The notes beneath the pieces are model-generated. The model saw only the letters and a program-made list of their open reading frames with translations. It was not told the DNA's origin and did no database searches. Shown piece by piece: positions 1-64,000 of a stretch of 64,000 nucleotides of DNA. Location of the stretch: contig CP082962.1 of assembly GCA_021730285.1 (NCBI GenBank), positions 1,736,001-1,800,000 of the forward strand. The letters are read 5' to 3'. Both the position numbers and the translations under genes were made by a program. The DNA is from Desulfovibrio sp. JY. GTDB taxonomy: Bacteria > Desulfobacterota > Desulfovibrionia > Desulfovibrionales > Desulfovibrionaceae. The number at the start of each line of letters is the position of its first letter. Within the stretch, counting starts at the first letter, position 1.

Positions 1-1545
1 GTCCCCTTCCTTGTACAACTCGGCCGGGGTCTTGACCTTCTTGCGGCTGATCTCCGAGACGTGGACCAGGCCTTCGATGCCTTCCTCGACCTCGACGAAC
101 AGGCCGAAGTCGGTGATATTGGTCACCGTGCCCTTGACCATGGCGCCGACCGGGTAGGTGTCGGGCACGCGGGTCCAGGGATCTTCGGACAGCTGCTTGA
201 TGCCGAGGGTGAACTTCTCGTTTTCCTTGTCCACGGTCAGGACCTTGGCCATGACGATATCGCCGGACTTGAACATCTCGCCGGGGTGGCGGACTTTCTT
301 GGTCCAGGAGATGTCGGAAACGTGGATCAGGCCGTCGATGCCGTCCTCGATGCCGATGAAGATGCCGAATTCGGTGATGTTTTTCACCGAACCCTCAAGG
401 ATGGTGCCCTCGGGGTACTTCTCGGCCACGATATCCCAGGGGTTGGGCCGCACCTGCTTCATGCCGAGCGAGATGCGCTTCTTCTCGGGATCGACGGAAA
501 GGACCACAACTTCGACTTCGTCGCCGACGTGGACCATCTGGCTCGGGTGGCGCAGCTTGCGGGTCCAGGACATCTCGGAGATGTGGACCAGACCCTCGAC
601 GCCGGCCTCGAGTTCGACGAAAGCGCCGTAGTCGACCAGGTTGGTGACCTTGCCGGTAAGGCGGGTACCTTCGGGGTACTTGCCGGCAATGTTTTCCCAG
701 GGGTCGGACACGAGCTGCTTCATGCCGAGAGAAACTTTCTGCTTCTCCTGGTCGAAGGACAGGACCTTCAATTGCAGTTCGTCGCCGAGGTGCACAAGCT
801 CCTTGGGGTGCTTGATGCGCTTCCAGGACATATCGGTGATGTGCATGAGCCCGTCGAGGCCACCGAGGTCGACGAACACGCCGTACTCGGTGATGTTTTT
901 CACGCGGCCGGTGACGACCTGGCCTTCCTCGAGGGTCTTGAGCAGATCCTTGCGCATGGAATCGCGACGTTCTTCGAGCAGCACGCGCCGCGAAACGATG
1001 ACGTTGCTGCGGCGGCGGTTGATCTTCAGAACGCGGAATTCGAACTCCTGGCCGACCAGGGCGTCCATGTCGGGCACGGGCCGCAGGTCGACGTGGGAGC
1101 CGGGCAGGAACGCTTCGACGCCACCAAGGTCGACGGTGTAGCCGCCCTTGATGCGGCGCACGATCCGACCGCTGATGACATCATCTTTTTCCTGGATTTC
1201 CTCGAGCTTATCAAAAAGCTGCATCCGCTTGGCCCGTTCGCGGGACAAGTAGATGGTGCCTTCGGATTCGTTCTTGGAGACGACGTAGACGTCGATCTGG
1301 TCGCCGACGGCCACTTCGAGTTCGCCGGCGGCGTCTTGGAATTCACTGACGGGGATCTGGCCTTCGGACTTGAAGTTCACGTCGACGAGGACGTGCTCCT
1401 TACCGATACGCACCACGACGCCCTGGGTGATGGAACCTTCTTCCAGGTCGCCGAAATCCTCATTGAGGTAATTTTCGAGAGCGTCCTCGAAGTTGACTTC
1501 CATTTCCGAGTTAGGGTTAGCATTCATTTCCGGGGTTTTGTCCAT
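1..1545 (-). CDS. rpsA: 30S ribosomal protein S1 (3' end outside window)
   Basis: Encodes ribosomal protein S1, which binds mRNA on the 30S subunit and helps unstructured or leadered mRNAs initiate. The reverse strand reads continuously from the ATG at 1545 to the window edge, giving 515 codons without a stop. The start MDKTPEMNANPNSEMEVNFE leads into a series of S1 (OB-fold) repeats with recurrent segments such as VVRIGKEHVLVDV and GRVKNITEYGVFVDLGG. S1 proteins are usually near 560-580 residues, so only the last domain is missing. A strong GGAGG lies 8-12 bases before the start. rimO, whose product modifies ribosomal protein S12, lies upstream on the same strand. Confidence 0.97.
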   Translation of the reverse strand, partial: MDKTPEMNANPNSEMEVNFEDALENYLNEDFGDLEEGSITQGVVVRIGKEHVLVDVNFKSEGQIPVSEFQDAAGELEVAVGDQIDVYVVSKNESEGTIYLSRERAKRMQLFDKLEEIQEKDDVISGRIVRRIKGGYTVDLGGVEAFLPGSHVDLRPVPDMDALVGQEFEFRVLKINRRRSNVIVSRRVLLEERRDSMRKDLLKTLEEGQVVTGRVKNITEYGVFVDLGGLDGLMHITDMSWKRIKHPKELVHLGDELQLKVLSFDQEKQKVSLGMKQLVSDPWENIAGKYPEGTRLTGKVTNLVDYGAFVELEAGVEGLVHISEMSWTRKLRHPSQMVHVGDEVEVVVLSVDPEKKRISLGMKQVRPNPWDIVAEKYPEGTILEGSVKNITEFGIFIGIEDGIDGLIHVSDISWTKKVRHPGEMFKSGDIVMAKVLTVDKENEKFTLGIKQLSEDPWTRVPDTYPVGAMVKGTVTNITDFGLFVEVEEGIEGLVHVSEISRKKVKTPAELYKEGD

Positions 1546-1902
1546 GAGTTGACCTCCAACACGATCTATCCCTGTGAAAAGGATTTTAGGTCGTAGCAGA
1601 AAGATCGGGGGGGCACAACTCCAATATCCCGGTGTTTCCTGGCAAAAAAAGGCGCCCGCAAGTCTGGGTCCTGTGCCGGGAAGAACGATAAAGGACGCTT
1701 CGCCTGCTGGTTGCGGCGAAAAACCCGAGTGGGCCGGTCAGCAATAGTCGGGCAGGACCGCGCGCAGCAGGTCCATACCGCCCCAGGCGGTAAAAAGCGC
1801 CGTTGCCCGCGTTTCCACTTCCGACCGGTCGAGGGGCCAGCCCGCCGCTGAAGTCGTAGCGTCGCAAGAGGTAACATTTCAAAAAAATAAAAGATTTAGG
1901 AA
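1546..1902. other. rimO-rpsA intergenic region with an ORF remnant
   Basis: No complete gene is supported. On the minus strand an open frame from 1878 to a stop at 1738-1740 reads like genuine protein, with the segment LFTAWGGMDLLRAVLPDYC at its end and GC-rich third positions. It lacks a convincing start codon or ribosome binding site. It may be the 3' remnant of a decayed gene. The rest carries the rpsA promoter candidate and leader. Confidence 0.35.
1590..1618 (-). promoter_or_regulatory. Possible sigma-70 promoter of rpsA
   Basis: On the minus strand TTGTGC (1613-1618) is followed after 17 bases by TACGAC (1590-1595). The -10 is preceded by TG at the extended -10 position (TGCTACGAC). 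This places a start about 40 bases before the rpsA ATG. The hexamers match the consensus only partly, so this is a modest call. Confidence 0.4.
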
Positions 1903-1952
1903 GGGGAGAGCGCGAGAGGGGAGAACCCTTTTTAAAGGGTTTCCCCTCTCGC
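1903..1952 (-). terminator. Solo end-palindrome after rimO
   Basis: A near-perfect inverted repeat built on GCGAGAGGGG and CCCCTCTCGC, with a short A/T-rich loop, lies 36 bases past the rimO stop codon. It is the B end of the 165-bp element at 43630, 49589 and 53129, without the rest of the element. In the direction of rimO transcription it is followed by C/T-rich DNA and then a long T run (around 1881-1893). It probably acts as the rimO terminator. Confidence 0.6.
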
Positions 1953-1987
1953 ATCATTCCTCGTTCCTAATTCTTCTTCTTTTTCAT

Positions 1988-3286
1988 CTAGCTCAGCGCC
2001 ACCAAGTCGTAGTCCTTGGTTTCCTCGATGGTGGCGGTGACCATGGCTCCGGGCGCGACGCCGGGGCCGCTGACGTACGTTACCCCGTCGATCTCCGGGG
2101 CCTGGAACCAGCAGCGGCCGATGTGCAGCCCGGGCCATTCGCCGTGGACCGCGTCCACAAGCACTTCCTGCTCGCTGCCGGCGTATTGTTCCAGGAGTTC
2201 GGCGCTGATTTCCTTTTGGGCGGCCATGATCGCACCCACGCGGCGTTCCTTGACGTCCCGGCGTACCTGCCCCGGCATGGTCGCTGCCGGGGTGCCGTCC
2301 TCGCGGTGGTAGGGGAAGACGCCCACGTGCATGAGCCGCGTGCGCTCGACAAACGCGAGCAGGGCCTCGAAATGGGCCTTTTTTTCGCCCGGCAGCCCCA
2401 CGATGAAGGTGGAACGCAGGGCGGCGTCCGGAAAGTGCTTGCGCACGCGGGCGATAACCGTGTCCGCGTCCGCCGCCTTGGGCCGGGCCATGGCGGCCAG
2501 CATCTCCGGGTGGACGTGCTGGAAGGGAATGTCGAAATAGGGCACGAACGGCCGCCCCGCGCCGGCCAGGAAAGAGAGCAGGGAATCGGTCACGCCGGAC
2601 GGGTAAAGGTAGAGCAGGCGCAGCCAGGAAAGCCCGGGCAGCGGCAGGAGCTTTTCCAAAAGCGCCTTGAGGCCTTCCTTCATGCCGAGGTCGCGCCCGT
2701 AGGCGGTCACGTCCTGGGCCACCAGCACCAGCTCCTTGGCCCCCTGGTCGATGAGCCCCCTGGCCTCGGTAATAAGCCCGTCGATGGGCCGGCTGGCCAG
2801 TTTGCCCCGGATGGCGGGGATGGTGCAGTAGCGGCAGGCGTGGTCGCAGCCCTCGGCGATCTTGAGATAGGCGTAGGACGGCGGGGTGCTGCTTTGGCGT
2901 CCGGCCGGCGCGGCGGTCTCGGCCCCGAGCTCGCTGGCCAGGCGGCCTGGGATCAGGTCGAGTTCGCTTGGCAGTCCCCAGATGTCCACCTCGGGGAGAT
3001 CGCGCCGTAGCGTATCGTCGAACCGGGCCGGCAGGCAGCCCATGACCGCGAGTTTGGGCTTCGGGGAAAGCTCGCGGATGGTATCGGCAAGCTCCAGGAT
3101 GACGGCCACGGATTCCTCCACCGCCGGGGCGATGAAGGCGCAGGTGTTGACCACGATCAGGTCGGCGGCGGCCGGGTCGTCGACCATGGCCGTGCGAAAG
3201 GGCAGGGCGCCCAAGGCCGTCTCGGTGTCCACGCGGTTCTTGGGACAACCAAGGCTTACGGCGTGAACCTTGTATGTGTGGGCCAT
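1988..3286 (-). CDS. rimO: Ribosomal protein S12 methylthiotransferase RimO
   Basis: A radical-SAM methylthiotransferase that adds a methylthio group to a conserved aspartate of ribosomal protein S12. The 432-residue length is normal for RimO. The N-terminal UPF0004 domain supplies cysteines in VSLGCPKNRVD, NTCAFI and MGCLPARF for the auxiliary cluster. The radical-SAM motif CDHACRYC (CxxxCxxC) follows near residue 145, and a TRAM domain ends the protein. I chose the ATG at 3286 because MAHTYKVHAVSLGCPK matches the usual RimO start; an upstream in-frame extension of 41 residues is arginine-rich and lacks family character. The gene is divergent from the kinase at 3382 and followed by the palindrome at 1903-1952. 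Confidence 0.95.
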   Translation of the reverse strand: MAHTYKVHAVSLGCPKNRVDTETALGALPFRTAMVDDPAAADLIVVNTCAFIAPAVEESVAVILELADTIRELSPKPKLAVMGCLPARFDDTLRRDLPEVDIWGLPSELDLIPGRLASELGAETAAPAGRQSSTPPSYAYLKIAEGCDHACRYCTIPAIRGKLASRPIDGLITEARGLIDQGAKELVLVAQDVTAYGRDLGMKEGLKALLEKLLPLPGLSWLRLLYLYPSGVTDSLLSFLAGAGRPFVPYFDIPFQHVHPEMLAAMARPKAADADTVIARVRKHFPDAALRSTFIVGLPGEKKAHFEALLAFVERTRLMHVGVFPYHREDGTPAATMPGQVRRDVKERRVGAIMAAQKEISAELLEQYAGSEQEVLVDAVHGEWPGLHIGRCWFQAPEIDGVTYVSGPGVAPGAMVTATIEETKDYDLVALS

Positions 3287-3381
3287 GATGTGGCTTCCGT
3301 CCTTGCGGGCAATGTCTGGCCGGGCTACCATGGGCGGTGCCAAATGGCAAAACCGCCGGCAGCGGCCGGCCAGGAGGGGCC

Positions 3382-4845
3382 ATGAGCACCGACCCCGAAC
3401 TGCCGCCACGCCTTTGTCTTTTTGGCGACGGCCGACAACTTCTCGATTGTTTCGAACTGGTCCGGCAGGCGGGCGTGCGCGGTCCGGGCAGCGCCTTCGA
3501 CGGCATGGAGCTTGCCGCCGCCCCGGCCGACGGCGACGCGACCCCGGCCGGACAGGCCCGGGAACTGGGCATCGGCTGGAGCGACGACGTCATGGTCCTG
3601 CTCCAAAGCGCGTCGCCGGGGCTGCTCGTGCTTGTCACCGACGGCGCGACCCTGCCGTGTGCGCTGCCGGGCGGCTGGCGCATCCTGTCGCCCGACGATG
3701 CCCGTCTGCTTTTTACCGTGGCCTCGCGCGCCGCCGCCGTCCAGGCCTGCCGGCCGGACATGGCCCGGGCCAGACGCCTGCTGGCCAACCTCTTCGACAA
3801 TATGGACGACGAGATCGCGCTGCTCGCCCCGGATGGGACGCTCCTCGACGCCAACGCGAATCTGTCCAGACGGTTGGAGCGGCCCCGGGAGGAACTCGTC
3901 GGCCTGCCGGCGCGGGAGGCTTTTCCGGATTTTCCGGACCTGGACGCTCCCGGGGAGGCGGGCGCGCCTTCTGTCCATGCCGCCCTGGCCGCCGGGCGCA
4001 AGGCCAGCCGTGACGGCTCGCGGGTCGACCGGCGGGGACGGTTGCGTTATTTCCGCACCGCGTTCTACCCGGTGCCCGGCCCCGCCGGTCGACCGGACCA
4101 TGTGGCCGTGCTGCGCCGCGACATCACCCACGATGTCTTTCTGGAGCGCCGGCTGCAAAAATCCGAGCGTCTGGCCGCCATCGGCGAACTGTCCATGTTT
4201 ATCTCCCACGAGATCCGAAATCCGCTTTTCGCCATTGCCGGCTTTGCCAACGCCCTGCTGCGGGCCAAGGACCTGGGCGAGGCCAGCCGTGAAAAGGCCT
4301 CCATCATCCTGTCCGAATCCCGCCGCCTGGACGAAATTTTGAAGGACATCATCAATTTCGCCCGCCCGACCGTGTCCAGGCCCGGCGAGGTCGACCTGGC
4401 CGATGTGGCCCGGCGCACCATGGCGCTCATGCGCCACGCCCTGGAAAGCCAGGGCATCGCCGTCACCCTCGACCTGTCCCCGGATGCCCCGGTAGCCCGG
4501 GGCGATCCCGAAACCATGACCCAATGCCTGGTCAATTGCCTCAAGAACGCCATGGAGGCCATGCCGGACGGCGGGCATGTCACGGTGTCCACGGAGCTGC
4601 GCGACGGCCGCGCCCGACTGTCCGTCTCCGACGACGGACCCGGCATCGCCCCGGATATCCTGCCCCGGGTGTTCAACCCCTTTTTCACCACCCGGGACAA
4701 ACGCGCCGGCCTGGGGCTCGCCATGACAAAAAAGATACTGGAAGACCTGGGCGGCAGCGTGGAACTGGAAAGCGTCCTGGGGAAAGGCACCACAGTGGCC
4801 CTTTCCCTGCCCCCATACCTGGAACTGTCCCCCGAGGAGGTTTGA
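3382..4845 (+). CDS. PAS-domain sensor histidine kinase
   Basis: A 487-residue soluble histidine kinase with no predicted membrane segment. Residues 1-120 form an unassigned N-terminal domain that starts RLCLFGDGRQLLDCFE and is followed by a PAS-like segment (about 125-225, DNMDDEIALLAPDGTLLDAN). The HisKA domain has the phosphoacceptor motif SHEIRNPLFAIAGF, and the HATPase_c domain has NCLKNAMEAMP (N box) and DDGPGIAPDILPRVFNPFFTT (G1/F box region). AGGAGG precedes the ATG at 3382. The stop overlaps the rdgB start (TGATG), so the two genes are translationally coupled. No response regulator is adjacent, so its output is unknown. Confidence 0.9.
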   Translation: MSTDPELPPRLCLFGDGRQLLDCFELVRQAGVRGPGSAFDGMELAAAPADGDATPAGQARELGIGWSDDVMVLLQSASPGLLVLVTDGATLPCALPGGWRILSPDDARLLFTVASRAAAVQACRPDMARARRLLANLFDNMDDEIALLAPDGTLLDANANLSRRLERPREELVGLPAREAFPDFPDLDAPGEAGAPSVHAALAAGRKASRDGSRVDRRGRLRYFRTAFYPVPGPAGRPDHVAVLRRDITHDVFLERRLQKSERLAAIGELSMFISHEIRNPLFAIAGFANALLRAKDLGEASREKASIILSESRRLDEILKDIINFARPTVSRPGEVDLADVARRTMALMRHALESQGIAVTLDLSPDAPVARGDPETMTQCLVNCLKNAMEAMPDGGHVTVSTELRDGRARLSVSDDGPGIAPDILPRVFNPFFTTRDKRAGLGLAMTKKILEDLGGSVELESVLGKGTTVALSLPPYLELSPEEV

Positions 4846-5471
4846 TGGACAGGCTCGTCCCGGCCGCGCCGACCCAAGTGGTGCTGGCCACCCGCAACAA
4901 GGGAAAAATCAAGGAATTAAACGCGCTGCTCGCCCCGCTTGGCGTGCGCGTCATCGGGCTCGATGCCTTTCCGGACATCGGCGAGATCCCCGAGACCGGG
5001 GAGACGTTTCTGGACAACGCCCGGATCAAGGCGGACGCCGTGTGCCGGGCCACCGGCCTCGTCAGCCTGGCCGACGATTCGGGGCTGTGCGTGGACGCGC
5101 TTTCCGGCGCGCCGGGCGTGCACTCGGCCCGCTTTTCCGGCGAACACGCAAACGACGCCGCCAACAACGCCAAGTTGCTCGCCGCCATGGCCCATGTGCC
5201 CGAACGCGACCGGACCTGCCGCTTCGTTTCCGTGGTCGTTGCCGCCTGCCCCGACGGCCGGGAGCTGACGGCCGAAGGGACCTGGGAAGGCCGCGTTCTC
5301 GCCGCCCCGGCCGGGAACGGCGGCTTTGGCTACGATCCGCTCTTTTTCGACCCCACCCTCGGCAAAGCCGCGGCCGAGCTCACGCCCGAAGAGAAAAACG
5401 CCCGCAGCCATCGCGGCAAGGCCCTGGCCAGACTGGTCGCGGCCTGGCCGGGATTTTGGGGAGAGAAGTAA
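4845..5471 (+). CDS. rdgB: dITP/XTP pyrophosphatase (Ham1/RdgB)
   Basis: Hydrolyses non-canonical purine nucleoside triphosphates (XTP, dITP, ITP) to the monophosphates and pyrophosphate, which keeps deaminated bases out of DNA and RNA. The 208-residue length fits the family. Signature segments are ATRNKGKIKE at the N terminus, SLADDSGLCVDALSGAPG in the middle, and GFGYDPLFF and SHRGKAL near the end. The ATG overlaps the kinase stop by one base, and GAGGAGG lies just upstream. A GC-rich hairpin cluster (5531-5618) follows and probably ends the transcript. Confidence 0.96.
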   Translation: MDRLVPAAPTQVVLATRNKGKIKELNALLAPLGVRVIGLDAFPDIGEIPETGETFLDNARIKADAVCRATGLVSLADDSGLCVDALSGAPGVHSARFSGEHANDAANNAKLLAAMAHVPERDRTCRFVSVVVAACPDGRELTAEGTWEGRVLAAPAGNGGFGYDPLFFDPTLGKAAAELTPEEKNARSHRGKALARLVAAWPGFWGEK

Positions 5472-5530
5472 GGGATAGAGGGTAGATGATAGAGGATAGA
5501 GGGGAGAGGGAGGAGGTCGGCGGCAGGAGC

Positions 5531-5618
5531 GGGGCGCTGCCCCGGGCCCCGGCAGGAGAGGCTCCGCCTCTCCTGCACCTCACCGCCGGGGGGCTTGATG
5601 CCCCCCGGACCCCCCTTT
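5531..5618 (+). repeat. Two-hairpin GC-rich repeat, copy 1
   Basis: This stretch contains GCAGGAGAGG/CCTCTCCTGC (5552-5576), a spacer ACCTCACCG, and GGGGGGC/GCCCCCC around TTGAT (5588-5608), then CGGACCCCCC and TTTA. The layout of variable hairpin, spacer ACC..C.CCG, G-run hairpin and CCCCC tail recurs at 26674, 29426, 38857, 39061 and 40683. It lies 60 bases after rdgB and may act as its terminator. Confidence 0.7.
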
Positions 5619-5671
5619 ACCGGGTTGGGATGGGGGGAGTGGTGGTGTTGTCGGGAGGCGGAACACGACGT

Positions 5672-5742
5672 TTGTCGCCGCGATCGGCCCGGCGACACGA
5701 GGCGCCTCAGCGCCTCGACGCCGGACGCGATCGCGACGACAA
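5672..5742. repeat. 71-bp nested palindrome
   Basis: Outer arms TTGTCGCCGCGATCG (5672-5686) and CGATCGCGACGACAA (5728-5742) pair at 14 of 15 positions. Inside them CCGGC pairs with GCCGG, and CGAGGCGC (5698-5705) pairs with GCGCCTCG (5710-5717) around the loop CTCA. The structure lies about 50 bases after the GC-rich repeat at 5531-5618. No gene covers it. Confidence 0.75.
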
Positions 5743-5832
5743 GGCGCGCCAGCGGCGAAGCGCCGCATGGAAAGACGAGGAGTGGGGAAGGCAGGGAGAG
5801 TGACGGTAATCTCGCACGAACGGGAGGACGCC

Positions 5833-6087
5833 ATGACCAAGTCGTATCTGCTGTGCAAGTGCACCGGGGAAGACCGGATTCCCCTGGTGGTCTTTACCGC
5901 CGATAACGTCGACGAGGCCCGCGAGGCCCCGACATGGCTGCGGCGCAAGCACCCGGACCACCCCGGTCTGCGACTGGAACCCGGGGAATTCTTCGAAATC
6001 CTGGAGAAGGACCTTTGCCCCGCCGACGAGTGGGACGCGGCCCTGGCCCGCATCCATGCCGAAAAGCCGGCATCGAAGCAGTCCTGA
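5833..6087 (+). CDS. Small conserved protein of unknown function
   Basis: An 84-residue acidic protein that I do not recognise. It starts MTKSYLLCKCTGEDRIPLVV and has no signal peptide or membrane segment. The closely spaced cysteines in LCKC and a single later cysteine (DLCPADEW) are the only metal-binding hints. GGGAGG sits six bases before the ATG, which fixes this start over an upstream in-frame ATG at 5767. Its codon use matches its neighbours. It stands alone between the repeat-rich region and a convergent lipoprotein gene. Confidence 0.7.
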   Translation: MTKSYLLCKCTGEDRIPLVVFTADNVDEAREAPTWLRRKHPDHPGLRLEPGEFFEILEKDLCPADEWDAALARIHAEKPASKQS

Positions 6088-6126
6088 CGGGCCGCGTTCC
6101 GATCTCCCGTGACGGCGGGCGAAAAA

Positions 6127-6423
6127 CTACGGCATGCGCAGGTAGCGGGCGTCCATCCAGCCGGGAACGCCGGAATCCGACACCACGATGCGCGCCCAGC
6201 CGCTTTGATATTCATAGACCCGCACGGCCTGGCCACGGTAGACCACGGTCCGCACATCGCAGCCCGGCGACGGGCAAATCCGTACATTGACCGAGTCCGC
6301 GCCGACCACGCGCACGTACCCGGCCGGCGGCGGCGGCGTCAGGTCGATGGAGACGCTGCATCCCACGCCAAGGACCGTCAGCAACAGCAGCAGCCCCAAG
6401 GTGTTTGCAATTTTCGCTTTCAT
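6127..6423 (-). CDS. SH3-domain lipoprotein
   Basis: A 98-residue predicted lipoprotein. The signal sequence MKAKIANTLGLLLLLTVLG ends in VGC, a plausible though not ideal lipobox, so the mature protein would be lipid-anchored in the envelope. After a proline-rich linker (TPPPPAG) comes a bacterial SH3 (SH3b) domain, with the typical VNVRICPSPGCDV and GWARIVV segments. Such domains often bind peptidoglycan or proteins, but no partner can be read from the context. AGGGGGAG precedes the ATG. The gene converges on the small gene ending at 6087. Confidence 0.85.
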   Translation of the reverse strand: MKAKIANTLGLLLLLTVLGVGCSVSIDLTPPPPAGYVRVVGADSVNVRICPSPGCDVRTVVYRGQAVRVYEYQSGWARIVVSDSGVPGWMDARYLRMP

Positions 6424-6531
6424 GGCTCCCCCTCGTGATGCTTCGCGGCATTTTGTGTTTTATGCCTGACGCAGGGCTCTTTGTCCAGGAATTCCTTGAC
6501 TTTTTTCCAATATGATGGCTTTTCAAAGAAC

Positions 6532-7368
6532 ATGAAGCTGACCGTCGTTGTGGACAACAATACACTGATCGATCATTATCTGCTCGGTGAACCCGGGTTT
6601 TCCCTGCTGTTGCATGACGGCGGCCGGCAGGTGCTGTTCGATTGCGGCTATTCCGACGTGCTGTGCCAAAACGCCGCCCGGCTCGGCATCGATCTGGGCG
6701 AGCTCGACGTGGTCGCCCTGTCCCATGGCCACCTGGACCACACCTGGGGCCTGGCCCATCTGCTTTCCCTTTTCAACGACCGCGCCTGCGAGGGCCGTAT
6801 CGGCTCGCGCCCCTTGCTCGTGGCCCACCCCGAGGCCTTTTTGCCCAAACGCGTCAGCGGCATGTTCATCGGCTCCATGGTGTCCGAGGCCGCCCTGGGC
6901 GACCATTTCACCATGCGCCTGACCCGCGAGCCCCTGCGCCTGACGGATTGGCTCTTTTTCCTGGGCGAGATTCCCCGCCGCATCCCCTTCGAAGCGCCGA
7001 CGCCCCTTGGCGTGCGCGTAACGCCCAAGGGCGCGGTCCCGGACCTGCTTCCGGACGATTCCGCCCTGGCCTATCTTGGGGAAAAAGGCCTCGTCATCAT
7101 CACCGGCTGCGCCCATGCCGGCATCTGCAACATAGTCGCCCACGCCCGGGAAGTGACCGGCGAACGGCGCGTGTCCGCCATCATCGGCGGCCTGCACCTG
7201 CACGACGCCGCACCCGACCGCATCGATGCCGTGGCCGCCTGGCTGGCCGAGGCCGGCGTTGCCGCGCTCTACCCCTGCCACTGCACCGGATTCGCCGCCA
7301 CCCTGGCCTTAAGCAGGGTCCTGCCCGTAAACGCGGTCGGCGTGGGCTTATCTCTTATTTTCGAGTAA
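6532..7368 (+). CDS. MBL-fold metallo-hydrolase
   Basis: A 278-residue metallo-beta-lactamase-fold hydrolase. The di-metal motif is HGHLDH (in ALSHGHLDHTWG). Later ligand segments are GCAHAGICN, GGLHLHD and YPCHCTG. The arrangement resembles the group annotated as 7,8-dihydropterin-6-methyl-4-(beta-D-ribofuranosyl)-aminobenzene-5'-phosphate synthase-like, although the substrate cannot be fixed from sequence. I chose ATG 6532 because MKLTVVVDNNT matches the usual start of this group; a TTG-initiated extension to 6481 is less likely. No clear Shine-Dalgarno is visible. glgB follows after 89 bases. Confidence 0.85.
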   Translation: MKLTVVVDNNTLIDHYLLGEPGFSLLLHDGGRQVLFDCGYSDVLCQNAARLGIDLGELDVVALSHGHLDHTWGLAHLLSLFNDRACEGRIGSRPLLVAHPEAFLPKRVSGMFIGSMVSEAALGDHFTMRLTREPLRLTDWLFFLGEIPRRIPFEAPTPLGVRVTPKGAVPDLLPDDSALAYLGEKGLVIITGCAHAGICNIVAHAREVTGERRVSAIIGGLHLHDAAPDRIDAVAAWLAEAGVAALYPCHCTGFAATLALSRVLPVNAVGVGLSLIFE

Positions 7369-7457
7369 CCTTCTCGCATTCCCGGGAAGCCCTTTTGGCA
7401 AAACGATGGCCGGGGTTTCCCCCATTCGCGGCAAGGCCGCAAAGGAGATGCGCTAGC

Positions 7458-9383
7458 ATGTGGGACGCCAAGCCGCCCAGACACGATGTTTCCCGCTTAA
7501 CCGACCAGGACGTGTACCTCTTCAAGCAGGGCAACCATTTCGACCTGCCGGACAAGCTCGGCTCCCAGGCCATGACCGTGGAGGACGAGCCGGGCGTCCA
7601 CTTCGCGGTCTGGGCTCCCAACGCCAAGGCCGTGTCCGTGGTCGGGGACTTCAACGGCTGGGAGCCCGGAAGGCACCTCATGGCCGCCCGCCCGGACGCC
7701 TCGGGCATCCACGAATGCTTCATCCCCGGCCTTGGCCAGGGCACACACTACAAATATCATATCGAGTCGAGCGTGGGCGATTATCGCGCCGACAAGGGCG
7801 ATCCCTACGCCTTCTACTGGGAAACCTCGCCGAGCACCGCCTCCATCGTCTGGGACCTCGACTACCAGTGGAACGACGCGGCCTGGATGGCCTCGCGCCA
7901 CGAAAAAAACGGATTTTCCGCGCCGATTTCCATCTACGAGGTGCACCTCGGCTCGTTTAGGCGCGTCCACGAGGACCGCTACCGGTCGCTGTCCTACCTG
8001 GAGATGGCCGACCATCTCACCGAACACGTGCTGCGCTGCGGTTTTTCCCACGTGGAATTCCTGCCCATCATGGAGCACCCTTTCTTCGGCTCCTGGGGCT
8101 ACCAGACCCTTGGCTACTTCGCCCCCACCAGCCGTTTCGGCTCGCCCCAGGACTTCATGACCCTGATCGACAGGCTCCACCAGAACGGCATCGGCGTCGT
8201 CCTCGACTGGGTGCCCTCCCATTTTCCCACCGACGGCCACGGCCTGTCCTTTTTCGACGGCACCCACCTCTACGAGCATGCCGACCCCAAAAAGGGCTAC
8301 CACCCGGACTGGAACTGCTACATCTTCAATACCGGCCGCTACGAGGTCCGCGAGTTCCTCATCTCCAGCGCCCTGTTCTGGCTCAAGAACTACCACGTCG
8401 ACGCCCTGCGCGTGGACGCCGTGGCCTCCATGCTCTACCTCGACTACTCCCGCCGCGAGGGCGAATGGATTCCCAACATCCACGGCGGCCGGGAGAACCT
8501 GGATAATATCGCCTTCCTGCGACGCCTGAATGAAATGGTCTACAGCCGCTTCCCCGGCTGCGAGACCATGGCCGAGGAATCCACCTCCTGGCCCATGGTG
8601 TCGCGGCCTCCCTACCTCGGCGGCCTCGGGTTCGGCATGAAGTGGAACATGGGCTGGATGCACGATACCCTGAACTACTTCTCCCGCGACCCGATCTTTC
8701 GCAAATATCACCACGGCGAACTGACCTTCAGCATCTGGTACGCCTTTTCGGAAAACTTCATCCTGGCCCTGTCCCACGACGAAGTGGTCTACGGCAAGGG
8801 CAGCCTGCTCGGCAAAATGCCCGGCGACGACTGGAAACGCTTCGCCAACCTGCGCCTGCTCTACGGCTACATGTTCGGGCATCCCGGCAAGAAGCTGCTT
8901 TTCATGGGCGGCGAATTCGCCCAATGGCAGGAATGGAACCACGACGCCGAACCGCAATGGGAATTGCTCGATTCCCCGCCACACCAGGGCGTCATGCAAT
9001 GGATCGCGGACTTAAACCGGGTCTACAAGGAAGAAACCGCCCTGCACCAGCGCGATTTCAAGCCCGAAGGCTTCGAGTGGATCGACTACCGCGATGCCGA
9101 AGCCAGCGTTCTGGCCTTTCTGCGGCGCGGCAAGGCCCCGGGCGACGTGCTGCTCGTGGCGCTCAATTTCACCCCCGTGCCGCGCGAAAACTACCGCATC
9201 GGCGTGCCCGTCCCCGGCTTGTGGACCGAACTGCTTAACAGCGACTCCAAACTCTACGGCGGCTCGGGCATCGGCAACGCCGGCGCGGTCATGGCCGAGG
9301 AAATCGAAAGCTTCGATCACCCCTATTCCCTTAATCTCACCCTGCCGCCTTTGGGCGTCGTGTTTCTGCGTCCGGCCCGGTGA
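7458..9383 (+). CDS. glgB: 1,4-alpha-glucan branching enzyme
   Basis: Forms alpha-1,6 branches in glycogen by cutting and transferring alpha-1,4-glucan chains. The 641-residue protein has a CBM48 module (FAVWAPNAKAVSVVGDFNGW), then a GH13 catalytic barrel. Catalytic regions are DALRVDAVASMLYLDY (nucleophile Asp), MAEESTSWP (acid/base Glu) and LSHDEVVYGKG (transition-state Asp). A C-terminal alpha-amylase all-beta domain ends the protein. AAAGGAG lies upstream of ATG 7458; the reading frame is open further upstream but overlaps the hydrolase gene. No other glycogen gene is nearby. Confidence 0.96.
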   Translation: MWDAKPPRHDVSRLTDQDVYLFKQGNHFDLPDKLGSQAMTVEDEPGVHFAVWAPNAKAVSVVGDFNGWEPGRHLMAARPDASGIHECFIPGLGQGTHYKYHIESSVGDYRADKGDPYAFYWETSPSTASIVWDLDYQWNDAAWMASRHEKNGFSAPISIYEVHLGSFRRVHEDRYRSLSYLEMADHLTEHVLRCGFSHVEFLPIMEHPFFGSWGYQTLGYFAPTSRFGSPQDFMTLIDRLHQNGIGVVLDWVPSHFPTDGHGLSFFDGTHLYEHADPKKGYHPDWNCYIFNTGRYEVREFLISSALFWLKNYHVDALRVDAVASMLYLDYSRREGEWIPNIHGGRENLDNIAFLRRLNEMVYSRFPGCETMAEESTSWPMVSRPPYLGGLGFGMKWNMGWMHDTLNYFSRDPIFRKYHHGELTFSIWYAFSENFILALSHDEVVYGKGSLLGKMPGDDWKRFANLRLLYGYMFGHPGKKLLFMGGEFAQWQEWNHDAEPQWELLDSPPHQGVMQWIADLNRVYKEETALHQRDFKPEGFEWIDYRDAEASVLAFLRRGKAPGDVLLVALNFTPVPRENYRIGVPVPGLWTELLNSDSKLYGGSGIGNAGAVMAEEIESFDHPYSLNLTLPPLGVVFLRPAR

Positions 9384-9458
9384 GGGATGATGATGCAAGC
9401 ATGAGGCAAGGAGGCGGGGGTGCGGGGGCAGAGCCCCTGCCTCTTCCCTGGCCGCTCG

Positions 9459-10715
9459 TCAATCCGCCCAGACGACGCGGTTGCGGCCGGTGCGTTTGGC
9501 TTTGTAGAGGGCGGCGTCGGCGGCGGCGAGCATGTTTTCGATGGAGCCTTTGGGCTTGTCGCACAGGCCGATGCTGATGGTGACGCCGACGGAGAGTTTG
9601 CCGGCTTTGGCTTTGGAGCGTTCGATGCTGTTGCGCAGGTCGTTGAAGGCGCTCTGGGCTTGCTGTCCTTCCAGCCCCATGGCCAGCACGCAGAATTCCT
9701 CGCCGCCGAGGCGCGCCACGATGTCGTGGCCGCGGAAGCGGGTGGACAGGCCGTGGGCCACGTGTTTGAGCACCTCGTCGCCCACGGCGTGGCCGTAGCT
9801 GTCGTTGACCTTCTTGAAGTGGTCGATGTCGAGCATGGCCAGGGTCATGGGTTCTTCGCCCCGGGCCAGCCGGTTGTAGCGGTCCTTGGATGTCTCGAAG
9901 AAGTGCCGGCGGTTGTAGAGGCCGGTCAGCGGGTCGCGGATGGAGGTCTCGCGCAGTTTCTGGATGTATTCGAGCATTTCCAGGTTCTGGGTGACCCGGC
10001 AGTAGAATTCCTCGCTGGAGAAGGGCTTGTTGAGGAAGTCGTTGGCCCCGTTCTTGATGAACCGGGCGGAGAGGATGGTGTTGCCGTAGGCGGAGATGCC
10101 GATGACGGCCACTTCGTCCTTGCGTTTGCGGCGTCGTATCTGGCGGGTGAGTTCCACGCCATCCATGCCGGGCATGAAGTAGTCGCTGATGACGACCTTG
10201 ATTTCGGGATGGCGTTCCAGCACGGACAGGGCCAGGGGGCCGTCGTCGGCCTCGTGGACGATGAATTCGTGGGCGGTGAGCAGGCGCACGAGGTGGTTGC
10301 GCACGGTCTGGGAGTCGTCGGCGACGAGGATATGGACGAACTTGTTAAGCGAAATGCGCCGCACGAGCGAGCACAGGTAATCGAGGCTGTCCGGGGATTC
10401 CTTGGACACGTAGTCCACGACCTTCTTGGCCCAGACGCGGTCGCGGACTTCGGATTCCACGTCGCCGGTGAAGACGATGGAGGGGACGCCCCGGGAGATG
10501 ACGTAATCGACGATGCCGCCGTCGGGACAATCCGGGAGGTGCAGGTCGAGCAGGGCGACGAAGAACGTGTCATTGTCCGGATTTTCTTCCAGAATGTAGC
10601 GGGCTTCTTCGAAATTCGAGGCCCAGCAGACATTGAAGAACAGTTCATCCTCGATCTTGCGAATGAGAATGCGGGCAAAGACCTTGCTGTCTTCGACGAT
10701 AAGTACTTTTTCCAT
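9459..10715 (-). CDS. Diguanylate cyclase with two receiver domains
   Basis: A PleD-like response regulator of 418 residues that should make cyclic di-GMP from two GTP. The first receiver (about 1-115) has VEDSKVF and LLDLHLPD. The second (about 125-245) has VADDSQTV, the phosphoacceptor segment ISDYFMPGMDG and NKPFS. The GGDEF domain (about 255-418) carries an intact GGEEF active site. RGHD stands five residues before it, matching the RxxD product-inhibition site. I start at MEKVLIVEDS (10715), the usual receiver start; a 13-residue upstream extension is possible. The gene converges on glgB, and no partner kinase is adjacent. Confidence 0.93.
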   Translation of the reverse strand: MEKVLIVEDSKVFARILIRKIEDELFFNVCWASNFEEARYILEENPDNDTFFVALLDLHLPDCPDGGIVDYVISRGVPSIVFTGDVESEVRDRVWAKKVVDYVSKESPDSLDYLCSLVRRISLNKFVHILVADDSQTVRNHLVRLLTAHEFIVHEADDGPLALSVLERHPEIKVVISDYFMPGMDGVELTRQIRRRKRKDEVAVIGISAYGNTILSARFIKNGANDFLNKPFSSEEFYCRVTQNLEMLEYIQKLRETSIRDPLTGLYNRRHFFETSKDRYNRLARGEEPMTLAMLDIDHFKKVNDSYGHAVGDEVLKHVAHGLSTRFRGHDIVARLGGEEFCVLAMGLEGQQAQSAFNDLRNSIERSKAKAGKLSVGVTISIGLCDKPKGSIENMLAAADAALYKAKRTGRNRVVWAD

Positions 10716-10870
10716 GCGGGAACAACCGACCGGCACGGGACTACATGAACCCATGATAGTCGAGATCGGCCTGAAAGGCCAGTTGCGGGGCAGGTTATTT
10801 TACCAACGTGTCTTGCGTTCGCCGCATAAGCGACGGTAGGGTGCCGAAAACCGGATTGCAAGGAGGGGAT

Positions 10871-11488
10871 ATGCGGTGGGGAGTTCTCTTGGCGGCGCTG
10901 GTCGTGGTGATGGCTTCGGCACAGGTGACGTTGGCCAAACGGGTGGATGGGTTTGCCGGAACGGCTTTCGGCAGTCGGCTCGATACGCTGCCGTCGTTTA
11001 TGACGCTCAAGACGGTGGGTGATATTGCCTACGCCGTCAACCTCAATGAATCCTATAGGCTGGCCGGCAAGGCTCCGGTGGTGTTCTACGGGTTTGTCGG
11101 GGGAAAGATGTTTGCGGCGTATGTGCGCCTCGACGGCATCATCAACCATGCCGTGCTGGCCAAACAGCTCACCGCCGAGTTCGGCAAGCCTTCCATCGTG
11201 ACGGAAGGCGGCACGGAGATCCTGCGCTGGCGCAAGGGCGACCTCAAGGTCAAGCTCAAGTTCGATCCGGCGACGGGCGACCTCAAGCTCGCCTATTATT
11301 CCATCACGTACGGCTCCCCGGCGGCCATGGTCCTGGTCGAGCCGGACGCCGTCGATCTCGACGAACTGGCCCGCGCCTACGAAAAGGACAAGATCGCCAA
11401 GGGCGTCACCCTGCCCAAGGCCCCGTCCCGCAAGTGGTATTCGCCCGATGGCGTCTCCGATCCGACTCGCACTATCCCTGGCAAGTGA
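10871..11488 (+). CDS. Secreted protein of unknown function
   Basis: A 205-residue protein with a clear Sec signal peptide, MRWGVLLAALVVVMASAQVTLA, cleaved after the ALA-type site, so it is probably periplasmic. The mature part contains FAGTAFGSRLDTLPSF and a region resembling small periplasmic proteins that compare themselves to a reference state (EFGKPSIVTEGGTEILRWRKGD), but I do not recognise a named family. AGGAGG just before ATG 10871 fixes the start. Its 3' end overlaps the following kinase start by 41 bases, so the two are probably co-expressed, and the protein could feed a signal to that kinase. Confidence 0.8.
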   Translation: MRWGVLLAALVVVMASAQVTLAKRVDGFAGTAFGSRLDTLPSFMTLKTVGDIAYAVNLNESYRLAGKAPVVFYGFVGGKMFAAYVRLDGIINHAVLAKQLTAEFGKPSIVTEGGTEILRWRKGDLKVKLKFDPATGDLKLAYYSITYGSPAAMVLVEPDAVDLDELARAYEKDKIAKGVTLPKAPSRKWYSPDGVSDPTRTIPGK

Positions 11489-14042
11489 GGGGCCGCGCGC
11501 GCTGACGGGCGAGCCAGTCAGCGCCCTGCTGGAGCGGCTGCCCGAGGGGGTGGCGGTGCTTGACGCCTCGCGCGCCTTTGTGCGGGGCAACGCCATGGGC
11601 CGCCAGCGTCTGGGGGCGGCCGGAACGGCCTGCCACCTGGAGCTTTTCGGTCGGGACGCGCCGTGTCCCGGCTGCCCGTGCGCCGGCGGCGTCGCCCCTG
11701 TCCAGGCGGCGCGGGCGGTTTGCGTCCGTCTGGCCGGGGACGACGGTGCGCCGGCGGGCGTGGTGTGCGTGTTTTCCCAGACCCTGGGCTCTTTTGATCC
11801 GGGGCGGCTGGTCGAGGTGGTCGAAAGCGCCTTCGCGGCCGTGTTCGTGGTGGACCGCGACTTCCGTTTTCTGTTCGTCAACCGGGCGTTCGAACGGCTG
11901 CATGGGCGGGAGCGTCGGGAGCTTCTTTCCCGGCCCATGGCGGACTGCGTCGACGCACGGGCCTTCGCCCGCTTCCGGGCGGCGGCCCTGGAGGTGTTCG
12001 ATTGGGGCGCGGTGCGGGAGGACGAGGTGCGCCACACCGTCGACGGCCGCGAACGGAATTTTCAGACCACGCTCATTCCGCTGGCCGGAGAGGGGGGGGC
12101 GGTGAACGCCGTGTGCTGCACGCTCACGGAGATCACCTCGCATCGCAAGGCGGAGCGGGAACTCGACGCCAGCCGGCGTCGCTACCAGGCCATCGTCGAG
12201 GACCAGACCGAGCTGGTGGTGCGCCTCGATGCCCGGTTGCGCCGGATCTTCGTCAACCGGGCCGTGGCCAGGTCCATGGGCCGCCCCGTGGAAGAGCTTC
12301 TCGGCGGCCTGTTCCTGGAGAGCGTGCCCGAGAAGGAGGGGCAGGCGCTTCGGGCCCGCATCCTGGCCCTGACGCCGCGCGCCCCGGTGGTGGACATCCG
12401 CCATATGCTCACCCTGCCCGACGGCCACCAGCGCTGCCTGCACTGGACGGTGCGGGCCATTTTCGACGAAGCCGGGCGTGTGGGCGAATACCAAGCCATG
12501 GGCCGCGACGTGACGGCCTATTGGCGCATGGAGCGGGAGCTTGTCCGCAGCGAGGCCAAGTACCGCGACATTTTCGAGCATTCGGCCGAGGGCATTTTCC
12601 AGTTCGATCCGGACGGGGCCATGGCCGCCTGCAATCCCGCCCTGGCCCGCATCCTCGGCTACGCCTCGCCCGAGGAGATTTTGCTGGAACAGGGGGATCT
12701 TTTTTCCCGCATCCAGGCCCGGCAGCAGGACCGGCTGGAGTTTCTGCGCCAGCTGGCCCAGCGCGGCCGGGTGTTCGATTTCGAGATGCAGGTGGTGCGC
12801 CGCGACGGCCGGGCGGTCTGGGTGTCCATCAACGCCCGGGCGGTGCTCGACGAGTCGGACCGGTTGCTGCGCGTCGAGGGCGCGGCCCGGGACATCACCG
12901 ACCGCAAGCGGGCCGAGGAGGAGCGCATGCTGCTGGTCTCGGCCGTGGACCAGAGCGCCGAGGGGCTGGTCATCGTCGGTCGGGATTTCCGCCTGGAATA
13001 CGCCAATCCGGCCTTTGCCCAGATTGTCGGCGGCGGCCAGGGCGGGTCGAGCTGGCTGGACCTGGAACGCCATCTCGGCACCTTTCTCGGCGAATCGGTG
13101 CGCAAGATGCTGGGGCTTGGCCTGCGCTGGTCGGGCCGGGTGCGCCTGCCCCGTCCGGGCGGGGAGGAGGGCGTGGCCGAGACGCTCATTTCCCCGGTGC
13201 GCGACGCCGCCGGCCAGATCGCCAACTACATCCTGCTCGTGCGCGACATGACCTACGAGATGGGCCTGGAAAAACGGCTGCGCCAGGTGGAAAAGCTCGA
13301 GGCCATCGGCGTTCTGGCCGGCGGCGTGGCCCACGACTTCAACAACATCCTGACGCCCATTTTGCTCAATACCGAGATGATTCTGGCCGACATCCCCTGG
13401 AAGGACCCGCTGCGAAAGCCCCTGGCCGACGTGGTGCGGGCCTCGGAGCGGGCCAGGGACCTGGTGCGCCAGCTGCTCACCTTCAGCCGCCAGGGCGAGC
13501 TGACCGTGGGGCCGCTGCCCCTGACCCCGCTGGTCAAGGAGACGCTCAAGTTGGCCCGGGGCATGATCGACCAGCGGGTGGAGATCCGCCAGCGGGTCTC
13601 CGAGCTGGCGCTCACCATCGAGGCCGATCCGGCCCAGATCCATCAGGTGCTCATGAACCTGTGCCTCAATGCCGCCCAGGCCATGCCCGAGGGCGGGGTG
13701 CTGGAGGTGGGGCTTATCGCCATACCCGAGCCGCCGCGTCCCCTCGGGCCGTGCCTCGCCGCCGGCACGCCGCTGACCGAACTGCCGTCCGGGCCGTACG
13801 CCAAGCTCTGGGTTTCCGACACCGGGCACGGCATGGCGGCGGACATCTGCGACCGCATTTTCGAGCCTTTTTTCACCACGAAGAAACCCGGCCAGGGCAC
13901 GGGCATGGGCCTGGCCGCGGTGCACGGCATCGTCAAGGGCTGCGGCGGGGCGGTGCTGGTCACGAGCGCCGTGGGCCGGGGAAGCGTTTTCGAGGTGTTT
14001 TTCCCCCTGATTCCCCGGCCCGGGGCCGCGGACGTCAATTGA
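11448..14042 (+). CDS. Multi-PAS sensor histidine kinase
   Basis: A soluble kinase of 864 residues without membrane segments. Residues 20-110 include CPGCPC, a cysteine cluster that could bind metal. Up to four PAS-type sensor units follow (about 110-225, 230-355, 365-490 and 495-600), for example FAAVFVVDRDFRFLFVNRAF and FEHSAEGIFQFDPDG. The HisKA motif is GVAHDFNNILTPIL. The ATPase domain has LNLCLNAAQAMPEGG, DTGHGMA and GTGMGLAAVHGIVKG. Unlike many kinases with the HDFNN motif, it has no C-terminal receiver. The start at 11448 overlaps the previous gene and has a weak ribosome site, so the true start could be downstream. Its stop overlaps the convergent vanX-like gene by 8 bases. Confidence 0.9.
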   Translation: MASPIRLALSLASEGPRALTGEPVSALLERLPEGVAVLDASRAFVRGNAMGRQRLGAAGTACHLELFGRDAPCPGCPCAGGVAPVQAARAVCVRLAGDDGAPAGVVCVFSQTLGSFDPGRLVEVVESAFAAVFVVDRDFRFLFVNRAFERLHGRERRELLSRPMADCVDARAFARFRAAALEVFDWGAVREDEVRHTVDGRERNFQTTLIPLAGEGGAVNAVCCTLTEITSHRKAERELDASRRRYQAIVEDQTELVVRLDARLRRIFVNRAVARSMGRPVEELLGGLFLESVPEKEGQALRARILALTPRAPVVDIRHMLTLPDGHQRCLHWTVRAIFDEAGRVGEYQAMGRDVTAYWRMERELVRSEAKYRDIFEHSAEGIFQFDPDGAMAACNPALARILGYASPEEILLEQGDLFSRIQARQQDRLEFLRQLAQRGRVFDFEMQVVRRDGRAVWVSINARAVLDESDRLLRVEGAARDITDRKRAEEERMLLVSAVDQSAEGLVIVGRDFRLEYANPAFAQIVGGGQGGSSWLDLERHLGTFLGESVRKMLGLGLRWSGRVRLPRPGGEEGVAETLISPVRDAAGQIANYILLVRDMTYEMGLEKRLRQVEKLEAIGVLAGGVAHDFNNILTPILLNTEMILADIPWKDPLRKPLADVVRASERARDLVRQLLTFSRQGELTVGPLPLTPLVKETLKLARGMIDQRVEIRQRVSELALTIEADPAQIHQVLMNLCLNAAQAMPEGGVLEVGLIAIPEPPRPLGPCLAAGTPLTELPSGPYAKLWVSDTGHGMAADICDRIFEPFFTTKKPGQGTGMGLAAVHGIVKGCGGAVLVTSAVGRGSVFEVFFPLIPRPGAADVN

Positions 14043-14685
14043 TGGGCACGTTGAGCAGGTCGTAGCCCTTCCAGCCCGGGCCGTCGAAATGCCACCATTC
14101 CGAGGGCAGGGGCTCGAATCCTTCCTTGGCCATGGCCGCTTCCAGCCGCTTGGCGTTGGCCCTGGCGGCCGGGTCGCCGCCGGTGTAGTCGCGCCGGGCC
14201 TTTTCCGTGAAATCGTCGAATCCGGACGGCATGGGCAGCGCCTTGCCCGAGGCGGTTACCAGGGTCAGGTCCACGGCCGCGCCCCGGTTGTGCTTGGACC
14301 CGGAGACGGGTTTGCCGTTTTTCTCCACGGGTTTGGCCACCCAATCCTCGTTTGGCACCAGGGCCCAGAACTTCTGCTGGATGGAAAAGGGCCGGTAGCA
14401 GTCGAAGACCTTGAGCCCGAGGCCGTCTTTTTCGAGATCCGCCTGGACCCTGGCCAGCCGTTTGGCCACGTCGGCCCGCAAGAAACAGCGGGCGGCCGGG
14501 TAGACGGCCACATGGGTGAAATTGTCCGGCGTGGCGTAGCGCATGTCGAGGCGGATGTCCGGGGCGACGGTGGTGATGTCGACCAGTCCGGCGGCCTCGG
14601 GGGTGGCGGGCCCGGCGGCCCGGGCGGCGGGGGTCAGGAAGACGGCAAGGCACAGGGCGAGCAGGGCGACGGTGCGGCGTGTCAT
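14035..14685 (-). CDS. D-alanyl-D-alanine dipeptidase (VanX/DdpX-like)
   Basis: A zinc-dependent M15D peptidase that hydrolyses D-Ala-D-Ala dipeptide. The 216-residue protein begins with a signal peptide (MTRRTVALLALCLAVFL then ARA), so it acts in the periplasm. Zinc and catalytic motifs are SKHNRGAAVDLTL (SxHxxGxxxD) and EWWHFD (ExxH). A recycling or nutritional role is more likely than vancomycin resistance, because no vanHA genes are near and Gram-negative outer membranes already exclude the drug. GGAGG precedes ATG 14685. The gene ends overlapping the convergent kinase by 8 bases. Confidence 0.92.
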   Translation of the reverse strand: MTRRTVALLALCLAVFLTPAARAAGPATPEAAGLVDITTVAPDIRLDMRYATPDNFTHVAVYPAARCFLRADVAKRLARVQADLEKDGLGLKVFDCYRPFSIQQKFWALVPNEDWVAKPVEKNGKPVSGSKHNRGAAVDLTLVTASGKALPMPSGFDDFTEKARRDYTGGDPAARANAKRLEAAMAKEGFEPLPSEWWHFDGPGWKGYDLLNVPIN

Positions 14686-14763
14686 GGCAAGCCTCCGAGT
14701 GTTTTGGCCACAATGTCGTTTGGGCCGTGAATGTCAAGGATACGGCTGCATTCCGGTTGTCGC

Positions 14764-14795
14764 AAAAAAGGCCGGGCCCCAGGAGGGGCCCGGCC
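14764..14795 (-). terminator. Rho-independent terminator of the porin gene
   Basis: On the minus strand GGCCGGGCCCC and GGGGCCCGGCC form a perfect 11-bp stem around a 4-base loop, followed directly by six Ts (14769-14764). It lies 28 bases past the porin stop codon. Confidence 0.93.
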
Positions 14796-14822
14796 GGCGT
14801 CGGTCATGGTGCTGCGGTCGGT

Positions 14823-16316
14823 TTAGAAGGTGTACTTGAAGCCGCAGGAAACCTTCCAGGCGTCTTCGGCCTTGTTGGCCAGGCGGCGGCCCCAGACGGT
14901 CTTCTGGAACTGGCTCGGATGGGCCCAGCCGGTCTCGAGGATCAGGGCCAGGTTTTCATACAGCATGTACTTGGTGTCGAAGTTGAGCCCGATGACCCAT
15001 TCCTTGTCGGTCAGGTCGCGGCCCATCTGGAAGATCGGATTGCTGCCGAGCACGAAGTTGGCGTAGCGGATGGCCTTGGCCGAGTTGTTGCCGTGGACGT
15101 AGGCGAAGGTGAAGCGCTGAGTCAGCTTCTCGATGAAGCTGATGTTGTTGAGCGAGGCGCCAAAGCCCCAGTTGCCCACGGGCGAGATGCCCATGTTGGA
15201 GCCCTTGACCAGTTCCTGGCCGCCGTCGAACAGGAAGCTGTTGCCGGCGTTCCAGGAGATGGTGCCGCCCTCGTGCTCGCCGCCGCGGCCGGAGCCGGGG
15301 AAGAAGTTCGGCATGCGCTCGGAACCGTTGCGGGTGGAGCTGTCCTCGCCGGTGGACCAGAAGCCGAAGGCCTGGGGCGTGAGCACGTCCCAGCCGGTGT
15401 ACTCGGCCGCAGCGTCGATGAACCAGCCGTTACGCACGTTTTTCGCGTACTCGTTCATGCCGTGCTGACCCCAGATGACGTCGGCGTAGAACTTGAAGGG
15501 GTCGAGCGCCAGCACTTCGAGGGTCGTGCCGGCCCACAGGGCGGTGATGAAGTTGTTCTTCCAGCCCACGGGCGCCATGCTGAAAAGACCCGAGGAAATG
15601 AGGCCCTCGGCCCAGCCGGCTTCGGTCAGGTAATGGCCGCCCTTGCCGCCGACGCCGAAAAGGGCCCACGGCGTGGCCTTGAAGCCGTCCATGGTGAACG
15701 GCAGGGCCAGCATGTAGCCTTCCTCGTTGGAATAGATCGAGGTGGTGGTCGGGGCGTAGGTGCGGTCACTGGCGATGGTGCGCACGTAGGCCAGGACCAT
15801 GGACAGGTGATCCTGAATCAACGGGGCGGTGATGATCAGCGACGAGACGTTTTCGTCGAAGACCACGCTGCCGGCGAAGAAGGACGACTGCGGAATGGAG
15901 GCCGGCTGGAGACCGGCGCTGACCTGGACGTCGCAGCCGGGCCACTTGAACTGCAGGTAGGCCTGATAGACTTCCACGGCCACGGTCGGGTTGGCGGCGG
16001 TGAAAGTGCCATGCCCCCAGACGTCCTCGACGAGGATGCCCAGGCGGAACTTGACGGCCTCGTTGGCGATGAAGTCGGAACGCAGGCGGAAGCGTTCCCA
16101 GATCTCGAAGCGGTCTTCCGTTTGGGAGCCGGCGGGCCGGATGTTGCCGGCCTCGTTGGTCCATTTGGCGGTGTTCCAGCCGGTGAAGTTCCGGTTGGCG
16201 AAAAAGTTGCCGTAAACGAGCGCGTCGCCCGTCATCCGCACCTCGGTGGCTGCCTGGGCGCGGACGGCGGCCGTGAGCATAAGCGCGGCCGCGATGATGC
16301 ACAAAAGACGTTTCAT
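14823..16316 (-). CDS. Outer membrane porin (Desulfovibrio homotrimeric type)
   Basis: A 497-residue beta-barrel protein for passive solute entry through the outer membrane. It has a signal peptide (MKRLLCIIAAALMLTAAVRAQA), aromatic-rich alternating strands throughout and a C-terminal phenylalanine (FKYTF), the usual signal for barrel assembly. The opening of the mature protein, TEVRMTGDALVYGNFF, matches porins that are abundant in Desulfovibrio. GGAGGAGG precedes the ATG. It is a single-gene unit, with a hairpin upstream (16378-16405) and a strong terminator downstream. Confidence 0.9.
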   Translation of the reverse strand: MKRLLCIIAAALMLTAAVRAQAATEVRMTGDALVYGNFFANRNFTGWNTAKWTNEAGNIRPAGSQTEDRFEIWERFRLRSDFIANEAVKFRLGILVEDVWGHGTFTAANPTVAVEVYQAYLQFKWPGCDVQVSAGLQPASIPQSSFFAGSVVFDENVSSLIITAPLIQDHLSMVLAYVRTIASDRTYAPTTTSIYSNEEGYMLALPFTMDGFKATPWALFGVGGKGGHYLTEAGWAEGLISSGLFSMAPVGWKNNFITALWAGTTLEVLALDPFKFYADVIWGQHGMNEYAKNVRNGWFIDAAAEYTGWDVLTPQAFGFWSTGEDSSTRNGSERMPNFFPGSGRGGEHEGGTISWNAGNSFLFDGGQELVKGSNMGISPVGNWGFGASLNNISFIEKLTQRFTFAYVHGNNSAKAIRYANFVLGSNPIFQMGRDLTDKEWVIGLNFDTKYMLYENLALILETGWAHPSQFQKTVWGRRLANKAEDAWKVSCGFKYTF

Positions 16317-16376
16317 GTTCCCTCCTCCGTGGCGAGTGTTTCCCCATTCCCCAACCGACGCCGTGGAAAACGCAAC

Positions 16377-16406
16377 GGACCCGGGTCTGGTGTCGACCCG
16401 GGTCCC
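16377..16406 (-). terminator. Hairpin after the AmiS-like gene
   Basis: GGACCCGGGTC and GACCCGGGTCC form an 11-bp stem around a 7-base loop, 14 bases past the stop of the 16420-16914 gene. The T tract after it is weak (GTTGCGTTTT), so it may be a leaky terminator between this gene and the porin. Confidence 0.65.
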
Positions 16407-16419
16407 GGACGGTCGCGGC

Positions 16420-16914
16420 CTAGAAAGGCAGCGGCTTGCCCGAAAGCAGTAAAAAGGCCGGGATGTAAAGCCCGACCGGGACCCATATGATCAGCGACCA
16501 AGCCACAATCTTGGCCGACAGTTTGCCGTAGGCGTTCAGCCACACCTCAAGGGTCAGCACCGTGTAGCCGGCACAGGCCAGCGTGAAGTAGTTGCTGCCT
16601 TTGACGTGGTAGTACAACAGCATATAGATGAAGGAGATAATGGCCACCGTCAAGCTTACGTTGCCGACGGAGCGCATGTTGTCGAGCCCGGTCAGCAAGG
16701 CGTAGGCAACCACGCAGTACAAGAGCCCGTGGGCGAAAAGCAGGCCTGCCGTAAAAGCGTCATTCTGGATGGCGTTTACAAACGCGCCGATCACGACGCA
16801 GATGCCCACAAAAGCGCAGATAGCGCCCGTTCCCTTGGCCTCGCCGTAGCCGAGAAAGAGCAGGGCCACAGGCAGCCACATCAATGATATGGCGATTAAA
16901 ATAGCCAGCGTCAT
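16420..16914 (-). CDS. AmiS/UreI-like membrane channel
   Basis: A very hydrophobic protein of 164 residues with about six membrane segments. Size, topology and the closing segment (WSLIIWVPVGLYIPAFLLL) resemble the AmiS/UreI family, which forms small amide or urea channels. The central part, AFVNAIQNDAFTAGLLFAHGLLYC, fits the same fold. No amidase or urease gene lies nearby, so the substrate is uncertain. The ATG at 16914 is immediately preceded in frame by GTG; a G-rich ribosome site lies upstream. The family call rests on overall resemblance, not on catalytic residues. Confidence 0.65.
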   Translation of the reverse strand: MTLAILIAISLMWLPVALLFLGYGEAKGTGAICAFVGICVVIGAFVNAIQNDAFTAGLLFAHGLLYCVVAYALLTGLDNMRSVGNVSLTVAIISFIYMLLYYHVKGSNYFTLACAGYTVLTLEVWLNAYGKLSAKIVAWSLIIWVPVGLYIPAFLLLSGKPLPF

Positions 16915-17627
16915 CACACCCCCCCACCGTTACTGGTTGAACTCTTCGAACTCCTCCTGTTACACCAAGCGTTTACGTCGTAAGCCGCCGCGCCGCCGCA
17001 AAGAGGCGACGCTGTCTCCGACAGTTTCCGGGCCTGGCGCGAAAGCCGCCGCGCCGGCCCCGGACCAGGTGCGCGCCATCGCGCCCTGGTGGCCGTTTTG
17101 GATGCTTCGCCTATGGCAAATACCGATCCGAAATGAATATTGTATTATTTCAGTATGCTAAAAAATCATGTGACGGTTGTGGGGCGTGTCGTGGGACTTG
17201 GGCACCTTGATTTCTCAAGGAATTTCGGCGGCGAATTGTTGCGATTTGGGAGTATTTCATTAAAAAACAGTATGTTGTTCGGGTAAGGAATTTTTGCCAC
17301 AAGGGGTGCGGCTGTTGGGTCATAGTTTCCCGGTTGTTTGAACCGGGTAATACTTACCCGCGAAAAAAAGTGCCGGGGCGGAAATACCCCCGACGGGAAA
17401 CTGGGCGGCCGTGTTGCAAGGCCGGGCAAGGCGGGCTAAAGGTGGCCACAACGCAATCTGGGCGTTCGCGCACGCCCGGGTTGCCGGCGAGACGCCCAAA
17501 GGCCCAAGACGGCCGGCGTCGCGCCCGGACGACACGCGCGAGTGCAATACCGCTCTCGAAACGCCGGCTGACGGCTTTCGTGAAGCGCAAACGGACGCCC
17601 TGGGCCTTCCATCGGCGGGGAGAGAGT
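16915..17627. other. Long intergenic region upstream of glmS
   Basis: No gene is supported here. The centre (about 17130-17300) is markedly A/T-rich for this genome and probably holds promoters for the divergent AmiS-like gene and glmS. Two small perfect hairpins are visible: CCTTGA/TCAAGG around TTTC (17205-17220), and CCCGGTT/AACCGGG around GTTTG (17329-17347). Neither is followed by a T tract. I see no glmS ribozyme core. Confidence 0.5.
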
Positions 17628-19451
<1,824 letters not shown>

Positions 19452-19460
19452 GCTGCCGCT

Positions 19461-21344
19461 GTGGCACGGATGACGGCGTTTTTCGGGAGACTGGCCGCGG
19501 CCCTGACGGTCGTGGCCCTGGCGGCGTTCCTGGCGGCGGGAGCGGCCCGGGCCGCGGACGTGGCCTCGGGCTATCAGGCGGCGGTCAAGGAATTCAAATC
19601 CCTGCGCGACGATGCCGGCTCCAAGGACCGGCGCGACCTGTGGAAGGCGCTCGACGCCAAGCTGGCCGCCCTGGCCAAGGCGGCGGGCAAGGACCCGCTC
19701 GGGGCCAAGATTCTCTATTACGAGGCCTGGACCAACGCCGAATTGGCCGAGCGGTCCTACCTGGACGCGGACTGGGAGGCGGCCGCGTCCCTCTACGCCC
19801 GGGTGGCCAAGGCCTATCCCCGCCATGCCTGGAGCGACGACGCCTTGCTGCGCCGGGCGGCCATCATGGCCGAGCACCTTAAAAAGCCCGACGCGGCCAG
19901 GGCGGACTTGCAGCGCCTCCTGCGCGACCACCCCAAGGGCGACATGGCCGCCCAGGCCCAAAAGCTCCTGGCCGCCATGGACGCCGACGCCGCCAAGGAC
20001 AAGCCGGAGGCGGCCAAGGCGAAAGCGCCGGACAAGGCTCCGGACAAAGCCTCGGCAAGCGCCAAGGCCGGCGACGCCCGAAAATCCTCCGGCCCCCCGG
20101 CCGCCACCTCGGCCCGGCCGGCGCTGCTCAAGCGGGCGCTGGTCAAGGCGGGTTCCGGCGGCGGCAAGCTCACCCTGACCCTGGACCGGGAAACGACCTT
20201 TCGCTACCAGCTCCTCGACCAGAAGCGCGGCAACGGCGAGCAGGTCAAGCTCCTGTATATCGACCTGGACAATACCCGCACCGGCTCCGCCATCCCCTCG
20301 GAAAAGCGCTTCGCCAAGGGCGTGGTGTCCCGTATGCGGGCCGGCTATTTCACGCCGGAAACCGTGCGCGTGGTCCTGGAGCTCGACGGGGTGCGCCAAT
20401 ACGAGATCCATTCCGAGGACGGGCCGTTTCGCATCGTCCTCGATCTGGACGGGGAGGCCGGCGGCGGGGGGAAAGGCCAGTTCCGGGCCGAGGCCTCCGG
20501 CAAGGGCAAGGGCAAAACCGCCCAATCGGCGGACGATGACGCGGCCTCGGACAAAAAGACCCAGGTGGCCAAGGCCGCGCCGGAAAAAACGGACCGCAAG
20601 CCGCTGACCCCGTCGGCGGCCGGGAAGAAGAACCTCGGCAGTTTGGTCGAGCAGCTCGGGCTTTCCGTGCGCACCGTGATGATCGACCCCGGCCACGGCG
20701 GCAAGGACCCCGGCGCCCAGGGGCTTTACGGCGTGACCGAAAAGGACGTGAACCTGCGATTCGCCAAGGAGCTCGGCGCGATACTGCGCAAGCGGGGCTT
20801 CAAGGTCCTCTATACCCGGACCACGGACGTGTTCATCCCCCTGGAAAAGCGCACGGAGATGGCCAACAGCCAGGGCGCGGACCTGTTTGTCTCCATCCAC
20901 TGCAACGCCCACGGCGACCCCGATTCCTCGGGGCTCGAGACCTATTCCCTGAACCTGGCCAACTCGCGCGACGCGGTGCGCGTGGCCGCCCGGGAAAACG
21001 CCGCTTCCCAGAAAAAAATCAGCGATCTCCAGGCGATTTTAAGCGACCTGATGCTGTCGTCCAAGACGTCCGAGTCCAAGGACCTGGCCAAATTCGTGCA
21101 AAAGCGCGCCATAAGCGAACTGCGCGGCATGTACCGCATCCGCGACCGGGGCCCCCACGAAGCGCCTTTTTTCGTGCTTATCGGGGCCAACATGCCGGCC
21201 GTGCTGGTGGAACTTGGCTACATCACCAATCCGGCCGAGGCCAAGCGCCTCGGTTCCGACGCCTATCTGCACAGGCTGGCCGACGGGCTGGCCGACGGCA
21301 TCGTCGCCTACAAGAAACGCATCGAACGCTACGCCAAAATCTGA
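19461..21344 (+). CDS. N-acetylmuramoyl-L-alanine amidase (AmiC-like)
   Basis: A periplasmic zinc amidase that cuts the bond between N-acetylmuramic acid and L-alanine of peptidoglycan, for instance at division. The 627-residue protein has a signal peptide (ending GAARA), a TPR-like helical region (about 35-175, with SLYARVAKAYPRHAWSDDAL), a low-complexity Lys/Ala linker, an AMIN domain (about 220-340) and a C-terminal Amidase_3 domain with IDPGHGGKDPGA, HCNAHGD and VLVELGYITN. The N-terminal helical module makes it longer than enteric AmiC. GTG 19461 is used; ATG 19470 is equally possible. It follows glmS by 9 bases. Confidence 0.93.
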   Translation: MARMTAFFGRLAAALTVVALAAFLAAGAARAADVASGYQAAVKEFKSLRDDAGSKDRRDLWKALDAKLAALAKAAGKDPLGAKILYYEAWTNAELAERSYLDADWEAAASLYARVAKAYPRHAWSDDALLRRAAIMAEHLKKPDAARADLQRLLRDHPKGDMAAQAQKLLAAMDADAAKDKPEAAKAKAPDKAPDKASASAKAGDARKSSGPPAATSARPALLKRALVKAGSGGGKLTLTLDRETTFRYQLLDQKRGNGEQVKLLYIDLDNTRTGSAIPSEKRFAKGVVSRMRAGYFTPETVRVVLELDGVRQYEIHSEDGPFRIVLDLDGEAGGGGKGQFRAEASGKGKGKTAQSADDDAASDKKTQVAKAAPEKTDRKPLTPSAAGKKNLGSLVEQLGLSVRTVMIDPGHGGKDPGAQGLYGVTEKDVNLRFAKELGAILRKRGFKVLYTRTTDVFIPLEKRTEMANSQGADLFVSIHCNAHGDPDSSGLETYSLNLANSRDAVRVAARENAASQKKISDLQAILSDLMLSSKTSESKDLAKFVQKRAISELRGMYRIRDRGPHEAPFFVLIGANMPAVLVELGYITNPAEAKRLGSDAYLHRLADGLADGIVAYKKRIERYAKI

Positions 21345-21357
21345 CCAGAGGTTTTCC

Positions 21358-22047
21358 ATGCCCCAGCCGCACCGTTTCGACGACCGCCTCATCGTGGCCC
21401 TGGACCTGCCCACGGCGCGGGAGGCCTTGGAGATGGCCGATCGCCTCGCCCCGGCGGTGGGATTTTTCAAGGTAGGCTTGCAGCTTTTCCTCGATGCCGG
21501 TTTTTCCGTGTGCGACGCGCTGGCCAAGCGGGGGTTCAAGGTCATGCTCGACCTCAAGTTCCACGATATCCCGCAGACCGTGGCCATGGCCACGCGCCAG
21601 CTCGCCGGCCACGACATCGCCCTGACCACGGTGCACGGCTATCCCCAGGTGGTGGCGGCGGCGGCCAAAACCAAGGGCGCGACCAAGGTCCTGGCCGTCA
21701 CCGTGCTGACGAGCCTTGGCGTGGACGAGTTGCAGCAGACCGGTTACGCCGGGTCCTTAGTCGACCTGGCCCGGCTGCGGGCCGAGGCGTCGCTTGCCGC
21801 CGGGGCCGACGGTGTCGTGTGTTCGCCCCTGGAGGCGGGGGCCCTGCGCCGCCACCTTGGCAGCCTGCCCGTCATCGCCACCCCCGGCATCCGCTCCCTG
21901 GACAGCGCCCCGGACGACCAGACCCGCACCGCCACCCCGGCCGCGGCCATCGCCGCCGGAGCCACGCACATCATCGTCGGCCGCCCCATCACCAAGGCCC
22001 CCGACCCCCTCGCCGCCGCCCGGGACATCCTGCGGGAGATCGGTTAG
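21358..22047 (+). CDS. pyrF: Orotidine 5'-phosphate decarboxylase
   Basis: Decarboxylates OMP to UMP, the last step of de novo pyrimidine synthesis. The 229-residue TIM-barrel protein has LIVALDLPTAREAL at the start, the catalytic DLKFHDIPQTV (Lys and Asp of the charge network), and the phosphate-binding GATHIIVGRPIT near the end. It starts 13 bases after the amidase stop, so it is probably the last gene of the glmS transcript. AGAGG precedes the ATG. It converges on the oxidoreductase gene with a gap of 22 bases. Confidence 0.97.
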   Translation: MPQPHRFDDRLIVALDLPTAREALEMADRLAPAVGFFKVGLQLFLDAGFSVCDALAKRGFKVMLDLKFHDIPQTVAMATRQLAGHDIALTTVHGYPQVVAAAAKTKGATKVLAVTVLTSLGVDELQQTGYAGSLVDLARLRAEASLAAGADGVVCSPLEAGALRRHLGSLPVIATPGIRSLDSAPDDQTRTATPAAAIAAGATHIIVGRPITKAPDPLAAARDILREIG

Positions 22048-22069
22048 CGCGGCAGGCGCGACCGCTTCT

Positions 22070-24076
22070 TCACGCCCGTCGCACCTCGACGGTGTTGTCG
22101 TTGAGCGTCGTGGCCTCGCCGAGGTCCGAGAGACGCTCGTGGTGCAGGGTGTTGACCAGATTGCCGTTGGCGGACTGGCTGGCCTTGAAAACGCCTGTCG
22201 CGGCGACCACGCCTTTGGCGACAAGAGGCGTGACGCGGGCGACGAAGGCCACCTCCCCGAGGTCGTTATGCGCCATGACGGCGTCGCCGTCGTCAATGCC
22301 GCGCGCGGCCGCGTCCCCGGGATGCATGGCCAGGGTCATCGGCCCGCGACGCGTTACCAGCCCTTCGCGTTCCAGAAAAACGGAGTTGAGCGTCTCGACG
22401 CTCGGCGCGGCGATAAGCCGCAGGGGATAGGGGCCGCCGTGGTTCTCCCGATACCCCGGCATGGGCGCGGCCAGGGCGGCATTGACGATTTCCATCCTGC
22501 CCGAGGGCGTTTTCCAGGCGGTGTGGTCGGCATACGGGACGGAGATCAGTCCGCCGCGTCGCAATGTCTCCCGTTGCCCGTCGGAAAGCCCCTGCAACGC
22601 GGGCATCGGATGGCGTAGCAGTTCTTCGAGCAACGCTTCCTCGCCACGGTCGAAAGGGCTGTCCGTATAGCCCATGGCCTGGGCGAGCAGACGGAAGATG
22701 TCCCAGTTGCTTTTGCAGGCGCCCGGGGCGGGGATCGTCTTGTAGGCCGTGCCGAAGGTGCAGTAGCCGTAGGAGCTGTAACAATCGGTGTGTTCGACCG
22801 AGAACGTGGCGGGGAGGATGATGTCGGCATAACGCGCCGTGTCGGTCATGAACCGTTCGTGCACGACGGTGAACAGGTCCGGGTTGCCCAGCCCGCGCCG
22901 GATGCCTTGCTGGTCGCAGACCGAACCGACCGGATTGCTGGCATACACATGCAGGCAATGGATCGGCGTTTGCGATTGGTCGGGATTGAGCGCCGAGGCC
23001 AGCTTGTTGATGTTGACCCTGCGCGCGGTGTTTTCGCGCAAATCCGGGCGGGTGATGCGCCTGGCGTCCACATAGGGGCCGCCGCCGGGATCGCAGCCGC
23101 ACAGCCCGCCGCCCCGGCGCTTCCAGGCTCCGGTGAACGCGGACAGGATGGTGATCAGGCGCACGGTCATGCCGCCGTTGCCGTGGCGCGAGTTGCCGCT
23201 GCCCAAAATGATGGCCGGTGCGGACGCTGTGGCGTATTCCCGTGCCAGGGCGACGATGACGCGTGCGGGAACCCCTGTCACGCCCTGCGCCCATAACGGC
23301 GTGTTCGCGGCGAGGGAGGCCTTGAATTCCTCGAAGCCGAGGCTTTCCTTTTCCAGAAAATCGAAATCGGCCAGGTTCTCCGCGACCAGGACATGCATCA
23401 GGGCCAGGGCCAGGGCCCCGTCCGTGCCCGGGGTGACCAGCACCACCTGGTCGCAGTGGGGAGCCATATCGTGCGCGTAGCTTTCGATAAGGACGACGCG
23501 CCTGCCGCGTTTTCGCGCCCTGAGCAGGTCCGCCATGCCCTGCAGCCGTGTGGCCTTCATGTTGGCGCCCCAGACGAGGAAGAAATCGCTGTCGTCGAGT
23601 TCCCTGGGATCGAGACAACCGGTCCTGCCCATGACCGCCGCATACCCGGCGCTCTTGGCCGAGGCGCACAGGGTCTTGACCAGGGAGCATGCCCCCATCT
23701 TGTTGAACAGGGCCTCGCCGCAATTGCGCTGGATATGGCTCATGACCCCCGAGTAGTAAAACGGCAAGATGGAGTCCGGCCCCGATTCGCGAAGCGCGCG
23801 TCGCCATTGCGCCGTGATGGCCGCAATGGCCTCGTCCCAGGAAATCGGGGCGAACCGGCCCGACCCCTTGGCGTCGATACGCTTAAGCGGCGTGAGAATC
23901 CGGTCCGGCGCATGGATGGACTTCTCGTAGCGCCGCATCTTGCCGCAGATCTTGCCGTGGGGCGCGGGGGCGTCGGGATCGCCCTGCACGCCCACGATGC
24001 GGTCGCCGTCGGTTTTGACCAGCAGGCCGCAGGTGGTGGGGCAGTCGTAGGGACAAATGGCTTTCTGGAATGGCAT
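22070..24076 (-). CDS. Molybdopterin-dependent oxidoreductase (DMSO reductase family)
   Basis: A 668-residue catalytic subunit of the DMSO reductase superfamily. The N terminus binds one [4Fe-4S] cluster through CPYDCPTTC and KICGKM. Molybdopterin-binding segments follow, such as GSGNSRHGNGGM and WKTPSGRMEIVN, and the C-terminal molydopterin-dinucleotide domain has SVETLNSVFLER. There is no twin-arginine signal, so it should stay in the cytoplasm. No electron-transfer or membrane subunit is adjacent, and the substrate cannot be named. I chose MPFQKAICPYDCP (24076) over an upstream start because family members begin close to the cluster motif. The ribosome site is weak. Confidence 0.85.
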   Translation of the reverse strand: MPFQKAICPYDCPTTCGLLVKTDGDRIVGVQGDPDAPAPHGKICGKMRRYEKSIHAPDRILTPLKRIDAKGSGRFAPISWDEAIAAITAQWRRALRESGPDSILPFYYSGVMSHIQRNCGEALFNKMGACSLVKTLCASAKSAGYAAVMGRTGCLDPRELDDSDFFLVWGANMKATRLQGMADLLRARKRGRRVVLIESYAHDMAPHCDQVVLVTPGTDGALALALMHVLVAENLADFDFLEKESLGFEEFKASLAANTPLWAQGVTGVPARVIVALAREYATASAPAIILGSGNSRHGNGGMTVRLITILSAFTGAWKRRGGGLCGCDPGGGPYVDARRITRPDLRENTARRVNINKLASALNPDQSQTPIHCLHVYASNPVGSVCDQQGIRRGLGNPDLFTVVHERFMTDTARYADIILPATFSVEHTDCYSSYGYCTFGTAYKTIPAPGACKSNWDIFRLLAQAMGYTDSPFDRGEEALLEELLRHPMPALQGLSDGQRETLRRGGLISVPYADHTAWKTPSGRMEIVNAALAAPMPGYRENHGGPYPLRLIAAPSVETLNSVFLEREGLVTRRGPMTLAMHPGDAAARGIDDGDAVMAHNDLGEVAFVARVTPLVAKGVVAATGVFKASQSANGNLVNTLHHERLSDLGEATTLNDNTVEVRRA

Positions 24077-24168
24077 GTCACGCTCGAAAAAGATGGTTCT
24101 GCACAGGGCGTATCGCCGTCGGTGCATCTGCTTTCGCTATTTGCTTTACCGCCTTGGAAACCTATTGA

Positions 24169-24231
24169 AAGTTTTGGGGAGGGGAGAGCGCGAGAGGGGA
24201 ACCCTTTTTCCAAAAAGGGTTCCCCTCTCGC
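24169..24231 (-). terminator. Solo end-palindrome after the PP-loop gene
   Basis: GCGAGAGGGG...CCCCTCTCGC forms 20-bp perfect arms with a 2-base loop (24190-24231), 21 bases past the stop of the minus-strand gene at 24253. On its outer side GAAAGTTTTGGGGAGGGG is also shared with the 165-bp elements, but the rest is absent, so it is a truncated copy. It probably terminates the PP-loop transcript. Confidence 0.7.
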
Positions 24232-24252
24232 ATCCTCTTCGCCCTTCCTCCT

Positions 24253-25314
24253 CTATCTTCCCCCCACGCCGTGCTGGGTGAAGCGGGCACGTTTGCCTTT
24301 CTTGGCCGCTTCCCAGGTGGGTTCGCTCCAGGCGAGGGGCGTGCTGCGGGCCGGGGTGACCGTGACCGGCGAGGCGTCGAAGCCGGCCACGTCGACGTGC
24401 ACATCGCCGGGGATGGCCATGGCCTTGGGATTGAAGGAGGCGAAATAGGCGGCGGCGTCGGCCACGGTTGCCGCGTCCCAGACCGCGCCGGGGAGTTTTC
24501 GCGCCACGCCGAGGGGGCCGGGCAGGGTGCGCACCTTGAAGACGAGGTCGTCCGGGCCGAGGGTGGCTTCCAGGCGCGCGTTGTCCGCTTGGTTGCGGCC
24601 GATGGCCAACCAGCGGTTGCCCGTCCAGTATTGCCGGCCGATATTGGCCAGGGCGAAATCCGCCGCCGTGGGCGCGGGCTTGTGGATGAAAAGCGGGAAA
24701 AAGCGCTTGGCCGAGGGTTCCTCGGTCAGCAGGCAGCCGCCGGCCGGGGTGGGGATTTCGGTCAGGCCGAAGGTCTTGGCCAGGAGCATCTGGTCCTTGC
24801 GGCCGCGTCCGGAGATGGCGTGGAGCCGCGTACGGTCCACGAGCCCGGAGGTTTCGGCCTCGGTTTCGGGCAGGCGCTTGGCGCAAAGCGGCCGCAGGAG
24901 CAGTCCCCGCGTGGCCGAGTCGCGACTGATGATATTGAGCGCGTCCAGGCGCTGGGACATGGGCCGCTGGCCGATGACCTCGCCGGAAATGATGAACGAC
25001 GCGCCGTAGGTCGGCAGCAGCTCCTTGGCCAGCCGCAGCATGAGGATCTTGCAGTCCACACAGGGGTTTAAAAATTTCCCCAGGCCGTGGGCCGGGCCGG
25101 CGGCCATCATGGCGACGTAGGCGTCGGCCACGTCCACCGGGAGGATGTCGAGCCCGTAGATGTTCTGCCAATGGTCGATCTTGTCGGGCTTGCCGAAAAA
25201 GGGGCTGACAAAGTGCAGGCACAACACGTCGAGCCCTTGGGCCATGACGGTTTTGACGGCCAGGATGCTGTCGAGGCCGCCGGAGAAAAGGGCCAGGGCG
25301 TGGTAGGATTTCAT
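24253..25314 (-). CDS. PP-loop ATPase, putative tRNA thiolation enzyme
   Basis: A 353-residue protein with an N-terminal ATP-pyrophosphatase loop ([12 protein letters not shown]), as in the ThiI and MnmA tRNA sulfurtransferases. The pair in NPCVDCK and the later cysteine in PAGGCLL would suit a sulfur-transfer enzyme. The C-terminal third (about 200-350) is not part of ThiI or MnmA, and includes [18 protein letters not shown], reminiscent of NFACT-R-like RNA-binding segments. Relatives in Desulfovibrio are often annotated as tRNA 2-thiouridylate-type enzymes; that specificity is not shown here. It is divergent from recA. Confidence 0.75.
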
Positions 25315-25445
25315 GCGGCGTAGCTAAGGGTTCGCCGGCCGCCTGGCAAGGGGCCGCTCCGTCGGCCGCCGAAGTTGCCGGTCGGCAGGGATTTTGCTAT
25401 GAAGCGCACTTTGCGCCTCCACACTGTTTCCTAGGAGTTGGCGAC

Positions 25446-26516
25446 ATGGCCCGCAAACCAGCCCAGTCCCCGGAAGATTTCCGCAACGAAGCCCTGGCCA
25501 CCGCGCTCACCACCATCGAGCGCAAGCACGGCCAAGGCGCTGTCATGCGCCTGGACGACGCGGCCCATGTGAAGATCCCGTCCATCCCCACCGGCTCTAT
25601 CGGTCTCGATCTGGCCCTTGGCATCGGCGGCATCCCCAAAGGGCGCATCACCGAGATTTACGGCCCGGAATCCTCGGGCAAAACCACGCTCGCCCTGCAC
25701 ATCATCGCCGAATCGCAAAAACTCGGCGGCACGGCGGCCTTCATCGACGCCGAACACGCCCTGGATGTCAACTACGCCCGACGGCTCGGCGTCGACACCC
25801 CGGAACTGCTCATCTCCCAGCCCGACTACGGCGAGCAGGCCCTCGACATCGCCGATCTGCTCGTGCGCTCGGGAGCCGTGGACGTGGTGGTCATCGACTC
25901 TGTCGCGGCGCTGATTCCCCAGGCCGAACTCGAGGGCGAGATGGGCGAGACCCAGGTCGGCGGCCAGGCGCGGCTCATGTCCCACGCCATGCGCAAGCTG
26001 ACCGGCACCATCCACAAGTCGCAGACCTCGGTCATCTTCATCAACCAGATCCGCATGAAGATCGGCATGACCGGCTACGGCAGCCCGGAAACCACCACCG
26101 GCGGCAACGCGCTCAAATTCTACGCCAGCGTGCGCCTGGACATCCGCCGCATCCAGACCCTCAAGGACAAGGAAGAAACCTACGGCAGCCGCTGCCGGGT
26201 CAAGGTGGTGAAAAACAAGGTCGCGCCGCCGTTTCGCGAGGCCCTGTTCGACATTCTTTACGGCACGGGCGTTTCCCGCGAAGGCGAGCTTATCGACATG
26301 GGCGTGGACGCCGGCATCGTGGACAAGTCCGGGGCCTGGTTCTCGTTCGGCTCCGAGCGCCTGGGCCAGGGCCGCGACAACGTGCGGGCCTTTCTCCAGG
26401 AGCATACCGACATCCGCGACCAGATCGAAGGCAAGCTGCGCGAACACCTGGGATTCGCCGAGGGAACGCCGCCGCCCATCTCCCCCGAGGCCATCGAGGA
26501 AGAAGACGGCATGTAA
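25446..26516 (+). CDS. recA: Recombinase RecA
   Basis: Forms filaments on single-stranded DNA, drives strand exchange and triggers LexA cleavage in the SOS response. The 356-residue length is normal. Walker A is GPESSGKTT, Walker [11 protein letters not shown], and the L2-region and ATP-contact segments are [15 protein letters not shown] and [12 protein letters not shown]. The C terminus is acidic (EAIEEEDGM). AGGAG precedes ATG 25446. I could not find a convincing LexA box in the 131 bases upstream. alaS follows, an order seen in many proteobacteria, without recX. Confidence 0.98.
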
Positions 26517-26557
26517 TGGCAAGACCGGGGCGTCTTGCCCCGGCCCCGCCCCTGCCT

Positions 26558-26624
26558 GGGGTCAAAAGGGATTCGACGATGTGCGCCAAAGCGTTGGCGT
26601 GCCCGTCGAATCCCTTTTGGCCCC
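26558..26624. repeat. 67-bp nested palindrome between recA and alaS
   Basis: Arms of 21 bp (26558-26578 and 26604-26624) pair at 20 positions around GGGATTCGACG/CGTCGAATCCC. A smaller hairpin, CGCCAA/TTGGCG with loop AGCG (26584-26599), sits inside. There is no T tract after it. It lies 41 bases after recA and 49 bases before the GC-rich repeat at 26674. Confidence 0.8.
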
Positions 26625-26673
26625 GCGAAGGGCGCATGCGCAATGAAACAATAACCCTGACCTTCTTCATGAA

Positions 26674-26757
26674 AGGGGGGCCGGAGGGGATGATCCCCCC
26701 CGGTGGGGAGGTCCCGGAGGGCGACGCCGCTTCGGGCTCCCCCTCCAGCGGAGGCAT
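26674..26757 (-). repeat. Two-hairpin GC-rich repeat, copy 2
   Basis: Read on the minus strand, ATGCCTCCG leads into a GAGGG...CCCTC hairpin, then GGGACC, TCCCCACCG, a GGGGGG...CCCC hairpin, and CCGGCCCCCC with TTT. This is the same backbone as copies at 5531, 38857 and 40683. It occupies the leader just before the alaS start, in reverse orientation to both recA and alaS. Confidence 0.65.
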
Positions 26758-26763
26758 ACGACG

Positions 26764-29406
26764 ATGATGACGGCTCATGAAATCCGCGCCAAATTCCTGG
26801 ACTTTTTCGCGGCCCAGGGCCATCGGAAAGTGGCCTCCTCCCCGCTGATTCCGCGCGAGGACCCGTCGCTGCTTTTCACCAACGCCGGCATGGTCCAGTT
26901 CAAGAAGGTCTTTCTCGGCCAGGACAAGCCCGGCTACAAGCGCGCCACCACCTCGCAGAAGTGCCTGCGCGTGGGCGGCAAGCACAACGATCTGGAAAAC
27001 GTCGGCCGCACCGCCCGCCACCACACGTTTTTCGAGATGCTCGGCAACTTTTCCTTTGGCGACTACTTCAAGGAAGACGCCATCCGCTTCGCCTGGACTT
27101 TTCTGACCGAGGTCATCGGCCTGGACAAGAGTCGGCTCTACGCCACGGTCTACCTCGACGACGACGAGGCCTTCGGCCTGTGGCAGAAGGTGGCCGGGCT
27201 CAGCCCGGACCGCATCTACCGCCTGGGCGAGAAGGACAATTTCTGGTCCATGGGCGACACCGGCCCCTGCGGTCCCTGCTCGGAGATCATGTACGACCGG
27301 GGCGAGGAGGTTTCCTGCGGCCCGGACTGCGGCATCGGCTCCTGCGACTGCGACCGGTTCCTGGAAATCTGGAACCTCGTGTTCATGCAGTACGACCAGC
27401 TGGAGTCTGGCGAGCGCGTGGCCCTGCCGCGCCCGAGCATCGACACCGGCATGGGCCTCGAGCGCATCGCCGCCGTGGTCCAGGGCGTGCACTCCAATTT
27501 CGACATCGACCTGTTCCAGACCATCATCGCCACGGCGGCGTCCATTGCCGGCGTGACCTACGGCGCGACCGACGAGCAGGACACGGCCCTTCGCGTCATC
27601 GCCGACCACAGCCGGGCCGTGGCCTTCCTGGTGGCCGACGGCGTCATGCCCTCCAACGAGGGCCGGGGCTATGTGCTGCGGCGGCTCATTCGCCGGGCCC
27701 TGCGTTTCGGCAAGCTCATCGGCCTGTCCGATCCCTTCCTGTTCAAGACCGCCGGCACGGTGGTCGAGGTCATGGGCGACGCCTATCCTGAACTTGTGGC
27801 CACGCGCGATTTCATGGAGCGCATGGTGCGCGAGGAGGAGGAGCGTTTCGGCGTGACCCTGGACAAGGGGCTGGCCATCCTGGCCGAGGAGCTCGACCGC
27901 ATGGAGGCGGCCGGCGAAAAGACCATCACCGGACAGTTCGCCTTCAAGCTCTACGACACCTACGGATTCCCGCTGGACATCGTCAACGACGTGGCCGGCA
28001 AGCGCGGCATCACCACCGACGAGGACGGCTACAAGGCCTGCATGGCCGAGCAGAAGGCCCGGGCGAAAAAGGCCTGGAAGGGCAGCGGCGAGACCGACCC
28101 GGCGGTGCTGTTTCTGGAGCTGCTCGAATCCGGCATGAAGTCCCGGTTCGTGGGCTATGAGACGCTTGTCGCCCAAAGCCGCGTCAACGCGCTCATTTCC
28201 GCCGAGGGCCAAGCCGTGGAACGGCTCACCGCCGGCGAGACGGGCTACGTCGTGTGCGCCGTGACCCCCTTTTACGGCGAATCCGGGGGCCAGGCCGGCG
28301 ACGTCGGCGCCATGACCACGCTGACCGGCAACGCCACGGTGACCGGCACCATCAAGGCCGGCCCGGAGCTGACCGCGCACCACATAACGGTTGCCGCAGG
28401 CGAAATCCTGCTCGACCAGGAGGCCGATCTGGCCGTGGATACGGCCGTTCGCGCCGCGACCGCCCGCAACCACACCTGCACGCACCTGCTGCACAAGGCG
28501 CTCAAAAACGTGCTCGGCGCTCACGTCAACCAGGCCGGGTCGCTGGTGACCCCGGACCGGCTGCGCTTCGACTTCACCCACATCGCGGCCCTGACCCCGG
28601 ACGAACTGTCCCGGGTGGAGGACGAGGTCAACGCGTCCATCCTGCTCGACGCGCCGGTGACGACCGAGGTCCTGCCCATCGAGGCGGCCCGGTCCAAGGG
28701 CGCGACCGCCCTTTTCGGCGAGAAGTACGGCGATACGGTGCGCGTGGTCGAGGTGCCGGGCGTGTCCATGGAATTTTGCGGCGGCACGCATCTTTCCGCC
28801 ACAGGCCAGGCCGGCAGCTTTCTGATCCTGTCCGAATCGGGCGTTGCCGCCGGCACGCGGCGCATCGAGGCGGCCACGGGACTTAACACCATCAAGCACG
28901 TGCGCGAGATGCGCGGCGAGCTCGACGAAAGCCTGCACGTGGCCAAGGCCAAGGCCGGGGAGTTGCCCGCGCGCATCAAGAAGCTTCAGGACGACATCAG
29001 AGCCCTGACCAAGGAAAAGGAACAGCTCGCCGCCAAGCTGGCCTCGGGCCAGGGGCGCGACCTGCTTTCCGGCCTTGAGGATATCGGCGGGGTCAAGGTG
29101 CTTTGCGCCAAGGTCGACGCGCCGAACATCAAGGCGCTTCGCGAGGCCATGGACGATCTGCGCAGCAAGGTTCCGTCCGGGGTCGTGGCCATCGCGGCCG
29201 AGCAGGACGGTGGCAAGGTGAGCCTCATCGTGGCCGTGAGCAAGGATTTGCACGGCCGTTTCACCGCGCCGGCGCTGATCAAAGAAGCGGCGGCGGCGGT
29301 CGGCGGCTCGGGCGGCGGCCGTCCGGACATGGGGCAAGCCGGCGGCACCAATCCGGCCGGCATCGAGGAAGCCTTCGCCAAGGTGAAGGCGGCCGTGGCC
29401 GGGTAG
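26764..29406 (+). CDS. alaS: Alanyl-tRNA synthetase
   Basis: Charges tRNA-Ala with alanine and edits mischarged serine or glycine. The 880-residue protein has the class II core ([36 protein letters not shown]), the editing domain metal motifs (HTCTHLLHK and [10 protein letters not shown]) and a C-terminal DHHA1 domain ([12 protein letters not shown]). The start is one of two adjacent ATGs at 26764, with GGAGG ten bases upstream inside the end of a GC-rich repeat. A strong terminator follows at 29504. Confidence 0.98.
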
Positions 29407-29425
29407 TTTTTTGGTCTGAAATGAT

Positions 29426-29472
29426 CGGGGCGCCGCCCCGAACCCCGCCGGGGCTTATGCCCCCGGACCCCC
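29426..29472 (+). repeat. Two-hairpin GC-rich repeat, copy 3 (short form)
   Basis: CGGGGCG/CGCCCCG (29426-29440), the spacer AACCCCG, and CCGGGG/CCCCGG around CTTATG, then ACCCCC. This is a compact version of the repeat at 5531 and 38857. It follows the alaS stop by 19 bases and precedes a genuine terminator. Confidence 0.6.
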
Positions 29473-29503
29473 GGCACCGGGGAATGGGCGATGATACATA
29501 GCA

Positions 29504-29533
29504 GGGCGGTTCCGTAGGGAGCCGCCCTTTTTT
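29504..29533 (+). terminator. Rho-independent terminator of alaS
   Basis: GGGCGGTTCC and GGGAGCCGCCC form a stem with one G-T pair and a short loop, followed by six Ts (29528-29533). Confidence 0.9.
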
Positions 29534-29551
29534 GTCGCACAGGCAGGGGGC

Positions 29552-31426
29552 TCAGGCGATGGCCTTGCTCCCCGCGCTACGGCCTTCCGCCTCGAGCGCC
29601 TGCATCAGGGTTTCGAGGTTGCGGGTCTGTCGGGACAGTTCGCCGACGGCCCGCGCCGCATCGGCCATGGACCGCGAGTTGGCCTCCGCGATGGAATTGA
29701 TCGCGTCGATGGAGTGGTTGATTTCCTCGCTGGTCGCGGATTGCTGTTCCGCCGCCGTGGCGATGGAGTGGACCTGACCCGAGGCGTCATCCACCAGATG
29801 CACGATTTCCGCGAGCGCCTCGCCGGCCGTGGCCGCAAGCCCATGCGCCTCCTCCACGGCCTGGCCGGACTGGACGACGTTTTCCACATTGCGGCTGGTG
29901 CCCTGCTGGATGCCCGAGATGGCCTCCCCCACCTCCTTGGTGGCGGTCATGGTCTTTTCGGCCAGCTTCCTGACCTCGTCGGCGACCACGGCGAAGCCGC
30001 GCCCGGCCTCGCCGGCCCGGGCCGCCTCGATGGCGGCATTTAAGGCCAGCAGGTTGGTCTGGTCGGCGATGTCGGAAATGACGTTCATGATGCGGCCGAT
30101 ATCCTTGGCCTGCTCGCCAAGCCGGCCCATGTCCTCCTTGAGGGCTTCGGACCGGGTCAGCACCCGGCCGATGCTTTCCACCATCCGGTTGACGACGTCC
30201 GCGCCGCCTTCCGCCTTGTTGTGGGCCGCGTCGGTCGTTGTGGCGGCGTTGGCGGCGTTTTTGGCCACCTCGAGCACGGTGGCGTTCATCTCTTCCATAG
30301 CCGTGGCGGTCTCGGCCATGCGCTGGGACTGGTCCTGCGCGCCCTGGTTCGATTCCTCGATGCGGGCCGAAAGCGCCGTCGATTCCTCGGAGATGACGCC
30401 GACCACGCCTTCGAGCTGCTGCGCCGCCTGGAGCTGGCCCTCGGCCTTGGCCCGGTGCGCCTGTTTCGTGGCCTCTTCGGCCATGCCGCGCGCCTGTTCC
30501 GCCGCCCGGGCCTTTTCCTCGGATTCCCTGGTCTTGGCTTCGATGGCGGCCATGTTGGCCCGAAGCGTGCCGACCATGGTGTTGAGCGCGCGCTGCATAA
30601 GGGCGGCCTCGTCCTTGCCGGCGGCGTCGAGCCGGATGTCCAGGTCTCCTTCGGCGCAGCGCTCGGCCGCGTCGGTCGCCTGCCGGATGGGGCCGGTGAT
30701 GGAGGCGATGATTACCAGGCACAGGCCGATCAACACGATCAGGCCCGCGCCGATGCCGGTGAAGATGCCGGTGAGCACCGAGTGGATGTGCTTTTCGCTT
30801 TCGGTCCGGATGGCGTCCTTGGCCCGGTCCACGTTGTCGATGTAGATGCCGGTGCCAAGCCACATGTCCGTGCCGGGGATCATGGCGGCGTAGCCCAGCT
30901 TCGGCTGGTCGCCCTGGCCCGGCTTGGGAAAGATGTATTGGACGAATCCGCCGCCGCTTTTGGCCTTTTCCATCATCTTGCGCACGTAGTACACGCCGTT
31001 TGCGTCCCTGGCTCCGCCGAGATCCGTGCCCTGTTTGGCCTTGGCCGGGGGTAGCGCGACATTGATCGTCCCCTGGTAGACGAAGAAATAGCCCGATTTG
31101 TCCTCTTCGAAGCGGACAGAGTCCACCATGGCGCGGATGCTTTCGATGCGTTTGGCCGGATCAGGCTCGTTTTTGATGGCCTGACCGATGGCTTCGGCCA
31201 GGGTGTTGGAAGCCACGGCCAGTTTTTCCCGCTGTCCCTGCATCAGAATGTCCTGGGCCACTTCGATGGTATGGTGCAGTTGTGTGCGCATGCCCGTATA
31301 AAACGTCAGAACGACAGCGCAGATGAAGATCGCAAAAAGGCCAAGAAGCAGGATGAAGCGCCAGGTTATGGAGATATTGCGGAGGAAGGCGGCAATTCCG
31401 CTGGACGTTGCCGTAGGAGCGGTCAT
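29552..31426 (-). CDS. Methyl-accepting chemotaxis protein with Cache sensor
   Basis: A 624-residue transmembrane chemoreceptor. It has one N-terminal membrane segment (about 22-45), a periplasmic single-Cache domain (about 50-205; [12 protein letters not shown] and [12 protein letters not shown]), a second membrane segment (about 212-235), HAMP, and a long coiled-coil signalling domain. The hairpin tip that contacts CheA and CheW contains [21 protein letters not shown]. There is no C-terminal CheR-docking pentapeptide. AAGGAG precedes the ATG. It is a single gene next to unrelated metabolic genes. Its ligand is unknown, but single-Cache domains commonly bind small carboxylates. Confidence 0.95.
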
Positions 31427-31476
31427 AGCGTTCTCCTTTGGTCAGGCGGGAACCTTGCGAAACGAATTTTTCTTTT

Positions 31477-31505
31477 ACGATACCTCGCTGTCGCTGGTTG
31501 TTCAA
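31477..31505 (-). promoter_or_regulatory. Candidate sigma-70 promoter of the chemoreceptor gene
   Basis: On the minus strand TTGAAC (31500-31505) and TATCGT (31477-31482) are separated by exactly 17 bases, 50 bases before the start codon. Each hexamer matches four of six consensus positions. Confidence 0.45.
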
Positions 31506-31597
31506 TACGGATAAGGCTCGCCATTGTCTTCAAAGGCCAAGGGACGTCGGGCCAGCGACGCTGCGTCGCCGTGAAATGGGGAAATCTATGGGTAAGG

Positions 31598-32554
31598 CTA
31601 CGCCAGTGTTTCGTAGTAGTCGCAAAGCGACCGGACCAGGAACGCCTCGTTCCAGACGTCTTCCATGAAGGCGCGCGAGGCCGCGCCGATCTCCCGCCGC
31701 GCCCCGGCGTCGCGCACCAGTTCGCCCAGGACGTGTTCCAGCTCCGTTGCGTCATGGGCCAGGACCCAGGGCAGGGTGTCGCAGTGGAAAAAGTCCCGGA
31801 TGGCGGCCCTGTTCCAGGCGTCGAGCCCGGCGATGACCGGCGTGCCCTGGGAGAGCGCCTCCAGGGATGACATGCCGAAATAGCCCTGCATGTGGTCGAA
31901 GACGATGTCGCAGGCCTGCTTTCTGGCCAGGCAGTCGACGTGGCTGGCGTCGTCGATGATGTCCCAGGTCAGCTGGGGCAGTTCCGCCTTGAGGCGCTCG
32001 CAGACGGCCAGCAGTGTGTCCGTGTTCTTGAGCTCCTTGCGGGTGGGGGAGTGGCCAAGGCGCACCGTGCCGTCGGGCCGACGCGGATGGGGACTGTAGG
32101 CCGGGTCGCCTTCGGGCACGAGGTTCGGCTGCCAGCGCGCCCCGGGCAGTTTCGGCAGCAGGTCGGGCGTGCTGACGAGCAGGTTTGTGCGGCCGAGCTC
32201 CCGGTATTTCTTCTGGAAAAACTCCGGGTCGGACCGGAAGGCGTGGTGGCCGTGGTGGTGGTGGACGATCTTCTTGCCGGCAAGAAACGGCGCGGCGGTG
32301 ATCTCCCCGAGCGGCATGTGCTCGTCGGCCAGCATGTGAAAATGGAAGACGTCGGCCGTATCGAGCACCTCCGCCAGTTCGTCGCGCCCGGCCGCGTCGA
32401 GCCAGGGCACATGCAGGTCCTTGGGGTAGAGATGGTTGTAGCGCAGCTGGGTCGTGACCAGCCGGCAGGTGTGCCCGGTGAGCCGGTTTATGGCGCTTCG
32501 AAAGAGCGATCCCGTGCCGGCGGGATCGTTTTCGGCAATCATGACGATACGCAT
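31598..32554 (-). CDS. GT-B type glycosyltransferase
   Basis: A 318-residue glycosyltransferase of the GT-B fold, probably family 4-like. The N-terminal half begins MRIVMIAENDPAGTGSLFRSAI and contains a histidine-rich stretch (HHHHGHHAF). The C-terminal half holds the nucleotide-sugar binding signature GYFGMSSLEALSQGTPVIAG. The start overlaps the end of the flavoprotein gene by 16 bases, so the pair is co-transcribed, though I see no functional link between them. The acceptor and donor cannot be stated. Confidence 0.85.
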   Translation of the reverse strand: MRIVMIAENDPAGTGSLFRSAINRLTGHTCRLVTTQLRYNHLYPKDLHVPWLDAAGRDELAEVLDTADVFHFHMLADEHMPLGEITAAPFLAGKKIVHHHHGHHAFRSDPEFFQKKYRELGRTNLLVSTPDLLPKLPGARWQPNLVPEGDPAYSPHPRRPDGTVRLGHSPTRKELKNTDTLLAVCERLKAELPQLTWDIIDDASHVDCLARKQACDIVFDHMQGYFGMSSLEALSQGTPVIAGLDAWNRAAIRDFFHCDTLPWVLAHDATELEHVLGELVRDAGARREIGAASRAFMEDVWNEAFLVRSLCDYYETLA

Positions 32555-34014
32555 GAAGCGTCTGTAACCACCTGGGCCGGAGAGTCAACCGGCGGCGCGG
32601 AGGCCTTGCCCCGGGCAAAGCACAGGGCCGCCGCCACGAGGCTGGCCGCGCCGGCGTCGTCGGCGGCGGCGTCCAGGGTTTCCAGACGGCATATGAGCGG
32701 CCCGGGATCGGCTGCGCCACGGGGCAGGCCCAGGCGCTGCAAGGCGTCGGCGACCTGCCGTCGCATTTCGCCGCGCTGGCGCATGTCCCGGCAACAGGCG
32801 CGGGGGGTGCTTGCGGCCAGTCCCCGGATATTCCCGGCGGCTTTGGCCGCGTCCCTGGCGCCAAGGGCCGCCGCGCGTCCGGCCCGGGCCCCGAACACCA
32901 GACAGGCCGAGGCCATGGCCCCGCCCAGCCGGTTGGCCCCGTGCATGCCTGTGGCGCATTCCCCGACGGCGAAAAGCCCGGGCACGTTGGTTGCGCCCGT
33001 GGCGTCGATCAGCGCCCCGCCGTTTGTGGCCTGGGCGGCCAGGACGATCTGGGACCGCGAGGCTCCCTCGGTCACGGCGGCGATGCCCAGCGCGTCGGCC
33101 TGATCCAGGACGAAACGGTCCAGGGCGGCGTCGGGCAGGCCATGCCCCAGCGGGCAGTGGCCCTCGCGTCCGGCCGCCGCCGCGCGGATGTCCCCGGGCA
33201 GGTCGACCGGCCGGCCGGCTGCGTCGCAAAGGACCGCTTCGCCGGTCGCCAGTCGCCACACGGGCCAAAACCGCCTTGTCGCGGTGCCCATCCACAGCCA
33301 CTGCATGAAGGCCGTATTGGCCATGTCCGTCCCGGCCGCGGCCAGCAGGCCATGCCCCCAGCCGCTGCCGCCCCGTCCGGCCTGGTTGTGGAGCCACAGC
33401 CCGGCCGTGCCGCCCATGGCCGCGATCGTCTCGCGGGCCGGGGCGACGAATCGGCGCCCGGCATAGTCCTCCAGCAGCGCCCCGCGCACCCGGCCGCCGT
33501 CCGGGTCGCGCAGCAGGGAAAGGGCGGTGAGCCCCGGCGAAAAACGCCCGCCCAGGGAAAGGACGTGGCCATGCAGGGCCTCGTAGGCGGCGGGCAGGTC
33601 CTCGATGATCACGGCGCGACGGGAATGCGGGGAAAAACAGGAGGGCTGGCCGGCGAGGCCGCCGTCCGCATCCCGTCGCAAGGGCACTCCCAGCGCCTCC
33701 AGTTCCCGACAGCGGGCGGACGCCTCGGCGGCCAGCACGGCCACAAGGTCGGGGCGGACACGGCCCGGCCGGCCAAGTTCGGTCGCCTCGCGGCAAAACG
33801 CCTGGCGCGCGGCGTCGTCGGCCGGCACGTGCAGTCCAAGGCGCCCGTTGCGGTTGGCCAGCGACGACCCCGTTGGCCCGGGCCAGGGCGCGACCACGGT
33901 CACGGCCGCTCCGGGAACGGCGGCAAGGGCCGCCTGGGCCGCGCACAGTCCGGCCAGTCCGGCGCCGAGGATCAAAACGTCACAAGGGGGCAGGGCGTTT
34001 ATGTCGAAATCCAT
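32539..34014 (-). CDS. FAD-dependent NadB/FrdA-like oxidoreductase
   Basis: A 491-residue flavoprotein of the fumarate reductase / L-aspartate oxidase group. The N-terminal dinucleotide fold is VLILGAGLAGLCAAQAA. The second FAD-binding segment near the C terminus, GLFAVGECATGMHGANRLGG, is characteristic of the group. The substrate-site arginine and histidine motifs of true NadB are not obvious, so I do not assign the nadB function. GGAGG precedes ATG 34014. The start codon lies 470 bases upstream of the hydrogenase regulatory region on the opposite strand. Confidence 0.8.
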   Translation of the reverse strand: MDFDINALPPCDVLILGAGLAGLCAAQAALAAVPGAAVTVVAPWPGPTGSSLANRNGRLGLHVPADDAARQAFCREATELGRPGRVRPDLVAVLAAEASARCRELEALGVPLRRDADGGLAGQPSCFSPHSRRAVIIEDLPAAYEALHGHVLSLGGRFSPGLTALSLLRDPDGGRVRGALLEDYAGRRFVAPARETIAAMGGTAGLWLHNQAGRGGSGWGHGLLAAAGTDMANTAFMQWLWMGTATRRFWPVWRLATGEAVLCDAAGRPVDLPGDIRAAAAGREGHCPLGHGLPDAALDRFVLDQADALGIAAVTEGASRSQIVLAAQATNGGALIDATGATNVPGLFAVGECATGMHGANRLGGAMASACLVFGARAGRAAALGARDAAKAAGNIRGLAASTPRACCRDMRQRGEMRRQVADALQRLGLPRGAADPGPLICRLETLDAAADDAGAASLVAAALCFARGKASAPPVDSPAQVVTDASCVSS

Positions 34015-34223
34015 ACAGCCTCCGGCATGGCTGCCTCATACACCGGTCCGGCTGTTCAGGGAAATCTTTCTCCCCATGCGAGAGGCGCAAGGGGGGTGTA
34101 TTTTCATCGGAAAAATGGTACAGTGATTTTGAACCTGTAATAAGCGTTCTTTTCGGCAGCGGCACGGTCTGTGGCGTCTGGGGGTGGCATTTTGACCCAT
34201 TTTTTCCCGACGGCTAGCGCACT

Positions 34224-34252
34224 TTGTCTTGTTGCTTCTAATATACTATATT
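34224..34252 (+). promoter_or_regulatory. Sigma-70 promoter of a candidate small RNA
   Basis: TTGTCT (34224-34229) is followed after exactly 17 bases by TATATT (34247-34252) in unusually A/T-rich DNA. The -10 matches five of six consensus positions. The predicted start is near 34259. Confidence 0.6.
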
Positions 34253-34258
34253 TTAAAG

Positions 34259-34387
34259 ATATTTTTAGGCAGGGCCAGGCCTTGTCCACTCCCCTTGTTG
34301 CAGACGGACGTCTCAGGGGGAGTCGTTCCATGGGTGCCTGCTTGCGACCTGTTTTTATCAAAAGCCTGTATAAACAGGCTTTTTTTT
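34259..34387 (+). ncRNA. Candidate small RNA upstream of hndA
   Basis: A unit of about 129 nt runs from the promoter at 34224-34252 to a perfect intrinsic terminator at 34360-34387. It contains no credible coding frame. Predicted pairing is nested: GCAGG (34269-34273) with CCTGC (34337-34341), ACTCCCC (34288-34294) with GGGGAGT (34317-34323), and AGAC (34302-34305) with GTCT (34310-34313). A large internal bubble separates the two outer stems. The stem-bubble-stem plan recalls 6S RNA, but it is short for that family and I do not assign it. It could also be a terminated leader of the hnd operon. Confidence 0.5.
34360..34387 (+). terminator. Rho-independent terminator
   Basis: AAAAGCCTGT and ACAGGCTTTT form a 10-bp perfect stem around ATAA, followed by further Ts to 34387. 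It ends the candidate small RNA and separates it from hndA. Confidence 0.9.
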
Positions 34388-34486
34388 GTTGGTCCGGTTA
34401 TTGCTGTCTACGGGGCAGACGCGGAGAAAAACGGCCTGACTTGGCGCGGGTGGCGGCAGGCATGGCCCAAAGTAATAAGCCCCCCT

Positions 34487-34510
34487 AGATTGTGAAAATA
34501 ATCACAATCT
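34487..34510. promoter_or_regulatory. CRP/FNR-type operator upstream of hndA
   Basis: AGATTGTGA and TCACAATCT are perfect 9-bp arms around AAATAA. The core TTGTGA-N6-TCACAA is the classic CRP-like spacing and resembles sites proposed for the HcpR regulator in Desulfovibrio. It lies 122 bases before the hndA ATG and is the only such site I found here. Confidence 0.65.
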
Positions 34511-34632
34511 CCGTGGGCAGGAATGCGGCGGGGACAAAGGCCGCAAGGTCGCCAGGGCACAAGGTGCGGCGGCAGGCATACCGCCCCGTTTTCCCAAGAA
34601 CTTTAAAATGCCACAAGGAGAGGTGTTTTTGT

Positions 34633-35148
34633 ATGCAAAACTCAACTTGCCAAGCGGTCGGCGAATGCAGGGTGCCGGAGCATGCGGTTTTGCCGCAGCC
34701 GTTGTACCGGGAAGTCGTTCAGTTCATTGAGTCCCTTCCCCAGAAAGAAGGCCATCTCGTCACCGTGCTCCATAAGGCTCAAAGTGTTTTCGGCTATCTG
34801 CCCATCGAAGTGCAGCAGTTCGTGGCCGATTACATGGAAGTTCCCCTGGCCCAGGTCTACGGCGTCGTCAGCTTTTACACGTTCTTCACCATGGTGCCCA
34901 AGGGCAAGTATCCCATTTCCGTGTGCATGGGCACGGCCTGCTTCGTCAAGGGCGCGGACAAGGTGGTCCATGCCTTCAAGGAGCAGCTCAAGATCGACAT
35001 CGGCGACGTGACCCCGGATGGCAGGTTTTCCATCGACACCCTGCGTTGTGTCGGCGGCTGCGCCCTGGCCCCCATCGTCATGGTCGGGGAGAAGGTCTAC
35101 GGCAATGTGACGCCTGGGCAGGTCAAGAAGATCCTGGCCGAGTACTAG
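34633..35148 (+). CDS. hndA: NAD(P)-linked [FeFe]-hydrogenase subunit A
   Basis: The NuoE-like [2Fe-2S] subunit of the Hnd hydrogenase, 171 residues. Cluster ligands are in CMGTACF (about residue 97-102) and CVGGCALAP (about residue 138-142), giving the C-x4-C and C-x3-C pattern of this thioredoxin-like family. It passes electrons between the HndC and HndD modules. I chose ATG 34633 because AAGGAGAGG lies nine bases upstream; the open frame further upstream covers regulatory DNA. It is the first gene of hndABCD, behind a CRP/FNR-type palindrome. Confidence 0.95.
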   Translation: MQNSTCQAVGECRVPEHAVLPQPLYREVVQFIESLPQKEGHLVTVLHKAQSVFGYLPIEVQQFVADYMEVPLAQVYGVVSFYTFFTMVPKGKYPISVCMGTACFVKGADKVVHAFKEQLKIDIGDVTPDGRFSIDTLRCVGGCALAPIVMVGEKVYGNVTPGQVKKILAEY

Positions 35149-35186
35149 CGCAATCGCGAGCGACTTTTAGATAAGGAGCGCTTTGA

Positions 35187-35567
35187 ATGAGCACCATCCG
35201 ATCCCTCGAAGATCTCAAGGCCAAGCGCCAGGAGATTCTTGACCGCAAGGCCGTCGCAAAAGGCAAGACCATCATCAACGTGTCCCTGGCCACCTGTTCC
35301 ATCGCCGCCGGCGGCAAGGTCGCCATGGAGGCCATGCAGGACGAAGTGGCTAAAAACGGGCTCACCGGCGTGGAATTCATGCAGTCGGGCTGCATGACCT
35401 ACTGCTACGCCGAGCCCACGGTGGAAATCACGCTGCCGGGCAAGACTCCCGTCGTCTTCGGCGGCGTGGATGAAAACAGGGCCCGGGAACTCGTCACCGA
35501 GTACGTCATGAAGGGCGAACCGGTCGAGGGAATCATCCCCGTCAACTACGAACGGGTAGTCCTGTAA
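35187..35567 (+). CDS. hndB: NAD(P)-linked [FeFe]-hydrogenase subunit B
   Basis: A 126-residue thioredoxin-like ferredoxin subunit. Candidate [2Fe-2S] ligands are the cysteines in LATCSIAAGG (residue 37) and SGCMTYCYAEP (residues 69 and 73). The extra ligand may come from a different loop or the cluster may be bound with a changed spacing. In the Hnd complex this subunit is thought to support electron transfer to HndC. AAGGAG lies upstream of ATG 35187, 38 bases after hndA. The next gene begins 24 bases downstream. Confidence 0.93.
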   Translation: MSTIRSLEDLKAKRQEILDRKAVAKGKTIINVSLATCSIAAGGKVAMEAMQDEVAKNGLTGVEFMQSGCMTYCYAEPTVEITLPGKTPVVFGGVDENRARELVTEYVMKGEPVEGIIPVNYERVVL

Positions 35568-35591
35568 AAAAAACTACCGGGAGACGACGAT

Positions 35592-37067
35592 ATGGCAGCG
35601 ACGACCACGGAAAAAAAGCAGCTTCGGATCGCCACCCGCAATTGCGGCTTCATCGATCCGGAAAATATCGACGACTACATCGCCCTGCGGGGCTATGAGG
35701 GTCTGGCCAAGGTCCTGACCATGACCCCGGCCGAAGTGGTGGACCTGGTCAAGCGCTCGGGCCTGCGCGGCCGCGGCGGCGCGGGCTTCCCCACCGGCAT
35801 CAAGTGGGGCATCGCGCTCGGCAACAAGGCCGACCAGAAGTACATGGTGTGCAACGCCGACGAAGGCGACCCGGGCGCGTTCATGGACCGCGCCGTGCTC
35901 GAGGGCGACCCCCACTCGGTGGTGGAGGCCATGGCCATCGGCGGTTACGCCATCGGGGCCACCCGGGGCACGGTCTACATCCGGGCCGAGTATCCCCTGG
36001 CCATCAAGCGCCTGAAAAAGGCCATCGACGACGCCCGCGACTACGGCCTGCTCGGCGAGAACATCTTCGGCTCGGGCTTCGATTTCGACATCGAGCTGAA
36101 GTACGGCGCCGGCGCGTTCGTCTGCGGCGAGGAAACGGCGCTGATTCGCTCCATGGAAGGCAAGCGCGGCGAGCCCGTGACCAAGCCGCCGTTCCCGGCC
36201 CAGTCCGGCTATTGGGAAAAGCCCACCATCGTCAACAACGTCGAGACCTTCGCCAACATCCCCGCCATCATCATCAACGGCGCGGACTGGTTCTCCGGGA
36301 TCGGCACCGCCACCTCCAAGGGCACCAAGGTCTTCGCCCTGGCCGGCAAGATCCAGAACGTGGGCCTGATCGAGGTTCCCATGGGCATCACGCTGCGCGA
36401 GGTCATCTTCGACATCGGCGGCGGCTGCCCCGACGGCAAGGCCTTCAAGGCCGTGCAGACCGGCGGCCCCTCCGGCGGCGCCCTGGCCAACAAGGACCTC
36501 GACGTGGCCATCGACTACGAGTCCTTGGCCGCCTGCAAGTCCATCATGGGTTCCGGCGGCATGGTCGTCATGGACGAGGACGACTGCATGGTGTCCGTGG
36601 CCAAGTTCTTCCTGGACTTCACCATGGACGAGACCTGCGGCAAGTGCACCCCCTGCCGCATCGGTTCCAAGCGCCTCTACGAGATCCTGGACAGGATCAC
36701 CAAGGGCAAGGGCACCCGGGCCGACCTCGACCACCTCAAGTCCCTGTCCGAGATCATCAAGGACACGGCCCTGTGCGGCCTCGGGCAGACCATGCCCAAC
36801 CCGATCCTGTCCACCATGGACACCTTTGCCGACGAATACGCGGCCCACATCGACAACAAGAAGTGCCCGGCCCACGTCTGCACGGCCCTGCTGACCTACA
36901 CCATCGATCCCGCCAAGTGCACCGGCTGCGGCCTGTGCACCAGGGTCTGCCCGGTGGAGTGCATTTCCGGCACGAAGAAGCAGCCGCACACCATTGATGC
37001 CACACGGTGCATCAAATGCGGCGCCTGCTACGACAAGTGCAAGTTCGACTCCATCATCAAGCAATAA
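35592..37067 (+). CDS. hndC: NAD(P)-linked [FeFe]-hydrogenase subunit C (flavin, NAD(P) site)
   Basis: The NuoF-like subunit that holds FMN and the NAD(P) site, 491 residues. Motifs in order are [14 protein letters not shown] (NADH/FMN fold), [13 protein letters not shown], the N3-type [4Fe-4S] site CGKCTPCR near residue 350, and a C-terminal two-cluster ferredoxin domain with [15 protein letters not shown] and [11 protein letters not shown]. In the family the flavin is the site of hydride transfer, and in more recent work the Hnd enzyme was described as electron-bifurcating with ferredoxin. ATG 35592 follows a GGGAG site. hndD begins 20 bases later. Confidence 0.96.
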
Positions 37068-37086
37068 GGATCCAAGGAGGTCCGCA

Positions 37087-38844
37087 ATGTCCATGCTGAC
37101 GATAACCATAGACGGCAAAACGACGTCCGTGCCGGAGGGCAGCACCATTCTGGATGCCGCCAAGGCGCTCGACATCGACATCCCGACCCTGTGTTACCTC
37201 AATCTCGAGGCGCTTTCGATCAACAACAAGGCCGCCTCCTGCCGTATCTGCGTGGTCGAGGTCGAGGGCCGGCGCAACCTGGCTCCGTCCTGCGCCACTC
37301 CGGTCACCGACAACATGGTGGTCAAGACCAATACCTTGCGCGTGCTCAACGCCCGCCGCACCGTGCTCGAACTGCTGCTCTCCGACCACCCCAAGGACTG
37401 CCTGGTCTGCGCCAAGTCTGGCGAGTGCGAGTTGCAGACCCTGGCCGAGCGCTTCGGCATCCGCGAGTCGCCCTATGACGGCGGCGAGATGTCCCACTAC
37501 CGCAAGGACATTTCCGCCTCCATCATCCGCGACATGGACAAGTGCATCATGTGCCGCCGTTGCGAGACTATGTGCAACACGGTCCAGACCTGCGGCGTGC
37601 TCTCGGGCGTCAACCGCGGCTTCACCGCCGTGGTCGCCCCGGCCTTCGAGATGAATCTGGCCGACACCGTGTGCACCAACTGCGGCCAGTGCGTGGCCGT
37701 GTGCCCCACCGGCGCCCTGGTCGAGCACGAGTACATCTGGGAAGTGGTCGAGGCCCTGGCCAACCCGGACAAGGTCGTCATCGTCCAGACCGCCCCGGCC
37801 GTGCGCGCGGCCCTCGGCGAGGACCTCGGCGTCGCCCCCGGCACCTCGGTCACCGGCAAGATGGCCGCCGCCCTGCGCCGCCTGGGCTTCGACCACGTCT
37901 TCGACACCGACTTCGCCGCCGACCTGACCATCATGGAGGAAGGCTCGGAATTCCTCGACCGCCTGGGCAAGCACCTGGCCGGCGACACGAATGTCAAGCT
38001 GCCCATCCTCACCTCCTGCTGCCCGGGCTGGGTCAAGTTCTTCGAACACCAGTTCCCGGACATGCTCGATGTGCCGTCCACGGCCAAGTCGCCGCAGCAG
38101 ATGTTCGGCGCCATCGCCAAGACCTACTACGCCGACCTGCTCGGCATCCCGCGTGAAAAGCTCGTGGTCGTCTCGGTCATGCCCTGCCTGGCCAAGAAGT
38201 ACGAGCGCGCCCGTCCGGAATTCTCCGTGAACGGCAACCCGGACGTCGACATCGTCATCACCACCCGTGAGCTGGCCAAGCTCGTCAAGCGCATGAACAT
38301 CGACTTCGCCGGGTTGCCCGACGAGGACTTCGATGCGCCCCTTGGCGCGTCCACGGGCGCGGCCCCGATCTTCGGCGTCACCGGCGGCGTCATCGAGGCG
38401 GCGCTGCGCACCGCCTACGAGCTGGCCACCGGCGAAACGCTCAAGAAGGTCGACTTCGAGGACGTGCGCGGCATGGACGGCGTGAAAAAGGCCAAGGTCA
38501 AGGTCGGCGACAACGAGCTCGTCATCGGCGTGGCCCATGGCCTCGGCAATGCGCGGGAACTGTTGAACCGCGTGCGCGCTGGCGAGACCTTCCACGCCAT
38601 CGAGGTCATGGCCTGCCCGGGCGGCTGCATCGGCGGCGGCGGACAGCCCTACCACCACGGCGACGTGGAACTGCTGAAGCAGCGCACCCAGGTCCTCTAC
38701 GACGAAGACGCGGGCAAGCCGCTGCGCAAGTCCCACGAGAACCCGTACATCATCGAACTCTACGAGAAGTTCCTGGGCAAGCCGCTCTCCGAACGCTCGC
38801 ATCAGCTGCTGCATACCCACTACTTCAAGCGGCAGCGCTTATAA
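37087..38844 (+). CDS. hndD: NAD(P)-linked [FeFe]-hydrogenase catalytic subunit D
   Basis: The catalytic subunit that reversibly oxidises H2 at the H-cluster, 585 residues. An N-terminal [2Fe-2S] domain (cysteines around CRICVVEVEG) leads to a His-ligated [4Fe-4S] site (HPKDCLVCAKSGEC), then two ferredoxin clusters (CIMCRRCETMC and CTNCGQCVAVCP). The H-domain has all three signatures: TSCCPGW, MPCLAKKYE and MACPGGCIGGGG. There is no twin-arginine signal, so the enzyme is cytoplasmic. AAGGAGG stands seven bases before ATG 37087. A GC-rich hairpin repeat follows the stop. Confidence 0.97.
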   Translation: MSMLTITIDGKTTSVPEGSTILDAAKALDIDIPTLCYLNLEALSINNKAASCRICVVEVEGRRNLAPSCATPVTDNMVVKTNTLRVLNARRTVLELLLSDHPKDCLVCAKSGECELQTLAERFGIRESPYDGGEMSHYRKDISASIIRDMDKCIMCRRCETMCNTVQTCGVLSGVNRGFTAVVAPAFEMNLADTVCTNCGQCVAVCPTGALVEHEYIWEVVEALANPDKVVIVQTAPAVRAALGEDLGVAPGTSVTGKMAAALRRLGFDHVFDTDFAADLTIMEEGSEFLDRLGKHLAGDTNVKLPILTSCCPGWVKFFEHQFPDMLDVPSTAKSPQQMFGAIAKTYYADLLGIPREKLVVVSVMPCLAKKYERARPEFSVNGNPDVDIVITTRELAKLVKRMNIDFAGLPDEDFDAPLGASTGAAPIFGVTGGVIEAALRTAYELATGETLKKVDFEDVRGMDGVKKAKVKVGDNELVIGVAHGLGNARELLNRVRAGETFHAIEVMACPGGCIGGGGQPYHHGDVELLKQRTQVLYDEDAGKPLRKSHENPYIIELYEKFLGKPLSERSHQLLHTHYFKRQRL

Positions 38845-38856
38845 CAGAGGAAGAGC

Positions 38857-38922
38857 CTGGGAGGGGCGTCGCCCCTCCCAGACCCTCCTCACCGGGGGGA
38901 ATAATTCCCCCCGGCCCCCTTT
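38857..38922 (+). repeat. Two-hairpin GC-rich repeat, copy 4
   Basis: CTGGGAGGGG/CCCCTCCCAG (38857-38881), the spacer ACCCTCCTCACCG, and CCGGGGGGAAT/ATTCCCCCCGG (38892-38914), then CCCCCTTTGA. It sits 13 bases after the hndD stop and is probably the operon terminator. Confidence 0.7.
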
Positions 38923-38988
38923 GATGGGGCACGGTTCTTTCACAATGTTCCTCCTTAACTCCTCCCGTGGCAGGCTGGTGACCTGTTT

Positions 38989-39055
38989 GTGGCGCCGGAA
39001 TCGACGCGGCGTCGGCTTGCAAGCACGCGTGTCGTCGCCTCGATTCCGGCGCCAC
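38989..39055. repeat. 67-bp palindrome between hndD and the maturation operon
   Basis: Perfect 16-bp arms, GTGGCGCCGGAATCGA (38989-39004) and TCGATTCCGGCGCCAC (39040-39055), enclose a 35-base GC-rich centre in which GGCG can pair with CGCC. It has the same total length as the palindrome at 26558-26624. GC-rich repeats flank it on both sides. Confidence 0.8.
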
Positions 39056-39060
39056 ATGAC

Positions 39061-39132
39061 GGGGGGACCGGGGGGCCTTTGGCCTCCCGGCGGGTCCAGG
39101 GCGGAGCCCTGGCCGCCGGAGGCACAGGCATC
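39061..39132 (-). repeat. Two-hairpin GC-rich repeat, copy 5
   Basis: On the minus strand this reads GCCTCCGGCGGCCAGGG, CCCTGGACCC, GCCGGGAGGCC, GGCCCCCCGG and TCCCCCC. It is the mirror-oriented partner of copy 4, with the palindrome 38989-39055 between them. Its left half matches copy 6 closely. Confidence 0.7.
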
Positions 39133-39280
39133 ACCCTCGGCGGAGTAGATGGGCAGCGCCCCTGCTTCCGCGTGATCTTTTACACTGTTCGTGTTACCGA
39201 AGCCGCCGCAGCGTGCGCGGTGCGGCCGGATGGTCCGGTCCCCGACGCACGCATGGGGTCGCCACTTGGGGAGTTGTCAC

Positions 39281-40795
39281 ATGCGACAGGAAAGCGATGC
39301 CCTGGGAGCAAGGCAGCTCCCCGAGGGCGCCCTGTACGGCATCCACACGCTTCGGGCCATCGAGAATTTCCCTGTCTCCGAAACGCGTCTTTTTCCGGAA
39401 TTCATCCGCGCCTATGCCATGGTCAAGGCGGCCTGCGCCAAGGCCAACCTGGACACCGGCCATCTGGACCCGGGGAAGGCCGGGGCCATCGTGGCCGCCT
39501 GCGACGAGGTCGCAGACGGCCGGCACGCCGACCAGTTCCTGGTCGATCCCTACCAGGGCGGGGCCGGCACCTCCACTAACATGAACGTCAACGAGGTGGT
39601 GGCCAACCGGGCCTTGCAGCTTTTGGGGCATGCACCGGGCGAGTACGATTTTCTTTCGCCCCTTGGCCACGTCAACCTGCACCAGTCCACCAACGACACC
39701 TATCCCACGGCGCTTAAGGTCGCGGCCTTGTGGCTGCTCAAGGACCTGGAAGCGGCCACGGCGCGTTTGCAGGAAGTCTTCCAGGAAAAGGAGGCGGCCT
39801 TTGCCCATGTGGTCAAGGTCGGCCGCACCGAATGCATGGACGCCGTGCCGCTGACGCTTGGCATGGAGTTCGGGGCCTTTGCCGAAGCCATCTCCCGCGA
39901 CCGCTGGCGCATTTTCAAATGCCGCGAGCGCATCAAGCAGGTGTCGCTCGGCGGCACGGCTGTCGGCACCGGGCTTGGCGCGCCGCGCGAATTCATTTTC
40001 CGGGCGGCCGAGCATCTGCGAAACCTCACCGGGCTGCCGCTTTCCCGGGCGGAAAATCTCGTCGACGCCACGGCCAATGCCGACCCCTTTGTCGAGGTCT
40101 CCGGCATCCTCTCGGCCTATGCCGCCAATCTGCTGAAGATTTCCTCGGACCTGCGGCTTCTGGCCAGCGGCCCGGCAACCGGCATCGGCGAGATCCGACT
40201 GCCCGCGCTCCAGGCCGGCTCGTCCATTATGCCCGGCAAGGTCAATCCCGTGATCCCGGAATGCGTGGGCCAGGTGGCCTTGCGCGTTGCCGCCAACCAT
40301 CAGGCGCTGACCCTGGCCGCCGGTCTGGGCCAGCTCCAGATCAACCAGTTTTTGCCGCTGGTGACCCAGAGCCTGCTCGAGTCGCTTAGGCTCTTGCGCC
40401 AGGCGTCGCGCATCTTCGCCGACAAGTGCGTGGCCGGCATCACGGCCGACGAGGCGCGCTGCCGGGAGCTGGTGGAAAAAAGCCATGCCCTGGCCACGGT
40501 GCTGGTGCCGGCCCTTGGCTACGAGGCCGTCTCGAAGCTCATGGCCGCCTCCGAGGCCAAAGGCGTGCCCCTGGCCGAACACCTCGAGGCCGCGGGCATC
40601 CTCTCCCGTGACGCCGCCGCCGCGCTGCTCTCGCCCAAACGCATGCGCAAGCTCGGCTATGAAGGAGGGGATTATGAGGGGGTATGCCTCCGGCGGCCAG
40701 GGGAGGCGCTGCTTCCCCTGGACCCCACCGCCGAGGGGCCACGGGCCCCCCGGACCCCCCATAAAGGGGAAGGTATGGGAGAAGGCGATGCTTGA
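39281..40795 (+). CDS. aspA: Aspartate ammonia-lyase-like enzyme with repeat-encoded tail
   Basis: A fumarase/aspartase-superfamily lyase, 504 residues. Signature segments are YGIHTLRAIENFPVS, STNMNVNEV, HQSTNDTYPTA and GSSIMPGKVNP. Aspartase interconverts aspartate with fumarate and ammonia. In several bacteria an aspartase gene lies among [FeFe]-hydrogenase maturation genes, as here. The normal family C terminus is reached near SPKRMRKLGY; about 35 further residues, including LRRPGEALLPLDPTAEGPR, are encoded by a GC-rich repeat (40683-40768). ATG 39281 has GGGGAG upstream. The stop overlaps the next gene by 8 bases. Confidence 0.88.
   Translation: MRQESDALGARQLPEGALYGIHTLRAIENFPVSETRLFPEFIRAYAMVKAACAKANLDTGHLDPGKAGAIVAACDEVADGRHADQFLVDPYQGGAGTSTNMNVNEVVANRALQLLGHAPGEYDFLSPLGHVNLHQSTNDTYPTALKVAALWLLKDLEAATARLQEVFQEKEAAFAHVVKVGRTECMDAVPLTLGMEFGAFAEAISRDRWRIFKCRERIKQVSLGGTAVGTGLGAPREFIFRAAEHLRNLTGLPLSRAENLVDATANADPFVEVSGILSAYAANLLKISSDLRLLASGPATGIGEIRLPALQAGSSIMPGKVNPVIPECVGQVALRVAANHQALTLAAGLGQLQINQFLPLVTQSLLESLRLLRQASRIFADKCVAGITADEARCRELVEKSHALATVLVPALGYEAVSKLMAASEAKGVPLAEHLEAAGILSRDAAAALLSPKRMRKLGYEGGDYEGVCLRRPGEALLPLDPTAEGPRAPRTPHKGEGMGEGDA
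40683..40768 (+). repeat. Two-hairpin GC-rich repeat, copy 6 (within aspA)
   Basis: ATGCCTCCGGCGGCCAGGGG, then TCCCCTGGACCCCACCG, GGGGCC/GGGCCCCC, CGGACCCCCC and ATAAAGGG. It has the common backbone of this repeat family. Unlike the others it lies inside an open reading frame, where it encodes the last part of the aspartase-like protein and supplies the spacer before the next gene. Confidence 0.7.
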
Positions 40796-41384
40796 GGAAG
40801 GACGGGAAATACAGGTTTACGCCGGCTTGGATGGGGCCGGGCTGGCCCAGGCCATGGCCGTGGCCGACAGGCTTTTTTTCCATGCCGGCATGTATTCCAA
40901 TTTCGGCCGGGACCCGGAGATGGGCGCGGCGCTGGAGACGGCCATGACGCGGCCCACCTTCGAGCGCCTGGATATCGTGTCCTTCGATCCGGTGGCCGGC
41001 GCGGCCTACTGGGAGGAGTTCCGGGCCATTTTGCGCCGGGACGTGCCGGAAGTGACCCTTCGCCGCGAGTTCGCCGCCTCGGCCGCCTTTTGCGACGCCC
41101 TGGCCGCGCGCCACCCGACCAAGGTCAGGCTCTTCCGCACCAAGGCCATGCCCCTGGCCCCGATCCTCCTGGTCGGCGACACGATTTTCGCCGGCCATTA
41201 CCTGCACGGCCCGGTGCCCGCGCCCCAGGGCCTGTGGCTGGCCATCCCGGCCGACGTGGCCGATCTGCTCTCCCGCGCCGAGGACGACGTCTCGCCGGCC
41301 GCCCTCGATCCCCTGGCCAAGGGGGCCTACCGGCTGGTGTGCGAGTGTGTGGCGGCGCGAAACGCCTCGCGCCGTTTGGCCTGA
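40788..41384 (+). CDS. Unrecognised protein in the hydrogenase maturation operon
   Basis: A 198-residue cytoplasmic protein that I cannot assign. It contains RLFFHAGMYSNFGRDPEMG, RPTFERLDIVSFDP, LFRTKAMPLAPILLVGDTIF and AGHYLHGPVPAPQGLWLA. There is no radical-SAM motif, Walker motif, signal peptide or membrane segment; the two cysteines in the C-terminal LVCECV are its closest pair. ATG 40788 overlaps the aspartase stop by 8 bases, and hydE starts 17 bases after its own stop, so it belongs to the maturation operon. A role linked to [FeFe]-hydrogenase assembly is inferred from position only. Confidence 0.75.
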   Translation: MLEEGREIQVYAGLDGAGLAQAMAVADRLFFHAGMYSNFGRDPEMGAALETAMTRPTFERLDIVSFDPVAGAAYWEEFRAILRRDVPEVTLRREFAASAAFCDALAARHPTKVRLFRTKAMPLAPILLVGDTIFAGHYLHGPVPAPQGLWLAIPADVADLLSRAEDDVSPAALDPLAKGAYRLVCECVAARNASRRLA

Positions 41385-41401
41385 TCCGCCAGGAATCGCC
41401 C

Positions 41402-42400
41402 ATGCGCCCATCCGAAATTACGCAACTGCTCTCCGGAGCCGACGATGCCGGGCTTTTTTCCGCTGCCGAGGCCCTGACCCGCCAGAACTTCGGCCTGGAA
41501 ATCTACCTGCGCGGCATCATCGAGTTTTCCAACCACTGCGCCAACAACTGCCGTTACTGCGGCCTGCGCCGGGCCAACAGGGGCCTTTCCCGCTATCGCA
41601 TGGACGTGGACGACATCCTGGCCGCGACAGCCCTGGCCGGGGAACTGTCCGTCGGCACGGTGGTGCTCCAGTCCGGGGACGATTTCGCCTACTCCAAGGA
41701 GGACATCGGCCGCATCGTGACCGGGGCCAAGGAGGCGTCGGACGTGGCCGTGACCCTGTCGCTCGGCGACCGGCCCGCCGCCGACCTCGACTACTGGCGC
41801 TCCTGCGGCGCCGACCGCTACCTGCTCAAGATGGAGACCTTCGACGAGGCGCTCTACGCCCGCTCCCGGCCGGGACTGACCGTGGCCGACAGGCTGGGGC
41901 GCATCGAAGCCCTGCGGGCCGCCGGCTACGAGGTGGGCTCGGGCATCATCACCGACCTGCCCGGCATGACGTTGGATATTTTGGCCAGGGACCTCCTGCG
42001 CCTGGCCGATCTGGACCTGGACATGATCGCGGCCGGACCCTTCGTGCCCCATCCCGACACGCCCTACGGGACCGAGGCCGCCGGCTCCGTCCTGACCGCG
42101 CTGCGGGCCATGGCCATCCTGCGCCTTTTAAATCCCCTGGCCAACATCCCCTCCACCTCGGCCTTAAGCGCCCTGCGCGAAGGGGCCAGGGAGCAGGGGC
42201 TCACCGTCGGGGCCAACGTCATCATGCCGTCGCTGACCCCGGAAACCGTCAGCGCCGCCTACAACATCTATCCCGGGAAAAACGTCTTTCGCGCCGACGC
42301 CGCTTCGCGCGTGGAAGCCGCCCGCGCCGCCATCCGCCGCGTGGGCCGCCTTCCGTCCACGGCTGTCGGCGGTTCCAAGAGGAGACGCCATCATGGCTGA
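41402..42400 (+). CDS. hydE: [FeFe]-hydrogenase maturase HydE (radical SAM)
   Basis: A radical-SAM enzyme needed for building the 2Fe subcluster of the H-cluster; it is thought to act on the Fe-containing intermediate made by HydG. The 332-residue protein has the motif CANNCRYCGLR (CxxxCxxC) near residue 48 and the barrel segments VVLQSGDDF, KMETFDEALY and GSGIITDLPGMT. It resembles biotin synthase-type enzymes, but the context with hydF supports HydE. AGGA precedes ATG 41402. The stop overlaps the hydF start by 8 bases (ATGGCTGA). Confidence 0.94.
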   Translation: MRPSEITQLLSGADDAGLFSAAEALTRQNFGLEIYLRGIIEFSNHCANNCRYCGLRRANRGLSRYRMDVDDILAATALAGELSVGTVVLQSGDDFAYSKEDIGRIVTGAKEASDVAVTLSLGDRPAADLDYWRSCGADRYLLKMETFDEALYARSRPGLTVADRLGRIEALRAAGYEVGSGIITDLPGMTLDILARDLLRLADLDLDMIAAGPFVPHPDTPYGTEAAGSVLTALRAMAILRLLNPLANIPSTSALSALREGAREQGLTVGANVIMPSLTPETVSAAYNIYPGKNVFRADAASRVEAARAAIRRVGRLPSTAVGGSKRRRHHG

Positions 42401-43604
42401 GTCCGAAACCAAGGCCCCGCGCGGGGTCAGGCTGATCATCACCCTGGTCGGCCGGCGCAATGCCGGCAAGTCGTCGCTCATAAACGCCGTCACCGGCCAG
42501 GACGTGGCCATCGTGTCCGATTTCGCCGGCACCACCACCGACCCGGTGGCCAAGCCCTACGAACTGTTGCCCCTCGGCCCGGTCACCTTCTACGACACGG
42601 CCGGCCTCGACGACGTGGGCGAACTTGGGGCGCTTCGCGTGGCAGCCACCAAAAAGGTGCTGTGGCGCACGGACATCGCCGTGGTGGTGGCCGAGGCCGC
42701 TGGGCTCACCGAGGCCGAGCGGGCCATCATCGCCGACATCCGAAGCCTCGAGATCCCCATCCTGCTGGTCTTTAACAAGGCCGACCAAGCGGCACCGTCC
42801 GAGGCCGACATTGCCTGGTGCCGCGACCAGGGCCTGCGCACCGTCGTGGCCAGCGCCGCCACCGGGGCGGGCGCGACCGAGGTCAAGGAGGCGCTCATCG
42901 CCCTGGCCCCGCCCGAGGCCGTGCGCGAGCCGGTCTTGGCCGGCGACCTTTTCGGCGAGGGCGACACCGTGGTCTGCGTGGTGCCCATCGATCTGGCCGC
43001 GCCCAAGGGCCGGCTCATCCTGCCCCAGGTCCAGGTCCTCCGCGAGATTCTCGACGGCGACGCCGCGGCCGTGGTGGTCAAGGAGCGCGAGCTCGAAGCG
43101 GCGCTTTCCAACCTGCGCCGGCCGCCGGCCCTGGTCATCACCGATTCCCAGGTCATCCTCAAGGTCTCGGGCGATGTGCCCGAGGACGTGCCCCTAACCA
43201 CCTTTTCCACGCTGTTCGCCCGGTTCAAGGGCGATCTGCCGACGCTCGCCGCCGGAGCCGCCACCATCGACCGGCTTCGCGACGGCGACACCGTGCTCAT
43301 GGCCGAGGCCTGCTCCCACCACGTCCAGGCCGACGACATCGGCCGGGTCAAGCTGCCCCGCTGGATTTCCCAGTACACGGGCAAGGACCTCGAATTCGAG
43401 ATGTACTCGGGCCACGATTTTCCCGACGACCTGGAGCGCTTCGCCCTGGTCGTCCACTGCGGCTCGTGCATGCTCGGGCGCATGGAGATGCTGCGGCGCA
43501 TCAAGGAATGCCAGCGCCGGGGCGTGCCCGTGACCAACTACGGCGTGGCCATCTCCAAGGTGCAGGGCGTGCTGGACCGCGTCTTGCGACCTGTGTTGCG
43601 GTAG
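42393..43604 (+). CDS. hydF: [FeFe]-hydrogenase maturation GTPase HydF
   Basis: The scaffold and carrier GTPase that delivers the 2Fe subcluster to the hydrogenase apoprotein. The 403-residue protein has an N-terminal Era/TrmE-like G domain (GRRNAGKSS, DFAGTTTDP, DTAGLDD, NKAD), a dimerisation region, and a C-terminal cluster domain with CSHH and HCGSC, the conserved CxH...CxxC ligands of its [4Fe-4S] cluster. AGAGGAG lies upstream of the ATG, inside hydE. A 165-bp three-hairpin element follows the stop by 25 bases. Confidence 0.96.
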   Translation: MAESETKAPRGVRLIITLVGRRNAGKSSLINAVTGQDVAIVSDFAGTTTDPVAKPYELLPLGPVTFYDTAGLDDVGELGALRVAATKKVLWRTDIAVVVAEAAGLTEAERAIIADIRSLEIPILLVFNKADQAAPSEADIAWCRDQGLRTVVASAATGAGATEVKEALIALAPPEAVREPVLAGDLFGEGDTVVCVVPIDLAAPKGRLILPQVQVLREILDGDAAAVVVKERELEAALSNLRRPPALVITDSQVILKVSGDVPEDVPLTTFSTLFARFKGDLPTLAAGAATIDRLRDGDTVLMAEACSHHVQADDIGRVKLPRWISQYTGKDLEFEMYSGHDFPDDLERFALVVHCGSCMLGRMEMLRRIKECQRRGVPVTNYGVAISKVQGVLDRVLRPVLR

Positions 43605-43629
43605 AATTTTGCGGAAGAGGAAGGGGAAT

Positions 43630-43794
43630 GCGAGAGGGGAACCCTTTTTGAAAAAAGGGTTCCCCTCTCGCGCTCTCCCCTCCCCAAAACTTTTAACGGG
43701 TACAGGTACGGTAACGATAATCCACTGTAATCGCTAAAAGTCTTTGGAAAGGGGGTCCGGGGGGAAACTTTTCTACAGAAAAGTTTCCCCCCGG
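43630..43794 (+). repeat. 165-bp three-hairpin element, copy 1
   Basis: Starts with a 42-bp palindrome (43630-43671, 20-bp arms GCGAGAGGGG... with a 2-base loop) and ends with a 38-bp palindrome (43757-43794, CCGGGGGGAAAC.../...GTTTCCCCCCGG). Between them, ACTTTTAACG...TACAG and CTGTAATCGCTAAAAGT form a third, imperfect stem around a variable centre. The left end lies 25 bases past hydF and should stop its transcript. Copies of identical length are at 49589 and 53129. Confidence 0.9.
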
Positions 43795-44150
43795 TTTCTT
43801 TTCCCTTGGCAAGCGCCCAGGCTTGCCGTAAAAGCGCCCCTCGGCTTGGCGTCACGTTTTTTCTTTTTTACCGCAATATTTCCTATTTTACCGCAAAGCA
43901 GGACATTTTTCTCGTTTTGCAGGAAGCTATAACGCTTTACTTGTTTCATTAACATATTTAAATAAAACAGAAAAATAATATCTGCCGTATTGGCACGGGA
44001 TTTGGATAAAGAGAAAACAGAGCAGACAATACCTCCCTATTGTTCTGACCTCTCCTTCATCTCCCGCGCGGGGGCTCCCACCGAGCCCCCCATTTTTTTG
44101 GGGCGCGGGGCCTTGGAGATTCGACGCCCTCTGCGCTACCTTCGGACCCC
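43795..44150. other. A/T-rich trkH leader region
   Basis: No gene is supported. From 43855 to 44010 the DNA is strikingly A/T-rich. It includes a near-repeat of TTTTACCGCAA at about 43867 and 43891, and a sigma-54-like TTGGCACG-N4-TTGG (43990-44006) that lacks the expected C. Further on is a terminator-like hairpin (44070-44100). Confidence 0.5.
44068..44100 (+). terminator. Terminator-like hairpin in the trkH leader
   Basis: GGGGGCTC and GAGCCCCC flank a short loop and are followed by CATTTTTTT. It lies 51 bases before the trkH ATG on the same strand. GCGCGGGG just downstream could pair with CCCGCGC just upstream, so an alternative fold exists. It may be an attenuator, or the end of a short upstream transcript. 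Confidence 0.6.
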
Positions 44151-45521
44151 ATGTGGCATAAGAAATTGTTCGCGCCCCTGGCGCTGCCCATCCACGTGTT
44201 CGCCGGGGCCATCCTCGTCGGCGCCTTTCTGCTGCACCAGCCGGTAAGCTGCCGGGGCGGGGCGGTGTCGTTTCTCGACGCCCTTTTCACCGCCACCTCG
44301 GCCGCCTGTGTCACCGGACTGACCGTGGTCGATACCGGCGCCCGGTTTTCGCTCTTCGGCCAGACCGTCATCCTGGCCCTGGTGCAGCTCGGCGGCCTCG
44401 GCGTCATGACCTTTTCCACGCTCATCTTTTATCTCTGGCGTCGCCGGGTGTCCCTGGCCGACCATATCGCCGTGGGCCAGAGCCTGCTGCACGACACGAC
44501 CTTTCACCTGGGCCGTTTCCTCACCCGCATGGTGCTGGTCACGGCCGTGATCGAGGCCGTGGGCGCGCTGGGCCTCTACTGCCTCGACCCGGTCGGCTTC
44601 GCGCCCTATTCGGCCGTGTTCCACTCCATCTCGGCCTTTTGCAACGCCGGCTTCGCCCTGCCCGCCGACAACCTCGCCTCCTCTGTCGGGAGTCCCGGCG
44701 TAAACGGCATCTTCATGTGGCTGATCATCAGCGGCGGCCTGGGATTCGGCGTGCTGATCGAGGGCTACCGGGCGGTCCGTTCGCACCTTGTGCGCCTTGT
44801 CCGCCGCGACGCTCATGTCTTCCGCCTGTCCTGGCATTCCCGCATCGTGTTTACGGTCTCGGCCGCCTTGATCCTGGTCGGGGCGGGCATGATTTTTTTC
44901 GGCGAGTTTCTGGGCGACCGCTACCCTGCCTTGTCGGTGGCGGACAAGGCCATGGCCGCGCTTTTCCAGTCCGTCACCTGCCGCACGGCCGGGTTCAATA
45001 CCCTGGACATCGGCCGCATGGCCGACGCCTCGCTGGTCATCATGGTCTTTTTGATGTTTATCGGCGGCTCCCCCGGCTCCTGTGCCGGCGGCATCAAGAC
45101 CACCACCTTCGCCGTGCTGTGCGCTTTCGGCAAGTCGCGTATGCTCGGCCGACGGCAGGCCGTCATCGGCCGTTTCGCCGTGGACGAGGGCGCCATCGAC
45201 CGGGCCGTGACCCTGACCGTCCTGGCCGGCGGATTGGTGCTTGGCGCGGTGCTGCTGCTGTGTTTTACCGAAGGGGCGGTGGCCCCGCATGTGGAATCCG
45301 GCGGCCGGTTCCTGGAGATCCTGTTCGAGGTCGTCTCCGCCTTCGGCACGGTGGGGTTGTCCACGGGCATCACCCCGACGCTGACGCCGGCCGGCAAGAT
45401 CGTCATCACCCTGCTCATGTTCGTGGGGCGCCTTGGGCCGATTCTTTTCCTCTCGGTGCTCCAGGCCTTTCAGGAGCCCTTGCGCTACCGCTGGCCCGAG
45501 CAGAGTATGATGATCGGCTAG
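44151..45521 (+). CDS. trkH: K+ uptake channel subunit TrkH/KtrB
   Basis: The membrane subunit of a TrkH/KtrB-type potassium uptake system, 456 residues with about ten membrane segments. Four pore-loop repeats are visible: TSAACVTGL, HSISAFCNAGF, SVTCRTAGFNT and VVSAFGTVGLS. Each has the central glycine of the degenerate K+ filter. The next gene supplies the cytoplasmic regulatory subunit 32 bases downstream. The length is closer to KtrB than to E. coli TrkH. No strong ribosome site is seen before ATG 44151. The leader carries a terminator-like hairpin. Confidence 0.93.
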   Translation: MWHKKLFAPLALPIHVFAGAILVGAFLLHQPVSCRGGAVSFLDALFTATSAACVTGLTVVDTGARFSLFGQTVILALVQLGGLGVMTFSTLIFYLWRRRVSLADHIAVGQSLLHDTTFHLGRFLTRMVLVTAVIEAVGALGLYCLDPVGFAPYSAVFHSISAFCNAGFALPADNLASSVGSPGVNGIFMWLIISGGLGFGVLIEGYRAVRSHLVRLVRRDAHVFRLSWHSRIVFTVSAALILVGAGMIFFGEFLGDRYPALSVADKAMAALFQSVTCRTAGFNTLDIGRMADASLVIMVFLMFIGGSPGSCAGGIKTTTFAVLCAFGKSRMLGRRQAVIGRFAVDEGAIDRAVTLTVLAGGLVLGAVLLLCFTEGAVAPHVESGGRFLEILFEVVSAFGTVGLSTGITPTLTPAGKIVITLLMFVGRLGPILFLSVLQAFQEPLRYRWPEQSMMIG

Positions 45522-45553
45522 GCGTCGCCATGTCGCTTTTTCGTGGAGGAAAA

Positions 45554-46207
45554 ATGGCCCAGGATCAGGTATGCATCATCGGGCTCGGCAAGTTCGGCTT
45601 TCATATGGGCCGCTGTCTGGTGGAGCTCGGCCGGCCGGTGATCGGCGTGGACGGCAATCCCGAGAAGGTCAAAAACGCCCAGAACATCTTCACCCAGGTC
45701 TACCAGCTCGACGCCAAGGACAAGCGGGCCCTGGCCCAGATCCATGTGGAGGAGATGTCCCACGTCGTTGTTTCCGTGGGCCATTCCATGGAGGCGAGCA
45801 TCCTCATCTCGCTCTACCTCAAGGAACTCGGCGTGCCCCAGGTCTGGGTCAAGGCCGTGTCCACGGACCATGAGAAGCTGCTCATGAAAATCGGCGTGGA
45901 TACGGTCTTTATTCCCGAGCGTTTCGCGGCCAAGAACATGGCCCATCAGCTGGCGAGTCCGGGGTTGATTGAATACCTGCCCATGGACAAGAACGTGGCC
46001 ATAAAAGAGATCGGCATCGACGACTGGGCCGGTCGGACCTTGCGCCAGCTCGACCTGACCAACAAACATCAGGTACAGGTCATTGCCTGGAAGCGGGCGC
46101 AGGCCGAGCACTATTCCTTTATCCCCAAGGCCGACGAGCCGCTTGGGAGCGGCGACAAGCTGGTGCTGGTGGGCCGCGAGGACAGGCTCGCCAAGCTGCG
46201 GCCGTAA
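45554..46207 (+). CDS. trkA: K+ uptake regulatory subunit TrkA/KtrA
   Basis: A cytoplasmic RCK-domain protein of 217 residues that gates the TrkH/KtrB pore by binding nucleotides. The N-terminal RCK_N Rossmann domain has the GLGKFGFHMG glycine motif and the acidic residue of VIGVDGNPEKV. An RCK_C domain follows (about 140-217). A single RCK pair is KtrA-like; enteric TrkA has two. TGGAGGA lies three bases before ATG 45554, which supports this start over an ATG 24 bases upstream. It forms an operon with trkH. Confidence 0.93.
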   Translation: MAQDQVCIIGLGKFGFHMGRCLVELGRPVIGVDGNPEKVKNAQNIFTQVYQLDAKDKRALAQIHVEEMSHVVVSVGHSMEASILISLYLKELGVPQVWVKAVSTDHEKLLMKIGVDTVFIPERFAAKNMAHQLASPGLIEYLPMDKNVAIKEIGIDDWAGRTLRQLDLTNKHQVQVIAWKRAQAEHYSFIPKADEPLGSGDKLVLVGREDRLAKLRP

Positions 46208-46304
46208 GTGTTGTGTCTTTTTAATCCATCATTTAAATATATTACCTTCGAAATCCGCGGATGCGCATTTCGAGGACACGACACGAAGGGTGCCCGGAGG
46301 GGTT

Positions 46305-47477
46305 ATGCGTTTTGTCGATGAAGCCTGGATTATCGTTCGCTCGGGCAAGGGCGGACGCGGCGCGGTGTCGTTTCGCCGCGAGAAGTTCATTCCCCGGGGC
46401 GGCCCGGACGGCGGGGACGGCGGCAAGGGCGGCGATGTCGTTTTTCGGGCCGATCCGGATCTGCTCACGCTTTATGACCTGCGCCTGCGGCGCATCTACG
46501 AAGCCCGAAACGGCGAAGGCGGCATGGGCCGCCAGAAAAACGGCAAGGCCGCGGCGGACCTTGTCATCGACGTGCCCGTCGGCACCGAACTTTACGAGTT
46601 GCCGCCCCTGGAGCCTGTGGAACCGGCACCCGAGGACCAGGAAGTTCCGGACGCGCCTACGTTTAAGCCCGTCTACGAGATCGGAAAGGACGAGGTGGAC
46701 GCGGGCGGCGATGAGGCCCCGGTGGAGGTGGAGGAAGAGGAGGTTCCGGAAGAGCCCCTGCTCGTGGACCTGACCACACCGGGCCAGACGTTCGTCGCCT
46801 GCCAGGGCGGGCGTGGCGGCAAGGGCAACCTGCACTTCGCCTCGGCCACCATGCGTACCCCGCGTTTCGCCCAGCCCGGCGAGCCGGGAGAGGAGCGCCG
46901 CATCCGGCTGGTGCTCAAGGTGCTGGCTGATGTCGGCATCATCGGACTGCCCAACGCCGGCAAGTCCACCTTCATCGGGGCCGTGTCCCGGGCCCGGCCC
47001 AAGATCGCGGCCTACCCCTTCACCACGCTCACCCCCAACCTCGGTGTGGTGGAAAACGACTACGGCGATCGGCTGGTGCTGGCCGACATTCCGGGGCTCA
47101 TCGAGGGCGCGCATCTGGGCCATGGCCTGGGGCACCGGTTTTTGCGCCACGTGGAGCGCACGCGGGTGCTGCTGCATGTCGTTTCGGCCGAGGACGCCTC
47201 GCCGGAAGGCATCTTCGAGGCCTTTGCCGTGGTGGACGAGGAGCTGCGCCGCTTCGACCCGGCCCTGGCCGAGCGGCCCCAGATCCGCGTGGTCAACAAG
47301 ATCGACCTGCTCACGCCGGAAGACCTGGCCGTGCGCCGGGAGGCCGCCCATGCCGCCGGCCAGAAGGTCTTTTTCATGTCGGCGCTGACCGGCGAGGGCG
47401 TGGAGGCGGTGCTGGAAGCGATCTGGCTGGCCGTCTGCTCCCGGGACGCGGACGGCAATATCCGGCCCGCTGACTAG
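46305..47477 (+). CDS. obgE: GTPase Obg with an acidic insertion
   Basis: An essential GTPase linked to 50S ribosome assembly and stress signalling, 390 residues. The glycine-rich Obg fold is at the N terminus (FRREKFIPRGGPDGGDGGKGGDV and CQGGRGGKGNLHF). The G domain follows with GLPNAGKST, YPFTTL, DIPGLIEGA and NKID. Between VPVGTELYE and LVDLTTPGQ there is an acidic, Pro/Glu-rich stretch of roughly 55 residues that ordinary Obg proteins lack. CGGAGGGG precedes the ATG. It is not part of the usual rplU-rpmA-obgE cluster here. Confidence 0.95.
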   Translation: MRFVDEAWIIVRSGKGGRGAVSFRREKFIPRGGPDGGDGGKGGDVVFRADPDLLTLYDLRLRRIYEARNGEGGMGRQKNGKAAADLVIDVPVGTELYELPPLEPVEPAPEDQEVPDAPTFKPVYEIGKDEVDAGGDEAPVEVEEEEVPEEPLLVDLTTPGQTFVACQGGRGGKGNLHFASATMRTPRFAQPGEPGEERRIRLVLKVLADVGIIGLPNAGKSTFIGAVSRARPKIAAYPFTTLTPNLGVVENDYGDRLVLADIPGLIEGAHLGHGLGHRFLRHVERTRVLLHVVSAEDASPEGIFEAFAVVDEELRRFDPALAERPQIRVVNKIDLLTPEDLAVRREAAHAAGQKVFFMSALTGEGVEAVLEAIWLAVCSRDADGNIRPAD

Positions 47478-47503
47478 GTTTTCCCCGGTCCGCCCGGCTA
47501 TTT

Positions 47504-47968
47504 TCACCGGCGGCGGGCATGGCCGAAGGCCAGAAAGCTCTTCTTGAAAAAAAGCGGCGCGAAAAGCCGCCACGGCGCGCGCCTCGCGCTGTCGGGAAGC
47601 AGGTGGTGCCAGCGGTAGCCCAGGGAATGGTAATAGGCCCGGGCCTGCGCCAGGAAACCGGTCTCCCCGGCCGCGCAAAGGGCGGCGTCGCGTTGGCAGC
47701 GCGAGGCCGCCATGGCGTCGAAGACCCGTTCATCGAAGCCGTGGCGCGCAAGCATCCGCCGCACGCGCCGGGACTCGGCGTGGCGCGAGAGGGCGTCGCC
47801 AAGGGCCAGCAGGGCGGCGCTTATGGCAAGGCTCGCCGGAACCAAGGCGAGAAGCCTGGCCGTCAGATGGGCATGGGCGGCAAAAAAAACCGCCGCCGCC
47901 AAAAAGAGCGCGGTGACCAGAAGCGGCAGCGGGGCCGCGTGAAAAAGGCGGGTGGAAGGAAGCCTCAC
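47504..47968 (-). CDS. Small membrane protein of unknown function
   Basis: A predicted inner-membrane protein of 154 residues if started at GTG 47968. Two membrane segments are clear (PLLVTALFLAAAVFFAAHA and LLALVPASLAISAALLALG). The cytoplasmic remainder is Arg/His/Ala-rich and includes ARAYYHSLGYRWHHLLPD. An ATG at 48058 would add 30 arginine-rich residues and has a better-placed GGAGAGG. I prefer the shorter form but the start is open. It is divergent from the glycosyltransferase at 48099, and convergent with obgE. Confidence 0.6.
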   Translation of the reverse strand: MRLPSTRLFHAAPLPLLVTALFLAAAVFFAAHAHLTARLLALVPASLAISAALLALGDALSRHAESRRVRRMLARHGFDERVFDAMAASRCQRDAALCAAGETGFLAQARAYYHSLGYRWHHLLPDSARRAPWRLFAPLFFKKSFLAFGHARRR

Positions 47969-48098
47969 GGTATGGTTCGCGCCATGCCTTGGCCGCGCCC
48001 GGCTTGTCAAGCCGCCTCGCCTTGACAGGAGCCGCGATTTCGGATCGACCCGGGCCATGCCCCGCCGCCTCTCCGGCCGGTAAGAAGGATCGTGGACC

Positions 48099-49586
48099 AT
48101 GGCGCATCCCCGCAGCCGCCTGCGCATTGTCGACGAATTGGGCGCGGCCAAGACCCTGGCCCCGGGCCATGAGGTCGTTACCCGGGCTGAAAGCCCGGAC
48201 TGGCTGGTGCTCGGCCTTGGCCCCGATCCGCAGGCGCTTGCCGCGACGCTTCCACCCGGGGCCAGGGTGCGTTATCTGGAGTGCCCGGAATTTCTCGCCC
48301 AGACCGACGCCGCCTGGCGCGCCGCCATTCCGGCCGCCTGGACCCCGCTTGCCTCCTTCGATCCCGCTTTGGTCGCTTGCGCCAACATCTTGCTCTATCG
48401 GCAGGCCGGTACCCTTTTCCCTCGCTTCTGGAGCCCGGTGCGGGCGACGCTGCTGCTGCCGGTTGTGCCGCCGGATGCCCCCGGCCGGGAGAAAATCGCC
48501 CTGCTGCCCCGGGACACGGGCGGGCTGGTCGCCCCGGGCATCACGGCCGGGTTCGAGGCCGAGGGCGTAACGGTGCGCGTCGTGGACCGGGTCGGATTGC
48601 TCGCCTGTCTGGAGCGGGAACGGCCGACCCTCTTTTTTTCCGTCAATTTCGCGGGCCTCGACCGCCACGGCGAGGTCCAGGCGCTCCTGGCCCGGGCCGG
48701 GGTGCCGGTGGTCGTCTGGTGCGTGGACAACCCCTTCCACTGCCTGTCCGGCGTCAAGACGACGGCCTGGCGCGACGTGACCCTGTGCGTGACCGACGAC
48801 TGGTTCGTTGCGCCGCTAAGGCGCCACGGCGCGAGGGCCGTGCATCATCTGCCCCTGGCCGCTGATCCGGCCTTTTTTACGGCCCGGCCCGACCGGTCGG
48901 AGCTTGCCGGCAAGCTTCTTTTCGTCGGCCGCAGCGCCTTCCCGGACAAGGAACTTTTCTTTTCGGGAAACAGGCTCGACCCCGCTCTGTGGGACGAGGC
49001 CATGGCCATGCTGTCACGCGGCGAGCGTCCGGATTTCGGCTGGTGGGAAAAACGGCTCGGCGTCACGTCCCTGTGGCCCGGACGGGATGCCCGGCGCGTG
49101 GGGTACGGCGCGGAAGAGTCGGGCCAGGCCTGGCGACGGCTGGTCATCCGCGAGGCGGCCCGGACCGGAAAACTGGCCGTGTGCGGCGACGCGGCCTGGC
49201 GGGGGCTTGTCGAAGCGCCGTTCGCCTGGTTGCCGCCCGTGCCCTACCACGAGGCGCTCCCGGGGCTCTACGCCTCCGCCCAGGCCGTCGTCGGGGCCGT
49301 CAGCCCGCTTTTGCCCCATGGCCTGACCCAGCGCCATTTCGACGTCTGGGCCGCCGGCGGATGCCTGCTTACCGACCACACGCCCGGACTCGATATCTTT
49401 CCGCCCTATCTGACCGCCCCCATCACCTACCGGACGGCACAAGACATCCCCGACCTGGCCAAACGCCTCAGCCATGACGCCGAGGGCCTCAAAACAGCTT
49501 GGCGCGAACTGATCGCGACCCGCCATACCTACCGCCACCGCATCCGCAGCGTGCTGGAGTGGGTGGCGGAGGAAGGCGGGAGATGA
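48099..49586 (+). CDS. CgeB-like glycosyltransferase family protein
   Basis: A 495-residue protein with the layout of CgeB-type proteins: an N-terminal DUF3880-like half (LFFSVNFAGLDRHGEVQALL; WCVDNPFHCLSG) and a C-terminal glycosyltransferase family 1-like half (PYHEALPGLYASAQAVVGAVSPLLPHGLTQR and AAGGCLLTDHTPGL). Such proteins modify surface glycans, flagella or spore coats in other bacteria, and a flagellin or envelope glycan is plausible here. ATG 48099 lacks a strong ribosome site. A 165-bp repeat element begins right after its stop. Confidence 0.82.
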   Translation: MAHPRSRLRIVDELGAAKTLAPGHEVVTRAESPDWLVLGLGPDPQALAATLPPGARVRYLECPEFLAQTDAAWRAAIPAAWTPLASFDPALVACANILLYRQAGTLFPRFWSPVRATLLLPVVPPDAPGREKIALLPRDTGGLVAPGITAGFEAEGVTVRVVDRVGLLACLERERPTLFFSVNFAGLDRHGEVQALLARAGVPVVVWCVDNPFHCLSGVKTTAWRDVTLCVTDDWFVAPLRRHGARAVHHLPLAADPAFFTARPDRSELAGKLLFVGRSAFPDKELFFSGNRLDPALWDEAMAMLSRGERPDFGWWEKRLGVTSLWPGRDARRVGYGAEESGQAWRRLVIREAARTGKLAVCGDAAWRGLVEAPFAWLPPVPYHEALPGLYASAQAVVGAVSPLLPHGLTQRHFDVWAAGGCLLTDHTPGLDIFPPYLTAPITYRTAQDIPDLAKRLSHDAEGLKTAWRELIATRHTYRHRIRSVLEWVAEEGGR

Positions 49587-49588
49587 AA

Positions 49589-49753
49589 CCGGGGGGAAAC
49601 TTTTCTGTAGAAAAGTTTCCCCCCGGACCCCCTTTCCAAAGACTTTTAGCGGTTACAGGGCATTATCGTTACCGTACCTGTAATCGTTAAAAGTTTTGGG
49701 GAGGGGAGAGCGCGAGAGGGGAACCCTTTTTGAAAAAAGGGTTCCCCTCTCGC
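49589..49753 (-). repeat. 165-bp three-hairpin element, copy 2
   Basis: Same length and parts as the element at 43630, but inverted: the 38-bp palindrome is first (49589-49626), then the inner stem (ACTTTTAGCGGTTACAG with CTGTAATCGTTAAAAGT), then the 42-bp palindrome (49712-49753). It fills the gap between two convergent genes, starting 3 bases after one stop codon. It can serve as a bidirectional terminator. Confidence 0.9.
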
Positions 49754-49786
49754 ATCCTCTTCCATCTTCCCCGTTCACCGTCCTCG

Positions 49787-51055
49787 CTACTTCTCGTCCG
49801 GCAGGAAAACGCGGATGATATCGTCGATCTGGGCTTCGGCTGCGGCGATGATGTCGGGCAGGCGATCCACGGGGATATCCAGGGTGTCCCAGGCGGCCGG
49901 GGACAGCGGCGGGGCGTAGACTTCGCCGCTCGAGCCCAGGCCGAGCGCGCCGGATATGGCGTCCGCCGTGTGGGTGAGGGCCGGCATGGGCATGCCCATG
50001 TGGGAGAGGCTGCCGTGGTGGTGGCGCACAGCCTTTTCCAGGCTTTCCGGAAACCGCCATTTGCGCAGGAGCATGCCCCCGAGGGTGGCGTGGTCGAAGC
50101 CGAACAGCCTTTTTTCGGCCTCGCGCAGCAGGATGCCTTCCCGCCGCGCCAGGGCGATGGCGTGTGTGGCGTGGCGCGCCACGTTGCGATAAAGCACCAG
50201 CCGCCCCACATCATGGAGCAGCCCGGCCACGAAAAGTCTTTCCACGTCGAGCCCGGCCTCGGGTCCGGCCAGGGTCGAGGCGATCACGCCGCAGCTGACG
50301 CTGTGCTTCCAGAAGGCGCGCATGTCCACGAGCCCGCTGGGCAGGTCCTTGAAGATGGCGATGACCGAGATGCCAAGGGCCAACGTGGTAAGCTGGCGGC
50401 TGCCGACGATGGTCACGGCGCGCGACAAGGTGTCCACCTTGACCGGAAAGCCGTAAAAGGCGCTGTTGACCAGGCGCAGGAGCTTGGCGGCCAGGCCCGT
50501 GTCCTTGCCGAGGGCGTCGGCCGCCTCCCGGGCGGTGCTGTTGGGGTCGTTTAACACCTCGTTTATGCGCACGAAGACGTCGGGCAACGAGGTGAGCTTG
50601 GGATCGGACTCGATGATGGCCATGGGGCCGGGCGCGGGCGTTTCCGGGGCGGGCGGCAGCAGGTCCGCCGGCACCGGGCCGGGCAGGGCCAGACCGGCCG
50701 GGCCACGGCAGGCAAGGGTCCCGGCCGCCCGGGTCAGGCAGAGGTCGTACAGCGCGGCCATGGCTGGCTGGTCGAGGTCGGCATGGACGAAACGCGGCCG
50801 CAAAAGCACCTGGGCCGCCTCCAGCGCCTGGCTGTCCGGCGCGGTTTCCGGCGTGTCCTCCGGTATGGGCCAGGCTGCGGCGTCGTCGCTGCAACATACC
50901 GTGGCCGCAGGGATGCCCCAGACCGGAAACAGGCGCAGATGCCGTTCGGTCAGGACGGTTTGCTCCGGCAACAGCAGCGTTCCGTCCTGACGGCACACCG
51001 GCTCGGCCAGGATCATGTCCGCGGCAAGGGCGGCAAGGGGAAGTCGTTTATTCAT
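49787..51055 (-). CDS. HDOD-domain signalling protein
   Basis: A 422-residue protein with a C-terminal HDOD domain (about 160-370), a relative of HD hydrolases that usually lacks catalysis and acts in regulation. Segments are KLLRLVNSAFYGFPVKVDTL, AVTIVGSRQLTTLALG, LLHDVGRLVLYRN and AVRHHHGSL. Parts of the HD metal motif (HDVG) are kept. The N-terminal 150 residues contain a short start resembling the MCP/RRM-type leader seen in Desulfovibrio HDOD proteins, and a proline-rich linker. ATG 51055 is used. The gene is divergent from the deacetylase. Confidence 0.88.
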   Translation of the reverse strand: MNKRLPLAALAADMILAEPVCRQDGTLLLPEQTVLTERHLRLFPVWGIPAATVCCSDDAAAWPIPEDTPETAPDSQALEAAQVLLRPRFVHADLDQPAMAALYDLCLTRAAGTLACRGPAGLALPGPVPADLLPPAPETPAPGPMAIIESDPKLTSLPDVFVRINEVLNDPNSTAREAADALGKDTGLAAKLLRLVNSAFYGFPVKVDTLSRAVTIVGSRQLTTLALGISVIAIFKDLPSGLVDMRAFWKHSVSCGVIASTLAGPEAGLDVERLFVAGLLHDVGRLVLYRNVARHATHAIALARREGILLREAEKRLFGFDHATLGGMLLRKWRFPESLEKAVRHHHGSLSHMGMPMPALTHTADAISGALGLGSSGEVYAPPLSPAAWDTLDIPVDRLPDIIAAAEAQIDDIIRVFLPDEK

Positions 51056-51215
51056 GGCAAGTCCCCGGGAGGCACGCACGGGCAACCCGTTTGCTTCTTG
51101 AGATAAGTATTTACCGCGATTGTCAAGGCATGCGACGCCGACCCGCCATGGCCCCGGAAAACGGGCTGTACATTTTCCGGCCCGCCGCTACCATGCCGCC
51201 GGGAGCGTACACCGT

Positions 51216-52229
51216 ATGGGCAAAAAGCCGCTGGCTGTCGTTATAAGCCTTGATGTCGAGGAAGAGGGACTTTTTTCCGGTTCCTACCCCCGGGAGGGGG
51301 CGGGGCTTTCCAATATCGCCCGACTGCGAAAGCTGGCGTTCCTGCCCCGGGATTTCGACCTGCCACTCACGTTCCTGTGCGACTATCCGGTGGCTGTCGA
51401 CCCGGCCAGCGGGGAAATTATCCTTGACCTCGTCTCCCGCGTCGGCGGCGAGATCGGGGCGCATCTGCATCCCTGGAACACGCCGCCTTTTCCCGACATG
51501 CCCTGGCCCGAACCGGTGTCCACGGCCGTCATGCCCCTGGACGTTTTCCGGGCCAAGCTGGTGACGCTCCAGCGGGCCGTAACCGCCTTTGCCGGCGCCC
51601 CGGCTGTTTCGTTCCGCATGGGCCGGTGGAATCTTTTCAAGCGGGCCATGGCCGTGCTGCCCGAGGTCGGTTTCCTGGTGGATTCGAGCGTTGCCCCGCT
51701 GCGCCATGTGCCGGGCGGGCCGGACCATTTTCGGGCCCCGGCCGATCCCTACTGGCTGCGCCCGGCCGGGCCGGAGGGCAAAAGCCTGCTCGAGGCCCCG
51801 ACCACCCAGGTGCCGCTGGTGCCGGGAACGCCGCGACTGGCCCATGCCCTGGCGAAACGGCTGCCGCCGAAGGCCGGGAATGCGGTGCTTGGGGGATTTA
51901 TGAAAACCGCGACGCTCGGGGTCAATCCGGTCTGGATGCCCGAGGCCACCATGCGACTGGCCGTGCGGACCCACGTCCGGCGCGGCGGCCGGGTGATCAC
52001 GCTCTTCTGGCATTCCTCGGAACTCTTGCCCGGGGCCAGTCCGCATTTTCCGGATGAAGAAGCGGCGACGGCGTTTTTGGCCAAGGTCCGCCGCTTCGCC
52101 GACTGGTTGCGGCGGACCTTCGATGTGCGCGGGACGACGCTGAAAGGGCTTGTCGGTCCGGCTTTTAGCTGGCCTGACCGGAGTTCTCCGGCGACTCGTC
52201 CTTGTAGTACGGGGGATTGGGGCTGCTAG
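51216..52229 (+). CDS. Polysaccharide deacetylase-like protein
   Basis: A 337-residue protein of the NodB/WalW-like deacetylase group. The opening [13 protein letters not shown] gives the metal-binding Asp. [15 protein letters not shown] gives the HxH-type ligands, and [15 protein letters not shown] is the C-terminal catalytic segment. It probably deacetylates an envelope glycan. I prefer ATG 51216 (GGGAG upstream) to an upstream in-frame start. The last 22 codons overlap the 3' end of the convergent GT2 gene by 65 bases, so its C terminus is antisense to that gene's. Confidence 0.8.
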
Positions 52230-52983
52230 ACAGGCCCCGGCCGTTCTTGTCGAAGATGGGGTAGCTTTTGCGGCCCCACTTCTGGAGGCGGAACTGGGCC
52301 GAGGTGGCCAGCACGCCGAGACCGTAGGTGCAGCTGCGGCGGAAATTGATGGACGAGGCTTCCTCGAAATACTTGGTCGGGCAGGACACCTCGCCGATGC
52401 GGAAGCCGAAGTAGACGGTCTGGGCCAGCATCTGGTTGTCGAAGACGAAGTCGTCGGAATTTTCCCAAAGCGGCAGGGTTTCCAGCACCTTCCGGGAGAA
52501 GGCCCGGTAGCCGGTGTGGTACTCCGAGAGCTTGGCCCCGAGCAGCAGGTTCTGGGTCAGGGTCAGGAAGCGGTTGGAAACGTATTTGTACATGGGCATG
52601 CCGCCGCGAAGGGCCGTACCGCCGAGGATGCGCGAGGCGATGACCGCGTCGTATTCGTCGCTGGTCACCAGGTTGGCCATGGCCGGGATGATCTTCGGCG
52701 TGTACTGGTAGTCGGGGTGGACCATGATGACCACGTCGGCGCCGGTCTTCAAGGCCTCGGCGTAACAGGTCTTCTGGTTGCGGCCGTAGCCCCAGTTTTG
52801 TTCGTGGCGGAAGCAGCGCAGGCCAAGCTTCTGCGCCTGCTCGATGGTGTTGTCCCGGCTGCAATCGTCGACGAGAATGACCTCGTCCACAATGTCCTTG
52901 GGAACTTCGTCATAGGTGCGTTCGAGGGTGGAGGCCGCATTGTAGGCGGGCATGACCACCACCACTTTTTTTCCGTGCATCAT
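52165..52983 (-). CDS. Family 2 glycosyltransferase (DPM1-like)
   Basis: A 272-residue cytoplasmic GT2 enzyme. It begins [17 protein letters not shown], has [12 protein letters not shown] for nucleotide binding, HPDYQYTP for the catalytic Asp region, and SRILGG and [10 protein letters not shown] characteristic of dolichol/polyprenyl-phosphate sugar transferases. It could make a polyprenyl-linked sugar for the GT39 membrane protein encoded upstream on the same strand. GGAG precedes the two adjacent ATGs at 52983. Its 3' end overlaps the deacetylase gene. Confidence 0.9.
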
Positions 52984-53128
52984 GGGTTGTCGCTCCAGAG
53001 GGGATCGCCGGATCGGAAGCGAAACGGCGGAATGCGCCGCGTGTTGCTGTGACGCGGCCAAACGAGGCACTAATCCCGAAATCGGGGTGTCTGTCAACCT
53101 TTGCCGGGGGGAGGAGGGCGAAGAGGGT

Positions 53129-53293
53129 GCGAGAGGGGAACCCTTTTTGAAAAAAGGGTTCCCCTCTCGCGCTCTCCCCTCCCCAAAACTTTTAACGGTG
53201 ATGGGTCTTGTAATGGCAACATCCTGTAACTATTAAAAGTCTTTGGGATGGGGGCCCGGGGGAAACCCTTTCTCCAGAAAGGGTTTCCCCCGG
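53129..53293 (+). repeat. 165-bp three-hairpin element, copy 3
   Basis: The 42-bp palindrome (53129-53170) is identical in plan to copies 1 and 2. The 38-bp palindrome (53256-53293) carries paired changes: AAACCCTTTCT against AGAAAGGGTTT. The centre is divergent, but the inner ACTTTTAA/TTAAAAGT stem is kept. It lies 4 bases past the stop of the minus-strand GT39 gene and upstream of the GT2 gene. Confidence 0.9.
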
Positions 53294-53297
53294 TCTC

Positions 53298-56261
53298 TTA
53301 CATCCGTTCCCGGAGCGGCCAGCCCAGGGGCGGCGGTTCGCGGGTGGGCAGCACGGCGCATCCGTCCGGGCCGTCGCTTTGGGCCGGGACCGCGTTTGCG
53401 GGCAGGGGCAGTCCGCTAAAGTCCGTACCCGCCAGGCGCACGTCCAGGCTGAGCCGCGTTTCGGGCGCGCTCCACAGCTGCGCGCCGCCGCCGGACAGGG
53501 CGAAGCGCACGTAGAGCTTTTTCGCCGGATGGGGCAGCCGCACTTCCCGGGCCATGCGCATTTTGCCGCCGTACCAGAAAAAATCCCCCGCGCTGCGCAG
53601 TGTTCCAAGTGTTTGGTAGGTCGCGCCGTCCGTGGAATAGGTTGCGGTCAGGCTATTGTGCCCCGTGCCGTCGGTCAACACGCGCGGATACCAGGCCAGG
53701 CGAAAGCCGGTGATGGGCGTCGCGCCCGGTGCGGCCGTCACGGCGTAGGTCAGAAAGCACGGGGCGTCGCCGGCGCAGGTAAGGGCGGGCGAGCCCGGCA
53801 CGGCGACCACGGCGTGGGCGAGGAGTGCCTGGGAGAGCAGGGCGGAAAGCGGCGCGTCGAAACCCGGGGAAAAGTGGACCAGCCCCGTGCCGCCCACGTC
53901 CAGGAGCAGCTTCGATCCGGCCGGGGCGGCAACCGGCAGCCTGACGCGCTCCTGCCCCACGCTGACCGTCTGGCCGGCGATATTTCCCGAGGCGACAAAG
54001 CCTTTGGCGGTCATCGCCTGGCCGAAGCCGGGGAGGACCGGACGCGGCCGGGACGTGACGGCGGTGAAGGGATGGCGCAGGCCGGGATCGAAGTAGCGGG
54101 CGCGGATATTGCCGGCCGCGTCGGCCAGGGTCGCAACCGGCGTGTCGTCCGGGTAGGCGGCCAGATAGGCGGCCAGGGCCTCGGGGCCGCCGAGGGACAG
54201 GTCCGGCCGGGCCGCGTCGGCGAAGCCGAAGAGCGTTTCCCCGCCGAGGACCGCCGCGCCGTCGAGGCCCGGCAGCACCCGGGTGTTGGCCGCGATGGCC
54301 GTTGCGCGGCGCTCCCAGACGGGCTTGATGGCAAGCGTCGGGGGCGCGGCCGGCGGGGCGAGGCGCAAGCCGGCGAATTCCAGCGCGCCGTCCACATGGC
54401 CGGGGTCGAGGCCGAGGGCGATATAGACCAGCCCCGTGGCCGGGTCCGGGGCGGGCAGGTCCACGGTGCGGCTGTAATGGGTCGTGCCCGGGGCGAAATC
54501 CGTCGCCCGGACCGTGGCCGCCGTGACCAGGGCGTCCGGGTCCGTGCCCACGGTCACGCTGGCCGTGGATTCCGGCAGGGAGGCCTTGCCCGGGCGCAGG
54601 GCGAAATCCACCGTGGCCCGCGTTTTTTCCCGCCGCATCCCGGGCGGGGCGACGAAGGCGAAAACGGCCCGGCCCGGGATGCGGCAATCGTACAGGGCCA
54701 GGGTGCCGTAGCCGAGGTCCGGGGCCATGTTGTCGGCGGTGTAGACGTCGGCGAAAAAGGACAGGTCGGTGAAATCGGCGGCGTAGGGCACGTCCAGGGG
54801 CAGGGGGGATCTGTTGACCACGCCGCCCTTGGCGCTGTCGGCCCAGAAGGTCTTGGCCACGGGCACGAGGCCGGGAATCGCGCGCTTGTGCACGAGGTCG
54901 TCCGGGGTGAGCAGGAAGAAGCGGCGGTAGCGGCGGTCGGGCAGGGAGGCGGCCGTGCGAAACGCGCCGCGCAGGTACCAGTCGGAGATGATCTTGAGGT
55001 GCCGGTTGCGGTAATAAAACAGCCAGTCCACGTTGTTCTTGGCCACGAGCAGGTCGGCCAGCACGCTTTTGATGCTCGGGCTGTCGCGCTTGGCGTAGAT
55101 GGGCAGCGTCTCGAAGGTGGGCATGGAGCAGGCCGCGGCCAGAAGCATGGCCAGGGCCGTGACGCTTTTGGCGGACAGGCGGCGGAAAAGCGCGCACACG
55201 GCCTCGATGCCGCCGGCGGCGAGATAGACGTAGAGAAAGAAGATGTTGACCAGATAGCGGATGGAGACATGGATTTGCGTGGGCAGCACGGCGGCCATGG
55301 CCAGGGCGCAAAGGGCCCACAGCCCGAGGGCGCAAAGCGCCCGCAGCCGGCCCATGGCGATGTGGCGCACAAGCCCGACCCCGGCCAGAACGGCCAGAAA
55401 GGCCGGCCAGGGCGCGCCGCCCTGGTAGTAGGCGGCGGCAAAGGCCTTGAGCACGGACAGAAAACCGGCCGAGTCGAAGCGGTTTCCGGTGGGGCCGTCG
55501 GCATGGATGGTGCGCACCTGGAAGATGTGGGCCGGCAGCCAGGGCAGATAGGCCGCGAAGACCGCCAAGGCGCAAAGGGCCGCGCTTGCCAGGAGCCGCA
55601 GGGCCGCCCGCCGCTCGCTGCGCCAGAGCAGGGCCGCCCGGGCCGCCACGATGAGCCCTTCGGCGAAGAACGTGGCCGCGGCCAGGTACGACGCGTAAAA
55701 CATGAGGATATTGGCCAGGGCGAAGCCGATCCAGTCGCGCCGCCGGCCGGTTGCGGCCAGGGCCCGGGACAGGAAATAGAGCCCGAGCAGGGCGAAGAGC
55801 AGGTAGAGGGCGTAGGGCCGGGCCTCGCGCGAGTAGTGGATGTGGAACAGGGACAGGGCGCACAGGGTGGCGGCGGCCATGGCCGTCGTTTTGGAAAAAA
55901 GCCGTCGGCCAAGCAGCCAGACCACAGGGATGGTCAGGGTGCCGGCGATGACGCTCGGCAGCTTCACGGCCCAGTCCGTGGCCGGGAAGAAAATGAGGCT
56001 CGCGTGCACGAGCAGGTGGAAGAGCGGCGGCGAGGAATCGAGGCTCACGTCGCTCGGTCCCTCGAAGGCCAGCGACGGCAGCATGTCGCGAAGCGGCCAG
56101 GAGGCCCGGCCAAGGGTCACGAATTCGTCCCACCACAGCCCCACCACATCCAGGGCGTAAAGGCGCAGCCACAGCCCGACGAGGGTCAGGCCGGCGACAA
56201 GGGCCCAGTCGGGGCCGGGGGAAAAGACGCGACGCGGCGCGTCTGGCGCGACAAAGGTCAT
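53298..56261 (-). CDS. GT39-like membrane glycosyltransferase with long C-terminal domain
   Basis: A 987-residue membrane protein. The N-terminal half has about eleven membrane segments and ArnT/PMT family marks: GLWWDEFVTLGRA (catalytic Asp-Glu region in the first loop), LFHIHYSREARPYAL and RYLVNIFFLYVYLA. It should transfer a sugar from a polyprenyl-phosphate donor on the periplasmic side. Residues from about 430 on are a long, apparently periplasmic beta-rich region, unusual in length for the family. It includes discoidin-like segments (SLTATYSTDGATYQTLGTLRS). The start overlaps the Sel1-type gene stop by 4 bases. Confidence 0.85.
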   Translation of the reverse strand: MTFVAPDAPRRVFSPGPDWALVAGLTLVGLWLRLYALDVVGLWWDEFVTLGRASWPLRDMLPSLAFEGPSDVSLDSSPPLFHLLVHASLIFFPATDWAVKLPSVIAGTLTIPVVWLLGRRLFSKTTAMAAATLCALSLFHIHYSREARPYALYLLFALLGLYFLSRALAATGRRRDWIGFALANILMFYASYLAAATFFAEGLIVAARAALLWRSERRAALRLLASAALCALAVFAAYLPWLPAHIFQVRTIHADGPTGNRFDSAGFLSVLKAFAAAYYQGGAPWPAFLAVLAGVGLVRHIAMGRLRALCALGLWALCALAMAAVLPTQIHVSIRYLVNIFFLYVYLAAGGIEAVCALFRRLSAKSVTALAMLLAAACSMPTFETLPIYAKRDSPSIKSVLADLLVAKNNVDWLFYYRNRHLKIISDWYLRGAFRTAASLPDRRYRRFFLLTPDDLVHKRAIPGLVPVAKTFWADSAKGGVVNRSPLPLDVPYAADFTDLSFFADVYTADNMAPDLGYGTLALYDCRIPGRAVFAFVAPPGMRREKTRATVDFALRPGKASLPESTASVTVGTDPDALVTAATVRATDFAPGTTHYSRTVDLPAPDPATGLVYIALGLDPGHVDGALEFAGLRLAPPAAPPTLAIKPVWERRATAIAANTRVLPGLDGAAVLGGETLFGFADAARPDLSLGGPEALAAYLAAYPDDTPVATLADAAGNIRARYFDPGLRHPFTAVTSRPRPVLPGFGQAMTAKGFVASGNIAGQTVSVGQERVRLPVAAPAGSKLLLDVGGTGLVHFSPGFDAPLSALLSQALLAHAVVAVPGSPALTCAGDAPCFLTYAVTAAPGATPITGFRLAWYPRVLTDGTGHNSLTATYSTDGATYQTLGTLRSAGDFFWYGGKMRMAREVRLPHPAKKLYVRFALSGGGAQLWSAPETRLSLDVRLAGTDFSGLPLPANAVPAQSDGPDGCAVLPTREPPPLGWPLRERM

Positions 56262-56830
56262 GGCGCGGCCCTGCCGTCCAGGTTGGCGTCAAGGGTGGCG
56301 CGCTGGGCCGGGGTGAATTCCCGCGCCGCCGTGGCGGCGGCGTCCCTGGCGGCCTTGGCTTCGCTTGGCGAAAGTCCCGGCAGGCGCAGGGCTCGGCCCA
56401 GGTGCCAGTAGGCCCAGTACGGATCGGCTGGAACGCCCCGTCCGGCAAGCAGGGCCTGGCCGACGGCCAGATACCCCTGGGGCGAGCCGGCCCGGGCGGC
56501 CCGGAAAAACCAGGCAACGGCCAGGGTGGGGTCCGGCGACCCGTCCGCGCCTTCCAGGGCGAGCTGTCCCCGGACCACGGCCGCGCCGGGATCGCCGGCG
56601 GCGTAGGCCGCTTCCAGACAGGCGGCCGCGCCGGGAACATCGCGTGGCGTGGCGGAAAGAAGACGCGTGGCGGCCCCGACCAGGGCCTTGGCGTCGGCGG
56701 TTTTCCCCGCCCCGGGACAGGCGGCGGCAAAGGCCGTCGCGGTCGCAAGCAGGACGCAACCAAGGGTCGCGCACACGGCGGCCAGCAGGCGACGGAGAGC
56801 GCAACCGGTGGGAGAAGACGGATCCGGCAA
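56258..56830 (-). CDS. Secreted Sel1-repeat protein
   Basis: A 190-residue protein with a signal peptide (about 1-36, ending TAFAAACPG) and Sel1/TPR-like repeats (GDPGAAVVRGQLALEG, PTLAVAWFFRAARAGSPQGY, VGQALLAGRGVPADPYWAYWHL). Such repeats mediate protein contacts. It is likely periplasmic or membrane-anchored. The ATGA overlap with the GT39 gene shows coupling, and cheD ends just 3 bases upstream, so one transcript probably runs from cheA to GT39. No enzymatic motif is seen. Confidence 0.8.
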   Translation of the reverse strand: MPDPSSPTGCALRRLLAAVCATLGCVLLATATAFAAACPGAGKTADAKALVGAATRLLSATPRDVPGAAACLEAAYAAGDPGAAVVRGQLALEGADGSPDPTLAVAWFFRAARAGSPQGYLAVGQALLAGRGVPADPYWAYWHLGRALRLPGLSPSEAKAARDAAATAAREFTPAQRATLDANLDGRAAP

Positions 56831-56833
56831 AAC

Positions 56834-57370
56834 CTAGGACCTTTTTTCGCGGGGATATTTGCAGGCGGGCCTGCCGTTGCCGTTGCCGAGCATGCGCACG
56901 AAAATTTCGCCCGTGCTCGAGGCGAAGACGATCTTGCGGCCGCGTTCGCCGCCCACATTGGAGGCGGCCACCCGCAGGCCCAGGTCGGCCAGGGTGGCGA
57001 ACGCCGTTTCCACATTGCGCCGTCCCACCGAAAGCTCCTCGGCGAAAAGGGCGCAGGCGCCGCCGAACACCTTGCATTCGATATGCTGCAGCGGCACGCC
57101 GCGATAGGCGAGCCGGTGGACCATGGCGGTGATGGCCGAGTCCACGAACTTGTAAGGCGTGTTTTCGATGCCGTGGAGGCGGTATTCCGAGGCCCTGGGC
57201 AGTAGGGCGTGAAAGATGGCGGCCAGGCCGTGGCGGGGCGCGAAAAAGGTGACGGACACGCAGGACCCGAGCACGGTGTGGGCCATGGTCGGCTGCTCGT
57301 AGAGTCCGCCCTGGGCTACGTTGAGGAAGGCCAGATTATGGCCGGGAAAGCGATCTAGAAGATCTTGCAT
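56834..57370 (-). CDS. cheD: Chemoreceptor glutamine deamidase CheD
   Basis: Deamidates glutamines on chemoreceptors, which changes their signalling state. The 178-residue protein has LGSCVSVTFF (catalytic Cys), IFHALLPRASE (His), and YKFVDSAITAMVHRL. The C-terminal GGERGRKIVFASSTGEIFVR completes the fold. ATG 57370 lies inside the preceding receiver gene, overlapping it by 16 bases, and lacks a clear ribosome site, so its translation is probably coupled. CheC, CheB and CheR are not in the window. Confidence 0.93.
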   Translation of the reverse strand: MQDLLDRFPGHNLAFLNVAQGGLYEQPTMAHTVLGSCVSVTFFAPRHGLAAIFHALLPRASEYRLHGIENTPYKFVDSAITAMVHRLAYRGVPLQHIECKVFGGACALFAEELSVGRRNVETAFATLADLGLRVAASNVGGERGRKIVFASSTGEIFVRMLGNGNGRPACKYPREKRS

Positions 57371-57810
57371 GGAGGGGTATCGGGGTCGAAGTCGTCGGCA
57401 CGAAGCGGGTTGTCGGCCAGGCCGAGGCTGGCCAGGGCTTCGAGCAATGTCTTCGGGGTGAAGGGTTTGGTGACGTAGGCCTGGGCGCCGGATTCGAACT
57501 GGGCGCGCATCATGTTGGCCGGATCGTCGAGGCTGGAAAGCATGACGGCCGGCGTGCGGCATCCCTCGGCAATGCCGTCGTCGAGTTCCTGGCGGCGGAT
57601 GCCGGCCAGGGCGTCGTGGCCGGAGAGTTCGGGCATGAGGATGTCCATGACGATCAGATCGTAGGTCTGGCCTTTTTCCCGGGCAGCGCTGAACAAGGCC
57701 AGGGCCTCGCGGCCGTTGGCGGCCTCGTCCGGCGTGAAGCGGTCGCCCAGGGCCTGGATGATAAGATAGCGCTGGTAGCGGCTGTCGTCGACGATCAGGG
57801 CGCGAGGCAT
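57355..57810 (-). CDS. CheY-like response regulator
   Basis: A single receiver domain of 151 residues. The acidic pocket is in LIVDDSRYQRYL, the phosphoacceptor in LIVMDILMPELSG (Asp near residue 54), and the conserved Lys in TKPFTPKT. There is no output domain, so it signals by protein contact, as CheY does. The C-terminal 25 residues extend past the receiver. It lies between cheA and cheD, and is the likely target of that kinase. Confidence 0.9.
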   Translation of the reverse strand: MPRALIVDDSRYQRYLIIQALGDRFTPDEAANGREALALFSAAREKGQTYDLIVMDILMPELSGHDALAGIRRQELDDGIAEGCRTPAVMLSSLDDPANMMRAQFESGAQAYVTKPFTPKTLLEALASLGLADNPLRADDFDPDTPPCKIF

Positions 57811-57877
57811 GGGTCACCCTCCGTTTTTTCGTGTCGTGTCCTCAAGGTCCGTTATCCGTATTGCCGGGCCGACATGG

Positions 57878-59515
57878 TCATGCAATTTTCGTTGCGGCGG
57901 TGTTGTCCTTTTGCGTCCTGCCTTCGTTCAGGGCGGCCTGCAACAGGCCCGGGACGTCCACCACCAGGGCCATGTCCCCGCCCTCGGTGACCGTGGCCCC
58001 GAGCACGCCGGCCACCTTGCCGAGCCCGCGTCCCAGGTGCTTGAGCACCGCCTGCTTGCGGCCGATCACTCCGTCCACCACGAGCCCGGCCCGGCCTTCG
58101 TCGCGGCGCACCGTGACCACATGGGAGGCTTGGGGCAGGGGCCCGGACAGGTCGAAAAAATGGCGCAGGCACACGAGCGGCATGGGCTCGCCGCGCAGCT
58201 CCATCACACCCCGGCCCTGGTGCAGGGTCACCGACGGCGGCAACTCCAGGCATTCCTCCACGTAGTCGAGGTGCAGGTAATAGGTCTCCGCGCCAAGGCG
58301 CACTTCCAGGCAGTCGATAATGGCCAGGGACACGGGCAGGCGTATGGTGAACACGGTCCCGGCCCCCGGGGTCGAGGCCACCTCGAGGCGGCCGCGCAGG
58401 GCGGCGATGCCCTCGCGCACGGCGTCCATGCCCACGCCCCGTCCCGACACCGCGCCCACCCGTTCGGCCGTGGACAGGCCCGGCAGAAAAATCAGTTCCA
58501 GGGCGGCCTGCGGGTCGTAGGGCCGGTCCGGAGCGATGCGGCCGGCGGCCACGGCCTTGCGCCACAGCTTGGCGGCGTCGATGCCCGCGCCATCGTCGGT
58601 GATGGCGATGACCACGTCGTTGCCGTCCTGGCGGGCGGCAAGGTTGATGGTGCCGCGCCGGGGCTTGCCGAGGGCCTGCCGGGCGTCGGGCGGCTCTATG
58701 CCGTGGTCCACGGCGTTTCGCAGCAGATGGATGCAAGGCGTATTGAGCTGTTCGATGACGGCCTTGTCAAGCTCGGTGTTCTCGCCGTCCATGACCAGTT
58801 CCGCGTCCTTGCCGAGGGTGGCGCAGGTGTCGCGCACCAGCCGGCGGTATTTGGGGAAGCTGATCTTGATGGGCAAGAGGCGCAGCCCCAGCACCTGATC
58901 GCGCAGCAGCGACGCCAGCCGCTCCACTTCCTCGGCCACGTCGCGCAGTTCCCCGTCCTGGCGGTGGGCGGACAGCGTGGCCAGCCGGGCCTGGGCGATG
59001 CCGAGTTCGCCGACCCGATCGACCAGGATGTCGAGTTCCCGGGCGTCGATGGCCAGCTTGCGGATGTGTTCGTCGGCCTTGGCTTCGCCCGGGAGCGGTT
59101 CCTCGACGGGCTGGGGCGCCTGGGGAGGCTGGTCCCGCTGCAGCAGGGCGGCCATGTGGGCAATTTCCGGGGCCACGTCGCGACCGCGTCCGGCCACGGG
59201 GTCCTCGACCATGGTCTTGATCACGTCGAAGACGGTCAGGAGTTCGCCGACAAGCCCGGGGGTTATGGGCAGACGACTCTCGCGCACGGCATCGAGGACC
59301 GATTCCACGGCATGGGCGAGTTCGGCCAGGGGCGCGGCGCCCACGGCCCCGGCGTCGCCCTTGATGGTGTGGGCGGCGCGAAAAACGGCGGCGACTTTCG
59401 GGCCAAGCGCGTCCGGCCCGGCGGTTTCCAGATCGAGGATGGCCGCTTCGATGCCGCGCAGCTGCTCCAGGCAGCTTTCGGCGAAAAGTTCGAATATTTT
59501 GTCGTCTTCGACCAT
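57878..59515 (-). CDS. cheA: Chemotaxis-type histidine kinase CheA
   Basis: A 545-residue CheA without a P2 domain. The Hpt (P1) domain carries the phosphohistidine motif AAHTIKGDAGAVG. A dimerisation region (about 145-205), the ATPase domain (HLLRNAVDHGIEPP, DDGAGID, SGRGVGMDAV) and a C-terminal CheW-like P5 domain (about 410-535) follow. Start ATG 59515 has no strong ribosome site. The EAL-CBS-GGDEF gene lies upstream, and a single receiver and cheD follow on the same strand, forming a compact signalling operon without cheW. Confidence 0.95.
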   Translation of the reverse strand: MVEDDKIFELFAESCLEQLRGIEAAILDLETAGPDALGPKVAAVFRAAHTIKGDAGAVGAAPLAELAHAVESVLDAVRESRLPITPGLVGELLTVFDVIKTMVEDPVAGRGRDVAPEIAHMAALLQRDQPPQAPQPVEEPLPGEAKADEHIRKLAIDARELDILVDRVGELGIAQARLATLSAHRQDGELRDVAEEVERLASLLRDQVLGLRLLPIKISFPKYRRLVRDTCATLGKDAELVMDGENTELDKAVIEQLNTPCIHLLRNAVDHGIEPPDARQALGKPRRGTINLAARQDGNDVVIAITDDGAGIDAAKLWRKAVAAGRIAPDRPYDPQAALELIFLPGLSTAERVGAVSGRGVGMDAVREGIAALRGRLEVASTPGAGTVFTIRLPVSLAIIDCLEVRLGAETYYLHLDYVEECLELPPSVTLHQGRGVMELRGEPMPLVCLRHFFDLSGPLPQASHVVTVRRDEGRAGLVVDGVIGRKQAVLKHLGRGLGKVAGVLGATVTEGGDMALVVDVPGLLQAALNEGRTQKDNTAATKIA

Positions 59516-59627
59516 GGGTGTGGCGCGACAGGCACGCCACGGGAGTGTACGGGCCAAGCGCCCCGGAAGCAAGGCGCATCGGCGCGGAAAGGGACGCGGC
59601 GCGCACCCTCTTCCCCTTCTTCCCTCA

Positions 59628-61946
59628 CTAAAGCGCCCCAAGGGGGGCGCGGCGGTCGCGGATCACGGAATTGCCGGCTCGGGACTTGGCGAACTTCTTG
59701 ACCTCCGCCACCCGGTGGCTGAGGTCTTCGAAAGTAATGGGCGCGGCAAAGAGGCACTCCAGGATGCCGATGGACAGGGTGATCAGGGGAAAGTCCTTTT
59801 CCACGCCGTCGCGGCTTTTGCCCCGGATGAAGCCGCGATCGCGGTCTTCCGGGGTGTAGAGCCTGGGGACCTCGGCGGCGAAGACGGTGACCACGGCGTC
59901 GGCCACGGCGTCGGCCGCGCCCCGGGCGGCGATGACCACGAAGTCGTCCCCGCCGACGTGCCCGACGAAGTCGCCGGGCGAGCCCTGGCGGGAAACGGCT
60001 TCGCGCAGGACCCGGGAGGTGAGCAGGATGACCTTGTCGCCCTGGCTGAAGCCGTAGACGTCGTTGTAGACCTTGAAGTTGTCGAGATCGACGTACATCA
60101 TCGAGCAGGGCAGTTTTTCCCGGCCCCGGCGCTGGAACTCCTGTTCGATGGCCACGTTGCCGGGAAGCCCGGTCAGGGGATTGGAGCCCTTGGCCAGCTC
60201 CACCTGGACCTTGGCCAGGGTGTCGAGCATCTTTTGCACCGATACGGTGCCGCGAAGCTCCCCGTCCCGGGTGATGACGATATCGTCGTAAATCTTGGTG
60301 GCCACCCGGTTCATGGCCAGTCGGGCCGCCTCCTCGATGGGCGTGTCGCATTCCACGCACAGGGGGCTTGCGTCCATGAGCCGGGTGATGCGTTTTCTGT
60401 GGTAGAGATCAATGCCGAACTTGGAGGAAAGGGCCTTGTCCAGGTTGTAGTTCATGAGCAGTCCGGCCGGGGTCTTGCCCTCCACCACCACCACGCTGCA
60501 CATGGCCGGCTTGTCGGCCAGAAGCGCCTTGACGTCGCCGACGCGTTTCTCCGTATCCACTTCCAGGCACGGGGCCAGCAGGTCGCCCACCGGGGAGGAG
60601 CATTTCCAGTCCCCGGCGCTGGCCTGGCCGAAGCTGGCCTTAAGCGGCATGGGCATGCCGCCTTCGGGCTTGGGATAGGCCGGCGCGCCGAGGTAGTAGC
60701 CCTGGCCGGCGTGGACGCCCATGGATACGAGGGAACTTAAGGCCAGCTCGGTTTCCACGCCCTCGGCGATGACCTTGGCTCCGGTCTTTTCGGCCATGAG
60801 CACGAGGGTTTCGACCATCAGCCGCTTGAAGGGGTTGCATTCGATGTCGCGGGTCAGCGTGATGTCGGCCTTGAAGAAATCCGGGCGCAGCCGGGCTAAA
60901 AGCATCATGTTGGACTGGCCCGCGCCCACGTCGTCGATGGCGGTCAGAAAGCCCAGGTCGCGGTAGGCGTCGAGGATCTCCGGCAGGGCGGCCAGTTCGC
61001 TAAAGGACAGGCGCTCGGAGAATTCGAGCACCATCTGGTTGCGTTCGAGGTCGAATTCGCCGATAAGCCGGGCGAATTCACGGGGCTGGATATCGTGGGC
61101 GCAAAGGCTCGCCGGGCCGACGTTCAAGAAAAGCTTTTGCCGGGGCTTGAGCCGCCCGATGCCGGAGACGGCCAGCCGGCACAGCCCCTGTTCCACCTCC
61201 AGGGCCTTCTCCGTGGAGCCGGTCAATTCGAAAAGCCGCAACGCGTCCTGGATGGGAATGCCGGAGGTGCCCCGGGCATAGGCTTCCCAGCCTATGGTCA
61301 TGCCCGTGGTGAGGTCGACCACCGGCTGGTAGACCACGCCGGTGAAGCCCTGGGCGAACAGGGTCTTGATTTCCGCCGGCGAGGGGAAGGCGGCCGCGTC
61401 GATCTTCTGCTGGGCCAGCCGCTTGGCCTTGCACACGGCGGCGAAAAGGACGGCCGTCGGCGTCGTGTCCCGCTCGGGCTCCAGCCGGGCGAAGCCCACG
61501 CGCAGGTCGATTTCCTCGCCGCAAATAAGCCGCATCCGCTCGGCCGCTCCCTGGGTGACGGCGGCCCGATAGGCCAGGTAGAGGAAGAACAGTTCGTCGG
61601 GGTCGCGGCCGTCGTGTTCGAAAAGCAGCACGTAATCCCCGGGCGAGGCTTCCTGGATGAAATGCAGCGCGCCCTCGGGGTAGACGGCGGAAAAGCGTTC
61701 GATGGCCTCGTCCAGGCAGGCGCGCAGGCAGGCCAGTCCCGCTTCCATGCCGATGCCGGAAAATTTCAGGTGGAAATCCGCCACCTGCAAGGTCAAAATG
61801 GCTAGGTCGCCTTCCAGGACGTTGCCGGTGCATTCCAGGAGCGAGGCCATGCGCGGCCGTACCTGGGGCACTTTGCCGGCGAGGGATTTGTTTTGTTCGA
61901 GCATGTGTTTGAACATGATCGAGGAATCGAAGAGCTGCTGGTTCAC
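59628..61946 (-). CDS. EAL-CBS-GGDEF cyclic di-GMP protein
   Basis: A 772-residue protein. An N-terminal degenerate GGDEF-like region (about 50-195) precedes an EAL domain with EAYARG in place of EAL. The other catalytic residues are largely present: FLNVGP, LEFSER, AIDDVGAG, FFKADITLT and IAEGVE. Two CBS domains (about 460-600) link to a C-terminal GGDEF domain with GGDDF. Phosphodiesterase activity is possible; cyclase activity is less certain. I use GTG 61946, because the GGAGG sits six bases ahead of it but directly abuts the upstream GTG at 61952. Confidence 0.87.
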   Translation of the reverse strand: MNQQLFDSSIMFKHMLEQNKSLAGKVPQVRPRMASLLECTGNVLEGDLAILTLQVADFHLKFSGIGMEAGLACLRACLDEAIERFSAVYPEGALHFIQEASPGDYVLLFEHDGRDPDELFFLYLAYRAAVTQGAAERMRLICGEEIDLRVGFARLEPERDTTPTAVLFAAVCKAKRLAQQKIDAAAFPSPAEIKTLFAQGFTGVVYQPVVDLTTGMTIGWEAYARGTSGIPIQDALRLFELTGSTEKALEVEQGLCRLAVSGIGRLKPRQKLFLNVGPASLCAHDIQPREFARLIGEFDLERNQMVLEFSERLSFSELAALPEILDAYRDLGFLTAIDDVGAGQSNMMLLARLRPDFFKADITLTRDIECNPFKRLMVETLVLMAEKTGAKVIAEGVETELALSSLVSMGVHAGQGYYLGAPAYPKPEGGMPMPLKASFGQASAGDWKCSSPVGDLLAPCLEVDTEKRVGDVKALLADKPAMCSVVVVEGKTPAGLLMNYNLDKALSSKFGIDLYHRKRITRLMDASPLCVECDTPIEEAARLAMNRVATKIYDDIVITRDGELRGTVSVQKMLDTLAKVQVELAKGSNPLTGLPGNVAIEQEFQRRGREKLPCSMMYVDLDNFKVYNDVYGFSQGDKVILLTSRVLREAVSRQGSPGDFVGHVGGDDFVVIAARGAADAVADAVVTVFAAEVPRLYTPEDRDRGFIRGKSRDGVEKDFPLITLSIGILECLFAAPITFEDLSHRVAEVKKFAKSRAGNSVIRDRRAPLGAL

Positions 61947-62109
61947 GGTCACCCTCCAAAAAAACGCCCCGGGCGCACACGGTATACGGATTATAGATAC
62001 CAGATACGGGAAAAAAGCCCGTCAACGGCGGCAAGAGCCGGTGACATTTCATTGACAAATCCGTGTCGCCTGCGATGATCGACATTTTTTCGGATAGCCT
62101 TTAAAAGTC

Positions 62110-63123
62110 ATGCGCAAAAAAAAGCCGCTCGCGGGCCTGCTGCTGGTCCTTTTTATCCTGCTGTCATGCCATGGGACTTTGGCCCTGGCCGGGGCGGGGG
62201 GGCTTGGCTTCGGCCTCATTGCGACCTCCGCCCCCCAGACGGTGCTCGACGGCTGGCGGCCGCTTCTGGCCGACCTGTCCGCCTTTCTCGGCGAGCCCGT
62301 CACGCCCAAGATCTACGAGGACTATGCCGGCGTGATCTGGGCCATGGGAACCGGCCGGGCCCAGGTGGCCTGGCTCGGCAACAAGTCGGCCATCGAGGCC
62401 GTGGACCGGGCCGGGGGGGAGGTCGCCCTGCGCAGCATCGACCCGGCCGGGCATACCGAATATTTCTCCCATCTGCTCGTGCGCCGGGATTCCGGGCTCA
62501 CCGACGTCGAGACCGTTTTCGCCCGGGCGGGCCGACTCACCTTCGGCGACGGCGACCCCAATTCCACCTCCGGCCATGCCGTGCCGGCCTACTATTTGTT
62601 CGCTTCCCGGGGCGTTTCCCCGCGCGCCGTGTTCAAACGGGTGGTCTCGGGCAACCACGAGGAGAATTTTCTCGGTGTGGCCACGGGCCGCCTCGACGTG
62701 GCCACCGGCAACAGCCTCGATCTTAAGCGCCATCGGCAGCGCTATCCCGAATTCGCCCGGGACGTCGTGGTCATCTGGACCTCGCCGCCCATACCCTCGG
62801 ACCCCCTCGTCTGGCGGACCGATCTGCCCGCCGGGCTCAAGGACCGCATCCGGGCCTTTTTCCTGGACTACGGCCGGGCCGCCTCGGGCAAGTCCGAGGC
62901 GCGACTGGCCCGGGAACGGGCGGTGCTGGCAACGCTTAGCCGGTCGGGCTTCGAGGCCTCCGACAACAGCCAGCTCGTGCCCATCCGCATCATCGAGCTG
63001 TATCGGGAAAAGCTCCGCCTTGCCGCCCAAAATGACCCGGGTGGGGAGACGAGACAAAAACGCCTCGAAACTATAGAGGCACAACTGCGCCAGCTGCGGG
63101 CGACGCAAGCGGCGCACATGTGA
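62110..63123 (+). CDS. PhnD-like periplasmic binding protein
   Basis: A 337-residue substrate-binding protein of the phosphate/phosphonate type. It has a signal peptide (MRKKKPLAGLLLVLFILLSC, possibly a lipobox cysteine, ahead of HGTLALA). Features include GFGLIATSAPQTVLDGWRPLLADLS, YAGVIWAMGTGRAQVAWLG and FGDGDPNSTSGHAVPAYYL, the conserved DPxSxSG-like motif of PhnD proteins. No ABC permease or ATPase follows. The next gene encodes a membrane sensor, so this is more likely a sensing partner than a transporter component. Confidence 0.85.
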   Translation: MRKKKPLAGLLLVLFILLSCHGTLALAGAGGLGFGLIATSAPQTVLDGWRPLLADLSAFLGEPVTPKIYEDYAGVIWAMGTGRAQVAWLGNKSAIEAVDRAGGEVALRSIDPAGHTEYFSHLLVRRDSGLTDVETVFARAGRLTFGDGDPNSTSGHAVPAYYLFASRGVSPRAVFKRVVSGNHEENFLGVATGRLDVATGNSLDLKRHRQRYPEFARDVVVIWTSPPIPSDPLVWRTDLPAGLKDRIRAFFLDYGRAASGKSEARLARERAVLATLSRSGFEASDNSQLVPIRIIELYREKLRLAAQNDPGGETRQKRLETIEAQLRQLRATQAAHM

Positions 63124-63221
63124 ATCCACAGCCCGACGGATTTGTTCGTTGTTTGAAAAATAATTATACGAGTATGTTGCGCCAAAGGCACTTGCTCGAA
63201 CGTTGAGGATACGACACGCGC

Positions 63222-64000
63222 ATGGCGATTTTCGGCAACCATCCGCGCCTCGGATTGGCCACCCGGGTCCTGCTTCCGGCCCTGGCCGTGGCCTTGAGCG
63301 TGGCCGCGATCATGTACCTGATCTTTACGGCCCGGTTCGCTCGGCAGGCCCAGGAGGACCTCAAAATCCGCCTGGACAGTCTGCTCACCGCCCAGGCCGC
63401 CGAACTCGAGGCCCCGGTCTGGGAATTCGACCAGGCGACCATCGACCGCCTGTTCCGCAGTTACGCCCAGAACCCGGACCTGCAATGGATACGGCTCTAC
63501 GACGCCAAGGGGACGCTCGTGGCCCATTCGGGGAAAGACCCGGGGCCGGATGTGCGGCTCATCACGGCCAGGCGGGAGCTCATCCATCACGCCGGCGGCG
63601 AGACCTACGCCATCGGCCGGCTGGAGGCCGCCTACCACGACGGCCGCATCCGCCAGGGGCTGGCCAGCCGGCGGGACGCCGATCTGCCGACCGCCGCCGC
63701 CTTGATCGTCCTGCTTGCCGCCGGGCTCTTATGGGCCGTGCACTGGCGCATCGGCATACCGCTTAGGCGTCTTCGCGACGCCCTGACCCGCAGCCATGCC
63801 ACGGGTCGGCGTGAGCCCCTGCCCTGGACCAGCCGGGACGAGATCGGCCAGGTGGTCGCGGCCTACAACGCGCTTCTCGGCGAGATCAACCAGCATACGC
63901 GGCAGCTCGAGCGGGCCAACGAGGAGCTGGAAACGGAAAACGCCCAGCGCCGGCTGGCGGAAAAGCGCCTGCTGCTTTTCAGGATCGCGGTGGCGGCCAC
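63222..64000 (+). CDS. Membrane sensor protein with HAMP domain (3' end outside window)
   Basis: The first 259 codons of a membrane sensor. MAIFGNHPRLGLATRVLLPAL leads into a membrane segment (about 12-34), a periplasmic domain (about 35-150), a second membrane segment (about 152-172, TAAALIVLLAAGLLWAVHW) and a HAMP domain (about 174-225, IPLRRLRDALTRS and TSRDEIGQVVAAYNALLGEI). A coiled coil of Glu/Arg-rich helix follows. The frame is still open at the window end, so the output (kinase or cyclase) is unseen. GAGGA precedes ATG 63222. It follows the PhnD-like gene by 98 bases. Confidence 0.87.
   Translation, partial: MAIFGNHPRLGLATRVLLPALAVALSVAAIMYLIFTARFARQAQEDLKIRLDSLLTAQAAELEAPVWEFDQATIDRLFRSYAQNPDLQWIRLYDAKGTLVAHSGKDPGPDVRLITARRELIHHAGGETYAIGRLEAAYHDGRIRQGLASRRDADLPTAAALIVLLAAGLLWAVHWRIGIPLRRLRDALTRSHATGRREPLPWTSRDEIGQVVAAYNALLGEINQHTRQLERANEELETENAQRRLAEKRLLLFRIAVAA

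Follow-up and report, generated by a model that had tools for sequence, protein, structure and literature searches.

The stretch of DNA analyzed here (the window, 64,000 nucleotides from Desulfovibrio sp. JY, 1736001-1800000 of contig C1) carries an [FeFe]-hydrogenase gene cluster on its forward strand in the order hndA-hndB-hndC-hndD, aspA, X, hydE, hydF, followed by trkH and further genes. We use the name X for the 198-aa product of the open reading frame at 40788-41384 (+), which runs from ATG to TGA, belongs to an unnamed family and is predicted to form a single phospholipase D (PLD)-fold domain. The group A6 [FeFe]-hydrogenase subunit hndD (37087-38844, +, start codon approximate) was identified by NF040763 (896 bits, above the curated cut-off). 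The remaining hnd subunits, hndA, hndB and hndC, occupy 34633-37067 (+) and were named gene by gene: the best model for hndC, TIGR01959 (nuoF_fam), scores under its cut-off and PF01512 scores over its own, and the names hndA and hndB rest on position and on conservation beside hndC/hndD in relatives, not on HMM matches.

The aspartate ammonia-lyase gene aspA (39281-40795, +; NF008909, 611 bits) shares 8 bp with the start of X, and the H-cluster radical SAM maturase gene hydE (41402-42400, +; TIGR03956, 269 bits), with an intact CX3CX2C motif, begins 17 bp past the X stop codon; both the overlap and the 17-base spacing agree with the original prediction. The H-cluster maturation GTPase gene hydF (42393-43604, +; TIGR03918, 548 bits) shares 8 bp with hydE. 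All three named genes score above the curated cut-offs of their models. Downstream of hydF, a terminator-like hairpin at 43757-43794 (+) consists of a 17-pair stem and a T-rich tail; seven such sites were found versus 4.7 expected, and the hydF hairpin is a consensus match only. The hydG gene of this genome (G000) is not part of the operon and lies at ~3.39 Mb of contig C1.

At ~2.405-2.412 Mb of C1 (locus L072), the same genome encodes another radical SAM protein resembling HydE (TIGR03956, 276 bits, over the cut-off). The middle Cys of its motif is replaced by Asp (CX3DX2C) in 12 of 12 members of its tree clade. Its cluster also encodes a [NiFe]-hydrogenase large-subunit homolog (PF00374, E 3.8e-103), in which the C-terminal CxxC is kept and RxCGxC is absent, together with a NifH-like protein and two nitrogenase component 1 family proteins. 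This cluster looks like an unusual metallocofactor system.

The tail of aspA (codons ~448-504; 40622-40792, +) matches a dispersed genome repeat: query residues within 397-502 match 16 other places in the genome as pieces of 26-100 residues with 38-77% identity. It looks as if the repeat lengthened AspA and created the overlap with X, and the exact overlap is probably a recent local feature because the overlapping tail matches this repeat. Beyond the window, too, aspA and X are generally packed tightly. In 22 loci the distance from the end of the AspA match to the X start ranged from -26 to +219 bp, and in 12 of them it was within 11 bp either way.

Gene X is a genuine, lineage-restricted protein family of the hyd maturation operon

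The window's genome (4.69 Mb) contains a single match to X. Orthologs with 58-90% identity were found in eight other genomes of the same genus among 149 family genomes searched. Comparison with four congeners gave Nei-Gojobori dN/dS values of 0.16, 0.19, 0.40 and 0.45 for X, and 0.11-0.33 for HydE, HydF and AspA. The orthologs and these ratios rule out a chance open reading frame. An alternative in-frame start further upstream, at 40485, would give 299 aa; it was also rejected, as relatives start near the 198-aa position.

Matches to X occur in 39 of the 149 genomes of the family, including one doubtful case (G070, E 2.8e-4, one stop), and, at the level of the order, in 59 of 247 genomes. These 59 all belong to the window's family and represent 7 of 51 genera. 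In a phylum sample, X was found in 1 of 395 genomes, the window's own, in a listing that does not give the number of genomes from X-bearing genera. A single-protein search of genome contigs, which reaches close relatives only, returned one relative, and a tblastn search of plasmids gave no X match. The nearest named relative found was Solidesulfovibrio alcoholivorans (L031), family Desulfovibrionaceae. Two X matches (G129 and G611) contain an in-frame stop; their open frames measure 192 and 189 aa, respectively.

Conservation was assessed in an alignment of 31 diverse members (A1). Y36, F39, R83, P125, G148, W150 and R182 are invariant, and R28, H32, A33, L49, A52, S98, F101, L105, V113, P122, G136, H140 and C187 are at least 90% conserved. 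A block singled out as conserved from the window sequence, AGHYLHGPVPAPQGLW, does contain invariant G148 and W150 as well as nearly invariant G136 and H140. One locus (L056) was left out of the X alignments and X tree and retained in the distance table, and L044, a copy of L043, was removed from trees and counts.

No family had been recognized for this protein originally, and X of the window indeed matches no Pfam or NCBIfam family; neither database yielded a radical SAM, GTPase or lyase model. Searches with all 31 A1 members gave scattered hits only, with best E values of 0.0075 (Pfam), 0.091 (NCBIfam) and 0.043 (PADLOC, a weak match of one of the 31 members to DrmC), and no PLD family was found in Pfam at E <= 1. 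The best sequence-profile match in the PDB was BamD (E 0.11), which we took as chance.

Genomic context of X

The order search (247 genomes) located 65 X genes, of which 55 directly precede a same-strand hydE, with match-to-match gaps of 8-229 bp; this number, like all X context counts here, is inflated by relatedness among genomes. The 65 places exclude G136, G145 and G070, which are absent from the order-search matches; the loci read with their flanks do not include G145, an X match of the family search in a genome that is 75% complete. Of the seven genera with X, six show hydE adjacency, and in six genomes with two X genes (G072, G104, G140, G601, G608 and G634) each copy precedes its own hydE. 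By score, 67 of 148 HydE matches reach at least 285 bits, and 55 of these 67 are preceded by X versus none of the 81 below that value, a cut that was chosen after seeing where X stops. The twelve close HydE matches without X in front include those of six genomes with X elsewhere (G117, G031, G120, G142, G079 and G654) and those of five genomes which are not among the order-search X matches (G051, G007, G024, G074 and G108).

All 30 hyd loci that we read, including the window, have the order X-hydE-hydF, and 24 of them also have aspA in the cluster. Outside the window's genus, the fetched loci usually run hydA, an RR-signal ORF, hydG, aspA, X, hydE, hydF. In 18 of 20 loci checked there, the ORF behind hydA encodes 110-123 aa, and we read it as a putative hydB, as in a Tat-exported HydAB. 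In the window's genus we found either hnd-aspA-X-hydE-hydF or, in G133 and G025, X-hydE-hydF without nearby hnd and aspA. X accompanies more than one hydrogenase type, Hnd and, on our reading, an exported HydAB.

The relation to aspA is looser. In G133 and G025 the closest aspA is ~80 kb from X (77 and 76% identical), while in two further genomes with X and no aspA in the cluster (G065 and G036) the other aspartases are at most 48% identical. A hand count of HydE-clade loci, without the contig-edge loci L035 and L039, gave 24 with both X and aspA, 4 with X only, 1 with aspA only and 8 with neither (Fisher p 1e-4, from related rows). The tightest association of X is with hydE-hydF, and that with aspA is weaker.

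The loci in which X-hydE-hydF has parted from hnd-aspA (G133:C2 ~187-190 kb and G025:C1 ~111-115 kb) have, ~1.3 kb away, a gene that matches PLDc_2 twice. This proximity is probably a coincidence.

The remaining 10 of the 65 X genes are located away from hydE, six in genus g38 and four in genus g22. In g38, all 7 fetched loci (L040, L041, L042 and L068-L071) have X directly behind a short-chain-dehydrogenase-like gene (named by eye), and these include genomes without detected hydE/hydF: G038, G085 and G112, listed as 99% complete, carry X and gave no hydE match at E <= 1e-30 and no hydF over the cut-off. In g22, the diverged X is behind a TolC-like gene and also adjoins a two-component system, away from hyd operons, in 3 of 3 fetched loci (L063, L064 and L066; both names by eye); the fourth orphan X of this genus (G654) is outside the fetched set.

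These data partly support the original prediction that X could be an accessory maturation or regulatory factor. The connection to hyd maturation stands, as homologs are mostly not found away from hyd genes, and X precedes hydE-hydF in 30 of 30 hyd loci read. Since X is linked to hyd maturation in this way, co-expression, which had been called very likely, is also supported. What fell is the constancy of the association: homologs are not always beside hydE/hydF, and an accessory factor present only alongside the maturases would not be expected in G038, G085 and G112.

Trees and evolutionary rates

In a HydE tree of 79 rows, for which we note a long-branch warning and from which L082, a repeat of the window, was left out, a single 39-row clade (support 98/87) contains all 30 X-linked rows. 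The X label changes six times on this tree versus 24.4 times with shuffled labels. This pattern fits a single arrival of X in one HydE operon lineage followed by a few losses.

The orphan X genes form two groups in the X tree (39 rows), with two label changes, and none of 200 bootstrap trees had only one change. The g22 group clusters with hyd-linked X (97/82), and the g38 group is beside the window's genus, in an uncertain position and with a long-branch warning. Our reading is that X may have departed from the operon twice; the tree is unrooted, and the reverse direction is also compatible with it.

Pairwise distances of X and HydE are correlated (Pearson 0.90, Spearman 0.64) to a similar degree as those of HydE and HydF (Pearson 0.91, Spearman 0.57). 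The mean distance is 0.60 for X versus 0.45 for HydE and 0.29 for HydF, indicating that X evolves faster.

This faster evolution could mean that X is a passenger, a conserved protein whose function is unrelated to hydrogenase and which is stable in the operon by happenstance. The two separate X groups elsewhere and the three genomes keeping X without detected hydE/hydF point in the same direction. However, happenstance would have to account for hydE adjacency at 55 loci in six of seven X-bearing genera, for two-X genomes in which each copy precedes its own hydE, and for the retention of X where aspA left. We regard a passenger as very improbable.

Predicted fold and loss of the catalytic motif

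An AlphaFold2 model computed on A1 has a pLDDT of 90.5 and a pTM of 0.88. It forms one domain of 198 residues whose elements start with a strand at residues 9-12. A Foldseek search of the PDB gave 14 matches at E <= 0.001 (TMq 0.39-0.58), all of them TrmBL2 or PLD-superfamily proteins, including a phospholipase D, vaccinia F13 and phosphatidylserine synthase. In a VIA structure comparison, 80 of 997 chains had Z >= 8; the 50 rows listed (Z 8.0-11.7) are nearly all PLD-fold chains, as judged mainly by title. Top rows among these were TrmBL2 (Z 11.7), SauUSI residues 22-182, NucT (11.4), PLD4, Nuc (10.9), F13 and FAM83B (10.5), and rows within 1 Z are to be read as tied. X is thus predicted to have the alpha/beta fold of phospholipase D, a membership that applies to the predicted model. 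An hhalign comparison of X with six congeneric PLD proteins or domains gave a weak match of 47 columns (probability 27.8, E 6.4e-4) covering the N-terminal part of X, in the register expected for the first strand and helix.

The catalytic motif HxK(x4)D, expected of a catalytic PLD or a Nuc-type phosphodiesterase, is present in none of 40 X members. Placed by the alignment A1, strand order and the Nuc motif, residues 123-125 (L-A-P; 41154-41162, +), with P125 invariant in A1, presumably occupy the site of the PLD catalytic His/Lys. They precede the strand at 126-129, the counterpart of the strand after the catalytic motif. Residues 136-150 (GHYLHGPVPAPQGLW; 41193-41237, +), a conserved block with G136, H140, G148 and W150, are presumably at the place of the PLD G-S-x-N motif. 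The single-domain nucleases Nuc and NucT resemble X in size and fold (1byr and 6ehi, respectively); they differ in that X lacks HxK(x4)D (40 of 40 members) and, by eye, a signal peptide, and that its 31 aligned members have no Pfam PLD match.

One possibility is an enzymatic X whose active site on the PLD scaffold has been rebuilt from H32, Y36, R83, H140, W150 and R182, acting on a small molecule for the H-cluster or for aspartate/ammonia metabolism. Polar residues are kept across the 31 aligned members (Y36, R83, W150 and R182 invariant; H32, H140 and C187 at least 90%), and the pairing of X with a short-chain dehydrogenase in g38 would suit a small-molecule reaction. We nevertheless consider an enzyme unlikely given the missing motif and the nature of the PLD-fold matches that also lack it. 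TrmB and TrmBL2 are PLD-fold binding modules. FAM83, the third of these motif-less matches, is also a binding module: its DUF1669 domain is reported to be without PLD activity and to anchor CK1 kinases (PMC6008594). This precedent indicates that a dead PLD domain can turn into a protein anchor. The likeness of X to this vertebrate domain (5lzk, Z 10.5) is structural, and a kinase anchor has a different role from a factor of metallocofactor assembly.

The best structural match of X was the C-terminal domain of TrmBL2 (5box_A, 140 residues, rmsd 3.5), and TrmB itself (2f5t) had a Z of 10.0. We take both to combine a PLD-like fold with a binding role. Such matches raise the possibility of a ligand-sensing regulatory module that, like the TrmB effector domain, adjusts the activity or the synthesis of the maturases in response to a metabolite, for example aspartate or fumarate. 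TrmBL2 is among the top folds with the TrmB sugar-binding domain further down the list, and the co-occurrence of X and aspA in the HydE clade would also suit a sensor. Yet TrmBL2 and TrmB are archaeal regulators, while X is bacterial, hyd-linked and only ~10% identical to them, and the X model is one domain without the N-terminal winged-helix or helix-turn-helix part of a TrmB-type regulator, which mildly counts against X as a classical regulator. Four loci (G133, G025, G065 and G036) also retain X without aspA in the cluster. A sensor is, in our view, about as doubtful as an enzyme.

A possible role in H-cluster assembly

X is associated with one HydE clade and its operon. The reading that we favor, while giving it no better than an even chance, is that X is a non-catalytic PLD-fold binding protein assisting a step of HydE/HydF in one operon lineage of the Desulfovibrionaceae, commonly hydG-aspA-X-hydE-hydF. 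As the PLD catalytic motif is lost, X most likely binds rather than cuts. We infer this binding role, together with the partner and the step. X would be cytosolic, with no signal peptide seen by eye, and could dock to HydE, HydF or a HydE/HydF complex, or keep a small ligand in a rebuilt cleft. It may thereby help the transfer, or the nitrogen supply, by which the HydE product is converted to the HydF-bound [2Fe] subcluster. X would be auxiliary and not essential, because related operons occur without it; the twelve close HydE matches lacking X in front and the persistence of X without hydE/hydF mean that it is no universal requirement.

X can also be compared with its operon partners, the known hyd proteins HydE, HydF and HydG together with AspA. 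Pagnier et al. 2024 reported that, in vitro, AspA can supply the ammonium nitrogen of the DTMA bridge, and that HydE, HydG and HydF together with amino-acid metabolism parts build the H-cluster in a defined in vitro system (PMC11736057). The same source describes aspA as enriched near hyd genes and closer to hydF than to hydE in networks (PMC11736057), and X sits between aspA and hydE-hydF. In the text of that paper, the terms 'unknown function' and 'TM1266' are absent, and the single use of 'hypothetical' is in a reference (PMC11736057). X was not described in the literature searched, as judged by titles and abstract openings, and the search turned up no wet-lab evidence on it. For S. fructosivorans, a member of the window's genus, hndD deletion and complementation strains are reported (PMC10084766).

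A bolder version, which we put forward tentatively and which is somewhat doubtful, is that X is a dedicated H-cluster assembly factor, a dead PLD scaffold or carrier linking HydE, HydF and the nitrogen derived from AspA. X would then serve [FeFe]-hydrogenases of two kinds, the cytosolic bifurcating and the exported, and would twice have been released for another job. As a presumed binding fold encoded between an ammonia-producing enzyme and two maturases, X is a concrete candidate for the in-cell handover of H-cluster intermediates and of the bridge nitrogen between proteins.
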